This document shows, piece by piece, positions 1 through 64,000 of a DNA stretch of 64,000 bases. The stretch spans positions 288,672 to 352,671 of the forward strand of contig CP030759.1 in the NCBI GenBank assembly GCA_003290465.1, given 5' to 3'. The stretch's first letter is position 1, and every line of letters begins with the position of its first letter. The notes below the pieces were generated by a model. The model saw only the letters and a list, made by a program, of their open reading frames with translations. It ran no database searches and had not been told where the DNA came from. The stretch is from Candidatus Sumerlaea chitinivorans. GTDB taxonomy: Bacteria > Sumerlaeota > Sumerlaeia > Sumerlaeales > Sumerlaeaceae. The translations under genes and the position numbers were made by a program.

Positions 1-56
1 CGAGATTCACGCTGGGGTGTAGGACGCTCCTTTACTTAGCTTGAGGTGAAAGACGA

Positions 57-1412
57 ATGCCAAGTGTGATCCAATTCGAAAAAGAGTTTGTTCCCGGCGC
101 AAGAATCAAGGTGGTCGGGGTCGGCGGCGGTGGGACCAATGCCGTGGACAGCATGGTCGAGTCCGGAATGCAGGGAGTTGAATTCTATGTCATCAATACG
201 GACGTTCAAGCCCTTGATCGGAGTCGGGTCCCCACGAAAATCCAAATTGGGAAGGAATTGACAGGTGGCCGGGGGGCCGGAGCCGATCCCACGATCGGCA
301 AGCAGGCGGCCGAGGCGGCACGCGAAGAAATCACCGAGGCCCTCAATGGGGCGGACATGGTGTTCGTGACGGCTGGTTTGGGCGGTGGAACTGGGACTGG
401 CGCAGCCCCAGTTGTAGCTCAAATTGCCAAAGAGTTGGGCATTCTCACGGTTGCCGTCGTGACCAGGCCGTTCCGCTTTGAAGGCGCCAAACGCATGCGC
501 CAAGCGCAGGAAGGTCTCGACCAGCTGCGGCGTTTTGTCGACACGTGCATCGTGGTTTCGAACGACCGCTTGCTGGAAGTGGCGGGGCGAAAGGCTACTT
601 TGGTGGAAGCTTTTAACGTCGCGAACGAAGTCCTGCGAATGGGTGTCTCGAGCATCAGTGATCTCATTAGCATTCCGGGGCTAATCAATGTGGACTTTGC
701 TGACGTTCGCGCGATCATGAATCAGACCGGCGGCGCGGTGATGGGCGTTGGCGTTGGCAAGGGCGAGAATCGGGCCATCGAAGCAATGAAGAAAGCTTGC
801 CAGAGTCCGCTTCTTGACAAGATCGAAATCAACGGCGCCCGTGGCGTGCTGATCTGCATCACCGGTGGTCCGGACCTGACGCTGTTTGAGGTGAACGAGG
901 CAACCACTCAGGTGTTCGAAGCAGCCGCCCCCGATGCGAATATCATCTTTGGCGCGGTGATTGACGAGCGGATGAAGGACGAAGTCCGCGTCACGATTAT
1001 CGCAACAGGCTTTGACGACAAATCGCAAGCCCATGCCCCCGCAACCTATGCGCCACCGACGCGCCTGCAGGCTTCCGCGCTTGAGTCGTCCGAGAAACAA
1101 GCCGAGGCAGAGACGATTTTTTCAAGCTCTGGGAGCTCCAAGCCCTCGCACGTTTCGGTAGCTTTCGAGCGGTCTGAGGAGAAGCCGAAGTCCGATTCTA
1201 CCGGTGTGGGGAGTGCTGAGAAGAGCGCGAGTGAAGCGCCGCGAAAAGATGACACTGAGCCTCGGCTGAGTTTTGCGGACACACTTCAGCCTGCGACACC
1301 TGCCCCGGCCGAGGAGGCGCCACGCACTGCCTCAACCTCCAAGCCGTCGTACGCGGAGGATGATGGCGAGATGCCGGCGATTCTTCTCAGGCGTCGCAAT
1401 CTCTATCAGTGA
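57..1412 (+). CDS. ftsZ: Cell division protein FtsZ
   Basis: This is the tubulin-like GTPase that polymerises into the cytokinetic Z ring at midcell. The 451-residue product has the N-terminal glycine-rich loop [10 protein letters not shown] (21-30), the tubulin signature GGGTGTG (109-115) and a T7-type synergy loop NVDFADV near 211. A charged, low-complexity linker runs from about 325 to 430. It is followed by a C-terminal peptide ([17 protein letters not shown]) of the kind that binds FtsA and other membrane tethers; it is longer and more basic at the very end than the usual tail. The ATG follows TTGAGGTGAAAGACGA, an acceptable ribosome-binding site. Only 56 bases precede it, so any ftsA or ftsQ lies outside the window. 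The next genes make LPS core, not the usual murein-cluster genes. Confidence 0.97.
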
Positions 1413-1582
1413 CTCATGCGAGGATCCCTAAGGACAGAATGTGCCGCCACCAATCGGCGGGATGTCGGCGTCTGTGCTAACGTGCTCTCCGCACGAGCGA
1501 GATGCGAGGTGCCAAAGGTGGTTCACGACTCCGAGGCGCGTGGCCTACTCATCGTGCGAAGCGGCGGCAAGTTGTAGCTATC

Positions 1583-2350
1583 ATGCGCAAAAAGCTGACA
1601 ATACTGATTCCCACCTACAACGAGGAGCGAAACATTCGCGAGGCCATTGAGTGCTCGCGATGGGCAGATGAAATCCTCGTGGTGGATTCATTTAGTACAG
1701 ACGCCACCCCCCAAATCGCCGCCGAGATGGGCGCGCGGGTTCTGCAGCACGAGTACGTGAATTCGGCTGCACAGAAAAACTGGGCCATTCCGCAGGCATC
1801 GTGCGAGTGGGTGATGGTACTCGACGCGGACGAACGAATTCCCCCTGCGCTTCGCGACGAAATTTTGGCATTTTTGGAGAACCCGGGCGACGTTGCCGGT
1901 TTGCGGATCTACCGGGATAATCATTTCATGGGCAGGCGCATTCGATATTGTGGATGGCAGGATGATAGCGTGCTGCGAGTTTTCCCCCGCGACCGAGGAC
2001 GCTACCTTGAACGTGAGGTTCATGCAGACGTCGTCGTTGATGGCCCGGTCAAAGTCCTGCGCAACAAGCTCTACCACAACACGTTTGAGAGTTTTGATCA
2101 GTACATGCGAAAGTTCGATCGCTACACGACGTGGGCAGCTGGCGATCGTGCTAAAACAACCCGCAAGGTCACGGCAGTGCACCTTTTCTTGCGTCCGGCG
2201 TGGCGCTTTTTCCGTCAGTACTTTTTGCGTTTTGGGTTCCTTGATGGGCGAGCCGGCTTGATCATTTGCATGCTTGCGGCATTCAGCGTGTTTCTCAAAT
2301 ATGCGAAACTTTGGGAGCGGCAGGAGCGCGAACAACGGGAGCGCAAATGA
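1583..2350 (+). CDS. Family 2 glycosyltransferase, WaaE/KdtX-like
   Basis: A 255-residue GT-A glycosyltransferase that probably adds a sugar to the inner LPS core or lipid A region on the cytoplasmic face of the inner membrane. It opens with the family 2 nucleotide-sugar fold (LTILIPTYNEERNIREA, residues 5-21), has VVDSFSTDAT (33-42) and a metal-binding DAD (81-83). A basic C-terminal stretch with a hydrophobic helix (about 215-240) would hold it at the membrane. The frame is open from 1502, but the ATG at 1583 is chosen because the fold begins directly there. The stop overlaps the start of the heptosyltransferase gene by 4 nt, so the two are translationally coupled. The closest described type is beta-1,4-glucosyltransferase WaaE; the acceptor and donor cannot be read from sequence. 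Confidence 0.85.
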   Translation: MRKKLTILIPTYNEERNIREAIECSRWADEILVVDSFSTDATPQIAAEMGARVLQHEYVNSAAQKNWAIPQASCEWVMVLDADERIPPALRDEILAFLENPGDVAGLRIYRDNHFMGRRIRYCGWQDDSVLRVFPRDRGRYLEREVHADVVVDGPVKVLRNKLYHNTFESFDQYMRKFDRYTTWAAGDRAKTTRKVTAVHLFLRPAWRFFRQYFLRFGFLDGRAGLIICMLAAFSVFLKYAKLWERQEREQRERK

Positions 2351-3474
2351 AAATTCTGATCAAAGCCCCCAACTGGATCGGCGATTCTGTCATGGCAACA
2401 CCCGCCATCCGCTATCTCCGCCAGCAAGCGCCTGAGGCCCAACTCGATATCTTGTGCAGAAAAGGCGTTGCAGGTGTTTTGCAAGATCACCCCGACAAGA
2501 ATCGCCTGATTGTTTTTGATGACCGACGTCCGCGGGCCGACCAAATCAAGGAACTCCGCAAGGAGCGCTACGACGCAATCGCATTATTGCCAAATTCATT
2601 TCGAGCCGCGTGGTTTGCGATGCGGCTTGGAATCCCGCATCGGGTGGGATTCGCGCGAGCTGGACGGCGCCTCTTGCTCACCCATGCTATACCTTACGAC
2701 CGAACCTACTGGCAAACTCCGACGCCAAGTCCCATCTCGCGCAAAAGCCGTAAGGCAACAACAGAGCCCGGTGCCATTGGACACATGGTGGAGTATTACG
2801 GGAGGATTTGCGAAGCAACTTTGCGGGCAGTTGGATTCTCGCCCACACCTTTTGAGTGCGACCGCGCGCTATGCAATCCTCCGCTCATCTTGCCCATTTC
2901 GGAAGCGGCAGTTGCAAGGGTGCAAACCGTTCTCGAGAAAGAGGCTCTCGTAGACCGCCCTATGGTCGCAGTGCATCCAGGGGGAGCTTATGGTGGAGCA
3001 AAGCGATGGCCATTGCCCAAGCTTGCTCAGGCTGCCAAGCTTGTTGCAAGATCCCTTGGCAATGACGCTGTGGTCGTCTCTGCTGCTGGTCCCGCCGAGC
3101 ATGAAATGAACTTCCAATTGGCGCAGGAGCTGGACATTCCATTTCTTTCGTTAGGTGAGCAGCTGGATCTCCCCGCCCTTGCAGCGCTCCTTGCTCGGGT
3201 CCGGGTTTTGATTACGAATGATTCTGGAGTCATGCACATGGGGGCAGCGGTGGGGACGCCAACCGTTGCAGTGTTTGGTTCAACGGATTGGAACGTGACC
3301 GCGCCATGGTCCCGTCGGGCGAGAGTCGTGCGACAGTCGCCCCCCTGCGCCCCCTGTTTCTTGCGGGAATGCCCCATTGATCATGCGTGCATGTTAGCGA
3401 TAAGCCCGGAGCTGGTGGCAACCGAGGCAGTGCAACTGATCCGCGAATGCAATGAGGGCCTGTCCAATGGGTGA
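2347..3474 (+). CDS. waaF: ADP-heptose:LPS heptosyltransferase (WaaF-like, GT9)
   Basis: Transfers heptose from ADP-heptose to the inner core of lipopolysaccharide. The 375-residue protein begins MKILIKAPNWIGDSVMATPA, the classic family 9 start. It carries HPGGAYGGAKRWP, the C-terminal sugar-nucleotide motif NDSGVMHMGAAVGTPTVAVF, and the cysteine-rich CAPCFLRECPIDHACML typical of heptosyltransferase II. The ATG at 2347 overlaps the upstream stop (ATGA), which is why it is preferred over the more upstream start in the same frame. A downstream GT4 gene starts inside its last codons, so this is one tightly packed core-biosynthesis operon. Presence of this gene is the best single argument for an outer membrane with heptose-containing LPS. 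The WaaF rather than WaaC assignment rests on the cysteine-rich motif. Confidence 0.9.
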   Translation: MKILIKAPNWIGDSVMATPAIRYLRQQAPEAQLDILCRKGVAGVLQDHPDKNRLIVFDDRRPRADQIKELRKERYDAIALLPNSFRAAWFAMRLGIPHRVGFARAGRRLLLTHAIPYDRTYWQTPTPSPISRKSRKATTEPGAIGHMVEYYGRICEATLRAVGFSPTPFECDRALCNPPLILPISEAAVARVQTVLEKEALVDRPMVAVHPGGAYGGAKRWPLPKLAQAAKLVARSLGNDAVVVSAAGPAEHEMNFQLAQELDIPFLSLGEQLDLPALAALLARVRVLITNDSGVMHMGAAVGTPTVAVFGSTDWNVTAPWSRRARVVRQSPPCAPCFLRECPIDHACMLAISPELVATEAVQLIRECNEGLSNG

Positions 3475-4588
3475 GCAGGTGCACCGAGTTCTTCATCTGT
3501 CCACGGAGAAGGGGTGGCGTGGGGGAGAACGACAAGTTAAATTGCTAACAAATGGTTTGCTGAGCCGCGGAATTGAGATCCGCGTCGCATGCCCACCCGA
3601 TAGCGAGCTGTTTCATGATCGGGCAGAAGCTAACGTTGCGATCCCGTGGAGGGTGCGCAGTGAATTTGACCCGGTTGCCGTTGCAAACCTGATTTCCCAT
3701 GTCCGCAGGTTTCGTCCTCAGCTTATTCATGCGCACACCTCGCATGCTCATTCCATTGCATGGCTCGCAGCGCGTTTTGTAGGCCTGCCAGTTGTTGTCT
3801 CACGTCGCGTGGATTTTCCTATAGCCGGCAACTGGGCAGCACGCTGGAAGTATCTCTCGTCCTCGGTTTGGTTCATCGCCATTTCCGAAGGGGTTCGCAA
3901 CGTCCTGCTCGGCGGGGGAGTTGATCCGCACCGAGTCACAGTTGTCCATAGTGGGGTCGACCTGGACCGTTATCCATTCAGAAGTGGAGGGCGCGACCAT
4001 GCGGAGGCAGCCAAGTGGGGGGTGCAACCTCACGAGTACTTGCTGATCAACGTTGCGGCACTCACCGACCACAAGGATCAGTCAACGCTTTTGCGAGCTG
4101 CTGCGGAGTTGCGCCGGATTCGAGACGATTGGCGGCTCGTCATTGCAGGCGAAGGCGAACTGCGAGCCCACCTTGAGCGGCTTGTTGCAGAACTCGAACT
4201 GGGTTCGAAGGTTTGCTTTGCAGGGTACGTTCGCAATCTTGCTCCCCTCTACAGGGCGGCGGATTTGTTTGTCCTGTCCTCACACCTTGAAGGTCTGTGC
4301 ACCTCGTTATTGGATGCGATGTTGGCGGGTGTGCCGGTGATTGCGACCCGCACGGGCGGTGTGCCTGAAGTTGTTGAAGACGGAAGAACTGGGCGCTTGG
4401 TCCCACCACGGGATCCGGTCGTGCTGGCTCAGACGATTGCGGAGCTGCTTGACCGTCGTGAATTGCGACACACCTACGCACACAATGCTCGCGAGAAAGT
4501 GGAGCGGGAGTTTTCGGCTGAGCAAATGGTCGAAGGGACCCTGTGCTTTTACGCGCACGTTTTGGAGCAGTGGAAAAGTTCGCCGTGA
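3467..4588 (+). CDS. Family 4 glycosyltransferase (WaaG-like)
   Basis: A retaining GT-B glycosyltransferase of 373 residues, likely extending the LPS core after the heptosyltransferase. Visible features are the N-terminal fold VLHLSTEKGWRGGERQVKLL, HAHTSHAHSIAWLAARF, the phosphate-contact segment VVHSGVDLDRYPF, the strand NVAALTDHKDQSTLLRAA, and the donor-binding EGLCTSLLDAMLAGVPVIA with GGVPEVVEDGRTG. The ATG at 3467 is preferred over 3452 because GAGGG lies 8 bases upstream; either way the gene overlaps the stop of the heptosyltransferase gene. The sugar donor cannot be deduced. It is the last gene of the core operon, and a new regulatory region (leader peptide and attenuator) follows. Confidence 0.88.
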   Translation: MGEQVHRVLHLSTEKGWRGGERQVKLLTNGLLSRGIEIRVACPPDSELFHDRAEANVAIPWRVRSEFDPVAVANLISHVRRFRPQLIHAHTSHAHSIAWLAARFVGLPVVVSRRVDFPIAGNWAARWKYLSSSVWFIAISEGVRNVLLGGGVDPHRVTVVHSGVDLDRYPFRSGGRDHAEAAKWGVQPHEYLLINVAALTDHKDQSTLLRAAAELRRIRDDWRLVIAGEGELRAHLERLVAELELGSKVCFAGYVRNLAPLYRAADLFVLSSHLEGLCTSLLDAMLAGVPVIATRTGGVPEVVEDGRTGRLVPPRDPVVLAQTIAELLDRRELRHTYAHNAREKVEREFSAEQMVEGTLCFYAHVLEQWKSSP

Positions 4589-4669
4589 TCGTGCAAGAAG
4601 ATAAAAAAACAGTTGCATGAATTCGGCGCTTGTGATGTATACGTGAATACAATGATTCCCGCAAACTAC

Positions 4670-4738
4670 ATGCGCACAATTGTGAACCGCCTCGCTGCGG
4701 TAGTAGTAGCGCTTGTAGTCGTAGGCCTTGCGCCGTAG
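4670..4738 (+). CDS. Valine/leucine-rich leader peptide of the ilvBN operon (IvbL-like)
   Basis: A 22-codon reading frame lies between the GT4 gene and ilvB and encodes a peptide ending AAVVVALVVVGLAP. Seven codons are valine (five GTA), three leucine and one isoleucine, so half of the peptide is branched-chain amino acids, the end products of the downstream pathway. The composition and ending resemble the E. coli ilvB leader peptide IvbL, which also has a run of valines and ends in AP. An in-frame ATG at 4652 would lengthen it to 28 codons; no strong ribosome-binding site distinguishes them. TTGCAT at 4613-4618 followed after 17 bases by TGTATA is a weak candidate promoter. The strong terminator 30 bases after the stop makes an attenuation role very likely. 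Confidence 0.72.
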   Translation: MRTIVNRLAAVVVALVVVGLAP

Positions 4739-4766
4739 CGGGGATCGAGTCTGACTGATTGATTGA

Positions 4767-4807
4767 CGCCCCCGCCGGCGCAGAGGTCGGCGGGGGCGAT
4801 TCCTTTT
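4767..4807 (+). terminator. Intrinsic attenuator terminator upstream of ilvB
   Basis: A perfect 11-bp GC stem is formed by 4767-4777 and 4788-4798, with a 10-nt loop and a T-rich tail (ATTCCTTTT). It sits between the leader-peptide stop (4738) and the ilvB start (4863). Bases 4738-4743 (GCGGGG), which begin inside the leader stop codon, can pair with 4770-4775 (CCCCGC) in the left arm. This gives a plausible competing antiterminator when a ribosome stalls at the valine codons. The stem is seen directly; the switching mechanism is inferred by analogy with ilv and leu attenuators. Confidence 0.8.
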
Positions 4808-4862
4808 CCCCCTTCCCACCTCCTGCTCCGTCGGGTCGGCAGTCGAAAGGAGAAAACAACCG

Positions 4863-6554
4863 ATGGAAGCAACTGGAGCACAAATCATCACTATACTCCT
4901 CGAGCGTCATGGCATCCGGTATATCCCGGGAATACCGGGAGGGGCGAACTTGCCGCTCTACGATGCACTTCGTGCGAGCTCGATTCAGCACATTCTCGCA
5001 CGACATGAGCAGGGCGGTGGGTTCATCGCTCAAGGAATTGCCCGTTCCACGGGCCGGACTGCTGTGTGTTTCGCCACCTCGGGACCCGGAGCGACGAACC
5101 TGCTGACAGCAATTGCCGACGCTAAGCTCGATTCCGTGCCTCTTGTGGCGATCACTGGCCAAGTGCCATTGCGCATGGTCGGGACGGACGCTTTTCAGGA
5201 GATCGACACATACGGGCTCACCATTCCAATCTCGAAGCACAATTACTTGGCACGGTCCGCTGAGGAACTTCTCGAGATTCTACCGGAGGCTTTCCGCATT
5301 GCGGCGAGTGGGCGGCCGGGGCCCGTCGTGATTGACGTCCCCAAAGACGTTCAGAACCAAAAAGTGCAATTTGACCGATTGCCAGATCCACTCCCGCTGG
5401 AGCCCCTTCCCGTGCCCACACCAGAAGCAATCCGGGCTGCGTTGGAGCTCATCGAGCGTGCGCGACGTCCGGTGATTCTCATCGGAGCTGGCGTCGTGAA
5501 CGCACAAGCGGGGCCAGCAGTCATCCAACTTGCTGAGAAGCTCTCCGCGCCCATGGCCTCCACGCTTCACGGGTTGGGAGCGGTTCCGTCCAATCATCCA
5601 GCGATGCTTGGAATGGTCGGGATGCATGGAGCAAAGTCTACCAACCTCATTTTGCATGAGGCGGACCTGTTGATTGCGCTCGGCATGCGCTTTGATGACC
5701 GCGCTACAGGGAAAGCGGAGGAGTTCTGTCCGCAGGCAGCAATTCTCCATGTGGACATCGACCGGAGTGAACTCGGCAAAATAAAAACCCCAAGCGTTGC
5801 GGTGCAAGCTGACGTTGGCATGTTTCTGAAAGCGGTCCTCGACGAACTGCCACCTGCTGGATGTCGGGCCGAGTGGTTGGCACGGGTGGAGCACCTGCGA
5901 GACCAGTATCCGTTGGATACCCCGGGAGCAAATGACCCGCTTCAACCCTACGGCGCTGTCCTACAGACTGCACGCATTCTGGAAAAGGATCCTCCTATCG
6001 TCGTCACCGACGTCGGCCAGCATCAGATGTGGACGGCACAAGCTTTCCCCTTCTCGTTCAACCGTCAGTGGCTGACCTCGGGCGGACTCGGCACGATGGG
6101 TTTTGGGTTGCCCGCCGCGATCGGCGCTGCCTTGGCCAATCCGCATAAGACGGTGGTGTGTTTCAGTGGCGACGGTAGCTTGCTGATGAACATTCAGGAA
6201 TTTGCCACGGCCGCCGAGCTGGGCGTGAACGTCAAGGTGATGCTCATGAACAATGCTCACCTTGGCCTCGTGCGGCAGCAGCAGGAATTGTTTTATGGTG
6301 GGCGCTACCATGCTTCACGCTTCGAGGCCCAGCCCGATTTCGTCGCAATTGCGCGTGCGTTTGGCGTGGCTGGCTACGACCTCGGTTCGACGAGCGATCC
6401 GCTGGATCTCTTGGAGCAGGCGCTGCTTGCAGAGGGGCCATGCTTGGTGAACGTGCCAATTCCAGAGACGATGAACGTGCTGCCCATGGTGCCACCGGGC
6501 GCTCCTAACACCCAAATGATCGAAGGAGGAACTTATGCATCCGCAAGTCGCTGA
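4863..6554 (+). CDS. ilvB: Acetolactate synthase large (catalytic) subunit
   Basis: A ThDP-dependent enzyme that joins two pyruvates to acetolactate (or pyruvate and 2-oxobutyrate to acetohydroxybutyrate), the first common step of valine, leucine and isoleucine synthesis. The 563-residue product has the catalytic glutamate in RHEQGGGFIAQG (about residue 48), the PYR-domain GGANLPLYDAL, the middle domain with HGLGAVPSNHPAMLGMVG, and the ThDP/Mg motif GDGSLLMNIQEFATAAELG (about 436-454). Its length is normal for the family. The ATG is preceded by AAAGGAG at a 10-base distance. ilvN overlaps its end by 20 bases. The leader peptide and terminator upstream indicate control by charged tRNA for branched-chain amino acids. 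The two-subunit arrangement and the attenuator argue for the biosynthetic enzyme rather than a catabolic AlsS. Confidence 0.96.
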   Translation: MEATGAQIITILLERHGIRYIPGIPGGANLPLYDALRASSIQHILARHEQGGGFIAQGIARSTGRTAVCFATSGPGATNLLTAIADAKLDSVPLVAITGQVPLRMVGTDAFQEIDTYGLTIPISKHNYLARSAEELLEILPEAFRIAASGRPGPVVIDVPKDVQNQKVQFDRLPDPLPLEPLPVPTPEAIRAALELIERARRPVILIGAGVVNAQAGPAVIQLAEKLSAPMASTLHGLGAVPSNHPAMLGMVGMHGAKSTNLILHEADLLIALGMRFDDRATGKAEEFCPQAAILHVDIDRSELGKIKTPSVAVQADVGMFLKAVLDELPPAGCRAEWLARVEHLRDQYPLDTPGANDPLQPYGAVLQTARILEKDPPIVVTDVGQHQMWTAQAFPFSFNRQWLTSGGLGTMGFGLPAAIGAALANPHKTVVCFSGDGSLLMNIQEFATAAELGVNVKVMLMNNAHLGLVRQQQELFYGGRYHASRFEAQPDFVAIARAFGVAGYDLGSTSDPLDLLEQALLAEGPCLVNVPIPETMNVLPMVPPGAPNTQMIEGGTYASASR

Positions 6555-6873
6555 AAACAACCTGCATCCGGCGGAGGAAATCATTCGAGATGCACGCCGC
6601 CCAGTGCTTCGCCTCATTGTGCGGAATCATCCTGGTGTCATGTCGCATATTTGTGGGCTCTTTGCCCGGCGAGCATTCAACGTGGAGGCGATCCTGTGCC
6701 TACCGATTGGCGACGGATCGCGTAGCGTGATCCTCCTGCTCGTGGATGAGGACGAACGACTGGATCAGCTCATTCGTCAGCTCGAGAAGCTTCACGATGT
6801 CCTCGAAATTCATCGTGAATCTGATGGCCATGAACCTTTTGAGGCGATGGCACGCTATCTTGAGTCGCACTGA
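6535..6873 (+). CDS. ilvN: Acetolactate synthase small (regulatory) subunit, short form
   Basis: The regulatory subunit that activates IlvB and mediates end-product feedback inhibition. The 112-residue protein carries one ACT domain (LRLIVRNHPGVMSHICGLFA, then RRAFNVEAILCLPIGDG, residues about 23-95). It lacks the C-terminal domain found in longer IlvH-type subunits, so it resembles the short E. coli IlvN. A very strong ribosome-binding site (GAAGGAGGAACTT) precedes the ATG, and the start lies 20 bases inside the end of ilvB, so the two are co-transcribed and probably produced in a fixed ratio. Asparagine in the RNHPGVM segment sits where valine contacts are made in known ACT domains, so valine feedback is plausible but not shown. 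Confidence 0.93.
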   Translation: MHPQVAENNLHPAEEIIRDARRPVLRLIVRNHPGVMSHICGLFARRAFNVEAILCLPIGDGSRSVILLLVDEDERLDQLIRQLEKLHDVLEIHRESDGHEPFEAMARYLESH

Positions 6874-6895
6874 GCCACCGTCGGTAGATTCGGGC

Positions 6896-6937
6896 TGGGC
6901 GGACTCCTCGGCAGATCAACGCTTGAGAGTCCGCCCA
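6896..6937. repeat. Inverted repeat between convergent ilvN and amidase genes
   Basis: An 11-bp perfect inverted repeat (TGGGCGGACTC at 6896-6906 and its complement at 6927-6937) encloses a 20-nt loop in the gap between two convergent genes. It could be a bidirectional transcription terminator, but neither side has a good T tract, so the function is uncertain. Confidence 0.4.
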
Positions 6938-6952
6938 CCTTGGCTATTCACT

Positions 6953-9900
6953 CTACGGTTGGGCAGATGAGTTCTGGGGCGGAGGCAGTGGAACATTTAG
7001 CGCGGATTGGAGCAGGCTGGAACGATTGCGTTCCCCAGTCACACACTCCAGTGGAAACGCCATGACGACAACTTCGCCGTTTCCGCTTCGGGCAGCAACA
7101 GCCGCCCCGACACCGCTATCTTCGTAGCGCAGCCATAGGACGCCGTCCTTTGCTGCATTCGCCACACCGCCCACTGCACTGGGGGCGTACACACCATCTT
7201 CGCCGATACCGCTGCTGATGTGAAAGCGCGCGCCCTTAGTATCCTTCCCGAGCGTGAGGAGAAGATTGCGGGACTTTGACGCGTGATCCGTTGTCCACTT
7301 GCACCGCAAAGTGTTTTTCAGAAACGCCTGTCCTGCAGCGTCCGCGCCCGGCCCCAACACGAGGTCCGTGGCGACGTAGCTCCCAGACGCGATGAGCTTC
7401 CCGCCTGCCGCAAGGTAACGTTGGATAAAGTCGCGATGGACTACCGGCCACGTTTGGAAAGCAGGCTGCATGCGGTCAGCCTCGCCTTGCCCCGCTGCGT
7501 GGGCGGGAGGAGGCAGCGTTGTCCGCTGCTCGCCAAGAATCCAGTCCACAGCCGCGTACTGCTGGCGAGTCACTGCTGGGTCGAGCAAGGGTATAGCCTC
7601 TGCGGTGACAGAATCGAAACCCCACTGACAATCTGCGAAAGCTTGGCCATGGCGTCGGACCAAATCACGTGGCTTTCCCAGAACCTGTGTGGTTTCCAAA
7701 TCCCCGAAGGAAGCGCCGTGCCCGGGTTGCGCGTTATTGAAGGGAGTGTCTTCGCCCACCCATGCGTGGTTTCGGTCAAAGTCGTATTGGTCCCCCGTGA
7801 GGCCGGCGTGCCAACCCTCGGTAACCCCGCGGTCCAGCTGACGATTCACGCCTTCCCGCGCGTACGTGCCCGCGGAACTTAGGGTAATATCGCGCCCAGT
7901 TTCCATGGCGGGACCGCAGAGGCGCGTGAACGCATTGACAATCAAGGCGCGCGGAGCTGGCTTCCCAACGCACACGCTGAGTTCGTCCGAAAGTAGGGAT
8001 TCCCCACCTTCGTTGATGGCACTAAGCGCAAAGCTTTCGATGGCCCACGGATTCGCGCTGATCAGTGGGACTTCGACAGACGTCGTGCTTCCATCTCCGA
8101 CAAGGGTACCGTTATCCCAGCCGCCGTTGCCAACGCGGCGATAAAGGACAAAAGCCGTGGCGCGGGCTCGTGGTTCGAGCGGATCGTTTGTCCAGTTCCA
8201 GACGAGTCTGACTTTTCCATTGCGTGCAAATGCGCCCAGCAGGCGTGGAGGCAAGGGAGTTGGCACGGGCTCGAACCCATACTCGGTAGCTAAGAATCGC
8301 AGCATTCCCTTGTAGATGGCCCGTGCGACATCACGCTTGAAACGCGGGTCCAACATGAACTTCATGTCGTCGTAATTCTGGTGCGAGAGGAGTTCGATCA
8401 GGACCGTGGGGACGTGTGGCCGCCGTGCCTCGGCCAGGTCGCGTTCGGCCAAATCACGCCGGGTCCACGAGCTGCAATAAAGAGCTCGAATATCCTCAAC
8501 GATTTGGGTCTGCACGAGATCTGCAAGATCGCGGCTCAGCATGCGATCTCGACCGTCGGGGAAGACGGCTTGCTTATCCTCACCGCGTAATTTGTAAATG
8601 CTGAGTGTGCCCACCGTTCCAGTGGCGATTCCCGCATCGGTATGGAGCGCAAAAGCGAGGTCGACGGGCACCCCCTTGCCGCCAAAGGCAGGATTGGCCG
8701 CAGGGCCGCGCGGAGCTCCCAAGAGATAATTCACAAACTCCGGACGGCTGGCGTAATCACGCATGTACTCGTCCTTGCCGGCGGGATAGAAAACTGGCAG
8801 CTCCGCCCCACTGTACTGGAACCAATACCACGCACCCTCCGCGTATCTCGGAAACCCGCTGACCTGACCTTCACGAGCGACATTCCCCATGCCTCCGCCA
8901 ATCTTCACTGCGTCGGCGCTTAGGGTGCCATTTGTATCGCTTGCGGCAACCAGCTCCACTCGTCCTCGGTCGGGGTTTACTCCGCTGGCAAAGCGGAAAG
9001 TCCCCAAATAAACCCACATGTTGCCCATCATTTGCTGATTTACGCGAAACTCGGTTGTGCCACCCGTGTGATGCACACGGTACAGGGCGTTGGTTGCACG
9101 GTCTGTGCCTCCCGCATAGGAAACGTAGACTGCATAGTCGCCATCGGTGGGAATGCGAGGAATCCACTCGAAGCTTCCCTGACCAAACCCGCGTTGCCAT
9201 TCGTGGCTAAGTCCGAGAGTATGGGGGTTCACCTTCTCGTCGTACTGGCGGACACCGGACCGAAAACCAGCAGCGGCACTGGGTCGAAATCCCGTGGCGC
9301 GGACGAATCCACATCCACCGCTCCTGAGCTCGCCACCGTCCTCGTCATCCACCACGACCTCGTTCACTTGGTAATCGCGTTCGCGGCACGAAATCACCAC
9401 CGCACCGGCGTTCTCCAGCATGGGAATGAGGTAGTTATTGACGATGGACATGGTTAACAGGTCTTCGACCGTTGTGAACATTCTTGGCCGTTGCCATTCC
9501 CATTGCTGGGTCGTCTCGGCATAGTAACGACCGTGGCTCGCCCACACGACAATGTGACGCCCCGCCAAACCATGCGTCGGTTTCGGAATGCCCGGCCGAA
9601 CCCGCTCGACGAGCGGCGTTTTGGCGTGTGGTGGGGCAGTGGTGGGCCCGCAACGCGGACTCGAGTGGGCACGGTAGGCGGGAGGCACGTAATCTTCGAT
9701 TGGACGTCCACCAACGACTACCCGGATTTCCGCCGAGGACGTTCGTCCAAGCTGTCCCGCTACCTCTGTCTTGAGCGCTTGGACATCTGAGGGGCGCCAT
9801 GGACGTTCAACCGCACGTGAAGAGAATTCTACTTCCACAAATGCATTCGACGGTGTGATGCGTACCACCTTGGTTTTCGTCGGCAACATGGATGCCAATG

Positions 9901-10042
9901 GGCCGGTGGTCACTTCCAGACTCAGCGCCGTCGACTGGCCAGTGGTAGACGGTGGAGGGGTTTGTGGCTGCGAAAAAGCCTCGTGCCCTCCAAGGAGTAG
10001 GAAGACCAGCACGCAAAGGTACTTTGAACATTTGACCGACAT
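6953..10042 (-). CDS. Secreted N-acetylmuramoyl-L-alanine amidase-like protein with inserted golvesin-like domain
   Basis: A 1029-residue exported protein. A signal peptide covers about residues 1-24. An Amidase_3-like zinc hydrolase appears split: the first zinc histidine region is HIVVWASHGRYY (His170), the second is ALHTDAG (His467), and the catalytic glutamate region is VLIELLSHQN (Glu550). Between these halves, about 290-385, lies a golvesin/Xly-type carbohydrate-binding module (GDYAVYVSYAGGTDRATNAL and the closing LSADAVKIGGGMG). A fibronectin III-like segment (about 600-695) follows. The remaining 330 residues look like the amidotransferase-like tail of Bacteroidota proteins often annotated xanthan lyase. 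The likely substrate is peptidoglycan or another wall-linked glycan outside the inner membrane. The ATG is preceded by GAGGTC. The gene is convergent with ilvBN. Confidence 0.75.
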   Translation of the reverse strand: MSVKCSKYLCVLVFLLLGGHEAFSQPQTPPPSTTGQSTALSLEVTTGPLASMLPTKTKVVRITPSNAFVEVEFSSRAVERPWRPSDVQALKTEVAGQLGRTSSAEIRVVVGGRPIEDYVPPAYRAHSSPRCGPTTAPPHAKTPLVERVRPGIPKPTHGLAGRHIVVWASHGRYYAETTQQWEWQRPRMFTTVEDLLTMSIVNNYLIPMLENAGAVVISCRERDYQVNEVVVDDEDGGELRSGGCGFVRATGFRPSAAAGFRSGVRQYDEKVNPHTLGLSHEWQRGFGQGSFEWIPRIPTDGDYAVYVSYAGGTDRATNALYRVHHTGGTTEFRVNQQMMGNMWVYLGTFRFASGVNPDRGRVELVAASDTNGTLSADAVKIGGGMGNVAREGQVSGFPRYAEGAWYWFQYSGAELPVFYPAGKDEYMRDYASRPEFVNYLLGAPRGPAANPAFGGKGVPVDLAFALHTDAGIATGTVGTLSIYKLRGEDKQAVFPDGRDRMLSRDLADLVQTQIVEDIRALYCSSWTRRDLAERDLAEARRPHVPTVLIELLSHQNYDDMKFMLDPRFKRDVARAIYKGMLRFLATEYGFEPVPTPLPPRLLGAFARNGKVRLVWNWTNDPLEPRARATAFVLYRRVGNGGWDNGTLVGDGSTTSVEVPLISANPWAIESFALSAINEGGESLLSDELSVCVGKPAPRALIVNAFTRLCGPAMETGRDITLSSAGTYAREGVNRQLDRGVTEGWHAGLTGDQYDFDRNHAWVGEDTPFNNAQPGHGASFGDLETTQVLGKPRDLVRRHGQAFADCQWGFDSVTAEAIPLLDPAVTRQQYAAVDWILGEQRTTLPPPAHAAGQGEADRMQPAFQTWPVVHRDFIQRYLAAGGKLIASGSYVATDLVLGPGADAAGQAFLKNTLRCKWTTDHASKSRNLLLTLGKDTKGARFHISSGIGEDGVYAPSAVGGVANAAKDGVLWLRYEDSGVGAAVAARSGNGEVVVMAFPLECVTGERNRSSLLQSALNVPLPPPQNSSAQP

Positions 10043-10345
10043 TGTTTGACCTCTTCGTCGACGTAGCGTTCTATTACTTACGGGCGCGGCCGGAACTGTA
10101 GGGACGGACCCAAACTTGCAACCTCAGCGTGGAAGTGCACCGCGGAAACCTGCGTTCACGTAACGCTTCGTCCGTTCCTTACTCTTGATTTGAAGACAGG
10201 CAAGAGAGATTTCGGCGTAGAAACGCGTGCAACTCGAGCATAGTGCCACTCTCGTCGCTCGCGTCACGAAGCAGGTGTAAGGAGTCTCCAGCAACGGCAG
10301 GAAGGCGTACGACTTGCCCTGCTCACGCCCACCGAGCGAATGCTC
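10043..10345. other. Intergenic stretch between two minus-strand genes, no gene seen
   Basis: About 300 bases lie between the golvesin-amidase start and the stop of the next minus-strand gene. It should hold the amidase promoter, but I see no convincing -35/-10 pair, no strong hairpin with a T tract and no coding frame with a ribosome-binding site. Short open frames crossing it are continuations of out-of-frame readings of the neighbour. Confidence 0.5.
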
Positions 10346-11734
10346 TTACTTCTTGCACACCTTGAGCGCCAGCTCATTGAGGGTTGCCACGAATTGCTCG
10401 GACTTGCAGGTTTTGCTGAACAGAATCTTCCCATTCGGGTCACAAGCGACAACCGCCAGCGTTTGATCCGGAAGCCTTAGGGCGCCTCGCAGTGTGGGCG
10501 TCTCGGGTTGATTTAGGTAATAAGCGGGGGGAGAATACGACCTCACGTTAAGGAATTTCGGATCCTGATAGTCACTGAGAATGATGCAAGGCGCTGGCTT
10601 CGTGAGATACTGCTCAACGAGTAACTTGATGGGGATAGAGCGAGTGACAATAGCGATGACTGGCTGAGATTCGCAGCGCGCTCGGATCGTCTCCACTAAG
10701 TTTGCTTCGTCCATTGGCAACGTCATTTGCGGTCTCGGATAGGACTCATAGGATGTCACCCCACCGAGATCGCCAAACACGAGGATCAGCGGTTTTTGGC
10801 CCTCTGTGGCGCTAAGAAGAGTATCTCGGTTCCAGAGTTTGCGTGCCACGATGTCTGTAGCATAAAAGGCGGGCAGTTCTGTGATGGGTTTGGGCTCTAC
10901 CAGTTCGGAAGTCAGGGTATTTAGCGGTGGCCCGTCGATCTGAGCGATGGTGATTTCCGACAAGTCCTCAGCAAGCGACTCGACAACGAACACGAAATCC
11001 CTTATGCGCAGCAGACCGTTGAAGGGTCCACTTGTACTCAGCGTAGGAATGTCTGGGCGATTTGCAAACGTGATGCTTAAGTTAACTTTGAGGTCCGGTG
11101 GAACTTTCCTACCCTCCATCCCCGACATGCTCGCGGAAAAAACCAAGTTTCCCTGTTCAACCTTCCCAGATAGCTGTGTTGGCACCATTAAGCTGCTGCG
11201 AATGGACAATTCACCCTGCGCGGTAGTTTCCACTGCTACTTGCATTTTCACAGGAAACTGGCTAAGCTTGTTGACCCCGATTGGCTCGCATGTGCACTGA
11301 TACTCTATTTTTGCTGGATTGCCTCCCAACACGTTGCCGCGCGCGATCTGTTTGGCCGGACCGCCACTCTTGGGGATTCCCAGCACCAGCACATCCGAAA
11401 CCATGTACTGATAGGTGAGAAATGGCATATTATCAACTTTGCGTGCGTACGCGACGAACACCATGTCGCACGCTGAGCCAATCAGTTGCTTATACTGGAA
11501 CTTCTCATTCCGGAGCACTCGGTCGGCTTTGGGATCCACGGGTGTGGCAGGCGCTGGCGAATTGTTTGGGTAGGCTGGGTAAGGAGCTTCGTCAGCCGAG
11601 ACACTTGCTGTAAGCGGAATGTGAATTCGGGGCGCTGTGGATGGCGCATCGCTGCGGATTTTGTTCTCAGCACCGAAGCTCCAAGTGGCGAAAAGAGCAA
11701 ATACGATGATCGCGTACTTCTGGTAGCACTTCAT
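10346..11734 (-). CDS. Exported protein of unknown function
   Basis: A 462-residue protein I do not recognise. It has a clear signal peptide (MKCYQKYAIIVFALFATWSFGA) followed by a proline-rich segment (about 25-65). The middle (about 75-290) is probably beta-rich, with two cysteines close together in YQCTCEP. The C-terminal 150 residues contain alternating strands and helices (PLILVFGDLGG, QPVIAIVTRS, PCIILSDYQDPKF, AVVACDPNGKILFSKTCKS) that look like a thioredoxin-type fold, although no CxxC pair is present there. The start is supported by an excellent ribosome-binding site, TAAGGAGGAACCCTA before ATG. It lies upstream of the golvesin-amidase on the same strand, about 300 bases away, so co-transcription is possible but not indicated. 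Role unknown; probably periplasmic or surface. Confidence 0.7.
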   Translation of the reverse strand: MKCYQKYAIIVFALFATWSFGAENKIRSDAPSTAPRIHIPLTASVSADEAPYPAYPNNSPAPATPVDPKADRVLRNEKFQYKQLIGSACDMVFVAYARKVDNMPFLTYQYMVSDVLVLGIPKSGGPAKQIARGNVLGGNPAKIEYQCTCEPIGVNKLSQFPVKMQVAVETTAQGELSIRSSLMVPTQLSGKVEQGNLVFSASMSGMEGRKVPPDLKVNLSITFANRPDIPTLSTSGPFNGLLRIRDFVFVVESLAEDLSEITIAQIDGPPLNTLTSELVEPKPITELPAFYATDIVARKLWNRDTLLSATEGQKPLILVFGDLGGVTSYESYPRPQMTLPMDEANLVETIRARCESQPVIAIVTRSIPIKLLVEQYLTKPAPCIILSDYQDPKFLNVRSYSPPAYYLNQPETPTLRGALRLPDQTLAVVACDPNGKILFSKTCKSEQFVATLNELALKVCKK

Positions 11735-11978
11735 TAGGGTTCCTCCTTAATCATCACGGACTATCGGAGCATTCATCTCGTAATGTGTGCGGTTTTTGTG
11801 GTAGTTTTGCGACGAGCTCAGCTTGGCCTACGGCCTGCCCAAATTCAATAGCCAACGGGATGAACGGGTCGTTATTCCCGTTGATTTGAAAGGCGAACCC
11901 CTGCACTCTCGCTCGTGAATGACGAAGGAGATACTCAAGCACCACTCAGCCATGCTCCGAAATGTGAAGGAAGATCGT

Positions 11979-14345
11979 ATGTTAGCTCGCACAATAAACA
12001 TCGTTTGGCGTGGGACATCCGGGATCACCCTGCGGCTGCGCACACCAGTCTTGGCAGCGCTTGCTACGACGTTGCTGTGGGCATCCGTCAGCTACGGCGT
12101 TGAAACGAAGGTTCTGCGCGACGAAACCTTCGCCGATTTCAATCAGGGTGAATCCACTGGAACCGAGATTCTCTCCACGGGGAAACTTCGAATCGGCCCG
12201 CTGCCCAAACGCCTCATGCGGAGTGATGACGCGATTGCGTGGAAAGTGGCGCTTGATCGCTACGATGCGAACATGTTTGTGGCGACAGGGCACGACGGCA
12301 AGGTCTGGCGTGTCGAACCAAATGGAAAGACCGAGCTGTGGGCAGATCTGGAGGAGGTGGAGGTCACCGCAATCACCGTAGATCTAACCGGTGGTGTGTT
12401 GGTGGGCGCATCCCCGGGCGGGCGGATTTACCGCATTGTCGAGGCCGGCAAGCCCCGCTTATTCTTCGAGACGAAAGAGCAGCACGTGTGGGACCTGATT
12501 TTCGACCGAAATGGCGTGCTCTACGTTGCAACGGGTCCCAATGGAAAGATTTTCCGAGTCCGCGGAGAGCAAAATGGTGAGCTCTACTACGACTCCGAAG
12601 CGACGAATGTGATGGGGCTTGGATTTGACAGCGAAGGTAGCCTCCTTGCGGCCACGCAGGGCAAAGCCATGGTGTTGCGTATTTCGAAGCCCAACGCGGC
12701 TTATGTTTTGTACTCAGCTACTGAAGATGAGTGCCGGTCGCTTACCGTAGACAACAATGGGAACATTTACGTGGCAGTGAACAGTGCGCGACTGTCGTCG
12801 TTGTTTGATCGTCTTGGCGCTGACAAAACCGCCCAGAGTCAGACGCAGAATACCTCGAGTGCCTCAGCTACAACCCGGCCAGCCGGTGGAGAGGTTCGGG
12901 AGATTGTGGCGGGCATGACGAGCGCTCTTGCTTCACTGAGCGGGCAAAGCTTTGTCGTACAGATTCAACCCTCTGGCTTTGTGATGAATTTCTGGAACGC
13001 GGTGGAAAGTCCCATTCATTCGATACTTGCTGCACCTGATGGCAATGGCGTCTTTGTGGCCGCCGGAAAAAAGGGGAAAATTTACCGTCTGTTCACTGAC
13101 TCGAATTACTCGCTCGTTGCTGACGTGGAAGAGCAGTCCGTGCTTTCGTTCACCTCGCATAACGGGCGTGTGTTTTTCACAACTGCGAACCGCGCTGCCT
13201 TGTACGAACTCAGTGATGCCTCAACGAGCGAGAGCCTCTTTGCATCCCGCCCACTGAATGGCAACTCCACCGTGGCTTGGGGTAACTTGATGATTAACGC
13301 TAACGTCCCCGAGGGCACCTCGTTCAGTGTGGATACGCGCACTGGCAATACCGCCGATCCTTTCGATGCAACGTGGAGCGAGTGGGCAGAGGCGACGCGT
13401 TTGGATGACCAACTCTTTCGCCCTAAGAAAGCGGTCGCCCAATATCTGCAGTATCGTTTACGGCTTCGGACAGCGAAGAAATCGGCCTCGCCTCAGATCG
13501 ACAGTGTGCAGGTCTTCTATGTTCAGCGTAATGCTCCCCCGATCCTACGCGATATTCGCGTGGAAAAAGTGGGGGGCGAGAGTGCACCATTGCCCGCGGC
13601 GACCCCCACGCCTGCCGCTTCACCTCGAACGGGGGAAGCCCCAGCCCAACCAAGTCGGCAGGACAGTGGAGATGCAGCAAAATCCTCGGCGGGTGCTGCT
13701 CTGTGGGCGATGATCGCAGGACGCGACAGTTCGGCTATGGGCGGGGCTCCCAGCGCTGCAAGAGTTGGGGCGGAGCAAAACTCCGCGCGTTTCAACGTGA
13801 CATGGGACGCCACCGACCCCAATGGCGATCGCTTGATTTATCGGATCGCGCTGAAGGCAGAGGACGAAACGGAGTGGCGCTGGATCGAGAAAGAGCTTTC
13901 TGCCAATCGCATTACGATTGGAACCGAGAACTTGGCCGATGGACTCTACCGAGTCCAAGTCGAGGCGACCGACCGTCTGCAGAACCCCGATGACCAACTT
14001 GCCACAGCGACTTTGGTCAGCAATGTGTTCGTCGTGGATAATTCTCCGCCAACCATCCGGGTCACGTCGGTAAAGCAGGTTGCGCCAAACAAGTGGGAGC
14101 TCGCCGCAAGTGCCTCGGATAGCCTGTCCATGATTTCAGCCGCTGCGTTCAATGTCGATACAGCGAAGGAATGGCGTGCTCTGAGTCCCACGGATGGGAT
14201 TTTTGACGACAAGACCGAAGAGTTTCGCTTTGTGGTCGAGCCCGACGAGCAGACGAAAGAGCATGTTGTACGCCTGCGAGTCACAGACCGCGAAGGCAAC
14301 ACAAAGGTGGAGAAAACGATTCTGCGGCCGAACGGCTCTCGATAG
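11979..14345 (+). CDS. Secreted beta-propeller protein with C-terminal Ig/FN3-like domains
   Basis: A 788-residue exported protein. After a signal segment (LRTPVLAALATTLLWASVSYG) comes a seven-bladed-type propeller of NHL/WD-like repeats, with recurrent blades such as GHDGKVWRVEPNGKTELWAD, GVLVGASPGGRIYRIVEAG and GVLYVATGPNGKIFRVRG (about 60-420). A region on target-wrapping motifs (WSEWAEATRLDDQ) leads to an Ala/Pro/Ser linker (about 535-590). It ends with two Ig/FN3-like domains (FNVTWDATDPNGDRLIYRIA and APNKWELAASASDSLS). No catalytic motif is visible, so it probably binds a ligand or partner outside the inner membrane. The ATG at 11979 is preferred to earlier in-frame codons because AAGGAAGA precedes it and the signal peptide then has normal length. 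Confidence 0.72.
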   Translation: MLARTINIVWRGTSGITLRLRTPVLAALATTLLWASVSYGVETKVLRDETFADFNQGESTGTEILSTGKLRIGPLPKRLMRSDDAIAWKVALDRYDANMFVATGHDGKVWRVEPNGKTELWADLEEVEVTAITVDLTGGVLVGASPGGRIYRIVEAGKPRLFFETKEQHVWDLIFDRNGVLYVATGPNGKIFRVRGEQNGELYYDSEATNVMGLGFDSEGSLLAATQGKAMVLRISKPNAAYVLYSATEDECRSLTVDNNGNIYVAVNSARLSSLFDRLGADKTAQSQTQNTSSASATTRPAGGEVREIVAGMTSALASLSGQSFVVQIQPSGFVMNFWNAVESPIHSILAAPDGNGVFVAAGKKGKIYRLFTDSNYSLVADVEEQSVLSFTSHNGRVFFTTANRAALYELSDASTSESLFASRPLNGNSTVAWGNLMINANVPEGTSFSVDTRTGNTADPFDATWSEWAEATRLDDQLFRPKKAVAQYLQYRLRLRTAKKSASPQIDSVQVFYVQRNAPPILRDIRVEKVGGESAPLPAATPTPAASPRTGEAPAQPSRQDSGDAAKSSAGAALWAMIAGRDSSAMGGAPSAARVGAEQNSARFNVTWDATDPNGDRLIYRIALKAEDETEWRWIEKELSANRITIGTENLADGLYRVQVEATDRLQNPDDQLATATLVSNVFVVDNSPPTIRVTSVKQVAPNKWELAASASDSLSMISAAAFNVDTAKEWRALSPTDGIFDDKTEEFRFVVEPDEQTKEHVVRLRVTDREGNTKVEKTILRPNGSR

Positions 14346-14559
14346 TCGTGGTTGAGCGGCCTGCCCCTCTTCTCTCCACGCCATCCCGTCAGGGTGCGAT
14401 GGTGATGTGCCCGATGGCACTTGGGGCATTTGCCGCCGCAAGCGCTCAAAAAGGCAAAGGTAGCCCCAGTTCCCAGCTGTTTGCTCACGCAAGAAAGTTC
14501 GCCGTGGTGCCAAGAAGTAGCTATTTGTGGAGCGTTCAGCGCAACGTCTGCAGGGATGA

Positions 14560-17538
14560 CTACTCCGCTGCCTCGACCGTCCCATCAGGATTGACACGCA
14601 CCTCGCCAAGCGCTGCATCACCGATGGAGACGCTATAAAGGCCGGGTGGCAGTTCCGCTTCCAGTACATTCCCATGCCACTCTGGACGAATGAGTTGCCC
14701 AGTGTCGCGGTTGAGCATTTGGACTGGTTGCCCAGGAAGAACCGCGAATTGCGGAGGCAGTGTGAAGCTGACGCGTGGCGGCGGCGTCACATCAATTTCA
14801 ACCTGGGCGGACAGCTCCTCGCTCGTGACCCTCACACTCTTCTGTCCCGACCGTTGTTGTCCTTGGTCCTGAACTGTGACGCGAATCAGATAGAGGTCGG
14901 GGGGCAAATCCTCAAAGGCGAAGGAGCCATCGGATGAACTCACGGTTTTGCGTGGCGTGAAGTCAGGATCCGTCTGCGATACAAGTTCAACGATGACGCT
15001 TTCTACTGGTGCCTTGTCTTTCAACACTCTTCCCTGAATGCTCCCCAGCCGCAAAGGTCTCAGTTTGATTTCTGTGACTCGCCTTGAATCCACGCGTACA
15101 TTCTCAGCGCTTGCGTTGTAACTTTCGCTCGTAACAAGGACGAGATAGTCCCCGGGCGGCAGCGCTGGAAACGAGAAGGTGCCATTTTGTGCCGTCGTGG
15201 AGAACTCGGTGGTGCACTTGCCGTCCGGCAAGACCATGTTCGTCGCAACAACTTCTGCAACAACTTCTTCGCCACCTTCCAAGGTTCCCCTAAGACTGCC
15301 GGTGGCACCGGGCACGATGCGGATCGGCATGGGTGGCGGATTGGTCGGGTCCCACGCAATGGGCTCCGAGACCCCCACCGAGTGAGCGGCATCAATTGCC
15401 ACCAGCCGATAAGTCCCTTCGGGTGGGCCCGGGATTGCTTCTTCTTGGCCACCAATTGCAGTAATTTCGCTGATCGGTAAGCCCTGCAATTGTTTGGCAT
15501 GTGTCCCGCTTCCCCATGGCTGGATGCGCATGAGGTAGACTTTCCATTGGGTTGTCGGATCAGCTTCGACCTTCAACCGCAAGGAAGCGCGCGATTTGAG
15601 AACAATCTCGAGGTGATCGCATGGAAGGGGAACATCGCGTTTTTCCCATGGCGCAAAACCAGAATGGTCCACGCGGACGAGCTCGATAGTGTCGCCCTCA
15701 ACCTCTGGGACGAGGAATTTCCCATCGGGAGAGCACTCCACTTTCGAAGCACGAGTGGAACCGTCCGGCATTCGGACGTAGTATAGCACGGTAGCGCCTC
15801 CCACGGGCTGGTTGTTCTCGTCACGTACGGAGCCCGCAAACAGTTTGCCTGCCTCGAGCTCGATGACAACCTCGCGGTGTTCGCCGGGCCGGAGAACAAG
15901 AGCGGACGTTTTCCGAATTGGCGAGCCGACTTTTGTTGCTTCGAGGAGCATTTCCCCAGAGGGCAAACACGGGAAACGAAATGAGCCATCCTGCTTGCAG
16001 TCGACCTCGCCAATCCAGCCGACACCGTTCCCGTGCTCGTCCTGAGCAGCGAAAACACGAGCCAAAAGACGTGGGCCCGTGGTGCTTTCGGCGCTTTCGG
16101 AAGAACTCTTGCTCCGAACGACTCCACGCACGCTTGCCGCATTGTGGAGCGTCAAAGTCACTGCAGTGTCCTTGGACTTCGGAGCTAAGCTTACTTTCAG
16201 GAGGGGGGAAGACCATTCAAAGCTGTCGGAGACATACAGCCAGCCCTCACTGGTTTCGCGCAGCCGCAATCGGGCTGGCGAGGTGGTGACTCCTTGGTTG
16301 ATGAGCTTGCCATCTTTAGGGGCAAAATACATTGTGAGTGAGCGCGTGGTAAATTCGAGGCCTTGAATGTTCACGTGAAGGCGTGCGAGACGGCGCACCC
16401 AGACGGTTTGTCCCACCAAATTACGGAATCCGTCTGCATCCTCGTTGCGGCTGAGGGCGCCCGGGGGCGGAGCCGCAACAGTGAAGCCGCTTTCTTCTTC
16501 AATCTCAATCCACGGCTTGCCAGTCTGCCAGAGTGGGCCAATTCGGAAGTGGCCGTGGGCGTCACTCGTGGTGCGGAGATCTTCAATTCGCAGGCAAACC
16601 CCTCCCACCGGTGTGCTTGTTTCCGCATCGAAAGTCGTTCCTTCAAAGAAGTAACCGTCTGAGACTTCCACCGTCACGTTCCGGCCTGCATCACGCGGAA
16701 ACTCCAGCGTGAGGACCCGTGAGATTCGTGGCGAAGGCACAATGGCTTCGAGACTAAAGTTTCCTGCCGGCATTCCATCAACTTGGAAGTGCCCGTGCTC
16801 ATCTGCCTTGACGATGAGATCGAATCCGTTTCCGTTGAAACGCAGAAGTTGACCTGCAAAGGTCTGGGGATCCTGAGACCGCGAACGCACCATACCACCG
16901 ATTGCATAGCCACCCTTCCGTAGCTGCACGCGCACGTCGGTCTGCCCGGCTTGAACCATGACATTCTGAATCTCATAGCCGAGTTTTCGCACAAGGAACT
17001 GGTAGGGTTGCTTGGGCATCAACCCATCAAATTCGAATCTCCCGTCGGACCCCGTCACGGTCCACTGCGGTACATGTCGCCGTGCAATCGCCGGTTCCAT
17101 GTCGATGGATCCTACGATCGGCCCAACCTCCGCTCCAGAGACCGGCTGCCCCGCTTCATCTACGACGACGCCATCTACGCGCTCTCCACGTTCGAGGGCA
17201 AGACCCACCGTTTGCCCTTTTGCCAAAATTTCGGGAGACAATGCGAATTTGGTACGTCGATATCCGTTTGCCCAAGCGATGATGAGGGTCGGCGTTGTCT
17301 CAGAAATGCTAAAGGAGAAACGGCCTTGATCGTCAGTAGCCGTTTCCTCCGCCGGCTTCCAAAACTCCGGAAAAAATATTTCGGAAAATTGCGTGAGAAT
17401 TTGAACCTTCGCGCTGGGAAGGTGGCGTCGGTTTACGTCTGTTACAATGCCGGTAAGTTGTGCGCCAACAGCAACTTGCAAACACGCCAACGAGAAAACG
17501 CACAAAACGAAAATTTGTTGTTGATTTTTCAAAAACAT
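14560..17538 (-). CDS. Secreted CarboxypepD_reg repeat protein
   Basis: A 992-residue exported protein made almost entirely of tandem transthyretin-like CarboxypepD_reg (Big) modules. A signal peptide (IFVLCVFSLACLQVAVGAQ) precedes at least eight modules, recognisable by starts such as LTGIVTDVNRRHLPSAKVQI, VDGVVVDEAGQPVSGAEV, FAGSVRDENNQPVGGATVL and IQGRVLKDKAPVESVIVEL, each followed by DGRFEF/GSFAF and YLVLV-type strands. No enzyme domain is seen, so a structural, adhesive or surface-display role is likely. The start codon has only a weak ribosome-binding site. The gene is divergent from the PD40 gene, with just 53 bases between the start codons, so regulatory elements of each must overlap the other gene. 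It is convergent with the upstream beta-propeller gene. Confidence 0.78.
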   Translation of the reverse strand: MFLKNQQQIFVLCVFSLACLQVAVGAQLTGIVTDVNRRHLPSAKVQILTQFSEIFFPEFWKPAEETATDDQGRFSFSISETTPTLIIAWANGYRRTKFALSPEILAKGQTVGLALERGERVDGVVVDEAGQPVSGAEVGPIVGSIDMEPAIARRHVPQWTVTGSDGRFEFDGLMPKQPYQFLVRKLGYEIQNVMVQAGQTDVRVQLRKGGYAIGGMVRSRSQDPQTFAGQLLRFNGNGFDLIVKADEHGHFQVDGMPAGNFSLEAIVPSPRISRVLTLEFPRDAGRNVTVEVSDGYFFEGTTFDAETSTPVGGVCLRIEDLRTTSDAHGHFRIGPLWQTGKPWIEIEEESGFTVAAPPPGALSRNEDADGFRNLVGQTVWVRRLARLHVNIQGLEFTTRSLTMYFAPKDGKLINQGVTTSPARLRLRETSEGWLYVSDSFEWSSPLLKVSLAPKSKDTAVTLTLHNAASVRGVVRSKSSSESAESTTGPRLLARVFAAQDEHGNGVGWIGEVDCKQDGSFRFPCLPSGEMLLEATKVGSPIRKTSALVLRPGEHREVVIELEAGKLFAGSVRDENNQPVGGATVLYYVRMPDGSTRASKVECSPDGKFLVPEVEGDTIELVRVDHSGFAPWEKRDVPLPCDHLEIVLKSRASLRLKVEADPTTQWKVYLMRIQPWGSGTHAKQLQGLPISEITAIGGQEEAIPGPPEGTYRLVAIDAAHSVGVSEPIAWDPTNPPPMPIRIVPGATGSLRGTLEGGEEVVAEVVATNMVLPDGKCTTEFSTTAQNGTFSFPALPPGDYLVLVTSESYNASAENVRVDSRRVTEIKLRPLRLGSIQGRVLKDKAPVESVIVELVSQTDPDFTPRKTVSSSDGSFAFEDLPPDLYLIRVTVQDQGQQRSGQKSVRVTSEELSAQVEIDVTPPPRVSFTLPPQFAVLPGQPVQMLNRDTGQLIRPEWHGNVLEAELPPGLYSVSIGDAALGEVRVNPDGTVEAAE

Positions 17539-17591
17539 TTTGGTTGCCTATAGGGTCAGACTTTTACGCGCTGGAACCCAAAACGCGGCCC

Positions 17592-18617
17592 ATGAGTGAT
17601 TCAGCAAATATTCGCAACACGAATTCTAATGCAAGGTTCATTTTCGTGGGTGTTGCAAGTCTGTTACTGGGGGGCGTGCTGTGGTGGCGTTTTGCTGAAC
17701 CGAAAAGGGTCGAGGAGCCTTCATCCGGCAAGTCCTCCTCTCAGGCCCTTTCAAAGAGCGCGAACTCCACGACAGCCTCCGTGGCTCGACTAGAGAACGT
17801 CTTCTTTCTACCGGAGGCTGATCAAAGCTATGCCTCCCAGCCTCGTGTCTCATCTCGCAAGCAACCAGTGGTGAATGGTACGCGGCGGTTGGGTCCCCCG
17901 CGTGCTGTCACGTCAAAAGCCGAGGGAGAATTCATAGCACCTCGTTGGTCTCCCGATGGCCTGGAGCTTTTGTTCTCGCGGCCGGGCTATGCGGGGCTCT
18001 TCGTGAAAGGGGCCGACGGGGGGAAGCTGATTCAGGTCACGGATAAAGAAGGCGTAGGGTTCAAGACCAAATGGAATCCTGACGGCAGCATCACTGCGCT
18101 GTCCAACACCGGTGAAAAACAGACGTTCTTGCCCGATGGCACCCCCGCCGAGGGCCCCTCTCCGTACGATGACGATTCGTATGTGGGGGCTTTCACCAAA
18201 GATGACAAAGTCTATTACCGCGCGGCACCAGGAGAACCGGCTCGGGTGGTGAGCGAAGGTGATGATCGCTTTTATGGCGGGGTGGTGAGCCCGGATGGTC
18301 GTTACATTGTTTATAATGGCCTCTACTCGGGGCTGTACATTAAGCCGCTCGATGGGAGTGGTCCCACCGTGTACCTTGGCGAAGGCTACTCTCCCTCGTG
18401 GCTACCCGACAGTTCTGGGATTGTCTACAACATCTCCGTGGACGATGGCCATCAGATCCTCGCAAGCGATCTCTATCTTGCGACGGTGGACGGGACGAAC
18501 ATTTCGAATCTCACTCAGACCCCCGACACGATCGAACTGAATCCATCGGTAAGCCCAGATGGGTCCGCGGTTGCGTACGAGTCTGACGGCGTGATTTACG
18601 TCGCACCACTTTATTAG
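17592..18617 (+). CDS. Membrane-anchored PD40/TolB-like beta-propeller protein
   Basis: A 341-residue protein with one N-terminal membrane anchor (ARFIFVGVASLLLGGVLWW, about 14-32), a Ser/Pro-rich stalk, and a C-terminal six-bladed WD40-like (PD40) propeller as in TolB and DPP-IV N-terminal domains. Blade motifs include FIAPRWSPDGLELLFSRPG, GVVSPDGRYIVYNGL, YSPSWLPDSSGIVYNISVDD and LNPSVSPDGSAVAYESDG. It has no peptidase domain. The propeller would face the periplasm. The ATG at 17592 is chosen because the upstream in-frame extension overlaps the divergent gene and has no signal-like sequence. A purine-rich AAAGGAGG immediately follows its stop codon. Confidence 0.75.
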   Translation: MSDSANIRNTNSNARFIFVGVASLLLGGVLWWRFAEPKRVEEPSSGKSSSQALSKSANSTTASVARLENVFFLPEADQSYASQPRVSSRKQPVVNGTRRLGPPRAVTSKAEGEFIAPRWSPDGLELLFSRPGYAGLFVKGADGGKLIQVTDKEGVGFKTKWNPDGSITALSNTGEKQTFLPDGTPAEGPSPYDDDSYVGAFTKDDKVYYRAAPGEPARVVSEGDDRFYGGVVSPDGRYIVYNGLYSGLYIKPLDGSGPTVYLGEGYSPSWLPDSSGIVYNISVDDGHQILASDLYLATVDGTNISNLTQTPDTIELNPSVSPDGSAVAYESDGVIYVAPLY

Positions 18618-18753
18618 AAAGGAGGTTGAGAACGAAAGTGCCTTTCCGACGAGCAGTGAGCTCTGTGGGGAGAGGAAAGGCGGCGCGTGCAGCCTGCCTG
18701 AGTGGCTGTAACCATTTTACACCGCAAACACCTCAATTCAAGGAGGGGTAAAG
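18618..18753 (+). other. Structured upstream region of the small amidase gene
   Basis: An AAAGGAGG sequence sits right after the upstream stop. It is followed at 18638 by a GTG that opens a 37-codon frame ending at 18751, two bases before the amidase ATG. The same stretch contains an 8-bp inverted repeat (GCCTTTCC at 18640-18647 and its complement at 18674-18681) with a smaller GAGC/GCTC hairpin inside the loop. This may be a structured 5' leader or a leader frame; the peptide is not signal-like and resembles no known protein. Confidence 0.3.
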
Positions 18754-19788
18754 ATGAGGCTTTACACTACACTTGCCGTCCTTGTGGCGGCGACGTCCCT
18801 TTCGTGGGCACAGACCGCGAAAGTGTGCATCGACCCGGGTCATGGTGGTTCCGACTCGGGTGCCGTTGGGAATGGGCAACAAGAGAAAACAAACGTCCTG
18901 AACACCGGCCTGAAGTTTAAAGCTTGGTTGGACAAGGACACGCAAGATCCCAACGGCGGCGGATCGTGGAACGTGATCATGACCCGTTCTACAGATGTGT
19001 ATGTCTCGCTCCAAGGCCGTTGCGACATTGCGAACAACAATGGCGCGAACCGCTTCATGAGCATCCACAACAATGCTGCGTCCGATACCTCAGCGAATGG
19101 TACGGAGACGTTCTCGTATTCGTCCACCGGCACCGCGGCGGATCTCCGGAACAAGATTCAAGACCGGATGATTCAGGCGTGGAACCGTACGAATCGCGGC
19201 GTGAAGACAGCAAGCTTCTACGTGCTGGTTTATACGAACATGCCGGCCACCCTCAGCGAGCTTGCTTTTATCACCAACGCGGGAGACGCTGTGTACACGG
19301 GTAGCTCCTCGTGGCAGGATGTAGCTGGCAAGGCCCACATGTTCGCCCTTCAGAACCACTATGGCTTGACCGCATACACTCCGGTAACGGCCCAAAACTA
19401 CATCGTCGACAACGGTACGTCGGGGTTCAGCGCGTCAAGCAACTGGTGGACGAGCACGTCAACCGCGGGCTATTATGGGACGAACTATCATGTCCGTGGG
19501 ACTGCGGCAGTGAGCGATCCAGCGCAGTGGACTGCCAACCTCGCGGCGTCCGGCAACTACCAGATCTACGCATGGTGGACGGCCGGCACGAACCGTGCGC
19601 CAAGTGCCCCGTACATTCTGCCTAACGGCACAACGGTGAACGTGAACCAGCAGGCGAACGGCGGCCAGTGGAATCTGCTTGGCACGGTCAACCTGTCTGC
19701 AGGCAATCAGACCACGAAGCTGTCCTGCTGGACCACGAGCGGCTACTACGTGATTGCCGACGCGATCAAGTACTACGGGCCACAGTGA
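18754..19788 (+). CDS. N-acetylmuramoyl-L-alanine amidase with C-terminal golvesin-like domain
   Basis: A secreted zinc amidase that cleaves the bond between N-acetylmuramic acid and the stem peptide L-alanine. The 344-residue protein has a short signal peptide (MRLYTTLAVLVAATSLSWAQ), the Amidase_3 start VCIDPGHGGSDSGAVGNGQQE with zinc ligands His and Glu, MSIHNNA (second zinc histidine), and the catalytic glutamate region ATLSELAFITN. The domain ends near residue 205. A C-terminal golvesin/Xly-type module (NYIVDNGTSGFSASSNWW, then AADAIKYYG-like closing strand) probably binds carbohydrate. A strong ribosome-binding site (CAAGGAGGGGTAAAG) precedes the ATG, and a good terminator follows, so it is likely a well-expressed single unit. 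The module combination echoes the larger amidase at 6953-10042. Confidence 0.9.
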   Translation: MRLYTTLAVLVAATSLSWAQTAKVCIDPGHGGSDSGAVGNGQQEKTNVLNTGLKFKAWLDKDTQDPNGGGSWNVIMTRSTDVYVSLQGRCDIANNNGANRFMSIHNNAASDTSANGTETFSYSSTGTAADLRNKIQDRMIQAWNRTNRGVKTASFYVLVYTNMPATLSELAFITNAGDAVYTGSSSWQDVAGKAHMFALQNHYGLTAYTPVTAQNYIVDNGTSGFSASSNWWTSTSTAGYYGTNYHVRGTAAVSDPAQWTANLAASGNYQIYAWWTAGTNRAPSAPYILPNGTTVNVNQQANGGQWNLLGTVNLSAGNQTTKLSCWTTSGYYVIADAIKYYGPQ

Positions 19789-19812
19789 TTTCGTCTTGTA
19801 TCCTTAAAGCGG

Positions 19813-19846
19813 GGGGAGAGTCCGAACTCTCTCCCCGTTTTCTTTT
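19813..19846 (+). terminator. Intrinsic terminator after the small amidase gene
   Basis: GGGGAGAG at 19813-19820 pairs with CTCTCCCC at 19829-19836 across an 8-nt loop, and GTTTTCTTTT follows. It lies 25 bases after the amidase stop and before the TPR gene, which must then have its own promoter or depend on readthrough. Confidence 0.85.
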
Positions 19847-19887
19847 GTCCGCCACGACAGATTCGTCATGAAGGAATACGCGCGTCT

Positions 19888-22311
19888 ATGAAGTCGACAT
19901 TCCATTTGCTCGTTTTGATTGTTGGATTATGCTCGGTGGCACCGACTTTTGCATCCGGGAACGAAGTGAGCACAGAAACCCTCCTGCGCGATGCGATCCG
20001 AGCGACCGCGCAGCGCAATTTGACAAGCGCGACCGCTTGCTACCAGCAGTTGTGCCAGCGGGAGCCTGAAACGGGTTATCCACTGTTCGCCCGTTACCTT
20101 TCACGAACGCGCCAGACGACGGCAGCGGAGTCTCTTCGGGCTGAGCTAACACGCTTGCCCCTCTCGTCACTTGGGAAAGCCCGCACCGCCGTCGCGCTCG
20201 GCGAAACCACTGCTGCGATCGAAATGCTTTCACGTGCACCTGAGAGTGATGACCTCTACGCCCGGACCATTCTCTTATATGCTCTGCTAAACGAACAGGG
20301 CGAACGTGTGGAAGCGCGCAGACAAATCCTTCGTGCGATTCAAGCCCCATCGCTCACACCGTATGAAAGGCGCGATCTGTTTCGAAAGCTCTTGGCTGAT
20401 GTGGCTGCGGCAGATCTCGGCTCAGTGTTACTTTCAGTATTTGCCGATTTTGTGCAGCATGGGGAGTTTGATACGCCCCAGCTTCGTGAGATGGCCACGG
20501 ATGCGCTCAGTGCGTGCGATGGGCAACCCGGCTTTGCCGAGCTACGGACCACGCTTTCAGAAAATGCGACCACAAACCCACTGGCCGCTTGGCTCTCTGC
20601 GCTTGTCGCCCAACGCGCAGGCGACGTTGCCTTAGCACAGAGCTATCTGGAAAGGACATGGGCTGAAACCTCTGCGACGCGCACGGGGTCGCTCGTCGGG
20701 GAGGAACTTGCCAAGTTCTTAGTTGCTCAGCCTACCAAAGCGGAGACCATCTACCGACAGCTAATCACAATCGGACGGAATCCTGACCGGGTCCGACTCT
20801 TACTGGCGCAATTTCTTTTCAAACAGAAACGCTACCGGGAGGTGTGTGCGCTACTTGAGAGCATTGACCGATCGAAGCTCGACGAAACTCAACGGCGGTT
20901 GCTTTCAAACATGCGGCTGACTGCAATGGCGACGTACGCGCCCGCGGCAGAGGTAGTCCGTGCTTTTGAGGAGGAAGCGGCCGGCAGGAATTGGGAGCAA
21001 TTGCGCGAGTTGGCGGAAGCGCCGTTTCTGTTGCTTCCCGAAACCCCACAACATCTCGAATTTCGCAAGGCACTCCAGGCGCGTTTTCGCGAGACCACTG
21101 CGCCCGTCGAACTCTACGTGCTTATGCTGAGTACTGAACATCAGTTGCGCTCGCAGGAGGCAATGGTGGCTGCCCTACGTGCTTACGTGGAAGCTCGCCC
21201 CCATGAATACGCTGCCGTGGATGAATACGCGACCGCTGCAGGGATCCGAGCAATTCAATTGGTTTCCGGGCCTCATGAAACAACCCCGCCCCTCTCCCAG
21301 ATTCAGGAAGCGGTAGACGAGGCTGCTCGAGCATTGTGGAAGGTCGTACAAAACCGTCCCTACGCTTTAGAACCCTATCAACGACTGATGAGCCTCTACA
21401 AGACTTGCCAGATGCCGGACAAAGCACGCGAGGTCCCACTGGCTTTGACAAAGCATACCTCCGCAACGGTCGAGGAAATCCATTTGGCAGCCTACTTATT
21501 AGCACAGGAAGGGTTCACCACCGATTCCATCTCGCTGTACGAGGAAGCGATCCGTAAGGCCCCAGAAATTGGCCGTTACAAGATGAATCTTGCCTACGCA
21601 TACCAAGCCCTCGGCCGAAACGAGGAAGCGATGGCAATCTACCGTCGCTTGTTTGTCGAAGGGAGTTTTGGGCGCCAGCATCACATTCACCAGCTCGTCG
21701 AGGATGCGTATGCGCTGGCCGAAAAAATGGGGACGTTAGAGGATCTGTTGAAATTCTGGAACGAGTTGCGCACAAAACCTGACATTCCGCAGCGCAATGA
21801 ATTTCTTGAACACGTTGCTCGCCACCTCCTCTCGAAAAAACGCTATTCCGAAGCTCAGGCATTTGCGGAAACGTTAATTCGAGATTGTCCCGACGACCGA
21901 GACGCAGCGGAAATCTTGCTTGCGGAAATCGCGCTTGCGCAGGGTGAGATCAGCCGCGCTCGAGGAATTTTTATGGAGCGAGCCTCGCGCGCGAAAAGCG
22001 AGCAAGACAGAATCCGAGTGCGTGCGGACTATGCAGCGCTCTTAGCGAGTTATCAGCTTGTCGATCAAGCCGTCGAGGAGTGGTTATCCGTTGCCCGCGA
22101 GTATTCGGCTTCACCTGCAGCAGGCCGGTGTTATCTTTACGCTGCCCAAGCTTATTTGACCTCGGGCAAGCGCACACAGGCCCGGGAGCTTGTTGCTACC
22201 TATCTTAGCCGAAACTATGGCGATTTGGACGGCGAGCGCTTGGCTCGAGAACTCATGGAAAAGGTCAATGCGCAGGAACTCGGCGGCGCCTCTCGACCCA
22301 CGGGCAAATAG
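19888..22311 (+). CDS. Exported tetratricopeptide-repeat protein
   Basis: An 807-residue protein with a signal peptide (MKSTFHLLVLIVGLCSVAPTFA) and helical repeats through most of its length. TPR-like units are clearest in the last 350 residues, for example DSISLYEEAIRKAPEIGRYK, MNLAYAYQALGRNEEAMAIY, and SEAQAFAETLIRDCPDDRDA. TPR arrays act as protein-binding scaffolds; here the signal peptide puts it in the periplasm or on the surface, perhaps as a partner for the neighbouring secreted proteins. No catalytic domain is seen. AAGGAA lies 11 bases before the ATG. Its end is followed by about 150 bases without a clear terminator before the first small lipoprotein gene. Confidence 0.82.
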   Translation: MKSTFHLLVLIVGLCSVAPTFASGNEVSTETLLRDAIRATAQRNLTSATACYQQLCQREPETGYPLFARYLSRTRQTTAAESLRAELTRLPLSSLGKARTAVALGETTAAIEMLSRAPESDDLYARTILLYALLNEQGERVEARRQILRAIQAPSLTPYERRDLFRKLLADVAAADLGSVLLSVFADFVQHGEFDTPQLREMATDALSACDGQPGFAELRTTLSENATTNPLAAWLSALVAQRAGDVALAQSYLERTWAETSATRTGSLVGEELAKFLVAQPTKAETIYRQLITIGRNPDRVRLLLAQFLFKQKRYREVCALLESIDRSKLDETQRRLLSNMRLTAMATYAPAAEVVRAFEEEAAGRNWEQLRELAEAPFLLLPETPQHLEFRKALQARFRETTAPVELYVLMLSTEHQLRSQEAMVAALRAYVEARPHEYAAVDEYATAAGIRAIQLVSGPHETTPPLSQIQEAVDEAARALWKVVQNRPYALEPYQRLMSLYKTCQMPDKAREVPLALTKHTSATVEEIHLAAYLLAQEGFTTDSISLYEEAIRKAPEIGRYKMNLAYAYQALGRNEEAMAIYRRLFVEGSFGRQHHIHQLVEDAYALAEKMGTLEDLLKFWNELRTKPDIPQRNEFLEHVARHLLSKKRYSEAQAFAETLIRDCPDDRDAAEILLAEIALAQGEISRARGIFMERASRAKSEQDRIRVRADYAALLASYQLVDQAVEEWLSVAREYSASPAAGRCYLYAAQAYLTSGKRTQARELVATYLSRNYGDLDGERLARELMEKVNAQELGGASRPTGK

Positions 22312-22465
22312 GGCTTCGAGTGTCCCGGTTGCCAAACTGTTTATGGACAGGTGGCCTATAGAAATCAGTTGAAGTAGGGCCCCAACGCGTGGCTAAATCT
22401 CCAGCAGTGGCTGGGTACGTGGTTCCTTAAAACGTAAATTCACGCCCCTAAGGAGGTGAAGCCTA

Positions 22466-22633
22466 ATGAAAGCAATCCTCGTAGCTGTTGCAGCAATGCT
22501 TTTGCTGAGTGCCTGTTGTTACCGCCCGACCCCGCGGCCGTGTCCGCCCGCCCCAAGCTATGTGGCACCATCGTGTAGCCCATGTGCTCCGGCTAAACCG
22601 GTGAAGGCAGTGGGAGAAGCTGTTGAGAAGTAA
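22466..22633 (+). CDS. Small Cys/Pro-rich lipoprotein (55 aa)
   Basis: A 55-codon gene with an excellent ribosome-binding site (CTAAGGAGGTGAAGCCTA before ATG). The product starts MKAILVAVAAMLLLSACC, a textbook lipoprotein signal with lipobox LSAC cleaved before Cys17. The mature part is only about 39 residues, rich in proline (ten) and cysteine (six in the whole protein), and ends KPVKAVGEAVEK. I do not recognise the family. A mature protein this small resembles entericidin or Lpp-like small lipoproteins in scale only; there is no Lpp heptad pattern. The second small lipoprotein 130 bases downstream shares its start and the VK...VEK ending, so the two are probably paralogues or functionally linked. 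Confidence 0.75.
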   Translation: MKAILVAVAAMLLLSACCYRPTPRPCPPAPSYVAPSCSPCAPAKPVKAVGEAVEK

Positions 22634-22761
22634 CTGCCCCACAAAAAATTAAGGGACAGTGAATTTTTCCGTTGCATTGCAGTTTATGCAACGTAGGTTA
22701 GACAGTGATTTCATCGGGAAGTTCCCGTAGAAATGCACACAAAGGTTAGGAGGAATTTAGG

Positions 22762-22899
22762 ATGAAGGCTGTCACGCTTGCAGTGCTGGTCGTTTTGGCA
22801 ATTAGCTTCAGCGGCTGTGCCAACCTGAAGGCCCGCACGGCCCCGAAGGCGCCTGCTGCGAAGCCCGCAAAGTGCGCGGTGAAGACCGTCGAGAAGTAA
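22762..22899 (+). CDS. Small Ala/Lys-rich lipoprotein (45 aa)
   Basis: A 45-codon gene preceded by TTAGGAGGAATTTAGG, a strong ribosome-binding site. It encodes MKAVTLAVLVVLAISFSGC, a lipoprotein signal with lipobox FSGC (Cys19). The mature part is 27 residues, mostly Ala, Lys and Pro, with one further Cys (residue 38), ending CAVKTVEK. A perfect 12-bp intrinsic terminator starts 30 bases after the stop, marking a well-defined short transcript. The 128-base gap before it contains a small hairpin (GTTGCAT at 22671-22677 with ATGCAAC at 22686-22692). The shared MKA start and VK-VEK tail tie it to the lipoprotein at 22466. Function unknown. Confidence 0.75.
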   Translation: MKAVTLAVLVVLAISFSGCANLKARTAPKAPAAKPAKCAVKTVEK

Positions 22900-22928
22900 C
22901 TCTTCTCGCCATTGTTTCAAAAGTCGTG

Positions 22929-22966
22929 CCCCTTGTTCCGACCCCGGAACAAGGGGTGTTTTCTTT
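22929..22966 (+). terminator. Intrinsic terminator after the small lipoprotein genes
   Basis: A perfect 12-bp stem, CCCCTTGTTCCG at 22929-22940 with its complement at 22945-22956, has a 4-nt loop (ACCC) and is followed by TGTTTTCTTT. This is a strong rho-independent terminator closing the small-lipoprotein unit. Confidence 0.93.
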
Positions 22967-23037
22967 GAAGATGAGTCCGCCTCGACTGATGAATATGACG
23001 AAGCCCCCTGCCTCAATCCCAGTGCAGGAACATCACG

Positions 23038-23736
23038 ATGAGTGAGCAGGAATCTCGAACTCCACTGGAGCTACAACGCAGTTTTTGTCGCAAGCTTGAG
23101 CAACTCGCGGGTGAACCGGTAATCATCCGTTTCAACCGCAATCGCAGCGTGTTCCTTTCAGTCGTTCGAAGATCTGGGCGCTTGCATCTTTCTGTCCATG
23201 AGTGTTTTTTGACGGCGCCGAATAATGTCATTGAGTCACTGGCGCGCTACGTATTGCGCTCGAGTTTATCCGCACGTCGCGTACTCCAAGATTTTTTTGA
23301 ATTGTGGTGTGAGACTCATGGTCGTCCCCAGCGTCGCTCTGGTGTTTTGAGAGCACGCGGCAGAACCTACGATCTCCATGCAATTTTCGAAGAGCTCAAC
23401 CGTGAGTATTTTTGTTCTGAGTTGCAGGTAGCCATCACGTGGGGACGCAGCACGAATTTTCGCAAGAACCGCACACGCATTGTGTTCGGGAATTATGATC
23501 ATCACCAGCGCGTGATCCGGATTCATCCGGCGTTGGACTCGTCGCACGTCCCAGAGTACTTCGTCCGATTCGTCGTGTATCACGAAATGCTTCATGCCTA
23601 CCTTGAGCCCGAAAAGGATGCTGACGGACGGCGAAGAATTCACACACCGAAGTTCCGGAAACTCGAGCGCGCTTTCCCGCACTACGAGCAAGCCATGGCG
23701 TTTGAGAAGGAGTTCTGGAAAATCATCAGGAAGTAG
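23038..23736 (+). CDS. SprT-like domain zinc metallopeptidase
   Basis: A 232-residue cytoplasmic protein of the SprT-like family. The C-terminal half carries LHAIFEELNREYFCSELQVA, the strand TRIVFGNYDHHQRVIRIHPAL, and the active-site helix VVYHEMLHAYL, in which HEMLH gives the two zinc histidines and catalytic glutamate. A likely third ligand is in the downstream RIHTPKFRKLER. The N-terminal 100 residues are basic with no recognised domain. In eukaryotes the related SPRTN cleaves DNA-protein crosslinks; bacterial members are poorly characterised, so the substrate is unknown. The ATG follows AGGAA. The gene stands alone between the lipoprotein terminator and a convergent minus-strand gene. Confidence 0.82.
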   Translation: MSEQESRTPLELQRSFCRKLEQLAGEPVIIRFNRNRSVFLSVVRRSGRLHLSVHECFLTAPNNVIESLARYVLRSSLSARRVLQDFFELWCETHGRPQRRSGVLRARGRTYDLHAIFEELNREYFCSELQVAITWGRSTNFRKNRTRIVFGNYDHHQRVIRIHPALDSSHVPEYFVRFVVYHEMLHAYLEPEKDADGRRRIHTPKFRKLERAFPHYEQAMAFEKEFWKIIRK

Positions 23737-24040
23737 TGTCGGGGCGAAACAGACTTCCAGAGAGGCAAAGAGGGACCAACTCCAATCTGGCAGCAGTTGG
23801 AGTCGCGCTCAGTCATTCAAGGCTTCGGCACTCGCTTCTTTTGCGAGGTGGCCACTGCCACTCTTGTGGCTTAAAAAGAGTGATTTCGGCCCTTTTCCCA
23901 CCATAGGAGCCAGCTATGTACACGCTGGATGGTGCCATGCGACAGGCGAGACATGGTGGGTCACGTTGTTTTCAGTGTAACTTCCCCTCCGCTATTTATC
24001 TGTTACTTTTGGGTGTGTGCTCTTTCAAGCTTAGGGTCTC
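23737..24040. other. Convergent intergenic region, no gene seen
   Basis: About 300 bases separate the convergent SprT-like and polysaccharide deacetylase genes. A 7-bp inverted repeat (ACTCCAA/TTGGAGT, near 23777-23802) is present, but without a T tract. No coding frame with a ribosome-binding site, no tRNA-like cloverleaf and no strong terminator is visible. Confidence 0.45.
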
Positions 24041-24970
24041 TTAGCCAAAAGTTTCCACCCACTCCTCAACCAAAACCACCTCGCGGAGCTGAAGCACTCT
24101 TTCCAAGAAGCGACGATAGAAATCACATCTCCGGGCAATGGGCAGCGAGAAAAAACGCGACTCCCTAAGGAGTGGGATCCTGCTTGCTGAGAAATCAGTC
24201 AGGTCCACCCCGTGGGCTAAGAAAACCCACGGGACATTTGGAGCTGAGCGATAAAGAAGCGCAATTGCTGCAAAGTAGATGTAGCCCAACTGCATGCAGA
24301 CACCGGCTTGGGTTGGTAACCGCAGGAAAGGGCTCGCCGCCACAGGAATTTCCGTCAGAGGCAAGGCAATACGCTGACCTCCTGAATCTTCACTTGTGGG
24401 GTGAAAGGGGCGCAGAGAAGTGAGACAATCGCTGAATATAGGATACTGCGCCTTTTGTGGGCTTGAGGTGCCATAGCGCTTGCGAAGTCGCCCATCCAGC
24501 CACCGAAAGACTCCACCAAATGGGGTGGGCATTAGGGAGGAGTCGTAGCGGTAGCCCTGCTCCGTGAGGGCCTGGAGCAAGGTCTTAGAGATGCCGTACC
24601 CGGGTGCGCGAAACCCAATCGGCTTAACCCCAGTGGAAGCGTGGATGGCCTCGTGCGCACGGCGTACTTCTTCTCGGATAGCTGTTTCTTCCAGTGAGCG
24701 CAACCGCAAGTTATGCGAGTAACTGTGATTCGCGAGCCGATGTCCAGTAGCGGAGAGGTCGCGCAGCATTGCGGCAGGCGAGGATTGCTCTGCGTCGGCG
24801 CCAACGACGAAGAAAGTTGCCTTGATCCCAAACTCACGAAAGATTTCGACGAAGCGGGGGAGCCCATCCCGATAAACCCAGTGCCGTTCGTCCTCGGGGA
24901 CAGGAAAACCATAACATTCTCCCAGTGCCCACACATCATCCAGATCAACATGGACGAACGCGACGCTCAT
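24041..24970 (-). CDS. Polysaccharide deacetylase (NodB/CE4 family)
   Basis: A 309-residue carbohydrate esterase family 4 protein that removes N-acetyl groups from a polysaccharide or glycolipid. It begins with motif 1 (FVHVDLDDVW, catalytic and metal aspartates), has FGIKATFFVVGADAE, motif 2 (TGHRLANHSYSHN, metal histidines HSYSH) and motif 3 (FRAPGYGISKTLLQAL). The C-terminal 100 residues hold the HGVDLTDF segment. No signal peptide is seen, so it is probably cytoplasmic, as in enzymes acting on lipid-linked sugars such as ArnD. The upstream gene on the same strand ends 71 bases before its ATG. The substrate is unknown; a lipid-linked glycan would fit with the many membrane glycosyltransferases nearby. 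Confidence 0.85.
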   Translation of the reverse strand: MSVAFVHVDLDDVWALGECYGFPVPEDERHWVYRDGLPRFVEIFREFGIKATFFVVGADAEQSSPAAMLRDLSATGHRLANHSYSHNLRLRSLEETAIREEVRRAHEAIHASTGVKPIGFRAPGYGISKTLLQALTEQGYRYDSSLMPTPFGGVFRWLDGRLRKRYGTSSPQKAQYPIFSDCLTSLRPFHPTSEDSGGQRIALPLTEIPVAASPFLRLPTQAGVCMQLGYIYFAAIALLYRSAPNVPWVFLAHGVDLTDFSASRIPLLRESRFFSLPIARRCDFYRRFLERVLQLREVVLVEEWVETFG

Positions 24971-25041
24971 TGCTTATCCGTCGAGCCAAGCTCTACTAAG
25001 AAATTTCGTCTGGTGGCATCCCTTTGGAGAGGGGGAGTGAC

Positions 25042-26700
25042 TCATTTGTGTCGCTCGACTTTGACTGGCCCCGGCACGCGGAGGACTTGAGCAATCGTGC
25101 TTGTATCGCCTTCCTCATCTTGAGCGGACGTTGCGGGCACATCGCTGGAGAGGATTTGAACGGGGGACGCTACGGGCTTCTGCTGCTTCTCAAGTGCATT
25201 GGATTGGTCAGGCGGGTTCCCTCGGTCCTCCTGCTGTTTCTGGGGCGCGACGGGTGATGGGGTGGGCGACGCCTTCTTTTTCACGTCGGGGGCTTGATTC
25301 TCTTCCTTAACCGGCAAAGTTGGTGGGGAAGTCTTGCGCGTGGTGGCAGGGGTTTCCAATTCCGCTTCGGGCAGTGGAATCGGTTCTCTTGCAATTGGAG
25401 CAGACGTGGGCTGTTGTGAGGGCGCGACGCGGCGCACTTCCGTGCGGGTGCTTGTCACGGCGCTTGCTTTAAGCGTCGCCGTCGTGCGTGACTCCTGAGC
25501 AGCCTGTAGTGCAAGCGTCTTCGCAAGTTTGGCCGAGGAAAGCTGCTCTTGGGGCTTCGTCGTCACAGGCGAAGTGGGAGTGACCGAAGAACGAACCTCC
25601 GGTGTTGGGCTCGCCCCTTTCTTCACCGCAGAATCCTCGGGGGGATAGTCCTCCGGCGGGCGCTGATGTTCCTCTTGAGGCGCTACACTGAGTTCTGGGG
25701 CCTCATTTGCTTCCTCAACACGCGTCGTGTCTTCCCGTGGGGCGACCTGTTTCTTTGTCGTGTTATCAGTGTTTGGTTCGACTACCGTTGCGGACTCTCG
25801 CCGTTCATAACCTGTTCGCTTATGCAGGATCTCGAATTTTGGAGTTTTGCGCGGCTCCGCAGCGCGTTGTTCTTCATGACGGCCGTTTGCGGCCGTAGAT
25901 GCTTTCTCTTCGGGCACGGCAACCCACAGCCGGCCGTTTGTCATCGCTCCCGGAATTGACTGCAGCGTTGCTGCCTCTCCCGGCCGATAGGGCTTTGGGG
26001 TCTTTTCCGGAGACAACTTGATGACGCGCTCGACCGCATTGAAGGGGCCGGGCACCACTCGCCCGCGTTCGTCCACGAGCTCCACCCGAATGCGATGAAG
26101 CCCCGCCGACAAGCCTTTCAAATGGTAGCTCCCCTCGCGAGTAGCGATGTAGCGGCGGCCATCCACGTAATACTGCACGCGGTAGCCCTTGCGGCTGAGC
26201 TGCACCCCGCTCACCGCGAAGTTCAACGTAATGTCGGCGCAATCAATCCCGAAGTATTCGCCTTGCGGTAACACATAAGTCAGAAGAGGCTCGCCTTTTT
26301 CGACACGATTCTCATCCGTTTGATATGCGACTGAAAAGGTCACGACATCCAAGGTTTGAGGGATGATCTCGTGAAGGGGCGTGGCAGCATAAACACGGAG
26401 TGTGTGGGTGCCGGGAGCAACATCATGAAAGCGATAAGGGCGCGATGCGTCGTATTGAACGCCAAACGGCTCGTTATCCAGCATGAAGTGTAAGCTCATA
26501 CCTCCTGGACTGAGCTCGAGGCCGCTCACTTGCACGTGGACCAGCACATCTGGTCCCGGAACAATTTCTTCTTCCGTCGGGCTCACAATTTTTACGGTGG
26601 GACGAACGGAGCGCCCAATTACGGAAGCTGCGGAGGCAAACAGCAAGCTGCTCAAGACCACAGATAATAGCCAAAACCTGATCTTTCCCTCTCGACTCAC
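25042..26700 (-). CDS. Exported protein with two Ig-like domains and a long Pro/Thr/Glu-rich tail
   Basis: A 552-residue protein of unknown function. A signal peptide or N-terminal anchor (FWLLSVVLSSLLFASAASVIG) is followed by two related beta-sandwich segments (about 33-130 and 140-235) that share patterns such as LHFMLDNEPFGVQYDA and VQYYVDGRRYIATREG. The remaining 310 residues are disordered and rich in Pro, Thr, Glu, Lys and Ala, with repeats like TPEVRSSVTPTSP, typical of a cell-wall- or envelope-spanning spacer. The start is GTG, supported by GAGGA six bases upstream; no ATG lies near. It probably exposes its Ig-like part while the tail spans the envelope, or the tail is glycosylated; both are inferences. 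It shares the strand of the deacetylase and may be co-transcribed. Confidence 0.7.
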   Translation of the reverse strand: MSREGKIRFWLLSVVLSSLLFASAASVIGRSVRPTVKIVSPTEEEIVPGPDVLVHVQVSGLELSPGGMSLHFMLDNEPFGVQYDASRPYRFHDVAPGTHTLRVYAATPLHEIIPQTLDVVTFSVAYQTDENRVEKGEPLLTYVLPQGEYFGIDCADITLNFAVSGVQLSRKGYRVQYYVDGRRYIATREGSYHLKGLSAGLHRIRVELVDERGRVVPGPFNAVERVIKLSPEKTPKPYRPGEAATLQSIPGAMTNGRLWVAVPEEKASTAANGRHEEQRAAEPRKTPKFEILHKRTGYERRESATVVEPNTDNTTKKQVAPREDTTRVEEANEAPELSVAPQEEHQRPPEDYPPEDSAVKKGASPTPEVRSSVTPTSPVTTKPQEQLSSAKLAKTLALQAAQESRTTATLKASAVTSTRTEVRRVAPSQQPTSAPIAREPIPLPEAELETPATTRKTSPPTLPVKEENQAPDVKKKASPTPSPVAPQKQQEDRGNPPDQSNALEKQQKPVASPVQILSSDVPATSAQDEEGDTSTIAQVLRVPGPVKVERHK

Positions 26701-26865
26701 AGGAATCCTCGCCGCTGGTAGTCTCGTTTCACTTCACCCAACGCTATGCAGCTTGTTCTACCGGGGTCAAAAAGAAATTGCTTTGTGCAAACCGCGCCGT
26801 GAGGTTTAGGGTAGCAGCGGGCTCTCTGCCTCTGATTGGCCATTGCACACGTAACCGAGGAGAGC

Positions 26866-27498
26866 ATGTTCAACATTACCAGTCGTGAGATCGAAGAGAC
26901 TCTTGCGAAACTTGAGGCACGCAATGTACGCCTGAGAGAATTTGGGTTTGATGCCCTGCGTTCCGTTCAGGATGTGGTGCAGGCGGCTTTGCCTCTTTCT
27001 CTGCCGCTTCTCGAAATTGGGACGGGCAAAGGGCGATTCTTAACGGAGTTAGCTCGACACGTAGAGCAGGTGGTCTCTCTGGACCAAGACGCTGCTGAAC
27101 AAAGAATCGCCCAGATTCAAGCCATCGCAAGAGGTGTTGCGCGAAAGATCCACTTTGTCCGTGCCGATGCCCGGCACCTTCCATTTCCCGATCAGGCGTT
27201 TGGTTCGGTCATTTCCATGAACACCTTTCATCACGTCACAGACCCCTTGCAGGTGCTTCAAGAAATGGTGCGTGTCGTTGGTTCGAATGGAAAAATCGTC
27301 ATTAGCGACTTCAATGAGGAGGGGTTTGACGCATTGGCACGGCTCCATCGCTCGGAGGGGCGAGAGCATCCCCGCGGAAATGCTCCGCTTTCCCTGTTAG
27401 CCGAGTTTCTCCGAGTGCGAGGCTGGCACGTGGAGCGCAGGTCGGGGCACTGCCAAGATATCCTTGTGGCATATGGGCCAGCCGGCTGCACGATGTAA
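26866..27498 (+). CDS. SAM-dependent methyltransferase (Methyltransf_11 type)
   Basis: A 210-residue class I methyltransferase. It shows motif I LLEIGTGKGRFLTELA (SAM-binding glycine loop), the acidic VVSLDQDA, VRADARHLPFPDQAFG (motif II/III), and NTFHHVTDPLQVLQEMVRVV, the order seen in UbiE/small-molecule methyltransferases. The acceptor cannot be read from sequence. The ATG at 26866 follows CGAGGAGAGC, a strong ribosome-binding site, and is preferred over a TTG 30 bases earlier. It is divergent from the GTG start of the preceding gene, with 165 bases between. No clear operon partner follows. Confidence 0.85.
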   Translation: MFNITSREIEETLAKLEARNVRLREFGFDALRSVQDVVQAALPLSLPLLEIGTGKGRFLTELARHVEQVVSLDQDAAEQRIAQIQAIARGVARKIHFVRADARHLPFPDQAFGSVISMNTFHHVTDPLQVLQEMVRVVGSNGKIVISDFNEEGFDALARLHRSEGREHPRGNAPLSLLAEFLRVRGWHVERRSGHCQDILVAYGPAGCTM

Positions 27499-27597
27499 CC
27501 AACAGCCGTCGTGCGACGAAATGACCGCAAGTGGGTCTTCTGGGTTCGGAAACGCCTCTTTTTAGTCGTCCCGCTGAGACCGCTAAACGGGTACGCG

Positions 27598-27918
27598 TCA
27601 TGGCGTGGGAACGGGGAGGTCGCGGATGGCTCGCATGCATCCGACCCCGCCATCTCGAATACTTTCCGGCTGACGCAGGCAATCCGCCAGGCTCATCTTG
27701 CCCTCAACCATTGCGCGTGCATGAGGGGCAACTTCCTCGGGTTTCTTGAATCCCAAATCTCCGCGTTTAGGGGTGTAGCGGCCTCCACGTGTCATGGAAC
27801 AACCTGAGAGTGCAGCGACCAGTGGAAGGACAATGAAAAGAAGGATACAAACACGCTTTGAGCTCAGCAGCTCGAACAGGTGCTTCTGCAAATGCGCACG
27901 TTTCATGGGCGAAATCAT
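27598..27918 (-). CDS. Putative small lipoprotein (106 aa)
   Basis: A minus-strand frame with a convincing lipoprotein signal: basic SKR followed by VCILLFIVLPLVAALSGC, lipobox LSGC. The mature part of about 70 residues is basic and contains RYTPKRGDLGFKKPEEVAPH and a short cysteine pair (DCL, GCM). There is no homologue I recognise. ATG codons at 27918 and 27906 are both available; neither has a strong ribosome-binding site, which lowers confidence. It occupies an otherwise empty 600-base interval between the methyltransferase and the Agl23-like gene. Other frames in the interval look random in composition. Confidence 0.5.
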   Translation of the reverse strand: MISPMKRAHLQKHLFELLSSKRVCILLFIVLPLVAALSGCSMTRGGRYTPKRGDLGFKKPEEVAPHARAMVEGKMSLADCLRQPESIRDGGVGCMRAIRDLPVPTP

Positions 27919-28107
27919 TCGGTGAACTCAACCCGTCATGCAAGTGGAAAGCAACGCGATTTGGTTGGTGCTTGGGTGCTCGAAGGCACTGGAGCCATCG
28001 TCTCGGCTGTGGCGCGCCTGCTGCGCCACAGCTTGGGGTTTGCGTTCTGCTTGGCTGCGATTTGAATTGCGAAACTCTTTCCACTTGCCACGATTTGTGG
28101 CGAAACC

Positions 28108-30477
28108 ATGGACGCACAGACCAAGTTTCTCTTTCCGTCAAGCGTTGGCAAGCCGCCAGCGCAACGCACGTTTGGGACCATAGGGAGTACGCAAAACTCT
28201 GCTCGATGGGTTCTTTGGCTGGTCATTGGGGCGGCGCTCTATGCGGTTGTGATGCGCTTTTGGAATTTGGCAGCCAAGCCCCTTCATCATGACGAGAGCC
28301 TTTTCGCGTACTACTCGTATTTTTTGGCGCGCGGATATGGGTATCAATATCAGCCGATTCTCCACGGTCCCATCCTTGAACACGTGACGGCGCTTGTTTT
28401 CCTTCTTTTTGGCGACAGCGATCTGACCATGCGTTTGCCGGCGGCTGTCGGTAGTTTGGCCCTCTTCCCTCTTGCGTGGTATTGGCGGCGTTACCTTGGG
28501 CAGACGGGCATGATCGTGAGTTTCCTCCTGCTCGCGGTCTCGCCAACCATTCTTTACTACTCGCGGTTTCTGCGCAATGATGCACCCTACCTTGCCGCCA
28601 CGGTTTGGTGCGCGTTTTGTGTCCTTCGCGCCTTTGAAACAGGACAAAGTCGCTATTTTTGGGGCGGACTTTTGGCCGCAACCATCATGTTCTGCATGAT
28701 GGAAAGTTCGATTTTTTTCTTCGCCGCATGTCTGGGCTATTTTGCCGTCATCGTGATGTTTGATCTCGTCCGCGGCTTGGGATGCGACCCGACCCGTCCA
28801 AAGCAATTCCCGGGGAAAGCAGTCTTTTTTGTCCCAAAAGAGCGAAGCGGGCACGGGCACCTCACTCGTGAGCTTGTCCCAGTGGTGGGCGGAGTAGGGT
28901 GGGCGCTCGTGTTAGGTGCTGCGGCCGCCTACTTTTACGTGAGGGTGCTTTCGGATTCACTTCCGCTGCCCGGATGGCGCCGAGAAGGAACAGTGTGGAT
29001 TCCGGGGTTTTCCCAGCGTTGGTGGGATGCCTTCGTGCTTGGCGCGCCTTTGTGCGCGGTTCTGGGGGCAATTGCGGGCGCAAGCTGGCGCCGTGTTCGC
29101 GGCGAACGCGGAGTGCTCCATTATGTCCTTCATGTCGCGTGGCGAAATCGCTGGGCGATTCTTGGAGGGTTGGGTTTAGGACTCTTATTGTTTACGACTC
29201 TTTTCACGACATTTTTCACCCACACGGAGGGGCCCGATTTCTATGGGAACACGGTCCGCTGGACCCCTCTCCAGATCTACAAGAACACGTGGGATTATTG
29301 GTGGGACCAACACAAGTTGCACCGTATCAAGGGGCCCTTTCACTATTACTTGCCGATCCTCCTGCTCTATGAGTTTCCGGCAGTGATGATTGTGCTGGTA
29401 GGGTGGCTGCGCTCGCTTTTCGCAAAGCGTGCGCTTCTCCATTTCGTTCTTCTAATGCTCCCGCAGTTTGTCTTGTTCCTGTTGCTGCGAGGTCCGCTAA
29501 GCGATCTCGACTGGGCCGGTTACATGGACCCGAAGTTCCACGTCACAAGTCCTTGGCATCTTCATTTTGCGCTGGCGTACGTACAGATCCTGACCCATGT
29601 GGCCGGTGTCTTCTTTGTACGAGGAAAGTACGCTGAAAGCTTCCTTACGTTCTGGACCATCACGAGTTTGTTCGCGTACTCATATGCCGGGGAGAAGGTG
29701 CCTTGGCTCTCAATTCACACCACCGGTCCTCTTGTCTTGCTGGCAGGTTACTACCTTGGTAAGTGGATCGAGCGCAAAGAGTGGACACCCCCCCGCAGGT
29801 GGCTGTGGGGCGGAGTGGCAACACTTGCGCTTCTCTGGCAGGTCCGCTCGGACGTCTGGGTTGCGTTTATCAACTCGTCCAGTCCAGCCGAGCGGATTGT
29901 GTACAACCATACGTCGCCGGACGTCGTGCAGGCAGTGCGGGAGATCGAGCGTTTGGCCCATGACTCTGGTTACGGGAAGCAGCTTCCCATGCTCATCAAG
30001 GGTGAAATGGAATGGCCACTTTACTGGTACCTTCGCCACTACACGAATTGGGGGCCATCCGTGGATGAAAGCGTTGAGGAGACGAGCCGTCCGGTCGTGC
30101 TGGTGGATTGGGAACGCGCAGACGCCGAAAATCTGACAAACAATTATGAAATTTTGCGTCTGAAAGTCCGGGAATGGTGGGAGCCACCGTTGCTCGACTT
30201 CCGGGCACTGAGTGATATTTGGAGAATTCTGACTCCACGGGAAAGCAGGGAAAATAGCGAAAATGGCCTCCGCCTCGCTGCAGCTCGCCGCGAGTGGCGC
30301 AAGCTTTGGCGGTACCTTGCCTACCGCGAGATATGGCTCGACCCGGCCTCGCCCGCCTATAGTAATGGGGCCAACGAATTTGCGTTGTGCATCCGCAAAG
30401 ACATCTTGGCTGCCATTCGGTCTTGGTCGTGGCATGCACGAATGCCCATGCGTCGGGATGTCCCGATTGCGCCCTGA
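28108..30477 (+). CDS. Polytopic membrane glycosyltransferase-like protein (Agl23/TIGR03663-like)
   Basis: A 789-residue inner-membrane protein with about 12 or more membrane helices. It begins with the family motif KPLHHDESLFAYYSYFLARG (acidic loop of GT-C enzymes, expected to bind the lipid-linked donor), and continues with GPILEHVTALVFLLFGDSDL and SPTILYYSRFLRNDAPYLA. These features match TIGR03663, a family related to dolichyl-phosphate-mannose protein mannosyltransferases and named for an association with flippase activity (Agl23) in archaea. The C-terminal 180 residues are extracytoplasmic, with SPDVVQAVREIERLAHDSGY and a mixed alpha/beta pattern. No ribosome-binding site is obvious before the ATG. 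It probably acts on a lipid-linked glycan at the outer face of the inner membrane. Confidence 0.82.
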   Translation: MDAQTKFLFPSSVGKPPAQRTFGTIGSTQNSARWVLWLVIGAALYAVVMRFWNLAAKPLHHDESLFAYYSYFLARGYGYQYQPILHGPILEHVTALVFLLFGDSDLTMRLPAAVGSLALFPLAWYWRRYLGQTGMIVSFLLLAVSPTILYYSRFLRNDAPYLAATVWCAFCVLRAFETGQSRYFWGGLLAATIMFCMMESSIFFFAACLGYFAVIVMFDLVRGLGCDPTRPKQFPGKAVFFVPKERSGHGHLTRELVPVVGGVGWALVLGAAAAYFYVRVLSDSLPLPGWRREGTVWIPGFSQRWWDAFVLGAPLCAVLGAIAGASWRRVRGERGVLHYVLHVAWRNRWAILGGLGLGLLLFTTLFTTFFTHTEGPDFYGNTVRWTPLQIYKNTWDYWWDQHKLHRIKGPFHYYLPILLLYEFPAVMIVLVGWLRSLFAKRALLHFVLLMLPQFVLFLLLRGPLSDLDWAGYMDPKFHVTSPWHLHFALAYVQILTHVAGVFFVRGKYAESFLTFWTITSLFAYSYAGEKVPWLSIHTTGPLVLLAGYYLGKWIERKEWTPPRRWLWGGVATLALLWQVRSDVWVAFINSSSPAERIVYNHTSPDVVQAVREIERLAHDSGYGKQLPMLIKGEMEWPLYWYLRHYTNWGPSVDESVEETSRPVVLVDWERADAENLTNNYEILRLKVREWWEPPLLDFRALSDIWRILTPRESRENSENGLRLAAARREWRKLWRYLAYREIWLDPASPAYSNGANEFALCIRKDILAAIRSWSWHARMPMRRDVPIAP

Positions 30478-30728
30478 GTGTGCCCGCGTCCCGTACTACC
30501 GCTGGGATTCAGGCTGGTTACGTTCGCTTAGTTCAGCCGCAACGCGCAATCCCGAAATCATGAGAAGGGAGATGCTCACAACGGGGCCTTCTGAACGGTT
30601 GACCGAACGGCTGGACAGGCGAAGAGGCGTTTTATACCATGTTTCTGACAGATTTGCGCGGGAGGTTGAATTCGGGCGTTTCGTCTTGACCCCCCGCTTC
30701 GCCTTGCTGAAAAGTCCGGCTTACGATT

Positions 30729-31427
30729 ATGCGAAAATTCGAAAGCAGTGCGTTCACACTCATTGAGCTACTCATCGTCGTAGCCATCATATCGGTATTA
30801 GCTGCCATCGCGGTGCCGAATTTCTTGGAAGCGCAGGTGCGTGCGAAGACAGCGCGCGTGGCTGCAGACATGCGTTCGGTGGCGACGGCGCTCGAAAGTT
30901 ATGCCGTGGACAATGGCCAGTATCCGACTCGCCACGATAACTGGAAAACCAATACGGGAATTTTGGCGTATCCGCCATTGCGTGAGAAAGTCTTCGATCC
31001 GACGCCGGGCTATCAGAATGCCGCTGTCGGGTTGCACGTCATTACCACGCCCGTCCCGTACATTAGTAGCTTGCCGCGCGATGTTTTCAACCTCCCGGTG
31101 CGCGCGCTCATGACCCCAACCAATGAACTATTGGATGCAATCGACTATTGGGATCCGACGCAAGTCGACGCATGGCTTTCGATCCGCAAAGGCGCATTCT
31201 CGCTCATTGGTGGTCTTGGTCGCGGCTGGGCGCTTGTATCTGTAGGGCCGGACCAATATTTGGGTGTCACTTCTTCCGGAAATCCCGGCGGATATCCGGC
31301 TGAGCCGCCCAATACTCAATTGACCGGATATATTGTCTACGATCCGACGAACGGAACCATCTCCACGGGGAACATTTACCGGACAGCTGGAAATCTTACA
31401 GCACGCTATATTTTCAGTCCGCCGTAA
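30729..31427 (+). CDS. Type IV pilin-like / pseudopilin protein
   Basis: A 232-residue protein with the prepilin N-terminal methylation motif: MRKFESSA then FTLIELLIVVAIISVLAAIA, followed by an amphipathic helix (VRAKTARVAADMRSVATALE) that packs in pilus or type II secretion assemblies. The residue before the cleavage site is Ala rather than the usual Gly. Unlike common major pilins it has a glycine- and proline-rich C-terminal domain with no cysteine pair; FLEAQVRAKTAR is the form usually found in PVC-group and Sumerlaeota-type pseudopilins. No assembly genes are adjacent, so it is an orphan. The ATG directly precedes the motif. The following gene starts about 170 bases later. Confidence 0.82.
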   Translation: MRKFESSAFTLIELLIVVAIISVLAAIAVPNFLEAQVRAKTARVAADMRSVATALESYAVDNGQYPTRHDNWKTNTGILAYPPLREKVFDPTPGYQNAAVGLHVITTPVPYISSLPRDVFNLPVRALMTPTNELLDAIDYWDPTQVDAWLSIRKGAFSLIGGLGRGWALVSVGPDQYLGVTSSGNPGGYPAEPPNTQLTGYIVYDPTNGTISTGNIYRTAGNLTARYIFSPP

Positions 31428-31593
31428 GGGGTGTAAGACAGGGATTGGTAAATTCGTTGACCCAAGGAATCAGTAGAGGTGTGCCTACTCGTGGGGAGGT
31501 GGGATGGAAGGTTTTTGCACTTGAATTTTCGCAGTGATACGACGGCGAATGCCATATACAAAGATAACGAACTCTCGTAAAGGGTGGCTAAGC

Positions 31594-32379
31594 ATGAAGC
31601 ATAGCCTACGCAACAGTTTGGTGGCGGTAGGGATTGGTGTGATGTGGGGGCTTGTTGCTGTGTGTTGGGGCGATGTCCAACGGGCTCCCGAAACCCTGCA
31701 GTCGCTTGCTACCAAAGCGGATACTATTGTCCACGGCACATGTGTGGGCAAAGAGGTTGGGTTGGCAAACCGATTGATTTTCACAACTTACAAGATCAAA
31801 GTTCAGGAAACGCTGAAAGGCAAAGGGGTAAAAAGCGGCGACACTATGTCACTCACCCTCCCCGGTGGATCGTTCTCTACTCCTCCGGTTTCCCAAGCTG
31901 CCCTTGGCATGCCGGCGATCGTTCAGGACGAAGAAGTGGTGCTCTTCCTGAAAAATCCTGACCCGAGCGCTGTCAAGAAAGCTACCGTGCCGCAACTTGC
32001 GAGTTCGCCCCAGTTGGTAGGATGGTGGCAAGGCAAGTTTACGGTTTTCACTGATCCAGCGGACGGTCGGAAAAAGGTCACGCGGATTAACCCTGAGCGC
32101 TATGGATTCATACCGCGGGACGACGTCCTGAGCACCATTCTGCGAGCGCTTGCTAATGGCGAGTTGCAGACATCCGATACCGCGAACCTTGTGGATGCTG
32201 GCGGTGGTTTGAAGACGACGCCCGAAGGCCTCGAAATGCTTAATCGCGCGGTTAAGATTTCCCAGAGTGACCAAGCTGCAAGCAAAGCCCACGCGCAAAA
32301 GGGTCCTCAGCAGCGCAATCCTGTTCCTGCCCAAACGCTGGATGAGTTCAAAGCCTCGATTCGGAAGTGCGCCCAATGA
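31594..32379 (+). CDS. Exported protein of unknown function
   Basis: A 261-residue protein with a signal peptide ([18 protein letters not shown]) and no known catalytic motif. The N-terminal half ([46 protein letters not shown]) is beta-rich and looks like the OB-like export domains found in proteins whose names refer only to predicted export. The C-terminal quarter is helical and basic. The ATG at 31594 is preferred to 31534 because the signal peptide starts there. Its stop lies just 89 bases before the start of the giant FG-GAP protein, and the two may be co-transcribed. No function can be assigned. Confidence 0.65.
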
Positions 32380-32468
32380 TTTTGTTTTCGTCGCAAACGA
32401 GCACGCTTATGTTGAAAACTTCGGGATCCCTCTCACCGAAAATGACTTTACACGAGCGGAGAACACCC

Positions 32469-35400
32469 ATGGTTCGTCGAGGATTTCTATTCTTGGCTGC
32501 ATTGGTTTGGCTAACGTTCAATGCCTTCGCAGCTAACCAACTGCTGTTCCTTCGGACCGAGACCAACCGCGTTCTGGATCCCAACGACGACGAACTTGTT
32601 GCGTCGAAGATTTTCTGGCCCGATCAACTCCAACCTGTTCAAGTGGTCTATTTCGTAGACGCGCTGGGCAATGTCATTGCGCCTGCCAATAATGTGAACA
32701 ACATTCAGGAATTTGACATCTCCTCAGCCATCCATCGTGCTTTGGCTGAGTGGAACGATGCGGGTTCAAGCTTCCGCTTTCAGGAATGGCCTATACCAGC
32801 GAATTTCTATGCAGGCTTTTTTCCCGATCTTCCCCAAGGACCGGTGGCTGCGGGAATTGATGGCTTCAACTTGATTACGTTCCAAGATCCAAACGCCACC
32901 TTTGCTGCGGGCGACGGATTCTCTTATTCGCTGATCACTTACTTCAACCGGGATGTGGATTTGACCAATCTCAGCGGTGGGGAAGGGATCTCGGTCCAGC
33001 AACTGCAGTATCCAACGAACCTCGTCGCGACGACTTTGACTTTCACAAATCAGGGGAGCATTACGGTTCTTCTACCCTACACAAGCTATGAGGCTGGATC
33101 GATCATTGATGCGGATATCGTTCTGAATAATCTTTTTGCGGGGTGGGTCCTGCCGCCCGAGAATTCGGGGGACCTCACTCCTGAGCAGCGACTGGCCTTC
33201 CGAGGGCAAGCAGATATTCAGGCGATCATGACCCACGAGCTTGGGCATGTCATGGGGCTTGGGAATAGTTTCCTCTCCCTCCCCACCATGTCGCCGAATT
33301 ATCTCGAGAGCCGAGACCCCTACGAAGTTCGTGAACTCGATTTTGATGACAAATTAGCGGCCAAGATCAACTACGATGGCTATTTCAATCGGCACGGAAG
33401 AGCCGCGATTTCCGGTCGAGTCATCCCCGGGAATTTCTTCGAGCAAGGATTTAGCGCGGTGCCGACGGTGACGCCTGTTTACCTTGGGCGGGTGAACGAC
33501 GATGGCACCACCACTGCAGATGATCGTTACGGGATTGATGCGAATACTTCCTTCACCCGGAAGATTCGTTTGCTTGCCCAAGTGCTAAGTGGCCCTGAAC
33601 TACGCGTGCCCCTTGGCCCATCCCGCACCTTCTTCCCCGACTGGCGTTACTACTTTGGCGGGATCCCGGGGTCAGGGGATCCGTTCCCCGTTGGCAACGG
33701 CGTGACGGTTCCGGCTGGTCGTTACGTGGTGTATATCGAACCTGCACCGGGTTTGGCGAACGAAGTGGACGGAGCATTTGCCCCCGACGTTTTGTCTGTG
33801 CCTGCGGAGTTCTATGGCGGTTTGGTTCGAAGTTTCCGCTTGCCCGGAGCAGTGCCTGCAGTTGACCCAGATACGCCCGGCGATTATCGAATCCAGGATG
33901 GCTTTCTGCGGGTGGGCTTCAATCTGCTTGGCCAGTTCTCACTGGGGCTCAATCAGGCACGGCTCGACGAATTTGGAAATCCAATTGAGACGCAAAGCAC
34001 TAAGCGCATCATCGATGATAGCGAAGAACCAAGCGAGTCCTACATCACTTATCGCGTCACCAAACCCGATGGGCAAACCGTAGACGTTGCGAATTGGCGC
34101 GCTTACGACATCGCTCCGATCAATCCTCAAATACCCATTGCAGAAAACGATCCAGCGAACGCTGCGCTCGGCGCTTACGTGATTGCGAACTCAATTCAAG
34201 TTGCCGAGCTGCTTCAGATTCAGCCGCTTCCGCGCCCGGATGGAACCTCTACCCCAACTTCTTTGAAAGTGACGATTGTCGCCAAAAACATCACCACCGG
34301 TACCGTCCAATGTGGTCTGCGGAAGTTGCTGCGGGTTGTGCCTCTTGAACCGCACGGCCAGCCAGTTTTCTGGGCTGGGGCGAACAAGTACCGCTACGAG
34401 ACAACACTCCAAGGGGGGGCGGTCCCAGACGTCTTTACGTGGTCTTCCGATGGACCCACCAGTGTCTCGGACAAGCTTATCGGAATTGGACTAATCGGCA
34501 CGTCAGATGTGACGCGACCGGAGAAGCTTCAATTCGCAAACTACTACAACATTGCCCAGATTGGCGTTTCGAATCCAAAATTCTACGATTATGTCACGAA
34601 GCCACAGGAGCCGATTACAGATCCCGCAGTGGCGATTCAATTCGCTCCCCGTAGCCTTGCTCCGGGAGAAGTCACCACGTTCACGGTGGCTGTTACCTAT
34701 GCTGTGTTAGGTAGCTACAAGGATGGGCCAATTCCGTTCTTTGATGATGGCGTTGCTGAGCCCGGGGAGGACAATCCATCGCTCTTCGCTTATGTGGATG
34801 CGGCGACCGGCGCTGTCACCGATGGCATCGATATTCTTACCAATGTGGGAGCGCGTGGCCTTCTGACCACTGGAACAGAGGACATCACGTGCGATGTGGG
34901 ATGGGACCGCGATTGCGACGGCGTGCCTGACCTCATCGATAATTGCGTGGATACTTTCAATCCCGATCAGCGTGATGACGATGGGGATGGGCTCGGGAAC
35001 CTCTGTGACCCCGACACGTTCGGGTGCAACACCATCAACGACTCGGATTGCGATGGTATCCCCAACACCGTCGATAATTGCCGATTCACTTCAAATACCG
35101 ACCAGCTCGACTCGGATGGCGACGGCGTGGGTGATGCTTGCGACAATTGCTTGCTACTTCCCAACCCGGACCAAACGGATACGGACGGTGACGGTCTCGG
35201 GGATTCATGCGACAATTGTCCGAGCGTTCCCAATCCGGGTCAAGTGGACGACGACGAGGACGGCATTGGGGATGCGTGCGACCCTGTTGTTCAGCCGTAT
35301 CTGATGACCGAGGAGCCCACTGACCCTGCAACCGCTCCATTGCCCATCTATGCCACCTACGTCTATGGGGCTGCGGCGGGGGATGTTAATGGTGACGGCT

Positions 35401-38400
35401 ATCCGGATATTGTCGTTGCCTGCGGAGGGGTCGCTCAAGGCAATCCTCAGTCGCTTGTGAATCGGCTTTATATCAATGTGTTTGATGTCACCACAGGTAA
35501 ACGCCGGTTTGTCGATCTTACCTTCGGAAACGACGGAATCCCGAACACTGCGGATGACCGAATGCCGTTCGATCTTGATGCCTCCTTCGATGTTCGGCTT
35601 GCCGACTTCGACCTCGATGGTGATTTGGATATGTATGTTTCTAACTTTGCCACCATCGAGCCACCGTTCAACCTCCTTGAGGGAGCTCAAAACCGCTTCT
35701 ATCGCAACGAAGATGTGGACGGCGACGGAATTGGGGACGGATTCTTCACCGACGTGACCTATCTGTGGGATCCGGGGATCCTCAATAAGGGGGCTTTTGT
35801 CCCGTATCTTGATCAATTCCGCGGAGCCGTTTTTGACTATTCCACTCATTCCGACGTCGCTGACTTGGACGGCGACGGAGACGTTGATATCATTGTTTCC
35901 AATGCGGGAAGACTGACTGAGGGAACTGGCGGCGTCAACGTCGGCGAACTTGTAAATAACCAGCCCAATGTCATACCACGTTATTTCTTCAGTGAGCGCA
36001 TTCTCATTAATCACCGGCTTGAACCTATCTCGACACCATATGTGGCACCGCCCGGCTTAATTACGACCCTGTTCTACGACGAGACACTGGGTTTAGATTC
36101 CCGTTTTGGTGGGGGGAGAAGTCGTGCCCTTGACACCTTCGCTTTTGGCCCGCCGTTTGACGAGGAAGTGACAAGTGCTTCGGACCGGGTTCCTGTTCTT
36201 CTGCCCGATCACCCAACGTATACGCAAGGAAACGGCGATGACGTGTCCGATCGTAGCAATACGCTTGCCGTACGAGTCGGCCATTGGTGGGGCTCGAATG
36301 CACCGGGATTTGTCGCTTTCAACAAGCGCAACGGAAATAGCTTCTCACCGTCCGGACAGAGCGCCGTTGGACCGTGGGATGGGGATGAGCTGGTCTACTT
36401 TAACCAAGATCTCTGGGGGCCGGATGGAAACCCAGACGGAATCGCGGATGGTATTTTCTATGTACTCAATTATGGGTGGGAGAACAACTATTACATCCGA
36501 CGCCCCGATGCAGGTACAACTTCTGTCGCGGCCCTCGGAACCCCCGAGGGATTACCGGGGGATTATCCACCGTCAGGCTCCACCTTCACGGAGCGAGACG
36601 TCAAAGCTGTAGCAAATGACCAAACAATGTTTGGCGTCTTAGCAGACTTCGACTACAGTGGTTGGAACGAGATCATCAGCTTCAATAGCACCGGAGGCGG
36701 TACGCATAATATCTTTACAAAGACAGCCTTTGGTGATGGCTCGTTTGACGTGACGCGTGGGCGCGGTGGGTTCATCCCCGCGTTCGGAAACGATTATGAG
36801 CCGGCCGGCTTTGACTCTACATTGCCGCCTTCGGGTATTGGCGTAGTTGGTTCTTTCCGCCGGGATGACATCGCGACGTTGGCAAAACGGGGGCGGCCAC
36901 GCAGCGCTTTTGTAGCTGATCTGAATCTCGACGGCCTCTTCGATGTGATGGCCGCACACGATACGAATTCTGAAGTGGACTATTACCAGCCCGGTACTGC
37001 ACCCGGATACAAGACCGTTTATCTCAATGATGATTTCTTAACCTTCTTGATCGCAGACGCCCAGACCACATCGGCAATTTTCAACGAACTGGCGCACCCG
37101 GCGAGTTGGATCGAACCTCTCGACTATGATATGGATGGGGATGTGGATGCTTTCTCTGGGAACTACGGTACCCCTGCGAATCTGTACACGAACAACACGA
37201 TCCGTGGAAGGCGTCCTTCCCTGCCGTGGCAAAATCCGAACGCACGGGATTTGCCGATGTTTATCGATGCGACGCAGCAAATGCTTTCGCCCTATTATGG
37301 AATCGGCGCTGATCCGGTCCAGTCGTTTGCGTTAGGCTTTGGAAACATCACTTTAGGAGTGGACTTGGCAGACATAGATGGGGATGGGGACCTTGATCTA
37401 ATCTTTGCCAACGGCGGTATCAACTCGGCTGTTGGTGAATGGCAGCCTCTCTACAAGAACAATCTCTACGGGAGGTTCGTGGACACCACAGGGGACCAGC
37501 TCATCCTGAAACGCTTTATTCGCCCTGACCAGCGAGTGTTCACCCCCTTTGGGACGAATGAGCAGCCGCCAATGCTCGGAAGTCTGAACAATCGAATCTG
37601 GCTCGGTGGTTTCTCAGCACGAATGCCCGCTTACGACGTGCGGTTTGTTGACTACAACGGTGATGGAGCCCCGGACATTGTCTTCTCTAATAACGGTGCT
37701 ATTCCACGGTTCTTTACGAATTTGGACAGTGATGATCCTCTGGTCAACGCATTCGGGGACATCGACAGCAAACCCGACGGTGTGTTTGAGGATCAGACGG
37801 CGGCGCGTCTCCTTAGCAGCCTTTCGCTCGATAAGATCATTTCTCGGCGCTTCGACGTCGGTGATGTCGATGGCGATGGACACCCAGACATCATCATTGC
37901 CAACGGTGTGGAGAACCAAGGTGCTCGAAACGTCCTCCTTATGAACCGAAGCATGGGCTTTGGGCAGTGGGGTTACTTCCTGGAAGAGTCATGGCGCTTA
38001 CCTGATAACGGCGAGACCTATGACGATAGCACCGATGTTAAGTTTGTCGACGTGGATAACGACGGCGATTTGGATCTGATTGTTGCAAACCGTCCGGGAC
38101 AGAGTGCCGCTCCGAGCTTGTACCCTCATTGCCGGTTATTGTTAAACTCGGGCGGCACCTTCACGGAAGTCTCTGATCCAGAGATCTGGCCGCTGGTGGA
38201 CCGGTTTGTACGTGCTGAAGTCATTCTCCACGGAAAGTTCTTCGGCAGTGGAGCAGAGGACTTGCTTATCGGTTGCTCCGATACCGCGAACCCCTATATT
38301 CTTTTGGCCAACGACGGTACTGGGCGCTTTACCGACGTCACAGCGGCCAGAGCGCCCTCGCCGCCGGCATCCCAGAACTTCCCTGTCTACGGCGGGGATG

Positions 38401-39128
38401 TCGGCGATGTGGACAACGACGGACTGCTCGATGTCGTCTGGTCTGTGGACACGCACACGACCGCCGGAACGGGGATTGGGCCGGCCGCGAAAATCCCAGT
38501 GGTGCTGTGGCTGATGAACCCACAAACTGGGCGCTTTGCGGACTTGACCGAATCAGAGCTTCCTGTGCTGCGGAGCCAGCTCGCGGCCCCCTCATCTCTC
38601 TCCGATACACCGGGTAATTCGCGGGCGGTCAAACTGGCGGATATTGACGGGGACGGCGACCTCGACATGGTCATTTGTCAGACGGGTCGCGGCGACTTGA
38701 TGCCGACGACCGGCTGGTACAACAACGTGCTTCTCAACAATGTGATTGGCGCAAATCTCAACCACAACCGCTTCTCTCGGCCATTGCCGCCGCCGAACCC
38801 CTTCGTCTTTGGCGTGTACCCAAGTCGAGGGGCTCAAGGGCAGGTTCTTGACGTTGCAATTCGCGGTAAGAACTTCGCCGGCTCGCCCAGTGTTGACTTT
38901 GGCGAAGGAATTACCGTCACGAAGCCCGCGATGGCCTCTTCGGACGGCGAGTACTGCTTCGTGCAGATCGAAGTGAAGCCGGATGCGAAACTGGGCTCTC
39001 GTCAGGTTGTGGTGACCAACCCGACCGGTCTTGGTGGCGCAAGCTCCACATCCGCATTTACGGTGCTGCCTGCGGGCAGTATTGCGCCCACGGACGTAGA
39101 GGACGAGTCGTGGAAACTCTACGAATAA
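32469..39128 (+). CDS. Giant secreted protein: matrixin-like domain, TSP type 3 repeats, FG-GAP/VCBS repeats, TIG domain
   Basis: A 2219-residue exported protein. A signal peptide ([15 protein letters not shown]) is followed by a metzincin-like domain with [11 protein letters not shown] at 256-266, a downstream Met (PTMSP) and a preceding active-site region; the usual third zinc ligand His is Asn266. Residues about 808-940 hold calcium-binding thrombospondin type 3 repeats ([14 protein letters not shown] and similar). Eleven or more FG-GAP/VCBS-type repeats with calcium loops ([29 protein letters not shown]) cover about 967-2085 and probably form propellers. A TIG/IPT-like domain ([19 protein letters not shown]) lies at about 2110-2205. 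The ATG at 32469 is chosen because the signal peptide starts there, after GAGCGGAGAAC. A strong terminator follows. It is probably a calcium-dependent adhesin or surface protein; peptidase activity is doubtful. Confidence 0.85.
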
Positions 39129-39179
39129 GCATCTCCAAAGAATCGGCCCTAGAGGCCTAAGGAAGTAATTAACGACGGT

Positions 39180-39214
39180 GCCCCGGCGTGCTCGAAAGAG
39201 CCGTCGGGGCTTTT
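39180..39214 (+). terminator. Intrinsic terminator after the giant FG-GAP gene
   Basis: Bases 39180-39188 pair with 39202-39210 (one G-T pair), and GCTC at 39190-39193 pairs with GAGC at 39198-39201 around a stable GAAA loop; one T (39189) is bulged. TTTT follows. The hairpin starts 51 bases after the stop codon. Confidence 0.9.
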
Positions 39215-39235
39215 ATCTATGACAACACTTCGTAC

Positions 39236-39535
39236 TCAAGAAGAGCTTGTGCAGAAAAGCAGGCGATCCGCTCGAGTCAATTCTTCGCACTGAACTTGCC
39301 CGCACACATATGGCGCTTCTAACGAGGAGGGAGGCAGAACATAAGCTGCGAGGTTCACACGCACAATTCCCTCTGGCTTGACCTCACGAAAAATCCCAAA
39401 AAACAGCGTTGGGTCAAAGGTAAGTTGCCTCTTCCCCCAGAGCAACGTGTTGGACTCAGCCCGAACCCAAGAAAACCGAAGAAAATCCAATCGTTGAGCC
39501 CTCGCACATCGTGAGCGGTGCTCTTTGCTGAACAC
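39236..39535 (-). CDS. Possible small protein downstream of the response regulator (99 aa)
   Basis: A GTG-started frame begins 11 bases after the stop of the NarL-type regulator and fills most of the gap before the FG-GAP terminator. The product is soluble, without signal or membrane segment. Its arrangement (basic N-terminus with several arginines, then strands ending YVCGQVQCEEL) faintly recalls PilZ domains, but the RxxxR and D/NxSxxG motifs are not clear, so no family is claimed. No good ribosome-binding site is visible beyond CGGA. It could be a third gene of the two-component operon or a chance frame in a 418-base gap; I see nothing else in that gap apart from the terminator. Confidence 0.35.
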   Translation of the reverse strand: MFSKEHRSRCARAQRLDFLRFSWVRAESNTLLWGKRQLTFDPTLFFGIFREVKPEGIVRVNLAAYVLPPSSLEAPYVCGQVQCEELTRADRLLFCTSSS

Positions 39536-39546
39536 TCCGAATTGTA

Positions 39547-40224
39547 TTACTTGCTCACTAATCCATGCTCCATTGCGTAGCGGATGAGCTCCGGAGTGTG
39601 TTTGGCCTGCAGTTTTTCCATAATTCGTGCGCGATACGTACTGACCGTTTTTACGCTGAGATTAAGCTCTTCCGCGATCTCGGTTACACTCTTCCCACTA
39701 CCCAAAAGCCGCAGAACTTCAAACTCACGATCCGAAAGCAATTCGTGCGGATAGGTTGCCTTTGTTGCTTTGCGGGTTGCTTGCTGCGTCATCTGATGCG
39801 CGACGGATTCGGTCAGATAACAGCCACCCGCCAGAATCTTTTCGAGCGCAACTAATAGCTCGTCGGGGGCACTCTCCTTGGTTAAATAGCCCCTAGCCCC
39901 AGCTTTGATTGCCCGCAAAGCGTATTGGTTTTCGGGATGAATACTCAGGACGAGGACACGAGTAGGAAGTTCCTCACTGACAATTTGGTGAAGGACATCC
40001 AATCCGCTGCGTCCCGGCATCGTAACATCTAAGAGAAGAACATCAGGCCGGAGGTGCCGAACTAACGCGATTGCTTCAGCCGCATTCGCAGCTTCACCAA
40101 CTACCGAAAAACGTTCATCTTCCTCAAGGATTTCACGTAGGCCGCGGCGGACGATAGGATGATCATCAACAATTGCGATGCGCACAACCCTTTCCGCACT
40201 CTGCCGATCCGTCATGTTGCTCAT
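39547..40224 (-). CDS. NarL/FixJ-family response regulator
   Basis: A 225-residue DNA-binding response regulator. The receiver domain has the acidic pair (VDDH, about 20-22), the phospho-acceptor Asp66 in DVLLLDVTMPGRSG, a conserved Thr/Ser position in VLSIHPENQY, and the Lys of YLTKESAPDEL. A LuxR-type helix-turn-helix ends the protein (LSDREFEVLRLLGSGKSVTE then LSVKTVSTYRARIM, about 160-215). The histidine kinase gene ends 51 bases upstream on the same strand, so the pair is a cognate two-component system. ATG codons at 40224 and 40215 are both possible. Target promoters are unknown; no binding repeat is recognisable here. Confidence 0.94.
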   Translation of the reverse strand: MSNMTDRQSAERVVRIAIVDDHPIVRRGLREILEEDERFSVVGEAANAAEAIALVRHLRPDVLLLDVTMPGRSGLDVLHQIVSEELPTRVLVLSIHPENQYALRAIKAGARGYLTKESAPDELLVALEKILAGGCYLTESVAHQMTQQATRKATKATYPHELLSDREFEVLRLLGSGKSVTEIAEELNLSVKTVSTYRARIMEKLQAKHTPELIRYAMEHGLVSK

Positions 40225-40275
40225 CTACTTTTGGTCAGCCTTTGAGCGTATTTATCTAAACTAAGTATCTATAAC

Positions 40276-41961
40276 TTAGTCTCGAGTGTCAACTGGCACA
40301 CGAACCCTAAGGAGGGTACCGATGAATCCATCATAATCAAGCCCATTGAAGATCTCGAAACTTCCCCCCAAACTCAAAGCACGTTCTCGCATGCCGACAA
40401 TGCCAAGGCCCGCTTGAGGCCGGGCGGGATCGTTTTCCCCAGGTAGACCAATTCCGTTATCGCGCACTTCCAATTCATATGAACCATCAGAGATTCTAAT
40501 ACGTACCCACACATGAGTTGCCTGCGAATGACGCGCAACGTTGGTAAGCGCCTCCTGGAGAATTCGAAACAACGTGATTTCGGTTGCTTGGCTTGGACGG
40601 GGGAGGTCTTCGGGCGGCTCGAATGAGGCTTCGATGTTGGTCTGCTGCCGAAACTGTTCGAGCGCCCATTTCATCGCTTCCACTAAGCCCAGATCATCCA
40701 AGATTCCAGGTCGAAGATCGCTGGCCACACGTCGCACGGATTGAATCGCTTCATCTACAAGTTCCGTGAGTTGTTCCAATTGTTTGGTCTGTTGTTCCAC
40801 CGTGGGTGCCGGATTCTTAACGAGTCGCCGCAGCCGCATTTTAATGCCTGTGAGGATCTGCCCCAGATCGTCGTGAATTTCACGTGCAAGGTGGAGCCGC
40901 TCTTCTTCCCTCACGCGTACCAGCCGTTCCGATAGCTCGCGTAATTCCTCGCGCGAATGTTCCAGTTCCGTAATGCTTCGAAGCCGTTCTGAACTCGCAG
41001 CACCCAACAAGAGAGCTGTGAGAGCCAGTACCATAAGGTAGATTTGCAACAGGACGAGACTTTCGTCTTTGGTAATTTCTCTGAGAAACGGTCCAGCACC
41101 TTCCGAGGTGCCGTAAACAGCTAAGGCGGAAATCAGAAATGTTGCAGTTGCTCCTCCCCTTGGACCAAACCGCAAGGCAGCCCACATGACCAAGGGAAAC
41201 GGCGCAAAGCTTACCGGATAATTAAGCTGTCCAATGGGTGAAGTTCGGGTAAAGGCCATCCATGCCAGTCCTGCTAAGCTCGTTAGTAAAGCTGTAAGTT
41301 CGAGCAACCTTTTGACAGGCCAGCGACCACGCGGTTTGTGACTCCACGTCAGAATCACCGGTGCAACCACAAGATTGCTAATAGCGAACCCGACCCACCG
41401 CCTCAAAAAAAGGACACTTCCCGCAACCGTGACACCAGGTTCGACTTGCAGGAAGCGATAAACCGCAATCGCTGCGGACAGAATGGGTGAGAGAAGCACG
41501 GCGTAAAGACAAAAACTATAGACGTCATGAAGACGACTGAAAAGTGGATCAAAGCGAGAGAAATGCTTAAGGCAGAGCGTAGCTACCAATGGCGCAAGCG
41601 TATTGCCCAAGGCAAGATAAGGAGCCAGAGCATACGTCCCGGGGTCGCGCGTAAAGAGGCAATTCTGCACAGCATCCCACAGGTTTCCATCAACGCCTTG
41701 TCTCAGGCATACCAACAATTTGTCCAGACTGAGTGGATCCAAAATGAGCGTGGAATTGAGGAAACTTCCCAACGCGATCGCAGGCCAGTATTGCCAGCCA
41801 AGAAGGATGAGGCCAGCGAGTCCAATTCCAGCCTGCGGCCAAAACACGCGTAACTCTTCTGAGAGAAAATCGACGCGCCTTCCAAGGCGCCCAGCGAGCA
41901 CGTAGAGGGCAGTGAAGCCAATAAATTTGGCCAAAACACCAATGTAGGCTCGCCATGTCAT
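40276..41961 (-). CDS. MASE1-domain sensor histidine kinase (HisKA_3)
   Basis: A 561-residue membrane sensor kinase. The first 310 residues form a MASE1-type integral membrane sensory domain with about eight helices (GIGLAGLILLGWQYWPAIAL, FPLVMWAALRFGPRGGATAT). A coiled segment leads to the HisKA_3 dimerisation domain with phospho-acceptor His363 in LAREIHDDLGQILTGIK. The HATPase domain has the N box LFRILQEALTNVARHSQATH and G box VRDNGIGLPGE. This subclass pairs with NarL-type regulators, matching the next gene. The sensed signal is unknown; MASE1 ligands are undefined in general. The stop codon lies in a 7-bp inverted repeat (40260-40266 with 40274-40280), which may affect readthrough to the regulator gene. 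No strong ribosome-binding site is seen. Confidence 0.93.
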   Translation of the reverse strand: MTWRAYIGVLAKFIGFTALYVLAGRLGRRVDFLSEELRVFWPQAGIGLAGLILLGWQYWPAIALGSFLNSTLILDPLSLDKLLVCLRQGVDGNLWDAVQNCLFTRDPGTYALAPYLALGNTLAPLVATLCLKHFSRFDPLFSRLHDVYSFCLYAVLLSPILSAAIAVYRFLQVEPGVTVAGSVLFLRRWVGFAISNLVVAPVILTWSHKPRGRWPVKRLLELTALLTSLAGLAWMAFTRTSPIGQLNYPVSFAPFPLVMWAALRFGPRGGATATFLISALAVYGTSEGAGPFLREITKDESLVLLQIYLMVLALTALLLGAASSERLRSITELEHSREELRELSERLVRVREEERLHLAREIHDDLGQILTGIKMRLRRLVKNPAPTVEQQTKQLEQLTELVDEAIQSVRRVASDLRPGILDDLGLVEAMKWALEQFRQQTNIEASFEPPEDLPRPSQATEITLFRILQEALTNVARHSQATHVWVRIRISDGSYELEVRDNGIGLPGENDPARPQAGLGIVGMRERALSLGGSFEIFNGLDYDGFIGTLLRVRVPVDTRD

Positions 41962-42037
41962 CGTGCACTTTTACACACGGGTCTTATGGTAAATGCAAAA
42001 CACCTCGGCCGTAAAAGCGCCGGACTCGCGATCGGTG

Positions 42038-44536
42038 CTAGGAAATTCGTGCTTTACGGACGCGCCAGTATACCACCGCAAGAAGCGCATAGCATATCCA
42101 AGCAATGCTTGATATGAAGAGGCCCGTCCGCCACCCCGGCGTTACGTAACGCATTTCTACGATGTGCTCGCCACTTTGCAGAGGAAGGGCACGTCCCACA
42201 CCGTTTGCGCGGTAAATCTTAGCTTCGACGCCGTTCACTGAGGCTTCCCAGCCCGGCAGGTATTGATCCATGAGAACAAACCACCCGTCATGCTCCATCT
42301 TAACCTTGGCAGTGAACAACTCGGGGTCGTCGCGAAGGACTTCGACCTTACCGATCGTCCCCGTCGTTTCTTGGCTGTCGAATGTTCTCGCAGCCTCCTC
42401 CTCAAGAATCACCTTTTGCTGAGGCGCGAAATCGGGTGAGCTGAGAACACTCCATAGGAATTGCGTTGAGGTAGTTTCAGCCTTTCCCACGCAGAAGGCA
42501 CGCGGCAAGGCATCAGGATTCTCAAACAGCTCGTAGGCACTACCCTTAAAGACACTGTGCCAACCAAGTGCCCCTGCACCAGTGTCAGGCGGCGCGATGA
42601 GATATCGGGTGCCCAAGGCATTCATGAGCGGCGAGATACGGTATGCTTGGAGCCACGCTTCAGGAAAGCTTGGGGGGCGTCCCTGCGCGACCGACATGGC
42701 CATCGCGTAGCGTAGGCTCACCGTCGGCTCGTATCCCCATACATGGCGAATTTTTTCGACCATTCCTTGCGTAAGATCGCTGGGCTCTCGGGCGCTCGCG
42801 ATGCGATAGAGTGAACCTGCATTCCGAACGATGCTTACGAGCCGTGAGGGCCAACGAAGGCCTTCGACGGAAAAGCTCTCGGCGTAGGGACGCGCAAACT
42901 GGATGAGCTCGAAGAAAAGAAAAACACAAATGATCCGTCGGGTGACTTTCTCGTACTTTGCCCAAATCAAACGGCTGATCAGCCCGAGGGAAAGGCCTGC
43001 CATGATGCCGCTGGCAATGAGATTTTCTCGAAATGTCTTGAACATGGCTGTTACGTCTTCACGCGAAAGAGTCGAGAACACCTGAGGGGTAAGACGGTGC
43101 ACCAAGATCTGCAAAAAGAGGGGACTTCGAATATTATCGCCAAATAGAATCAGAAATGCCCCTATTCCACCTGCCACGGCGATAGCCGTGCGACGCACAA
43201 TGAGTAAGAACTCGCTGGGGCGTAAGCGCGCGTATTCGATGAGGCGGTCAAGTCCCTCGCCAGCGAGAAGTGCGAGGGCGAACGTTGCTATGTAAAGGAA
43301 ACTGCCCGGATTTCGAAAGAGTCCGAGACCGGGAAAAACCTTCATGAGGGTTTCATAGAAACCGGAATAATGTCCAAACGCCAATAGCAGTGCAAAAGCC
43401 ACAAGGCCCAGACATGTCCACTGGAAGCGATTCAGGCTCTTGGGAAGTGTCAGCATCATGCCAGCTAAAAGCACAGCGGTCGCGCCTACAAATCCTGCCA
43501 CTTCCCAGTAGGAATCCATGCCGATATAAGGAATCCCGAAACGTCGCCCACCCCAAACCCACGGAGCAATGAGAGTGAGGATGTTACCGAGCGGCATGCT
43601 TTGAGCTGTATAGTACTCCAAGGGTGCACCGTGGGCCCGTACCGTTTCTGCAGCATACTTTGCCGTTGGAAGAGCCTGCACGGCAGCAAGCAAAGCGGCG
43701 AATCCAAGGCTTGCACCCAAGAGCATCGAATCGCCAAACGCACGTTTCTTTCTACCGACGATGAGTTGGTGGATCATGTACCAAAAGTGGAACCATGCGA
43801 GGATGATGAGTGAGAAGTAGACAAGTTGCGGGTGCCCCGCAAAGAACTGCATGGCAAGACACCCTGCAACCCCCAGCACGAGCGTGAGCATCGTCCGTAG
43901 CGAACGGTCGGCACTCTTAGAGTATGTGAGCCACGCAATGAGGACTAATGGTGTCCACGGCATCTCAAGGATAAATGGTAGGTGTCCTTGCCATGCGTGG
44001 AGTATCGCAAACCCAGAGAATCCGAACACGAATGCCGCAATTAACGCAGCAGACGGCGATTGCCCAAATCCTCGCGCCAGCCAGTGCATCGCCGCCAGCG
44101 CGGCCCACCAATGTACGAAGATCTGAGTGTTCAGCCAGAACGCAGGTGCTCCCACCGCAAAAATCCAATTAGGCGGATAGAAAATGGCCATTTGGTTCGA
44201 GGCCAAGTAGGGCGTTCCGCTCATCATGTAGGGGTTCCAGTGCGGAAGAATCCCGTTTCGCAGGCACTCTCCGAGATAGGTTCGTGCCCAGAGCCAGTAG
44301 TACGCGATGTCACCCGTGGCCGCGCTAACGATGCGCCCTCCTTCATGAGTACCACTGAGGAAAATGGCGTAGGTGCCGATGAGGACTGGATACAGAACAA
44401 GGGTCGCGAACCAATCCCTGCGTGAGTAGGAGCTACTGGACCGGTTCCCGCGCAAAAACTTGATCATCGCGGCGTCGGCTTGGAACATGGCTTCTGTCAC
44501 CGTTTTCGGGGAAGTTCGTGAGTTATGCGGGATCAT
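42038..44536 (-). CDS. YfhO-family polytopic membrane protein
   Basis: An 832-residue membrane protein with about 12 helices and a large extracytoplasmic C-terminal domain. The family motif region GGRIVSAATGDIAYYWLWAR and LPHWNPYMMSGTPYLASNQ is typical of YfhO, a GT-C-like protein that in Firmicutes helps glycosylate lipoteichoic acid. The C-terminal part has QYLPGWEASVNGVEAKIYRA and HIVEMRYVTPGWRTGLFISS, also characteristic, with a last helix. It presumably transfers a sugar from a polyprenyl-phosphate donor to an envelope polymer; the acceptor here is unknown. Its ATG overlaps the stop of the preceding YfhO-like gene (ATGA), so expression is coupled. The histidine kinase gene starts 76 bases beyond its stop. 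Confidence 0.85.
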   Translation of the reverse strand: MIPHNSRTSPKTVTEAMFQADAAMIKFLRGNRSSSSYSRRDWFATLVLYPVLIGTYAIFLSGTHEGGRIVSAATGDIAYYWLWARTYLGECLRNGILPHWNPYMMSGTPYLASNQMAIFYPPNWIFAVGAPAFWLNTQIFVHWWAALAAMHWLARGFGQSPSAALIAAFVFGFSGFAILHAWQGHLPFILEMPWTPLVLIAWLTYSKSADRSLRTMLTLVLGVAGCLAMQFFAGHPQLVYFSLIILAWFHFWYMIHQLIVGRKKRAFGDSMLLGASLGFAALLAAVQALPTAKYAAETVRAHGAPLEYYTAQSMPLGNILTLIAPWVWGGRRFGIPYIGMDSYWEVAGFVGATAVLLAGMMLTLPKSLNRFQWTCLGLVAFALLLAFGHYSGFYETLMKVFPGLGLFRNPGSFLYIATFALALLAGEGLDRLIEYARLRPSEFLLIVRRTAIAVAGGIGAFLILFGDNIRSPLFLQILVHRLTPQVFSTLSREDVTAMFKTFRENLIASGIMAGLSLGLISRLIWAKYEKVTRRIICVFLFFELIQFARPYAESFSVEGLRWPSRLVSIVRNAGSLYRIASAREPSDLTQGMVEKIRHVWGYEPTVSLRYAMAMSVAQGRPPSFPEAWLQAYRISPLMNALGTRYLIAPPDTGAGALGWHSVFKGSAYELFENPDALPRAFCVGKAETTSTQFLWSVLSSPDFAPQQKVILEEEAARTFDSQETTGTIGKVEVLRDDPELFTAKVKMEHDGWFVLMDQYLPGWEASVNGVEAKIYRANGVGRALPLQSGEHIVEMRYVTPGWRTGLFISSIAWICYALLAVVYWRVRKARIS

Positions 44537-46980
44537 TGAAACACCTCGTTGGACCTCAATTCACGACTGGGAAAGAGAAGCCCCAAGATTGTCACGATGA
44601 GGATAACGAGTGATACATATGGCACCTGAGGCCATCCCGGCGGTCGGTATTCAAAGTGGATTGTTTTTGTCCCCGGCGGAAGGATGACGCCGCGAAAGCT
44701 ATAATTCACTTTGTAGATTTTTGCCGGCCGATTCTCTACCCATGCGCGCCACCACGGGTCGTAGACGTCAGCCAGTGTCAGCAATGCGGTCTGAGAGGTC
44801 GGTTCGTCCAATTCGACGGTCAGCCCCCTTGCGGTTTCCTTGACCACCCGAGCTCGTGGAGGACTGGAACATTCGAGGTCTGGCAGAACAGTCTCTTCTC
44901 CCGGGTCCAAGTAGACCGTAGCTGTCGGCTGATAGTCGAGTGAGGCAACGGAAAAAAGAATCTCTGCCGAGTTTGACGTCACTCGCACGTTTCGAGCGAC
45001 GGAGGCCCGAGGTAGCGCAGTTGGCACGAGGTAAACGTCCACGCTCTGCGTACCCAACGTCTTGGAAACCATAGTATCCTCGAAGCGTGTTCCCGCGCGA
45101 GTGACTACGACACGCGCCGCCATGAAATCGGTGAGGGGTGTGACTCGCGAAATCATTAGGCCGGGCGCGTAGTAACTTGGTTGGCGTTCCTGCAGACGGA
45201 TGAGATCAAAAAGTTCCCGGTAAACGAAAGTATGCCGAGCCCAAGTTGTCTGAGTCGGTATTCGCAGTGGCTTCAAGCATAGATCCGGATCGTAAGGCGT
45301 AAGCACTCGCCAATCGTTCTGAGTTTGCTGCTGCACGTACTCAGCCACCACTGGTGAGAATTCCACATCATCCGCAGGTGAGATTGTTTCCAACGAATGA
45401 AAGAAACCTACGGTGTCTGTGGCGAAAAGAATCCCAGCAAGGGCCACCGTGGCTGCACGCGGGCGAGAGGACGCGTGGAACCCAAACGCAAGAATTGCCC
45501 CTACTCCGCCCGCCAAGAGAAGAGTGCGAACCACAGAGTCCCATGCGATGGAGAAACTGGCTGTGAGGAATTTTTCGTTACTCGTGACCTTTGCGACAAG
45601 CTCAGGAGGTAAAGCGCTGAACGGATCGCGCAATGTTTTCTGAGCGAAGTTGCTCCATATCACGCCGCCGGTACCCGTGCGCCCAAAGAAAAGCCAAGCA
45701 AGCAACAAGGCTAATCCGGCTCCTATCAGCAATACAATCCCCGTTCGTCGGCGCGCCAAAGGGTGCCAACTTCGCACAACGTCCCATCCCATCCCTGCGG
45801 CCAATGCCATGAAAAAAACGTAGAGGAAGATCCACCGTGCTGGTGAACGCATCGCTTGAACCCACCCGGGGACGCGAGCAAGGGGCGCAAAAATGGGTAT
45901 GGTATCTGCAGCAAGGAGAAGTCCCACGCATGCCCCAAAGAAGACAGCAAGGGGCAATCGAGTCCGCGAGCGGGCGAACAGACTAAACACAGCGAGTAGG
46001 ATTATCCCTACGCCAGCATAGCCAAGTGCTCCTGCGTATCCAAGCCTGCCCCAATAGATGCTATTCACTTCATCGCCGAAGAATGAGGGACAGATCAGCG
46101 CGACGAGGTTTTCCAGAATCAATCGGTCAAAGGGATAATCTTTGGCGGCAGCCATTGGGATCGGAATGGCGGTCTGCTGCCATAGGTGCCACGCGGGCTG
46201 TAGATGGGGCAGAGCAATGGCTGCACCAAGCACGACAATAAAACACACGAGCAGAATGCGTCCCAGAAAACCGCCTCCTGCTTCGTGGCGTGAAAAGGCA
46301 ATCGTTCCGATAGCAAATGCCATGGCCAATAGCAGTGTGAAAACCGCCAAGGGCGGACTGCCACCTACCAGCACCAGTCCCCACCCAAGGGTTGCTAAGC
46401 AAAACGCTCGAAGTGAAAGGGTGCGTACCACACGGACAATCTCGCTGAGAACAAGCGGCACAAAGGGATAACTCAGTGAGTAATTATACTCACCGATCAA
46501 CCAGCCGTAGCCAGCCAGGTGACCGCTAAAACCGTAAGCCAAGCCGGCGATCCAAGCAGCAAAAGGCGAAAGGGATAGAACTCGCCCTAACCGAAACATG
46601 AACGTCGCAGCGAGCGCCGTGCTAAATATCAGTACCACGTTGATGACCCAATAGGGTGGCAACAAATAATGAAGAAGAGTAGCTGGATGAAAAAGGCCTA
46701 ACCGCCAGTCGCCCACCATGGGATAGCCGCAGGCAAACCACGAGTTCCACATTGGTAGACCTTCGCGGATGAGCCTTCCCAAAATTGTCTGAAGGTACAG
46801 ATGTGTTTCCGTGAGCTCGCATCCGGCCGCGCGACCAAAGAAGACGGGTCCGCTTCCCAGTGACTTTAACAGTGCAGGGAGGCAAAGAATCCAGTACCAT
46901 CCCCAGAGTGGCAGACGGTAGGATTTTGAGCCAGTTACTTTTGGCGTCGGATCCTTGAGCGGTGATATGGTTTCATTCAT
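44533..46980 (-). CDS. YfhO-like polytopic membrane protein
   Basis: An 815-residue membrane protein with the same architecture as the next gene: acidic first loop, LPMWNSWFACGYPMVGDWRL, FHPATLLHYLLPPYWVINVV, about 12 helices, then a C-terminal beta-rich domain ending YVSLVILIVTILGLLF. The tail contains ADVYDPWWRAWVENRPAKIY and YSFRGVILPPGTKTIHFEYR, the YfhO-type ending. Sequence drift from its neighbour suggests an old duplication with different acceptors. The ATG overlaps the stop of the upstream GT/TPR gene by 4 nt and its own stop overlaps the next start, so the three genes form one coupled unit. The donor is likely a lipid-phosphate sugar; no direct evidence is available. Confidence 0.82.
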   Translation of the reverse strand: MNETISPLKDPTPKVTGSKSYRLPLWGWYWILCLPALLKSLGSGPVFFGRAAGCELTETHLYLQTILGRLIREGLPMWNSWFACGYPMVGDWRLGLFHPATLLHYLLPPYWVINVVLIFSTALAATFMFRLGRVLSLSPFAAWIAGLAYGFSGHLAGYGWLIGEYNYSLSYPFVPLVLSEIVRVVRTLSLRAFCLATLGWGLVLVGGSPPLAVFTLLLAMAFAIGTIAFSRHEAGGGFLGRILLVCFIVVLGAAIALPHLQPAWHLWQQTAIPIPMAAAKDYPFDRLILENLVALICPSFFGDEVNSIYWGRLGYAGALGYAGVGIILLAVFSLFARSRTRLPLAVFFGACVGLLLAADTIPIFAPLARVPGWVQAMRSPARWIFLYVFFMALAAGMGWDVVRSWHPLARRRTGIVLLIGAGLALLLAWLFFGRTGTGGVIWSNFAQKTLRDPFSALPPELVAKVTSNEKFLTASFSIAWDSVVRTLLLAGGVGAILAFGFHASSRPRAATVALAGILFATDTVGFFHSLETISPADDVEFSPVVAEYVQQQTQNDWRVLTPYDPDLCLKPLRIPTQTTWARHTFVYRELFDLIRLQERQPSYYAPGLMISRVTPLTDFMAARVVVTRAGTRFEDTMVSKTLGTQSVDVYLVPTALPRASVARNVRVTSNSAEILFSVASLDYQPTATVYLDPGEETVLPDLECSSPPRARVVKETARGLTVELDEPTSQTALLTLADVYDPWWRAWVENRPAKIYKVNYSFRGVILPPGTKTIHFEYRPPGWPQVPYVSLVILIVTILGLLFPSRELRSNEVFQ

Positions 46981-49397
46981 GGACTGCTCAGCTCCTTGCT
47001 CTGGGAAGTAAGAGTGCCCGTGGTAACGCTGACCATGCTTGTGGTGAGTGCATCCCGCAGAGCGATTTCGAACTCAGGACGAGCCCGATATTCTGCAAGG
47101 TCTTTGTCCTCTCGCGCAATTTGGGCGATGGTCTCCCCGCCGATTTGGATTGCTGCCTTGAGGTAATGCTGGGCGCGTGCGTAGTCGTGCAGCTTTGCAT
47201 ACGCACACGCCAGATTATAAAGTGGCGCTGCGGTTTGCGGATTTAACTCGGCCGCGCGTTTGAAGAAAGTGATCGCCCGTAGGAAGTCGTTCTGACGCAT
47301 ATGGAGAGTACCCGCATCGTTCAGTGCGACCACATCCATTGGGCGGAACTCCAGGTATTGATCCCAATACGACGCTGCCAGCTTGTCGTCGCCCAACCTT
47401 GAGGTCACGCGGGCAAGGTGCATGAGGGCGACTAAGTCACCTTCTTTCGCGTACTTAGTGGCGCGAAGGTACGCTTCTTGGGCTTCCTTTGTCTTGTTCT
47501 GCAACTCGAGCGTTTTCCCCAAGTCTATCCAAAGCTCTGCACTTCGGGAACGTGTTTTCAGCGCTTGCCGGAAATACTGTTCCGCTTGAGCGTAATGCTT
47601 TTGTGCAAAAGCAATCCTGCCGTGGAGAGCGTTTATTGCGGCATTGTCGGCTTGGTACTTTCGTAAAATTTCGGTTTCCGTTGCTGCTTCGTCGTAGCGC
47701 TTGAGGACGGAGAGGCAGTAGATCTTGAGGCTACGTGCCCGACGCATTTCCGGAACAGCCTCAAGCGCGCGATTGAGTTCCAACAGAGCGGATGTAGCCC
47801 TGTCCGTGTTATCGAGGTAACTTTCGGTTGGTGACGTCGGATTGACGTATTTGTAGGCAAGGCGTTCGGCGAGGGCGCGATTGGGGCCACTTCGTTTTAC
47901 GAAAACCATACACGTATCATCCCAGTGGACCAAAGCCCAATCAGGATCGTTATAGAGCTGAGCGGCAAGGCACTCGGGGTATTTGACCCCTCCGTAAGTG
48001 AGGACGAAAAAGCCAAGGTTGTGCTCTTTTACCGCGTCACGCCAAATCGGGTTTCCAGATTCGATGACTTTGTAACGCCAAAACGTCTTTGGGCCGTACA
48101 CGTCGACTCGCCCATCTTGGAAAACAAGGTAATCCGGGTACAAGCGGTAGATCAGATATCCGCCCACGTTATACTCGTTAAACATGTTTCCTGCGGGACG
48201 TTCGCGCAGGATAAAGTCTGCGGTTCGCTCTGGAACTTCGGTATGGGGGCCAAAGCCATACTCGTGGACCATGCTGCGCAAGCCAACGTCCGCAACTGCG
48301 TAGACTAAGTAGGCGGCATAGGCATAGACAGCGACGTAGGGTAAAGCTAACGCTATCTTACGCTGCCGAATCCACAGTGGTCCATTTTCGTAAAGGACTC
48401 GGCCAGCGTTGACCACATAATAACCGAATAAGGGAACGGCGACGTAACCAAATAGCACAATGTTCCGTCTTGCCGACAGTGAGAAATAGCTCCACCCAAC
48501 CACGAGCAATGCATGCGTTAAGTCTACCTTTCGCCAGTTAGGTAGCATAATCACGCAGAAAGCCGCAAGAACCACCCAGAAGGGAGTAAAAAAGGGAAAC
48601 TCGGGTGGCATCCACTCGAAAATCATCTCAAAGAAAATGTCATGCTGCACGACCTTAAATGGGAAGGTGAGCATTTCGAAACCGTACGGATTGATGGCCG
48701 TGGCGAGAAAGGTGAGAAATACTACCGCTCCGTATGTGAGAATTCGGCGAGGTGGCGTGAGATTGCCAGTGTCCCAGCCGTAGAGACGCAGCACATGCTT
48801 GCCGACCTCACCGATAATGAGCATGCCTGCAAGCACGAAGAAAGCGACAAATGCTCCGTGCATATTGGCCCAAAGAACCATGAGCGGGGGCATGAGCCAA
48901 AGCCATCCCCGGTGGCCCAGAAAATGCCTAAGCGAGAGATGAAAAAACAGCGGAAACAAAAGATATGTTACGACCTGCGGCCGAAATTCGACGCTGCCCA
49001 TGCTCATGGAGGCCGCAATAACCACAAGGGCCAACGAGAGCCCGTGGCTAAGTTTTAAAAGCAAGCACGTGCGCCATAGGATGATGTAGGATGCCGTGAG
49101 CAGGGTGCATCGCACCAGACTGAGGCCGACCCATCCGCCCAAACGGTACAGAGCGTAAAGCACGACCTGAAACAACCATTCGTGATCCAACCAAGGTTGG
49201 CCTTGAGCTATGTGGGAAAAGACGTCGGCATGTGGAACCTTGCGGTTTTCGATGATCCATTGCCCGATTCGCAAATGCATGAAGAAATCGGGCTCGATGA
49301 ACTTGGTGAGGCGTGCCACGAAGACGAGAATGAACACTACGGATGCGGAAACCCACACCAAGAACTCGCGTCGTGTCTGTCGGCTATGCTCAAGCAT
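46977..49397 (-). CDS. Polytopic membrane protein with C-terminal TPR domain
   Basis: An 806-residue protein. After a first helix comes the family signature EPDFFMHLRIGQWIIENRKV, then VFSHIAQGQPWLDHEWLFQV, found in large bacterial GT-C-like membrane proteins of unknown acceptor. About 11 helices reach residue 440. A soluble segment (NMFNEYNVGGYLIYRLYPDY, VFQDGRVDVYG) and five or six TPR units (about 540-770, such as KHYAQAEQYFRQALKTRSRS) follow. The TPRs lie on the non-cytoplasmic side if the last helix count is right, and would recruit partners. It is the first gene of the three-gene coupled unit. The ATG has no strong ribosome-binding site. Likely role: envelope polysaccharide assembly; inference. 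Confidence 0.78.
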   Translation of the reverse strand: MLEHSRQTRREFLVWVSASVVFILVFVARLTKFIEPDFFMHLRIGQWIIENRKVPHADVFSHIAQGQPWLDHEWLFQVVLYALYRLGGWVGLSLVRCTLLTASYIILWRTCLLLKLSHGLSLALVVIAASMSMGSVEFRPQVVTYLLFPLFFHLSLRHFLGHRGWLWLMPPLMVLWANMHGAFVAFFVLAGMLIIGEVGKHVLRLYGWDTGNLTPPRRILTYGAVVFLTFLATAINPYGFEMLTFPFKVVQHDIFFEMIFEWMPPEFPFFTPFWVVLAAFCVIMLPNWRKVDLTHALLVVGWSYFSLSARRNIVLFGYVAVPLFGYYVVNAGRVLYENGPLWIRQRKIALALPYVAVYAYAAYLVYAVADVGLRSMVHEYGFGPHTEVPERTADFILRERPAGNMFNEYNVGGYLIYRLYPDYLVFQDGRVDVYGPKTFWRYKVIESGNPIWRDAVKEHNLGFFVLTYGGVKYPECLAAQLYNDPDWALVHWDDTCMVFVKRSGPNRALAERLAYKYVNPTSPTESYLDNTDRATSALLELNRALEAVPEMRRARSLKIYCLSVLKRYDEAATETEILRKYQADNAAINALHGRIAFAQKHYAQAEQYFRQALKTRSRSAELWIDLGKTLELQNKTKEAQEAYLRATKYAKEGDLVALMHLARVTSRLGDDKLAASYWDQYLEFRPMDVVALNDAGTLHMRQNDFLRAITFFKRAAELNPQTAAPLYNLACAYAKLHDYARAQHYLKAAIQIGGETIAQIAREDKDLAEYRARPEFEIALRDALTTSMVSVTTGTLTSQSKELSSP

Positions 49398-49529
49398 GTC
49401 TGGGACAAAGTAGAGTATCTCGTCGTTGAGTCAAGAAGACTACTCCACCCCGTTCCTTCTCTCGACAGAAAAGCAAACCACTCGGCTTAGCCAGCGTTCA
49501 ACACATTCCGGCGAACTGCGCAACCTGTG

Positions 49530-50117
49530 TTAGGGCGAAAGACGTTCGACATGCCAGCCGTCTTGCGTTCGAGTGTAAAGAAAACGGTCGTGGAGACGGA
49601 AGAGCCCCGCGTGCCAAAACTCCATTCGCTCAGGGATAATGCGGTAGCCACCCCAGTACGGCGGGCGTGGGACTGGCCGCCCTAAGAATCGCACCTTGTA
49701 CTCCATATAGCGCGAAATCAGTTCCATCCGAGACTTTAGCGGCTGGCTTTGATATGAAGCCCACGCCCCCAGCTGGCTGCCACGCGGCCGCGATGCAAAA
49801 TAGGCGTCCGAGTCCGCATCGCTCACCAATTCCACTGGTCCCTCAATGCGAATCTGATCGCCGAGCGATGGCCAGTAGAAGCAGAGGGAGGCAAACGGCG
49901 TTTTTGCGAGATGCTGTCCTTTCGGGCTTAGGCGGTTTGTGTAAAATACAAACCCTCGCTCATCGAATCCTTTCAAGAGCACCATACGATTCGTTGGGCG
50001 CCCCTGCAGATCGGTCGTAGCCAAGCACGCAGCTGTGTGGTCGTAAGGTTCACTCTTTGCTGCTCGCTCGAAAAGAAGCCGAAACCGCTCAATCGGATCC
50101 GGATGTTCTTTCACCAT
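49530..50117 (-). CDS. pdxH: Pyridoxamine 5'-phosphate oxidase
   Basis: An FMN enzyme that oxidises pyridoxamine or pyridoxine 5'-phosphate to pyridoxal 5'-phosphate, in cofactor salvage and synthesis. The 195-residue protein has the family segments ACLATTDLQGRPTNRMVLLK, GFVFYTNRLSPKGQHLAKTP, the FMN contact FYWPSLGDQIRIEGPVE, ASRPRGSQLGAWASYQS and the C-terminal FWHAGLFRLHDRFLYTR with final VERLSP. The length is near the lower end of the family (about 200-230). It follows the binding-protein gene by 45 bases on the same strand, so it may be the last gene of the tldD-tldE-binding protein-pdxH unit. Confidence 0.93.
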   Translation of the reverse strand: MVKEHPDPIERFRLLFERAAKSEPYDHTAACLATTDLQGRPTNRMVLLKGFDERGFVFYTNRLSPKGQHLAKTPFASLCFYWPSLGDQIRIEGPVELVSDADSDAYFASRPRGSQLGAWASYQSQPLKSRMELISRYMEYKVRFLGRPVPRPPYWGGYRIIPERMEFWHAGLFRLHDRFLYTRTQDGWHVERLSP

Positions 50118-50162
50118 TCACTCCCCAATCACGCTTGTATGTCCTTGCTGACTACCATCATC

Positions 50163-52253
50163 TCAGCGACGGCTAAATAATCTCAAGTAACGATCAAGTC
50201 CTTCTTTGGTGGCGGGCGCATTGCTCAAGAATTGTTTTTCGAACTCCAACGCCAAAACGGGCACAATGGAAGCGGGAGCTAAATCGCGCTGCTCCACCAC
50301 TTTCCGGACATCCTTTGCTAAGTCCTCATAAAGTTCATGCGCGAAGTGAGCTGGCTCTGCGCGAATGTGCGAGGCCACAACGTCCTCATAGTCTGCAAAT
50401 ACGGGAATGGAACGGTAGGGGAGGAGGGACTGGTTCACCGCGGATTGCTTGGGCGGGGCATAGAGTGGTACTCGTGGAATTCCCGTCAATTCCTGCTCGC
50501 GGAAATAATACTGTTCTCGCAGGCGTTGCACTTCCGGGTCGAGCAAGAACAAGAGCCAGCGGACTGCGGCAGCTCGCTTTGCCTTTTCTAACTGGGAATT
50601 CACGATCAGCGCGCGGCCAAAAACTAAATGATCGCGCGATTGCGGCCCTGCTGGCAGAGCGGCGATCCCAATGTTGTCCAGCGGCATCCCCATCCGCATT
50701 AGCTGCCGAATCGTGTCGCGCGTTGCCGGCAGCATGACCATTGCAACCTTGCCGTCGGCAAACATTCGCATTACGTTATCGGCATAGCATTTCTCCGGCG
50801 GGGGAATCACATCGTACCGCCACCGAAGGTCTTTCAAAAAGCTCAAAACATCGGTAGCTGCTTGCGAGCGCAAAGCGAGAGTGATACCCGACGGTGTTTG
50901 TCGCTCCACCTCCATTCCGGCCTGAATGCCCCATTGGACAAATTCGCGCCCACCCTCTTGGGCAAACAGCACGGGAGCATAGCCGTAAACGCCCTTTCCA
51001 TGATCGGTGAGTTTCACAGCCAGCTTGATGAATTCCTCCCAGTTCTGGGGCAACCCTGCAAACTGAACCACCGTCGTTCCCTCTTCCTTGACGACGGTTT
51101 CTGTCACCTCTTCCGCAGGTGCACTCGTCGGGACTTCCTTCGGGGGAGGTAATTGGGGCTGCCGCGCATGTGGGCGGGCGGACTCGATATCGGAATCGAC
51201 CTCTGTCTCCGGCTGAAACCCCCGTCGCGAGGGTACAGCACTCTCGATTTCCTCCTCTGACTCTGAAGGGCGCCCGGTTCTTTGGTCTGGCAAAGCATCC
51301 GATTCTCTTGGTTGCCCGAACACCGGTATCCGCCTCTGCTGCCCCAGCGGGCGGAACGGCCAAATGGGGCGTCGCCGCGCCGGCACCTGATACTCATTCT
51401 CGACCTGCTGTTCTGCGCGCCGACTATAGCTTGGCTGATTCTGCTCCTCTTCCTCTTGGGTCTGAGTCTGCGAGTAATCGTAATAGGAACGCCCTGAGCG
51501 GCGGAACTGCGCAACCATCCGGCCGCTTCCTTGCTCACTTTGAGGGAGCGCTGGGGCGGGTATGGTTTCAAGATTCCACTCGTCGCTTCCCCCTTTTCCT
51601 TTCTTCTTTTCATCTTTCTTGCTTGGGGGAGCTTTCTGCTCTTTGGAAGGAGGACGGAGTGCTTCTTCCAGTATTTGACGATTGTAGAAGAGAGCCATCG
51701 AGTGAAGTTCTACGGGCACCCCAAAAATTCGCCCGTCCTTCTGCAATAAAGCTAACGCCGATGGGTTCAACTGCCGGACGAGTTCCTCCTGAGCTACAAG
51801 ATCGGTCAGATCCGCTGCATAACTCAGGCCGATGATCGTCTGGGCTTGGTCTACCGAAATCTCTACGATGTCCGTGAGGGTACGGTTACGTGCCCGCTCA
51901 TAGAAACTCTCAGGCGTGAAGCGCCACGTGCTAAATTCGATCTGAATATCGGGATTGCGCTGCTCAAAGATGCGGACCAGTTGCTGGATGAGTTCCTGCT
52001 CAAAGAGTTCGTAGCCGGCGGGCGCATTGTTCACTGTTAGCCGCACACGTTGGGTTGCAGAAGGCAGTGCACCAGTTCCTGCGGGGTTGTTCTGCAAGCT
52101 GGCCAGCATTCCCGCCACCACGACCTCGGGATCACCCTCGGGTGCAACGTGCGGATTCAGGCGCTGCTTGCACCCTGCTAACGCGAGCAACGTGCTCGCG
52201 ATCAAAAGGAAGGCACATTTCATCCACGCATTATGAAACCGCGCTTGCAACAT
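50163..52253 (-). CDS. Extracellular solute-binding lipoprotein with long disordered insert
   Basis: A 696-residue lipoprotein of the family 1 solute-binding (sugar-type) fold. The signal MKCAFLLIASTLLALAGC has a clear lipobox; ATG at 52253 (after GCGAGGCGTG) or 52223 could start it. The two lobes are visible as VRIFEQRNPDIQIEFSTW with DLTDLVAQEELVRQLNPSAL, and later LPQNWEEFIKLAVKLTDHGK, MFADGKVAMVMLPATRD and AVRWLLFLLDPEVQRLREQY. Between them, about residues 200-390, is a charged, glutamine- and proline-rich segment unusual for the family. No ABC permease or ATPase genes are nearby. The start overlaps the stop of tldE, so its production is coupled to TldD/TldE. Substrate unknown. Confidence 0.85.
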   Translation of the reverse strand: MLQARFHNAWMKCAFLLIASTLLALAGCKQRLNPHVAPEGDPEVVVAGMLASLQNNPAGTGALPSATQRVRLTVNNAPAGYELFEQELIQQLVRIFEQRNPDIQIEFSTWRFTPESFYERARNRTLTDIVEISVDQAQTIIGLSYAADLTDLVAQEELVRQLNPSALALLQKDGRIFGVPVELHSMALFYNRQILEEALRPPSKEQKAPPSKKDEKKKGKGGSDEWNLETIPAPALPQSEQGSGRMVAQFRRSGRSYYDYSQTQTQEEEEQNQPSYSRRAEQQVENEYQVPARRRPIWPFRPLGQQRRIPVFGQPRESDALPDQRTGRPSESEEEIESAVPSRRGFQPETEVDSDIESARPHARQPQLPPPKEVPTSAPAEEVTETVVKEEGTTVVQFAGLPQNWEEFIKLAVKLTDHGKGVYGYAPVLFAQEGGREFVQWGIQAGMEVERQTPSGITLALRSQAATDVLSFLKDLRWRYDVIPPPEKCYADNVMRMFADGKVAMVMLPATRDTIRQLMRMGMPLDNIGIAALPAGPQSRDHLVFGRALIVNSQLEKAKRAAAVRWLLFLLDPEVQRLREQYYFREQELTGIPRVPLYAPPKQSAVNQSLLPYRSIPVFADYEDVVASHIRAEPAHFAHELYEDLAKDVRKVVEQRDLAPASIVPVLALEFEKQFLSNAPATKEGLDRYLRLFSRR

Positions 52254-53590
52254 CACGCCTCGCTTGCGCTGGTAAAGCCAAATCGCTGCACTTTGATGGC
52301 GGGGACAACAGCAACTCCTGTGACTCCCTCGACCCGCCTCGTCTCAGCAGTTAGAGCGGTGATCCGGTTCAATACGTCGAGCACTTCTACGGTGAAGCGT
52401 AGATTGGGGAGCGGTTCGACGAGGCGCCCGTTGGCGATGCGATAGGTGCCGTCGCGTGTCATCCCTGTGATTGTCGTTGTGATCGGATCCACAACGTTTA
52501 CATAGTGAAAATTCCGCACATAAATTCCATTCTCTGTCGAGTGAATCAGGCGTTCGAGCGTGGATCTGCCTCCCGCCATAAAGAGGTTCTCAGCTTGTGG
52601 GCCTTCGTCACTCGTGGGAGGTGCTGCGTGGCCCGTGTTTGGCATCTGAAGCTGCGCAGCGGTACGGGAATCTGTGACGAGACCTTTCGCAATGCCTTTT
52701 TCGACCAAGACGACACGTTTTCGTGCCACCCCTTCATAGTCGAAAACCCGGGGCATCCCCTCGGGGTCTAGCCCGTCATCCCAAATCGTGACTTTAGATG
52801 AACAGATTCGCTTTCCCAGACGGTTGCAGAGTGGCGACTGTCCTTCGAGATATTGTTTCGCCCCAAAAGCCATCCACCCCAGAAAACCGACTAACTGTCC
52901 AACTGCCAAATGGTCCAATACCACAGTGGTTTCGCACGGAAGATCGACTGAGCCGAGCGACTCGCTGCGTGTCACCAACTTCAATGCTTCTTCAAGCTGC
53001 TCATCAAATGGGACCTCGCTTAACGCATTACTCACCCAATACGAGCGCCCTGACAAAGCGCCCTTCGTTGCCACAAGATTGAGCTCGGCACGTGTCCAAG
53101 TTTGGTAAGATTCCACACCTTCGGTGTTCACGATACAAAGTGTATTCTCACTCGTACTTAAGGCCCCCGAAAGCTCGACTGACTGTCCCTGCGCGCGACA
53201 AAAGAGCCTGCGGAGCGTCTCCGCACGATCGTAGGGCTGGGCGCGCGCCGTGAACTCATCGAATGATAGGGTATCCGCCAAGGGTATTTCGCTGGGGAGA
53301 GTCACTGGGACGTTTGATTGCGGCATGTTTCTCGCAATCTTTTCGGCTTGCTTGGCAGCAGAAGCTAAGGAGTCTTGGTCAAAACGGTTCGTCAGAGCGA
53401 TCCCCGCGCGTCCGTCTACTATGACCCGAATCCACACGAGACGCTCCTCGCTCACCGTGTTCTGATGAATCCGGTTCTTCATAAAGCGCGTGAGCCCATT
53501 GATGCGTCTCGAATATCCAATCTCGCATGGATCGCGTCGGATGCTTCGTAGTATTGCTCGCAGACGGTTCACTGTCTTCGGAACGGGCAT
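52253..53590 (-). CDS. tldE: TldE/PmbA-family metalloprotease subunit
   Basis: A 445-residue member of the TldD/PmbA family, the partner subunit that lacks its own zinc site and forms the heterodimeric protease with TldD. Recognisable parts are the N-terminal ERLVWIRVIVDGRAGIALTN, the middle VVLDHLAVGQLVGFLGWMAF, KVTIWDDGLDPEGMPRVFDY, VTDSRTAAQLQMPNTGHAAP and NLFMAGGRSTLERLIHSTEN. There is no HExxxH. ATG at 53590 lies 4 bases after the tldD stop and has GGAGGAAAG upstream, preferred over an earlier GTG at 53641. The stop overlaps the binding-protein gene. In known bacteria TldDE trims unfolded peptides and leader sequences; the substrate here is unknown. Confidence 0.87.
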   Translation of the reverse strand: MPVPKTVNRLRAILRSIRRDPCEIGYSRRINGLTRFMKNRIHQNTVSEERLVWIRVIVDGRAGIALTNRFDQDSLASAAKQAEKIARNMPQSNVPVTLPSEIPLADTLSFDEFTARAQPYDRAETLRRLFCRAQGQSVELSGALSTSENTLCIVNTEGVESYQTWTRAELNLVATKGALSGRSYWVSNALSEVPFDEQLEEALKLVTRSESLGSVDLPCETTVVLDHLAVGQLVGFLGWMAFGAKQYLEGQSPLCNRLGKRICSSKVTIWDDGLDPEGMPRVFDYEGVARKRVVLVEKGIAKGLVTDSRTAAQLQMPNTGHAAPPTSDEGPQAENLFMAGGRSTLERLIHSTENGIYVRNFHYVNVVDPITTTITGMTRDGTYRIANGRLVEPLPNLRFTVEVLDVLNRITALTAETRRVEGVTGVAVVPAIKVQRFGFTSASEA

Positions 53591-53594
53591 AGCG

Positions 53595-55037
53595 TTATGC
53601 TTTCCTCCCGACCGTAACGTTGCGGAACCGCGCTGGGGCACAGCCGTGGCCCACTCGCGCTATCTGCATAGGTTCCCCTTTCCCGCAATTTGGCACTCCC
53701 CACAGCACCCAATCGCTCGACCTGCAAACGGCATCGCAACTGCGCCAGAACTGGGGAGTCACTCCGCCATAGATGGGATTGCGGAAGAGTCTTCCCAACT
53801 TGCCATTACGTATTTCACGTGCGACCTCAGTTGCGAACTGAAATTGCAGTCGCCGGTCGTCAATGGACCAACTCCGATTTGTTTCGAAGAAGAGCCCCCG
53901 TTTTGTGTCGGCGATTAGCTCTTCCAGCGTCCATTCCCCCGGCAAGAGGTTGATATTCGTCATGCGAACGATGGGGAAATTCTGCCAACCGTCTGCACGC
54001 ATGGCCCCGCTCGATCGGCGTCCGATGAGGGGAGCCGTGGAACATGAACTCAAAACGCCACGGAGAATCCCTTCCGTGATTAGGGGCTCGCAGCGCGCCG
54101 GTGTTCCCTCATCGTCGAATGCGAAGGACCCAAGCCCCCCAGCGACCGTAGCGTCTGCCACAACAGAAACGGCAGGCGATCCGTACTTGAATGAGCCCAA
54201 CATTTCTGGCGTCACAAATGAGGTCCCGGCAAATGAGGCTTCGTAACCCAGAATTCGGTCAAGCTCCAGCGCGTGCCCAATGCTCTCGTGAATTTGCAAA
54301 GCAAGCTGGTTGCTATCGAGAATGACATCAAACTCTCCCGCTGGGCATTCCGGAACTGAAAGGAGTTCTACCGCTTCCGCGGCGACCCGCTGAGCGTTCC
54401 CTTGCAGGTCAAGCTCTTCGATAAACTCGTAACCGGCAGCACGATAGTTGCCCCCAAAGCTTGCTGGGTAGGAGCGCACCTGGAGCTCTTTCCCATCTGT
54501 AGCGTACGCTGCTATGCCCGCCCCACACTGCACGGTCTCCTGTTCAATTTCGCTGTCCAGCGTACTAACAAAGACCTTGTTTTCACGCATGAGCTCCATG
54601 GTTGCGACAGCGGACTGCACTCGCTTTTCTTCGCGCATGAGCTGCGTGCACTGAATGAGGAGTGTGAGTCTTTCGCTCAGGGGGACGCGAAAAGGGTCCT
54701 TTAAGCACGCGGCGCGGTATTGTCCGGTGGCGGGTGCCGGGGAGTCGAACCGCTCGCCGGCGCTGCGAACAATCGCGCTGGTGTCTGCGGTCATGATCGC
54801 CTGTTGAACAGTGCGATCAATGCTGTCGGACGTGAGCTCACATGAAGCCGCAAATCCCCAGCAGCCACTTCGTAGGACCCGTACGCCAAATCCTAAGCTT
54901 TCGCTGGCAAGAATTCGTTCTGGTTCTCCATTCCTGACGGACAGGGTTTCCGTGGATCGGTGCACCACACGCACGTCGGCATATTGAACGTCGCGCTTGG
55001 GGATTCGGTTTAGAATGACGGTCGCAATGGACTTCAT
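53595..55037 (-). CDS. tldD: TldD-family metalloprotease, catalytic subunit
   Basis: A 480-residue zinc protease subunit. The zinc site HESIGH (His250, Glu251, His255) is followed by ALELDRILGYEASFAGTSFV and the hallmark GSPAVSVVADATVAGGLGSF. Further conserved segments are FDDEGTPARCEPLITEGILR, FPIVRMTNINLLPGEWTLEE and RGLFFETNRSWSIDDRRLQF. In E. coli and archaea the TldD/TldE dimer degrades or matures small unfolded peptides, including RiPP precursors and the antitoxin CcdA. No recognisable precursor peptide is adjacent. The gene is divergent from rex, with 186 bases between the starts. No strong ribosome-binding site before the ATG is visible. First gene of the tldD-tldE-binding protein unit. 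Confidence 0.92.
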   Translation of the reverse strand: MKSIATVILNRIPKRDVQYADVRVVHRSTETLSVRNGEPERILASESLGFGVRVLRSGCWGFAASCELTSDSIDRTVQQAIMTADTSAIVRSAGERFDSPAPATGQYRAACLKDPFRVPLSERLTLLIQCTQLMREEKRVQSAVATMELMRENKVFVSTLDSEIEQETVQCGAGIAAYATDGKELQVRSYPASFGGNYRAAGYEFIEELDLQGNAQRVAAEAVELLSVPECPAGEFDVILDSNQLALQIHESIGHALELDRILGYEASFAGTSFVTPEMLGSFKYGSPAVSVVADATVAGGLGSFAFDDEGTPARCEPLITEGILRGVLSSCSTAPLIGRRSSGAMRADGWQNFPIVRMTNINLLPGEWTLEELIADTKRGLFFETNRSWSIDDRRLQFQFATEVAREIRNGKLGRLFRNPIYGGVTPQFWRSCDAVCRSSDWVLWGVPNCGKGEPMQIARVGHGCAPARFRNVTVGRKA

Positions 55038-55223
55038 AAGCTAAGTATTCTCGTGACTCATTCCACATCGCGTTGGCTGTAGGCAACTCAATTGTTTGTT
55101 TGCTGCTACGCGATGCGGAGGTTTTTGAGACTCAGGGGGGCAGTGTGGGCTCTTGGAAATATGCTTGAAGTTATCCCTTTCTCTACCACAATGAGGGCCA
55201 TCACGCAGTCGTTCGGTGGGAAA

Positions 55224-55928
55224 ATGGCAGACTCGAAAGAGAAGAAAACAGAACCATCGCAAGTGCAGCTGAGTTCGAATGAGCCACTTCACGCGGAAAA
55301 CAAGCGCAAGAAGATCGCACGCATTCCTCCTGCGGTCATAAAACGCTTGTCGCTCTACGCCCGCGTTCTGCTCGACCTCGAAATGAGCAATGTTCTGACT
55401 ATTTCCTCAAAAGATTTGGCCCAGCGGTTGGGCATCACAAGCGCACAAGTTCGCAAAGACCTTGCCTACTTCGGCCAATTTGGAATTCCGGGCGTAGGTT
55501 ATGATGTCAGCGATCTACGTGCCAATCTGAAGCGAATCCTAGGCACGGACCGCGAAGTGCAAGCGATCCTGATTGGCGTCGGCAACCTCGGTGCAGCTTT
55601 GATGGCCTACGGTGGCTTCTTGCGCCACGGAGTGCGAATTGTGAAAGCGTTTGATGCCGACACGTCGAAAGTTGGGATGCAACGGGGCGGTGTGCTCATC
55701 TACCATATTGACGAATTAGAGCGCCAACTTGAGCACCAACCCATCGACATTGCCATACTTACGGTACCTTCCGAGGCAGCTCAGCCAGTCACGGACCGAC
55801 TCGTAAAAGCAGGAATCATTGGGATTCTGAATTTTGTGCCCACCCGACTCACGGTTCCCCCGGACGTCCATGTCCACTACGTGGACTTAGCAATTGAAAT
55901 TGAGTCGCTTTGTTACTATCTGCGCTGA
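55224..55928 (+). CDS. rex: Redox-sensing transcriptional repressor Rex
   Basis: A 234-residue NADH/NAD+-responsive repressor. The winged-helix part (IPPAVIKRLSLYARVLLDLE, then SSKDLAQRLGITSAQVRKDL and FGQFGIPGVGYDV) is highly typical. The Rossmann part has AILIGVGNLGAALMAYGGF and DIAILTVPSEAAQPVTDRL, followed by NFVPTRLTVP. High NADH releases Rex from promoters of respiration and fermentation genes. The ATG at 55224 is preferred because the winged helix then starts after a basic, Lys/Glu-rich 50-residue tail; two other ATG codons at 55191 and 55161 and a far-upstream TTG are possible. No Rex operator (TTGTGAA-type palindrome) is visible nearby. It is divergent from tldD. Confidence 0.95.
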   Translation: MADSKEKKTEPSQVQLSSNEPLHAENKRKKIARIPPAVIKRLSLYARVLLDLEMSNVLTISSKDLAQRLGITSAQVRKDLAYFGQFGIPGVGYDVSDLRANLKRILGTDREVQAILIGVGNLGAALMAYGGFLRHGVRIVKAFDADTSKVGMQRGGVLIYHIDELERQLEHQPIDIAILTVPSEAAQPVTDRLVKAGIIGILNFVPTRLTVPPDVHVHYVDLAIEIESLCYYLR

Positions 55929-55959
55929 AGGAAATCCAGATAAGAAAAGGAATCCGCTT

Positions 55960-56361
55960 ATGAAGATGTCATGGAACACCCCGACGCTTACGAATTTGCT
56001 GTTGGCAATCATCGCGCTTACGTTGATCGTCATCGCGGCCCAACGTGCGAATGTTCCCGTCTCTCTCCAGAGTAGTGCATGGGCCCAAGAGTCTGACCCT
56101 TGGCGCGACAGCAGGCGCACGGGTTTCTCCTCCGACACCCGCAGTGCCCCCGTGGACACCTCGAACGTGGCCACGGTTCAGGATTTGGCGGTGGCCCGGG
56201 CCACAAGCGAAGTTGCTGCAGCGAATCGCGAGATAGCGAGCGCGATCCGGGAACTTGCGAAAGCAGTTCAGGATCTGGGCGGAAAGCTGAGTAAAATGTC
56301 ACAGTCATCAGCTGCGAATCCCGCCTCGAGCGGCGGCGTGACTGTTGAGGTGAACAAGTGA
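55960..56361 (+). CDS. Small single-span membrane protein with coiled coil, unknown
   Basis: A 133-residue protein with one N-terminal membrane span (LTNLLLAIIALTLIVIAAQ) and a soluble outside part. Residues about 70-110 form a strongly heptad-patterned, alanine-rich helix (AVARATSEVAAANREIASAI, RELAKAVQDLGGKLSKMS), a probable trimeric or dimeric coiled coil. I recognise no family. The ATG at 55960 lies after AAAAGGAATCC, preferred over an upstream start in frame that overlaps rex. The following gene overlaps by GTGA, so the two are translationally coupled, and together they sit between rex and aroF. Function unknown. Confidence 0.65.
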   Translation: MKMSWNTPTLTNLLLAIIALTLIVIAAQRANVPVSLQSSAWAQESDPWRDSRRTGFSSDTRSAPVDTSNVATVQDLAVARATSEVAAANREIASAIRELAKAVQDLGGKLSKMSQSSAANPASSGGVTVEVNK

Positions 56362-56678
56362 AAGACGCTGAATCCTCGTCGCACGCATTCTCAATTTCAG
56401 AGGCCCGTCTTCGCGAGGTGGAAGCCACTGTAAAAGCTATGGGCCTAACAGATGCAGAACAGCTTGTGGCGTCAGCAGCCTTGGCGTATGAGGCTGCTCG
56501 GCGGATAGCAAAAAGTGGGCGGGAGTGGCGAGAGGTGATGGGGCGAGTTTCCGCAAGCGAGCTGGCTCGGGGCCCACTGGCTGACGCAGTGGCTCAATTA
56601 CAAGATGCAGCAACGGCAGTGCTGCGCGCCTACAATACCCTGCTTCGCGACGAGGATCAGGATTCAATCACTGAATAA
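56358..56678 (+). CDS. Small helical protein, unknown
   Basis: A 106-residue, soluble, helix-rich protein with no signal or membrane segment. The pattern is RLREVEATVKAMGLTDAEQL, then ALAYEAARRIAKSGREWREV, then LADAVAQLQDAATAVLRAYN, consistent with a helical bundle. It starts with GTG that overlaps the upstream stop (GTGA) and has GAGGTGAACAA before it, so production depends on the small membrane protein gene. It may be the cytoplasmic partner of that protein. I recognise no family. The next gene, aroF, is 76 bases further on. Confidence 0.62.
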   Translation: MKDAESSSHAFSISEARLREVEATVKAMGLTDAEQLVASAALAYEAARRIAKSGREWREVMGRVSASELARGPLADAVAQLQDAATAVLRAYNTLLRDEDQDSITE

Positions 56679-56754
56679 ACCGCCACTTTAGGTTTGAAAG
56701 TCTAAACTAACGAACAACAAGGGAATCTCAGAAAGGACTGTTAGGATTTAGGTT

Positions 56755-57783
56755 ATGATTATTGTCCTCAAGCCTGACGCAACTGAAGAGCAACTTCAGC
56801 ACCTCGTAGATATCATCACGGAGAAAGGGTTGCGGGCCCATATCTCCCGCGGTGTCGAGCGCACGGTCGTCGGATGCATTGGAGACGAAACAAAAATCCA
56901 GGACATCCCCTTCCTTGCCATCCCCGGCGTAGAAAGTGCGATGCCAATTGTCGAGCCCTACAAGCTCGCCAGTCGCACATTTAGGCCCGAAAAGACGAAG
57001 ATCCGCATCAATGATATCGTCATAGGCGGCAATGAGGTCGTGATCGTGGCAGGGCCGTGCAGCGTCGAGCCCAACAACACCCTCTTTGAAACGGCTCGTG
57101 CGGTGAAGGCAGCGGGGGCGAAAATTCTCCGTGGTGGCGCATTCAAGCCACGCACTTCTCCTTATGATTTTTGTGGGCTTGGAGAAGAGGGACTACGCAT
57201 GCTTGATCAAGCCCGCCAAGAGACCGGGCTCGCGATTGTCACCGAAGTTATGGATACCCGTGAAGTGGAGCTTGTCTACCGCTATGCCGACGCGTTCCAA
57301 ATCGGTGCTCGGAATTCCCAGAACTTCAATTTGCTTCGTGAAGTGGGGAAGTACGACAAACCCGTTTTCCTCAAGCGTGGCATGAGTATGACGATTAAGG
57401 AATTGCTCATGAGTGCGGAATACATCATTTCGCAGGGCAATCCAAACGTCATCCTTGTCGAGCGTGGCATCCGGACCTTTGAAACAGCGACCCGCAACAC
57501 CCTCGACATTGCAGCTGTCCCCGTGCTGCACGAAAAGACACACTTGCCTGTCTTCGTGGATCCAAGCCATGCGGCGGGGGATTGGCGCTATGTGACGGCG
57601 CTCGCATGTGCGGCCGTCGCCTGTGGGGCGGATGGTCTGATGGTGGAGGTTCACCCAAATCCGGAACGTGCCTTTAGCGACGGCGCACAGTCCCTGAAAT
57701 TCGAAAAGTTTGATCAACTCATGAATTCGATCCGGCCGATTGCACAGGCCATCGGACGAGCGATCCAACCGGCGCAATCATGA
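56755..57783 (+). CDS. aroF: 3-deoxy-7-phosphoheptulonate (DAHP) synthase, type I-beta
   Basis: Condenses phosphoenolpyruvate and erythrose 4-phosphate to DAHP, the first step of the shikimate pathway. The 342-residue protein has an N-terminal ferredoxin-like regulatory domain of about 70 residues (MIIVLKPDATEEQLQHLVDI) as in the Thermotoga enzyme, where it mediates tyrosine feedback. The barrel carries the catalytic segments VIVAGPCSVEP, ILRGGAFKPRTSPYDF, DAFQIGARNSQNF, KPVFLKRGMSMTIKE and VFVDPSHAAGDW. Its stop overlaps the tyrA start by 4 nt. The pair therefore forms a tyrosine-branch unit; no leader peptide or terminator is visible in the 76 bases upstream. Confidence 0.96.
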   Translation: MIIVLKPDATEEQLQHLVDIITEKGLRAHISRGVERTVVGCIGDETKIQDIPFLAIPGVESAMPIVEPYKLASRTFRPEKTKIRINDIVIGGNEVVIVAGPCSVEPNNTLFETARAVKAAGAKILRGGAFKPRTSPYDFCGLGEEGLRMLDQARQETGLAIVTEVMDTREVELVYRYADAFQIGARNSQNFNLLREVGKYDKPVFLKRGMSMTIKELLMSAEYIISQGNPNVILVERGIRTFETATRNTLDIAAVPVLHEKTHLPVFVDPSHAAGDWRYVTALACAAVACGADGLMVEVHPNPERAFSDGAQSLKFEKFDQLMNSIRPIAQAIGRAIQPAQS

Positions 57784-58655
57784 AGAAAAATCGCAATCCT
57801 GCATTCGATCGTATTGCGATTGTGGGCGTAGGTCTGCTCGGAGGTTCCATTGGGCTTGCTGTCAAGCAACGGGGCTTGGCGCGTGAAGTGGTGGGAATAG
57901 GACGCAGTCCCAACTCCTTAAAAGAAGCGTTAGACCTACAGGTCGTGGACGAAGTGACCACCGATCTTGCAGAAGGAATTGCCGAGGCAGATCTCGTGAT
58001 ACTCTGCACTCCTGTTCGACATATTGTCTCCATTCTGCCGGAGGTCCTCACTAAGGCACGGGGCGGGGCTTTGGTGACGGATGTTGGCTCGACAAAGAAT
58101 ACGATTGTCGAGACAGCAGAGCGCGTGGGAAGCTCCGCCTTCTTTGTGGGCTCTCATCCGATGGCAGGGTCAGAGAAAAGCGGCGTGCGATATGCAAATG
58201 CGGATCTGTTTGAGGACACCACGTGTTTTGTGACACCAACGCCCCAAACTTCGTGGAACGCCTTTGGCAGAATCTGCGGATTCTGGCGTGCACTGGGTTG
58301 CCGATTGGCCGTGGCGCGCCCTGACCGACATGACGTCCTCGTGGCTCTCATTTCTCACCTGCCGCACCTTGTAGCGGTAGCGCTTGTAAGGGCTGTCGAG
58401 TCCATGAAAGAGGACCAGAATCTTATCAAAGGCATCATCGGGAACGGGTTCCGGGATACCACGCGGATCGCATGCGGAAATACCCAAATGTGGGAAGACA
58501 TTTGCACCGAAAACCACGAAGCGATCTGTAGGATGCATGAAGCGTTTACCCGGTCGCTTGCAGAGCTGCTGGAAGCGCAGCAGGCGAACCCCACTGCTCT
58601 GCAAAATTATCTGAACGAAGCATGCCAATACCGGAGGTTCCTCGACAATCGCTGA
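57780..58655 (+). CDS. tyrA: Prephenate dehydrogenase
   Basis: NAD-dependent enzyme converting prephenate to 4-hydroxyphenylpyruvate in tyrosine synthesis (arogenate use cannot be excluded). The 291-residue protein has the Rossmann start IAIVGVGLLGGSIGLAVKQR, the TDVGSTKNTIV segment, FVGSHPMAGSEKSGVRYANA with the catalytic histidine, and FISHLPHL-type AxISHLPH followed by IIGNGFRDTTRIACGN. No C-terminal ACT domain is present, so feedback inhibition probably rests on the DAHP synthase regulatory domain. The ATG overlaps the aroF stop (ATGA). An 8-bp inverted repeat follows 23 bases after its stop. Confidence 0.93.
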   Translation: MKKNRNPAFDRIAIVGVGLLGGSIGLAVKQRGLAREVVGIGRSPNSLKEALDLQVVDEVTTDLAEGIAEADLVILCTPVRHIVSILPEVLTKARGGALVTDVGSTKNTIVETAERVGSSAFFVGSHPMAGSEKSGVRYANADLFEDTTCFVTPTPQTSWNAFGRICGFWRALGCRLAVARPDRHDVLVALISHLPHLVAVALVRAVESMKEDQNLIKGIIGNGFRDTTRIACGNTQMWEDICTENHEAICRMHEAFTRSLAELLEAQQANPTALQNYLNEACQYRRFLDNR

Positions 58656-58678
58656 CCAACCCGCAATATCTGCCCAAT

Positions 58679-58720
58679 CCCCTGCGCGCGACTTGAATCG
58701 CAGTTGTGACAACGCAGGGG
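58679..58720. repeat. Inverted repeat between tyrA and the PMT gene
   Basis: CCCCTGCG at 58679-58686 and its complement at 58713-58720 enclose 26 bases that contain a small GCGA/TCGC hairpin (58688-58691 with 58698-58701). No T tract follows (CCTTGTGTTC), so it may be a weak terminator or a structured leader of the next gene. Confidence 0.4.
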
Positions 58721-58755
58721 CCTTGTGTTCTATCCATTCCCAGCAATTCACGCCT

Positions 58756-60378
58756 ATGGGCTGGGCTTCTGCTCTTTACCTTCTCGGATTTCTGATCGCG
58801 AATCTGGGCGTGCGGTTGGCGCTATTGCGCATCAACCTTGGCGAGTACACGGATGGGATTCTCCAGCTAAAGGTTTTTGAGATAGCGTCGGGGTTGTACC
58901 CTCCTCTTTACGGTCTTCTGGCGCACGGGGTTCAGTATTTTGGCGCGGATGCGGAAACCGCGGGAAAAATCGTCAGCGCTATCGCGAGCACACTGGCACT
59001 TATCCCCGTTTACTTATGGGCTCGTCGATTGGGAGGTGATTGCGCTGCGAAATTTGCGGCGCTCTTTTTTACCCTTTGTCCGTTGATTCTCCGCTGGTCG
59101 GTGCGCGTCATGACCGATGGACTCTTTTTAGGGTTATCAGCGTGGAGCCTGTACTGCCTCCAAGTGGTTTGGGCAGATAGACCTGATGTCCGTAAAGCAG
59201 ATCGCTGGCTTGCAGCAGCATCGCTTCTTGCAGCATTGAGTGCCCTCACGCGTTATCAGGGGGTGCTGTTATTGGCGCCTCTGCTTGTTGTCGCGATGGC
59301 GTACGTAGGACGCCACCGCCGTGTCCCATGGCTTACTGTTGTTGCCTCTCTCGTCTGGCTTCTTCTGCCGGCATGGATCCATGTGCACGGCTTTGTCCAC
59401 CAACAGCAGTTTGCCAGCCGATCTGTGGGTGCGGTGGTGAGCCAGCTCCTTGCGTGGCTTAATCTGGCCGAGAGTTTCCTTCTGATCAGCCCCTACTATC
59501 TTGGTTGGCCAATCTTCGTCTTTGCGCTCGTGGGGGTGTTCGCAGCAAATTGGCGAGCACCTCAGCTGAGAGGCTTCTGGATTCTTTGGCTCTTGTTTGG
59601 CATTCCTCTTTTGGGCCTCCAGAGCGTTTTTGGTTCTTTCCAATATCGCTACATGATGCCGCTATTTCCCGCTTGCCTTGCCTTGGCTGGCACAGGAGCG
59701 CTTGCACTCGAAAAGAAGCTTCTCGAGCGCGGGCGCGCCTGGGTCTTCTCGCTTCTGCTCTACGTTTCTGTCAGCTATCTCGCCTTGTTCACTTGTGCGG
59801 TCTTAGTTTTTCAGCGGCAGAGTTTTGGGGATCAGCGGGCAGCCGCAGAATACATTCGCACCACAGTTTCCCGCGAGGCTCCGGTTGTTGCGAACGAACG
59901 CTACGGCAACTTCTTCAATCTGGGATGCGTGAAGCTTTCCTTCTGGACGGGCCGGAAGGTTGAGCCCATCTGGCCCTACCTGCCTCCGAGTCCCAGTCGT
60001 CCGCCCCAGAAGGACCTTACGACCGGCACGGTTGTCGTCCTCGGCAACTGTTACGGCGGCGATGAATTTGTCGATTACCTCATGGCAGTGCTCAATTATT
60101 ATTACCACATGCGCTTGCTCAATGCCTATGAATCCACTGTGTACCCATTGCTCGACGACATCATGGTCAATCCCATCTTTAACCAGAATCCGCTCGGTTG
60201 GGTGTTGCGCTACTCGCCCCAACTCTTCTCTACCCACATTTACGTGATCGATGGCAAGCGCACCCCAGAGGAAATGGAGCGGCTGGTGCAGCGCAATTTG
60301 CGCCAACCTGTTCCCCCTCCCTCCGAGGAGGACAAAAAGAACGCCCGCGAAGAGCGAATGCGTGAAACACCGCGATGA
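58756..60378 (+). CDS. PMT/ArnT-type glycosyltransferase (GT-C, GT39/83-like)
   Basis: A 540-residue integral membrane protein with about 10-12 helices. The first periplasmic loop carries the acidic NLGEYTDGILQLKVFEIASG motif expected of GT-C enzymes that use polyprenyl-phosphate sugars; then VSAIASTLALIPVYLWARRL and LFFTLCPLILRWSVRVMTDG. The C-terminal part is soluble and outside. The start is uncertain: ATG 58756 has no ribosome-binding site, and TTG codons at 58693 and 58723 are in frame. Its stop overlaps the next gene (ATGA), so it is coupled to the DUF2723 protein. The likely role is transfer of a sugar to an envelope glycan or protein; the acceptor is unknown. Confidence 0.8.
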   Translation: MGWASALYLLGFLIANLGVRLALLRINLGEYTDGILQLKVFEIASGLYPPLYGLLAHGVQYFGADAETAGKIVSAIASTLALIPVYLWARRLGGDCAAKFAALFFTLCPLILRWSVRVMTDGLFLGLSAWSLYCLQVVWADRPDVRKADRWLAAASLLAALSALTRYQGVLLLAPLLVVAMAYVGRHRRVPWLTVVASLVWLLLPAWIHVHGFVHQQQFASRSVGAVVSQLLAWLNLAESFLLISPYYLGWPIFVFALVGVFAANWRAPQLRGFWILWLLFGIPLLGLQSVFGSFQYRYMMPLFPACLALAGTGALALEKKLLERGRAWVFSLLLYVSVSYLALFTCAVLVFQRQSFGDQRAAAEYIRTTVSREAPVVANERYGNFFNLGCVKLSFWTGRKVEPIWPYLPPSPSRPPQKDLTTGTVVVLGNCYGGDEFVDYLMAVLNYYYHMRLLNAYESTVYPLLDDIMVNPIFNQNPLGWVLRYSPQLFSTHIYVIDGKRTPEEMERLVQRNLRQPVPPPSEEDKKNAREERMRETPR

Positions 60379-62231
60379 GTCCGCAGGAACGTCGTAAAAA
60401 GCGTCAGCAAGCCCAAAGCGCTGCACAAAACAAAGCGGCGGTGAATGGTCAAATCGCTGTGAGCGAAGAGGTCGAGGCGCTGAGTGTGAAGTCTGATCGG
60501 CGCTCAGAGCTCATTCTAATCGTTTCCGTGGCGATCGCTGCTTTTCTCATCTTTCTCCGTACCGTCGCTCCGGGGTTGATTTTCGGCGACGGAACGGAGC
60601 TCACAACAGCAGCCTACGTATTGGGGATTCCTCATCCCACCGGCTATCCCCTGTACATGATGCTGCTTCATCTGTGGCTGAAGCTGCCACTGGGCGAGGT
60701 GATCGCCCGGGCGAATCTTTTTAGCGTGCTGTGTGCTTCGGGAACGGTCGCGATTAGTGTTCTCATTTGGAGGCGTGTTCTCACCTCGCTCCTCCCTAAG
60801 TGGCCACTCAAAGCTCATCTGCTTGGCGCGGCATCAATCGCTTTGTTTCTCGGCTTTTTACGCAACTCATGGGAGAACTCAATTGTCGCAGAGGTTTATG
60901 CCCTTCAGTTGCTCTTTACGGTTGGGTTCTTGTTTACTCTCCAAAGATTCGAGGAAACGCGAAAGCCATCAAACCTCGTTGCCGCGGCAGTTGTCTTCGG
61001 CTTAGCGCTCACTCACCATCGTCTGAGCGTGACGCTGGCTTTGCCACTGGCAATGGCGTTTTGGTGGGCTAAGCGGAGGGTGACAGATTTTCCTTGGCGG
61101 CGCTCGCTCACTTCAGCGCTGCTTGCTGTGCTCGCCTGTCAAAGTCTCTACTTGTATTTGCCTATTCGTGCAGCAGCCCAGCCTCCCATTAACTGGGGAA
61201 ACCCTGTGACGTTTGCGGCTTTTCTGAATCACGTACGCGGGGGCGAATACATGCAGTTCCAATTGCTGCAGGCGTTTCCGGGGCGGCCCTTTAGTCTGGA
61301 ATCCTATATGAATTTCTTCTTTCTTACCTTGCGTCATCTTATTGGTGAGATCGCAACTCAGGTTTTCCCTGCCACGGTTCAGTTTGTGACGGATGTCTTC
61401 CCTCGCCCCTTCGCTGTTCCCAGCGCACCGTTTTTCGTCTTAGGTCTCTGCCTCATAATTGTTGCTCTCTTTAGCATGCGGCTTTGGGCGAAGATTCAGC
61501 CACTTACCGCCATGGGCGCGGCATTGGTGGTACTGCAAAATCTCGTCGTGATCTTTATCTATAACATTGCGGACATTCGCGATTATTACCTTTTCGTGAT
61601 GTGGGTGGTGTGGGGGAGTGTGTGCGTTGGAGCGCTCGTTGGTCTCCAAGCGCTACTACAGCGTTTCATTTCGCGGGCTCTTCGGCCAGAATATGCGTAT
61701 GCCTTTCTGCTGCTCCCCCTCCTCCCGCTCACCTCGAATTTCTCCAGATGTGATATGAGCAAGAGCGATGAACCCGAGGTCTTCGCGCAACTTGTGATGC
61801 CCAATCGTACAGACGCGATGCCTGAGAACTCCATTTTGATCACTATGGGAGATGACCCGATTTTCCTGAGCTGGTACCGCCAGCTTGTGCGTCGGGAGCG
61901 GACCGATGTGCTTGTGTTTGGCGCAAACTTTGCATCGCGGGCGTGGTACCGCACCTTCTTTACTCCCTCTCAGATAGAAAAGTACCAAATTCGATTTGCG
62001 GACCGGATTGCACAAGGGGCAGCGGAATTTGCTGAACAGGTGTCAAACGCAATTATCGAGCGTAACGTGGGCCGATACCCGATTTTTACGACGATTGACG
62101 ATCCTCTTGTCCTGCAAGAGTTAAGCAAACGATACACCTTGAAACTCGTTGCCCAACAGGTTTTTGTGATGAGAAGCTTTTGGGGACCCGAGCCCGTGCG
62201 GGTACGTCGGATCGAACCCAAGCGATTTTAG
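60375..62231 (+). CDS. DUF2723-family polytopic membrane protein
   Basis: A 618-residue membrane protein beginning with a basic, Gln-rich cytoplasmic tail (about 1-40). The DUF2723 region follows: VAPGLIFGDGTELTTAAYVL with GIPHPTGYPLYMMLLHLWLK, then GLALTHHRLSVTLALPLAMA. There are about 11 helices and a C-terminal extracytoplasmic domain (NSILITMGDDPIFLSWYRQL). Members of this family, common in Bacteroidota and related phyla, are remotely related to GT-C enzymes and thought to act in envelope glycan or protein glycosylation. ATG overlaps the preceding stop by 4 nt. A further 9 bases separate its stop from the epimerase gene, so the four genes to the window end form one probable operon. Confidence 0.85.
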   Translation: MSPQERRKKRQQAQSAAQNKAAVNGQIAVSEEVEALSVKSDRRSELILIVSVAIAAFLIFLRTVAPGLIFGDGTELTTAAYVLGIPHPTGYPLYMMLLHLWLKLPLGEVIARANLFSVLCASGTVAISVLIWRRVLTSLLPKWPLKAHLLGAASIALFLGFLRNSWENSIVAEVYALQLLFTVGFLFTLQRFEETRKPSNLVAAAVVFGLALTHHRLSVTLALPLAMAFWWAKRRVTDFPWRRSLTSALLAVLACQSLYLYLPIRAAAQPPINWGNPVTFAAFLNHVRGGEYMQFQLLQAFPGRPFSLESYMNFFFLTLRHLIGEIATQVFPATVQFVTDVFPRPFAVPSAPFFVLGLCLIIVALFSMRLWAKIQPLTAMGAALVVLQNLVVIFIYNIADIRDYYLFVMWVVWGSVCVGALVGLQALLQRFISRALRPEYAYAFLLLPLLPLTSNFSRCDMSKSDEPEVFAQLVMPNRTDAMPENSILITMGDDPIFLSWYRQLVRRERTDVLVFGANFASRAWYRTFFTPSQIEKYQIRFADRIAQGAAEFAEQVSNAIIERNVGRYPIFTTIDDPLVLQELSKRYTLKLVAQQVFVMRSFWGPEPVRVRRIEPKRF

Positions 62232-62240
62232 GAGCGCGCA

Positions 62241-63236
62241 ATGTCAGAGTGGTGGAAAGGTAAGCGGGTTCTCGTAACGGGAGCCGGTGGATTTATCGGC
62301 AGTCACCTTGTGGAGCGTCTATTGGATTTAGGGGCGGACGTCACTGCATTCGTGCGCTACAATGCCGCGGGGAGCCGCGGTTTGCTGGATCGGCTGCCTC
62401 TCCAAGATCAAGAGCGGGTGCGTATTGTTGTGGGCGATTTGTGCGAGCCCGACGCGCTCGACGACGCGATGCGGGATCAGGAGATTGTGTTCCACCTCGC
62501 GGCAATCATCGCCATCCCCTTTTCCTACTTGCGGCCCGCTCAAGTGATCGAAAACAATGTGCGCTCCACTCTCAATGTGCTCCAAGCAGCCCGACGCTTC
62601 GGGGTGAAGCGCATTGTGCATACGAGTTCGAGCGAGGTTTACGGCACGGCCCGCGTTGCTCCCATTGATGAGGATCATCCCCTGCAGGCGCAGTCGCCCT
62701 ATGCAGCCAGTAAAATCGCGTGCGACAAGATCGCCCAAAGTTTCCATCTCTCTTACGATTTGCCAGTTGTCACGCTGAGGCCTTTCAATACCTACGGGCC
62801 GAGGCAGTCCGCGCGAGCGATCGTCCCCACAATCATTACGCAGGCACTGACCAGCAAACGGGTGTTCCTTGGTGCGATGCATCCCACCCGCGATCTCACT
62901 TTTGTGAGTGATACGGTCGAGGGTTTTATCCGCATTGCTGAGACGCCAAACGTCGAGGGACGAACCTACCATATTGGGACAGGTATCGAGATTTCGGTGG
63001 GAGAACTGGCGGACCGCATTGTGCGCCTGATTGGCGGCAACATCCCCATTTTGTTTGATCCAACGCGAATTCGTCCGCCAGCGAGCGAAGTTGCGCGTCT
63101 CATCTGTGACGCAAGCCGAGCGCGGCGCGATCTCGGTTGGGAGCCCAAGGTCTCGCTCGACGAGGGACTCCAACGCACGATTGAGTGGATCGGCCAGAAT
63201 TTGGCCGCTTATCGCGCGGACATTTACAATATCTAA
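62241..63236 (+). CDS. NAD-dependent sugar-nucleotide epimerase/dehydratase (LegB-like extended SDR)
   Basis: A 331-residue extended short-chain dehydrogenase acting on a nucleotide sugar. It has the NAD loop VLVTGAGGFIGSHLV (11-25), VFHLAAIIAIPFSYLRPAQV, the Ser/Thr of HTSSSEVYGTA, the catalytic Tyr154 and Lys158 (YAASK), and the family signature FNTYGPRQSARAIVPTII with the RDLTFVSDTVEGF substrate-binding helix. These last segments match the 4,6-dehydratases called LegB in legionaminic-acid pathways, though UDP-glucose 4-epimerase-like activity cannot be excluded. A ribosome-binding site (AGGAGCGCGCA) precedes the ATG. The nucleotidyltransferase that follows 58 bases later is the common partner in such clusters. 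Confidence 0.85.
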   Translation: MSEWWKGKRVLVTGAGGFIGSHLVERLLDLGADVTAFVRYNAAGSRGLLDRLPLQDQERVRIVVGDLCEPDALDDAMRDQEIVFHLAAIIAIPFSYLRPAQVIENNVRSTLNVLQAARRFGVKRIVHTSSSEVYGTARVAPIDEDHPLQAQSPYAASKIACDKIAQSFHLSYDLPVVTLRPFNTYGPRQSARAIVPTIITQALTSKRVFLGAMHPTRDLTFVSDTVEGFIRIAETPNVEGRTYHIGTGIEISVGELADRIVRLIGGNIPILFDPTRIRPPASEVARLICDASRARRDLGWEPKVSLDEGLQRTIEWIGQNLAAYRADIYNI

Positions 63237-63294
63237 GGGCTCACGCGAAGCACGTGGGCAGGAATCAAGCACTTCAAAGCGGAGCAGGGTAGCG

Positions 63295-64000
63295 GTGACT
63301 TACAAGGCAGTGATTATGGCGGGTGGTGAAGGAACGCGGATGCGTCCGTTCACACACACCATTCCCAAACCCCTGCTTCCGCTTGGTCGCAAGCCCATTG
63401 GCCAAATCATCATTGAGCGCTTACGCGCCTGTGGGATTCGCGAGATTATCATGGCGTTGGGTTACCGCAGCGATCTGCTCCGCGCCTACTTCCAGAGCGG
63501 AGAGCAATTCGGGGTCAACATTCGCTACTTTGTCGACCCGGCCCGACTCGGAACGGCCGGAGCACTCGCTTATCTCGATGACCTCGACGTTGCACCATTT
63601 TTGGTGACGAATGGCGATATTCTCACAGATCTCGACTATGCAAGATTTCTCGAGGAACACACAGCTTCGGGCGCAGCCCTGACCGTTGCAGTGCGCACTG
63701 CTGAGATGCCGATTCCCTACGGCGTCATGGAGTTGGAAGGCGAACGCGTCAAAGGCGTTCGTGAAAAACCGGTTTATACGTATCAGTTCAATGCAGGCAT
63801 CTATGCGGTTTCACCCGAGGCACGGAAACTGGTGCCAAGGGGGCAATGTTTCCACATGACCGACCTCATCAACGCCACCATTACAGCAGGCCTCGAAGTG
63901 CGAGCCAAGGAGCTGTCAGGGCTGTGGTTTGACCTTGCGCGCGTAGATGATTTCGAAAAAGCACTTCACCAAATTGAGCAACATTATCCGGATTTGCTCT
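63295..64000 (+). CDS. Sugar-phosphate nucleotidyltransferase, cut by the window end
   Basis: A GTG-started gene continuing past base 64000; at least 235 residues are visible. The N-terminal signature VIMAGGEGTRMRPFT with IPKPLLPLG is that of NTP_transferase enzymes that join a nucleoside triphosphate and a sugar 1-phosphate. Other hallmarks are GTAGALAYLDDL, the metal aspartate in LVTNGDILTDLDY, IPYGVMELEGERVKGVREKP and FNAGIYAVSPEA. There is no N-terminal CBS pair at its start, unlike PtmE-type proteins; domains after the cut are unknown. GGAGCAGGGTAGC precedes the GTG. With the LegB-like gene it probably supplies an activated modified sugar for the membrane glycosyltransferases upstream. 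Confidence 0.88.
   Translation, partial: MTYKAVIMAGGEGTRMRPFTHTIPKPLLPLGRKPIGQIIIERLRACGIREIIMALGYRSDLLRAYFQSGEQFGVNIRYFVDPARLGTAGALAYLDDLDVAPFLVTNGDILTDLDYARFLEEHTASGAALTVAVRTAEMPIPYGVMELEGERVKGVREKPVYTYQFNAGIYAVSPEARKLVPRGQCFHMTDLINATITAGLEVRAKELSGLWFDLARVDDFEKALHQIEQHYPDLL

Follow-up and report, generated by a model that had tools for sequence, protein, structure and literature searches.

The DNA upstream of the ilvBN operon of Candidatus Sumerlaea chitinivorans BY40, a deep thermal aquifer bacterium of the phylum Sumerlaeota (PMC8092238), holds a short valine-rich frame followed by a GC-rich terminator, raising the question of whether the two form an attenuator of the kind that controls ilvBN in E. 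coli and, if so, how it came to lie in such a genome. The initial annotation had read the region as ivbL-ilvBN-like attenuation in a genome that did not look proteobacterial, and had left open whether the control was very old or had arisen twice. The genome is indeed outside the Proteobacteria, and comparison gives the attenuation reading strong support, with a conserved leader and a covarying terminator and antiterminator. Very probably the element attenuates transcription through the translating ribosome in the manner of ivbL-ilvBN, is homologous to its E. coli counterpart and travels with the AHAS I operon, the two having spread mainly by horizontal transfer. The window analysed, 64,000 nucleotides in length, spans positions 288672-352671 of a 3,289,105-base genome in a single contig; coordinates are window positions unless a contig is given, and the operon and the elements of its leader region lie on the forward strand.

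The ilvBN operon and its leader frame

The attenuator lies directly 5′ of AHAS I ilvB-ilvN. The large subunit gene ilvB (4863-6554, 563 amino acids) scores above the cut-off of NCBIfam TIGR00118, with its best profile match, PRK08155, reaching 842.6 bits, below its cut-off of 870, while the small subunit gene ilvN (6535-6873) passes the AHAS I small subunit model (NCBIfam PRK08178/NF006036, 133.8 bits against a cut-off of 128) and so assigns the operon to the AHAS I type. IlvB falls within the AHAS I clade with support of 100/100. BY40 has a second acetolactate synthase large subunit that is not AHAS I (L039, G000:C1:243089-244807) and has no Val-rich leader; the second small subunit gene is distant from it, at C1:944247.

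The leader frame comprises 28 codons (MIPANYMRTIVNRLAAVVVALVVVGLAP, then the stop; 4652-4738). A frame of 22 codons at 4670-4738 (MRTIVNRLAAVVVALVVVGLAP, then the stop) with seven Val codons, five of them GTA, had been annotated initially; frame and codons are confirmed, but translation is more likely to start at ATG 4652 (MIPANYMRTIV...) than at ATG 4670, because both syntenic relatives keep the former. In the alignment of the three syntenic genomes (A3), L033 and L034 retain ATG 4652 together with the CCCGC that follows it, with ATG 4670 replaced by CATA in both. The Val codons lie at 4682-4684, 4700-4708 and 4715-4723, and GUA accounts for five of the seven as against 111 of 1253 (9%) in the long open frames of the window. 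When 4589-4862 was shuffled 5000 times with dinucleotides preserved, a comparable frame, defined as a forward-strand frame with at least six Val in 14 codons near a stop, arose in only four cases. GUA likewise predominates in the Sumerlaeaceae leaders L033-L036 (17 of 27 Val codons, counted by eye), and this rare Val codon may sharpen the response in these leaders.

No Shine-Dalgarno sequence precedes ATG 4652. TTGCAT (4613-4618) and TATACG (4638-4643), separated by a 19-nt spacer, make a putative promoter in which TTGCAT is invariant across the three syntenic genomes, although the candidate is a weak one since a sigma-70 consensus scan called no promoter, this pair included. A transcript starting near 4650 would have almost no 5′ UTR, and a near-leaderless transcript is suspected.

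Alternative helices and their covariation

The intrinsic terminator (regions 3:4, 4767-4798) is a hairpin of 13 bp, two more than initially annotated, with a 6-nt loop and a free energy of -32.6 kcal/mol, followed by a moderate U-run (ATTCCTTTTC) that is imperfect after the stem (AUUCCUUUUC). Its left arm and loop form region 3 (4767-4783), within which CCCCGC (4770-4775) and the contiguous CGGCGC on its 3′ side (4776-4781) make up the 3′ arm of the antiterminator. The 5′ arm, region 2 (UUGCGCCG, 4728-4746), was identified from folds and covariation and supplies GCGCCG (4730-4735, the Ala-Pro codons) and GCGGGG (4738-4743), with the UA of the stop codon bulged between them. The competition of GCGGGG with the terminator for 4770-4775 had been correctly placed in the initial annotation as a six-base pairing, an extent that the GCGCCG/CGGCGC pairing doubles. 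This complementarity also explains why the Sumerlaea and E. coli leaders, whose likeness in a VVV run and an AP ending had been noted from the start, both end in Ala-Pro, such that the peptide ending common to distant leaders is accounted for by RNA pairing. A search of Rfam with 4400-5000 returned matches at chance level only and no leader family that fits.

The leader region as a whole (4650-4812) folds with z = -4.75. Folding of 4717-4784, which mimics a ribosome stalled in the Val codons with the right terminator arm not yet made, gave exactly the antiterminator helix at -29.1 kcal/mol, while with a ribosome on the stop the terminator alone was left, at -32.6 kcal/mol. Without a ribosome and with the RNA made up to 4750, the start region (region 1, GAUUCCCGC, 4654-4662) pairs with 4738-4746 as a protector helix in the fold of 4650-4750. 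These predicted states agree with an attenuation model. Once the entire terminator is included, it invariably gives the fold of lowest energy, so that the antiterminator would have to win kinetically, as in known attenuators.

On this model, when Val-tRNA is ample the ribosome would reach the stop and cover region 2 (GCGCCGUAGCGGGG), leaving region 3 to pair with region 4 such that transcription would end before ilvB. When Val-tRNA is scarce the ribosome would stall in the two GUA-rich Val runs (4700-4723), and the free region 2 would pair with region 3 (CCCCGCCGGCGC), allowing RNA polymerase to read through into ilvBN. A leader that is not translated would be held by the protector helix, with the start region paired to region 2 and termination favoured.

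Both the terminator and the antiterminator covary across 40 divergent sequences (alignment A2, in which E. coli is row L077). Under controls that ignore relatedness, the terminator has 93.5% of cells paired and 36 two-sided changes, a count reached in 0 of 500 shuffles and at most 8 in slid registers. The antiterminator has 79.9% of cells paired as against 38-52% in slid registers, and by the same controls, again blind to relatedness, its 29 two-sided changes compare with a shuffled mean of 14 (0 of 500 shuffles) and at most 17 in slid registers. The antiterminator pair 15:83, which is C-G in 17, U-A in 11 and G-C in 3 sequences, is the most telling, since its partner in column 83 falls within the loop of the terminator and so escapes constraint by that stem. 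In an alignment-free comparison, which likewise ignores relatedness, cognate region 2:3 duplexes averaged -24.7 kcal/mol as against -22.1 kcal/mol when partners were swapped (0 of 20000 permutations). Three leaders in which the frame extends beyond the Ala-Pro codons (L057, L065 and L174) were excluded from the pair counts; in these the stop comes later and the GC terminator is retained, and the position of the leader stop codon seems evolvable. For the protector, cognate complementarity across 40 leaders exceeded permuted pairings (0 of 20000) but was only moderate relative to shuffles (mean z -1.13); the helix is predicted in the window and in near relatives and is weak or absent in several members, including L037, L038 and E. 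coli.

Distribution, descent and rival explanations

Among 40 Sumerlaeota genomes, seven encode an AHAS I-like IlvN, and in all seven AHAS I operons a Val-rich leader ending in AP precedes a GC terminator. A strict core pattern occurs once in the BY40 genome, 5′ of ilvB, with no match to the reversed control, and exactly once in six of the seven AHAS I genomes of the phylum, the reversed control never matching. A scan of one genome per species gave at least 80 further AHAS I loci in gamma-, beta- and alphaproteobacteria, Desulfovibrio, Desulfogranum, Polyangiaceae UTPRO1, Latescibacterota, Planctomycetaceae and Hydrogenedentota; four phylum searches contributed extra genomes, and many of the records are metagenome bins. 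Among the matches listed, 100 AHAS I loci have 200 bases or more of upstream DNA, and 98 of these carry a Val/Leu/Ile-rich leader by a simple score; leader-bearing loci span at least eight major lineages including Planctomycetota, Hydrogenedentota and Latescibacterota. The comparison of ilvB upstream regions proposed in the initial annotation has thus borne out both a conserved short Val/Leu/Ile frame and the covariation of the two stems. A strict terminator finder missed 17 of the leaders, many with bulged stems, with a clear terminator present in those displayed.

Only L087 and L102 among the 100 loci lacked a leader by the simple score. At L087 the alignment reaches just the C-terminal part of IlvB, while at L102 ilvB lies close behind another gene, which by eye resembles a regulator with a rhodanese domain; this suggests that the L102 cassette lost its attenuator upon insertion. 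An enterobacterial-type ivbL-ilvBN (L119, leader ...PAAVVVVRVVVVVGNAP) in a record titled Chryseobacterium sp. 18061 is likely to reflect contamination or a mixed assembly.

In a tree with AHAS II, AHAS III and further large subunits at the root, AHAS I forms one clade (support 100/100), the deepest split of which separates Sumerlaeota G003/G036 and part of the Hydrogenedentota from the remainder. E. coli, Serratia, Providencia and Pectobacterium make up a small branch within a group dominated by Rhodocyclales. The Sumerlaeota copies occupy two places in the tree, a one-clade tree being rejected (AU p 7e-57), and the Hydrogenedentota copies are also separated (one-clade tree rejected, p 3e-5). 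UTPRO1, of another phylum, is nested in the Sumerlaeaceae group. AHAS I is rare and scattered, occurring in 2/64, 3/294, 12/68, 8/247 and 7/40 genomes of the sampled phyla, the last being Sumerlaeota. Leaders occur to either side of the root, so their origin probably dates back to that of AHAS I; joint horizontal transfer of operon and attenuator is the simplest reading and the most likely.

The choice as first posed, very old or arisen twice, is not supported in that form: the elements of E. coli and Sumerlaea share the core GCGCCGUAR...CCCCGCCGGCGC and are homologous, which excludes a double origin, and the tree and patchy distribution favour horizontal spread with the operon rather than plain vertical descent. 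An independent origin in Sumerlaeota might draw on the ease with which short Val-rich frames arise and on the Ile/Val/Leu leaders known 5′ of actinobacterial ilvB (PMC1262725), but the downstream enzyme groups in a single AHAS I clade with that of E. coli, and in A2 the core of leader stop and terminator (GCGCCGUAR...ACCCCGCCGGCGC) can be aligned with the E. coli row nucleotide by nucleotide; with the aligned core running across intermediate lineages, convergence was ruled out and we give it next to no credence. Vertical inheritance of a homologous leader from an ancient shared ancestor, followed by wholesale loss across most lineages, is a better contender though still unlikely. The basal position of Sumerlaeota and Hydrogenedentota copies and the occurrence of the leader on both sides of the root would suit it, and patchiness could also reflect ancient presence and many losses, but the scarcity of AHAS I in the sampled phyla, the rejection of both one-clade trees and the placement of UTPRO1 all speak against it.

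Two further explanations accept the sequence elements and dispute what they do. The terminator, lying between ilvB and a glycosyltransferase gene that ends at 4588, could simply serve that upstream gene constitutively, with the frame an incidental coding remnant, but the neighbouring upstream gene varies among genomes while leader and terminator persist, the antiterminator covaries and the Val codons are conserved, making this explanation extremely improbable. Action of the leader only on translation, on mRNA stability or via Rho has been argued for some actinobacterial leaders, and mutation of the candidate regulatory codons of S. coelicolor ilvB had no effect (PMC1262725); the existence here of an intrinsic terminator and a covarying antiterminator, together with the response of E. 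coli ivbL reporters, which are repressed by Val and Leu (PMC11187965), renders such action quite improbable at this locus.

For transcription attenuation carried by horizontal transfer, the direction of movement can be proposed from the tree, with the E. coli copy as a late branch. According to a published model, AHAS II was duplicated inside the gamma-proteobacteria to give AHAS I, Desulfovibrio and one firmicute being the exceptions (PMC5727371); the present tree and distribution do not fit such an origin. On balance we favour a self-regulating cassette of AHAS I ilvBN and Val attenuator, born outside the gamma-proteobacteria, that moved through many phyla by horizontal transfer without losing its control and came late to the enterobacteria from a Rhodocyclales-like donor, which would make the textbook E. 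coli ivbL an import.

Comparison with known attenuators

The classical trp, his, leu and thr attenuators combine competing 1:2, 2:3 and 3:4 helices with the sensing of a codon run. The Sumerlaea element has a codon run and predicted competing helices of this kind, the 1:2 helix being a candidate, and differs from them in the amino acid sensed and in sequence. The ilvB leaders of Corynebacterium, Mycobacterium and Streptomyces are similar in having a short Ile/Val/Leu frame and a terminator 5′ of ilvB (PMC1262725, PMC10272879, PMC11857589), although by their descriptions the frame overlaps the terminator hairpin and the downstream genes form ilvBNC or ilvBHC operons. A survey in 2010 stated that leader-peptide attenuation had not been demonstrated beyond the Proteobacteria and Actinobacteria, and itself contributed a his leader from Firmicutes (PMC2965389). 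Our literature search, which most subscription papers lay outside, found no earlier report of an ivbL-type attenuator in Sumerlaeota, and no priority is claimed. The ivbL kind can now be placed, with covariation support, in Sumerlaeota, Hydrogenedentota, Planctomycetota and Latescibacterota, its roughly 100 natural variants allowing the evolution and movement of attenuators to be tested directly.

Anatomy, covariation and homology make the Sumerlaea element a genuine member of the ivbL-ilvBN kind. In E. coli, changed occupancy of the stop codon in a strain without RF3 raises ivbL attenuation (PMC5373646). Both systems have a Val-rich leader that closes on a VVV run and GNAP in E. coli or GLAP in Sumerlaea, a UAG stop codon, a GCGCCG there that pairs with CGGCGC in the left arm of the terminator, and an AHAS I operon downstream. 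The Sumerlaea leader differs in its length (28 codons rather than 32), in being GUA-rich and in lacking the VVVVRVVVVV block, while its antiterminator gains 6 bp from the GCGGGG that overlaps and follows the stop, and it has a predicted helix between start and stop regions and a suspected near-leaderless transcript.
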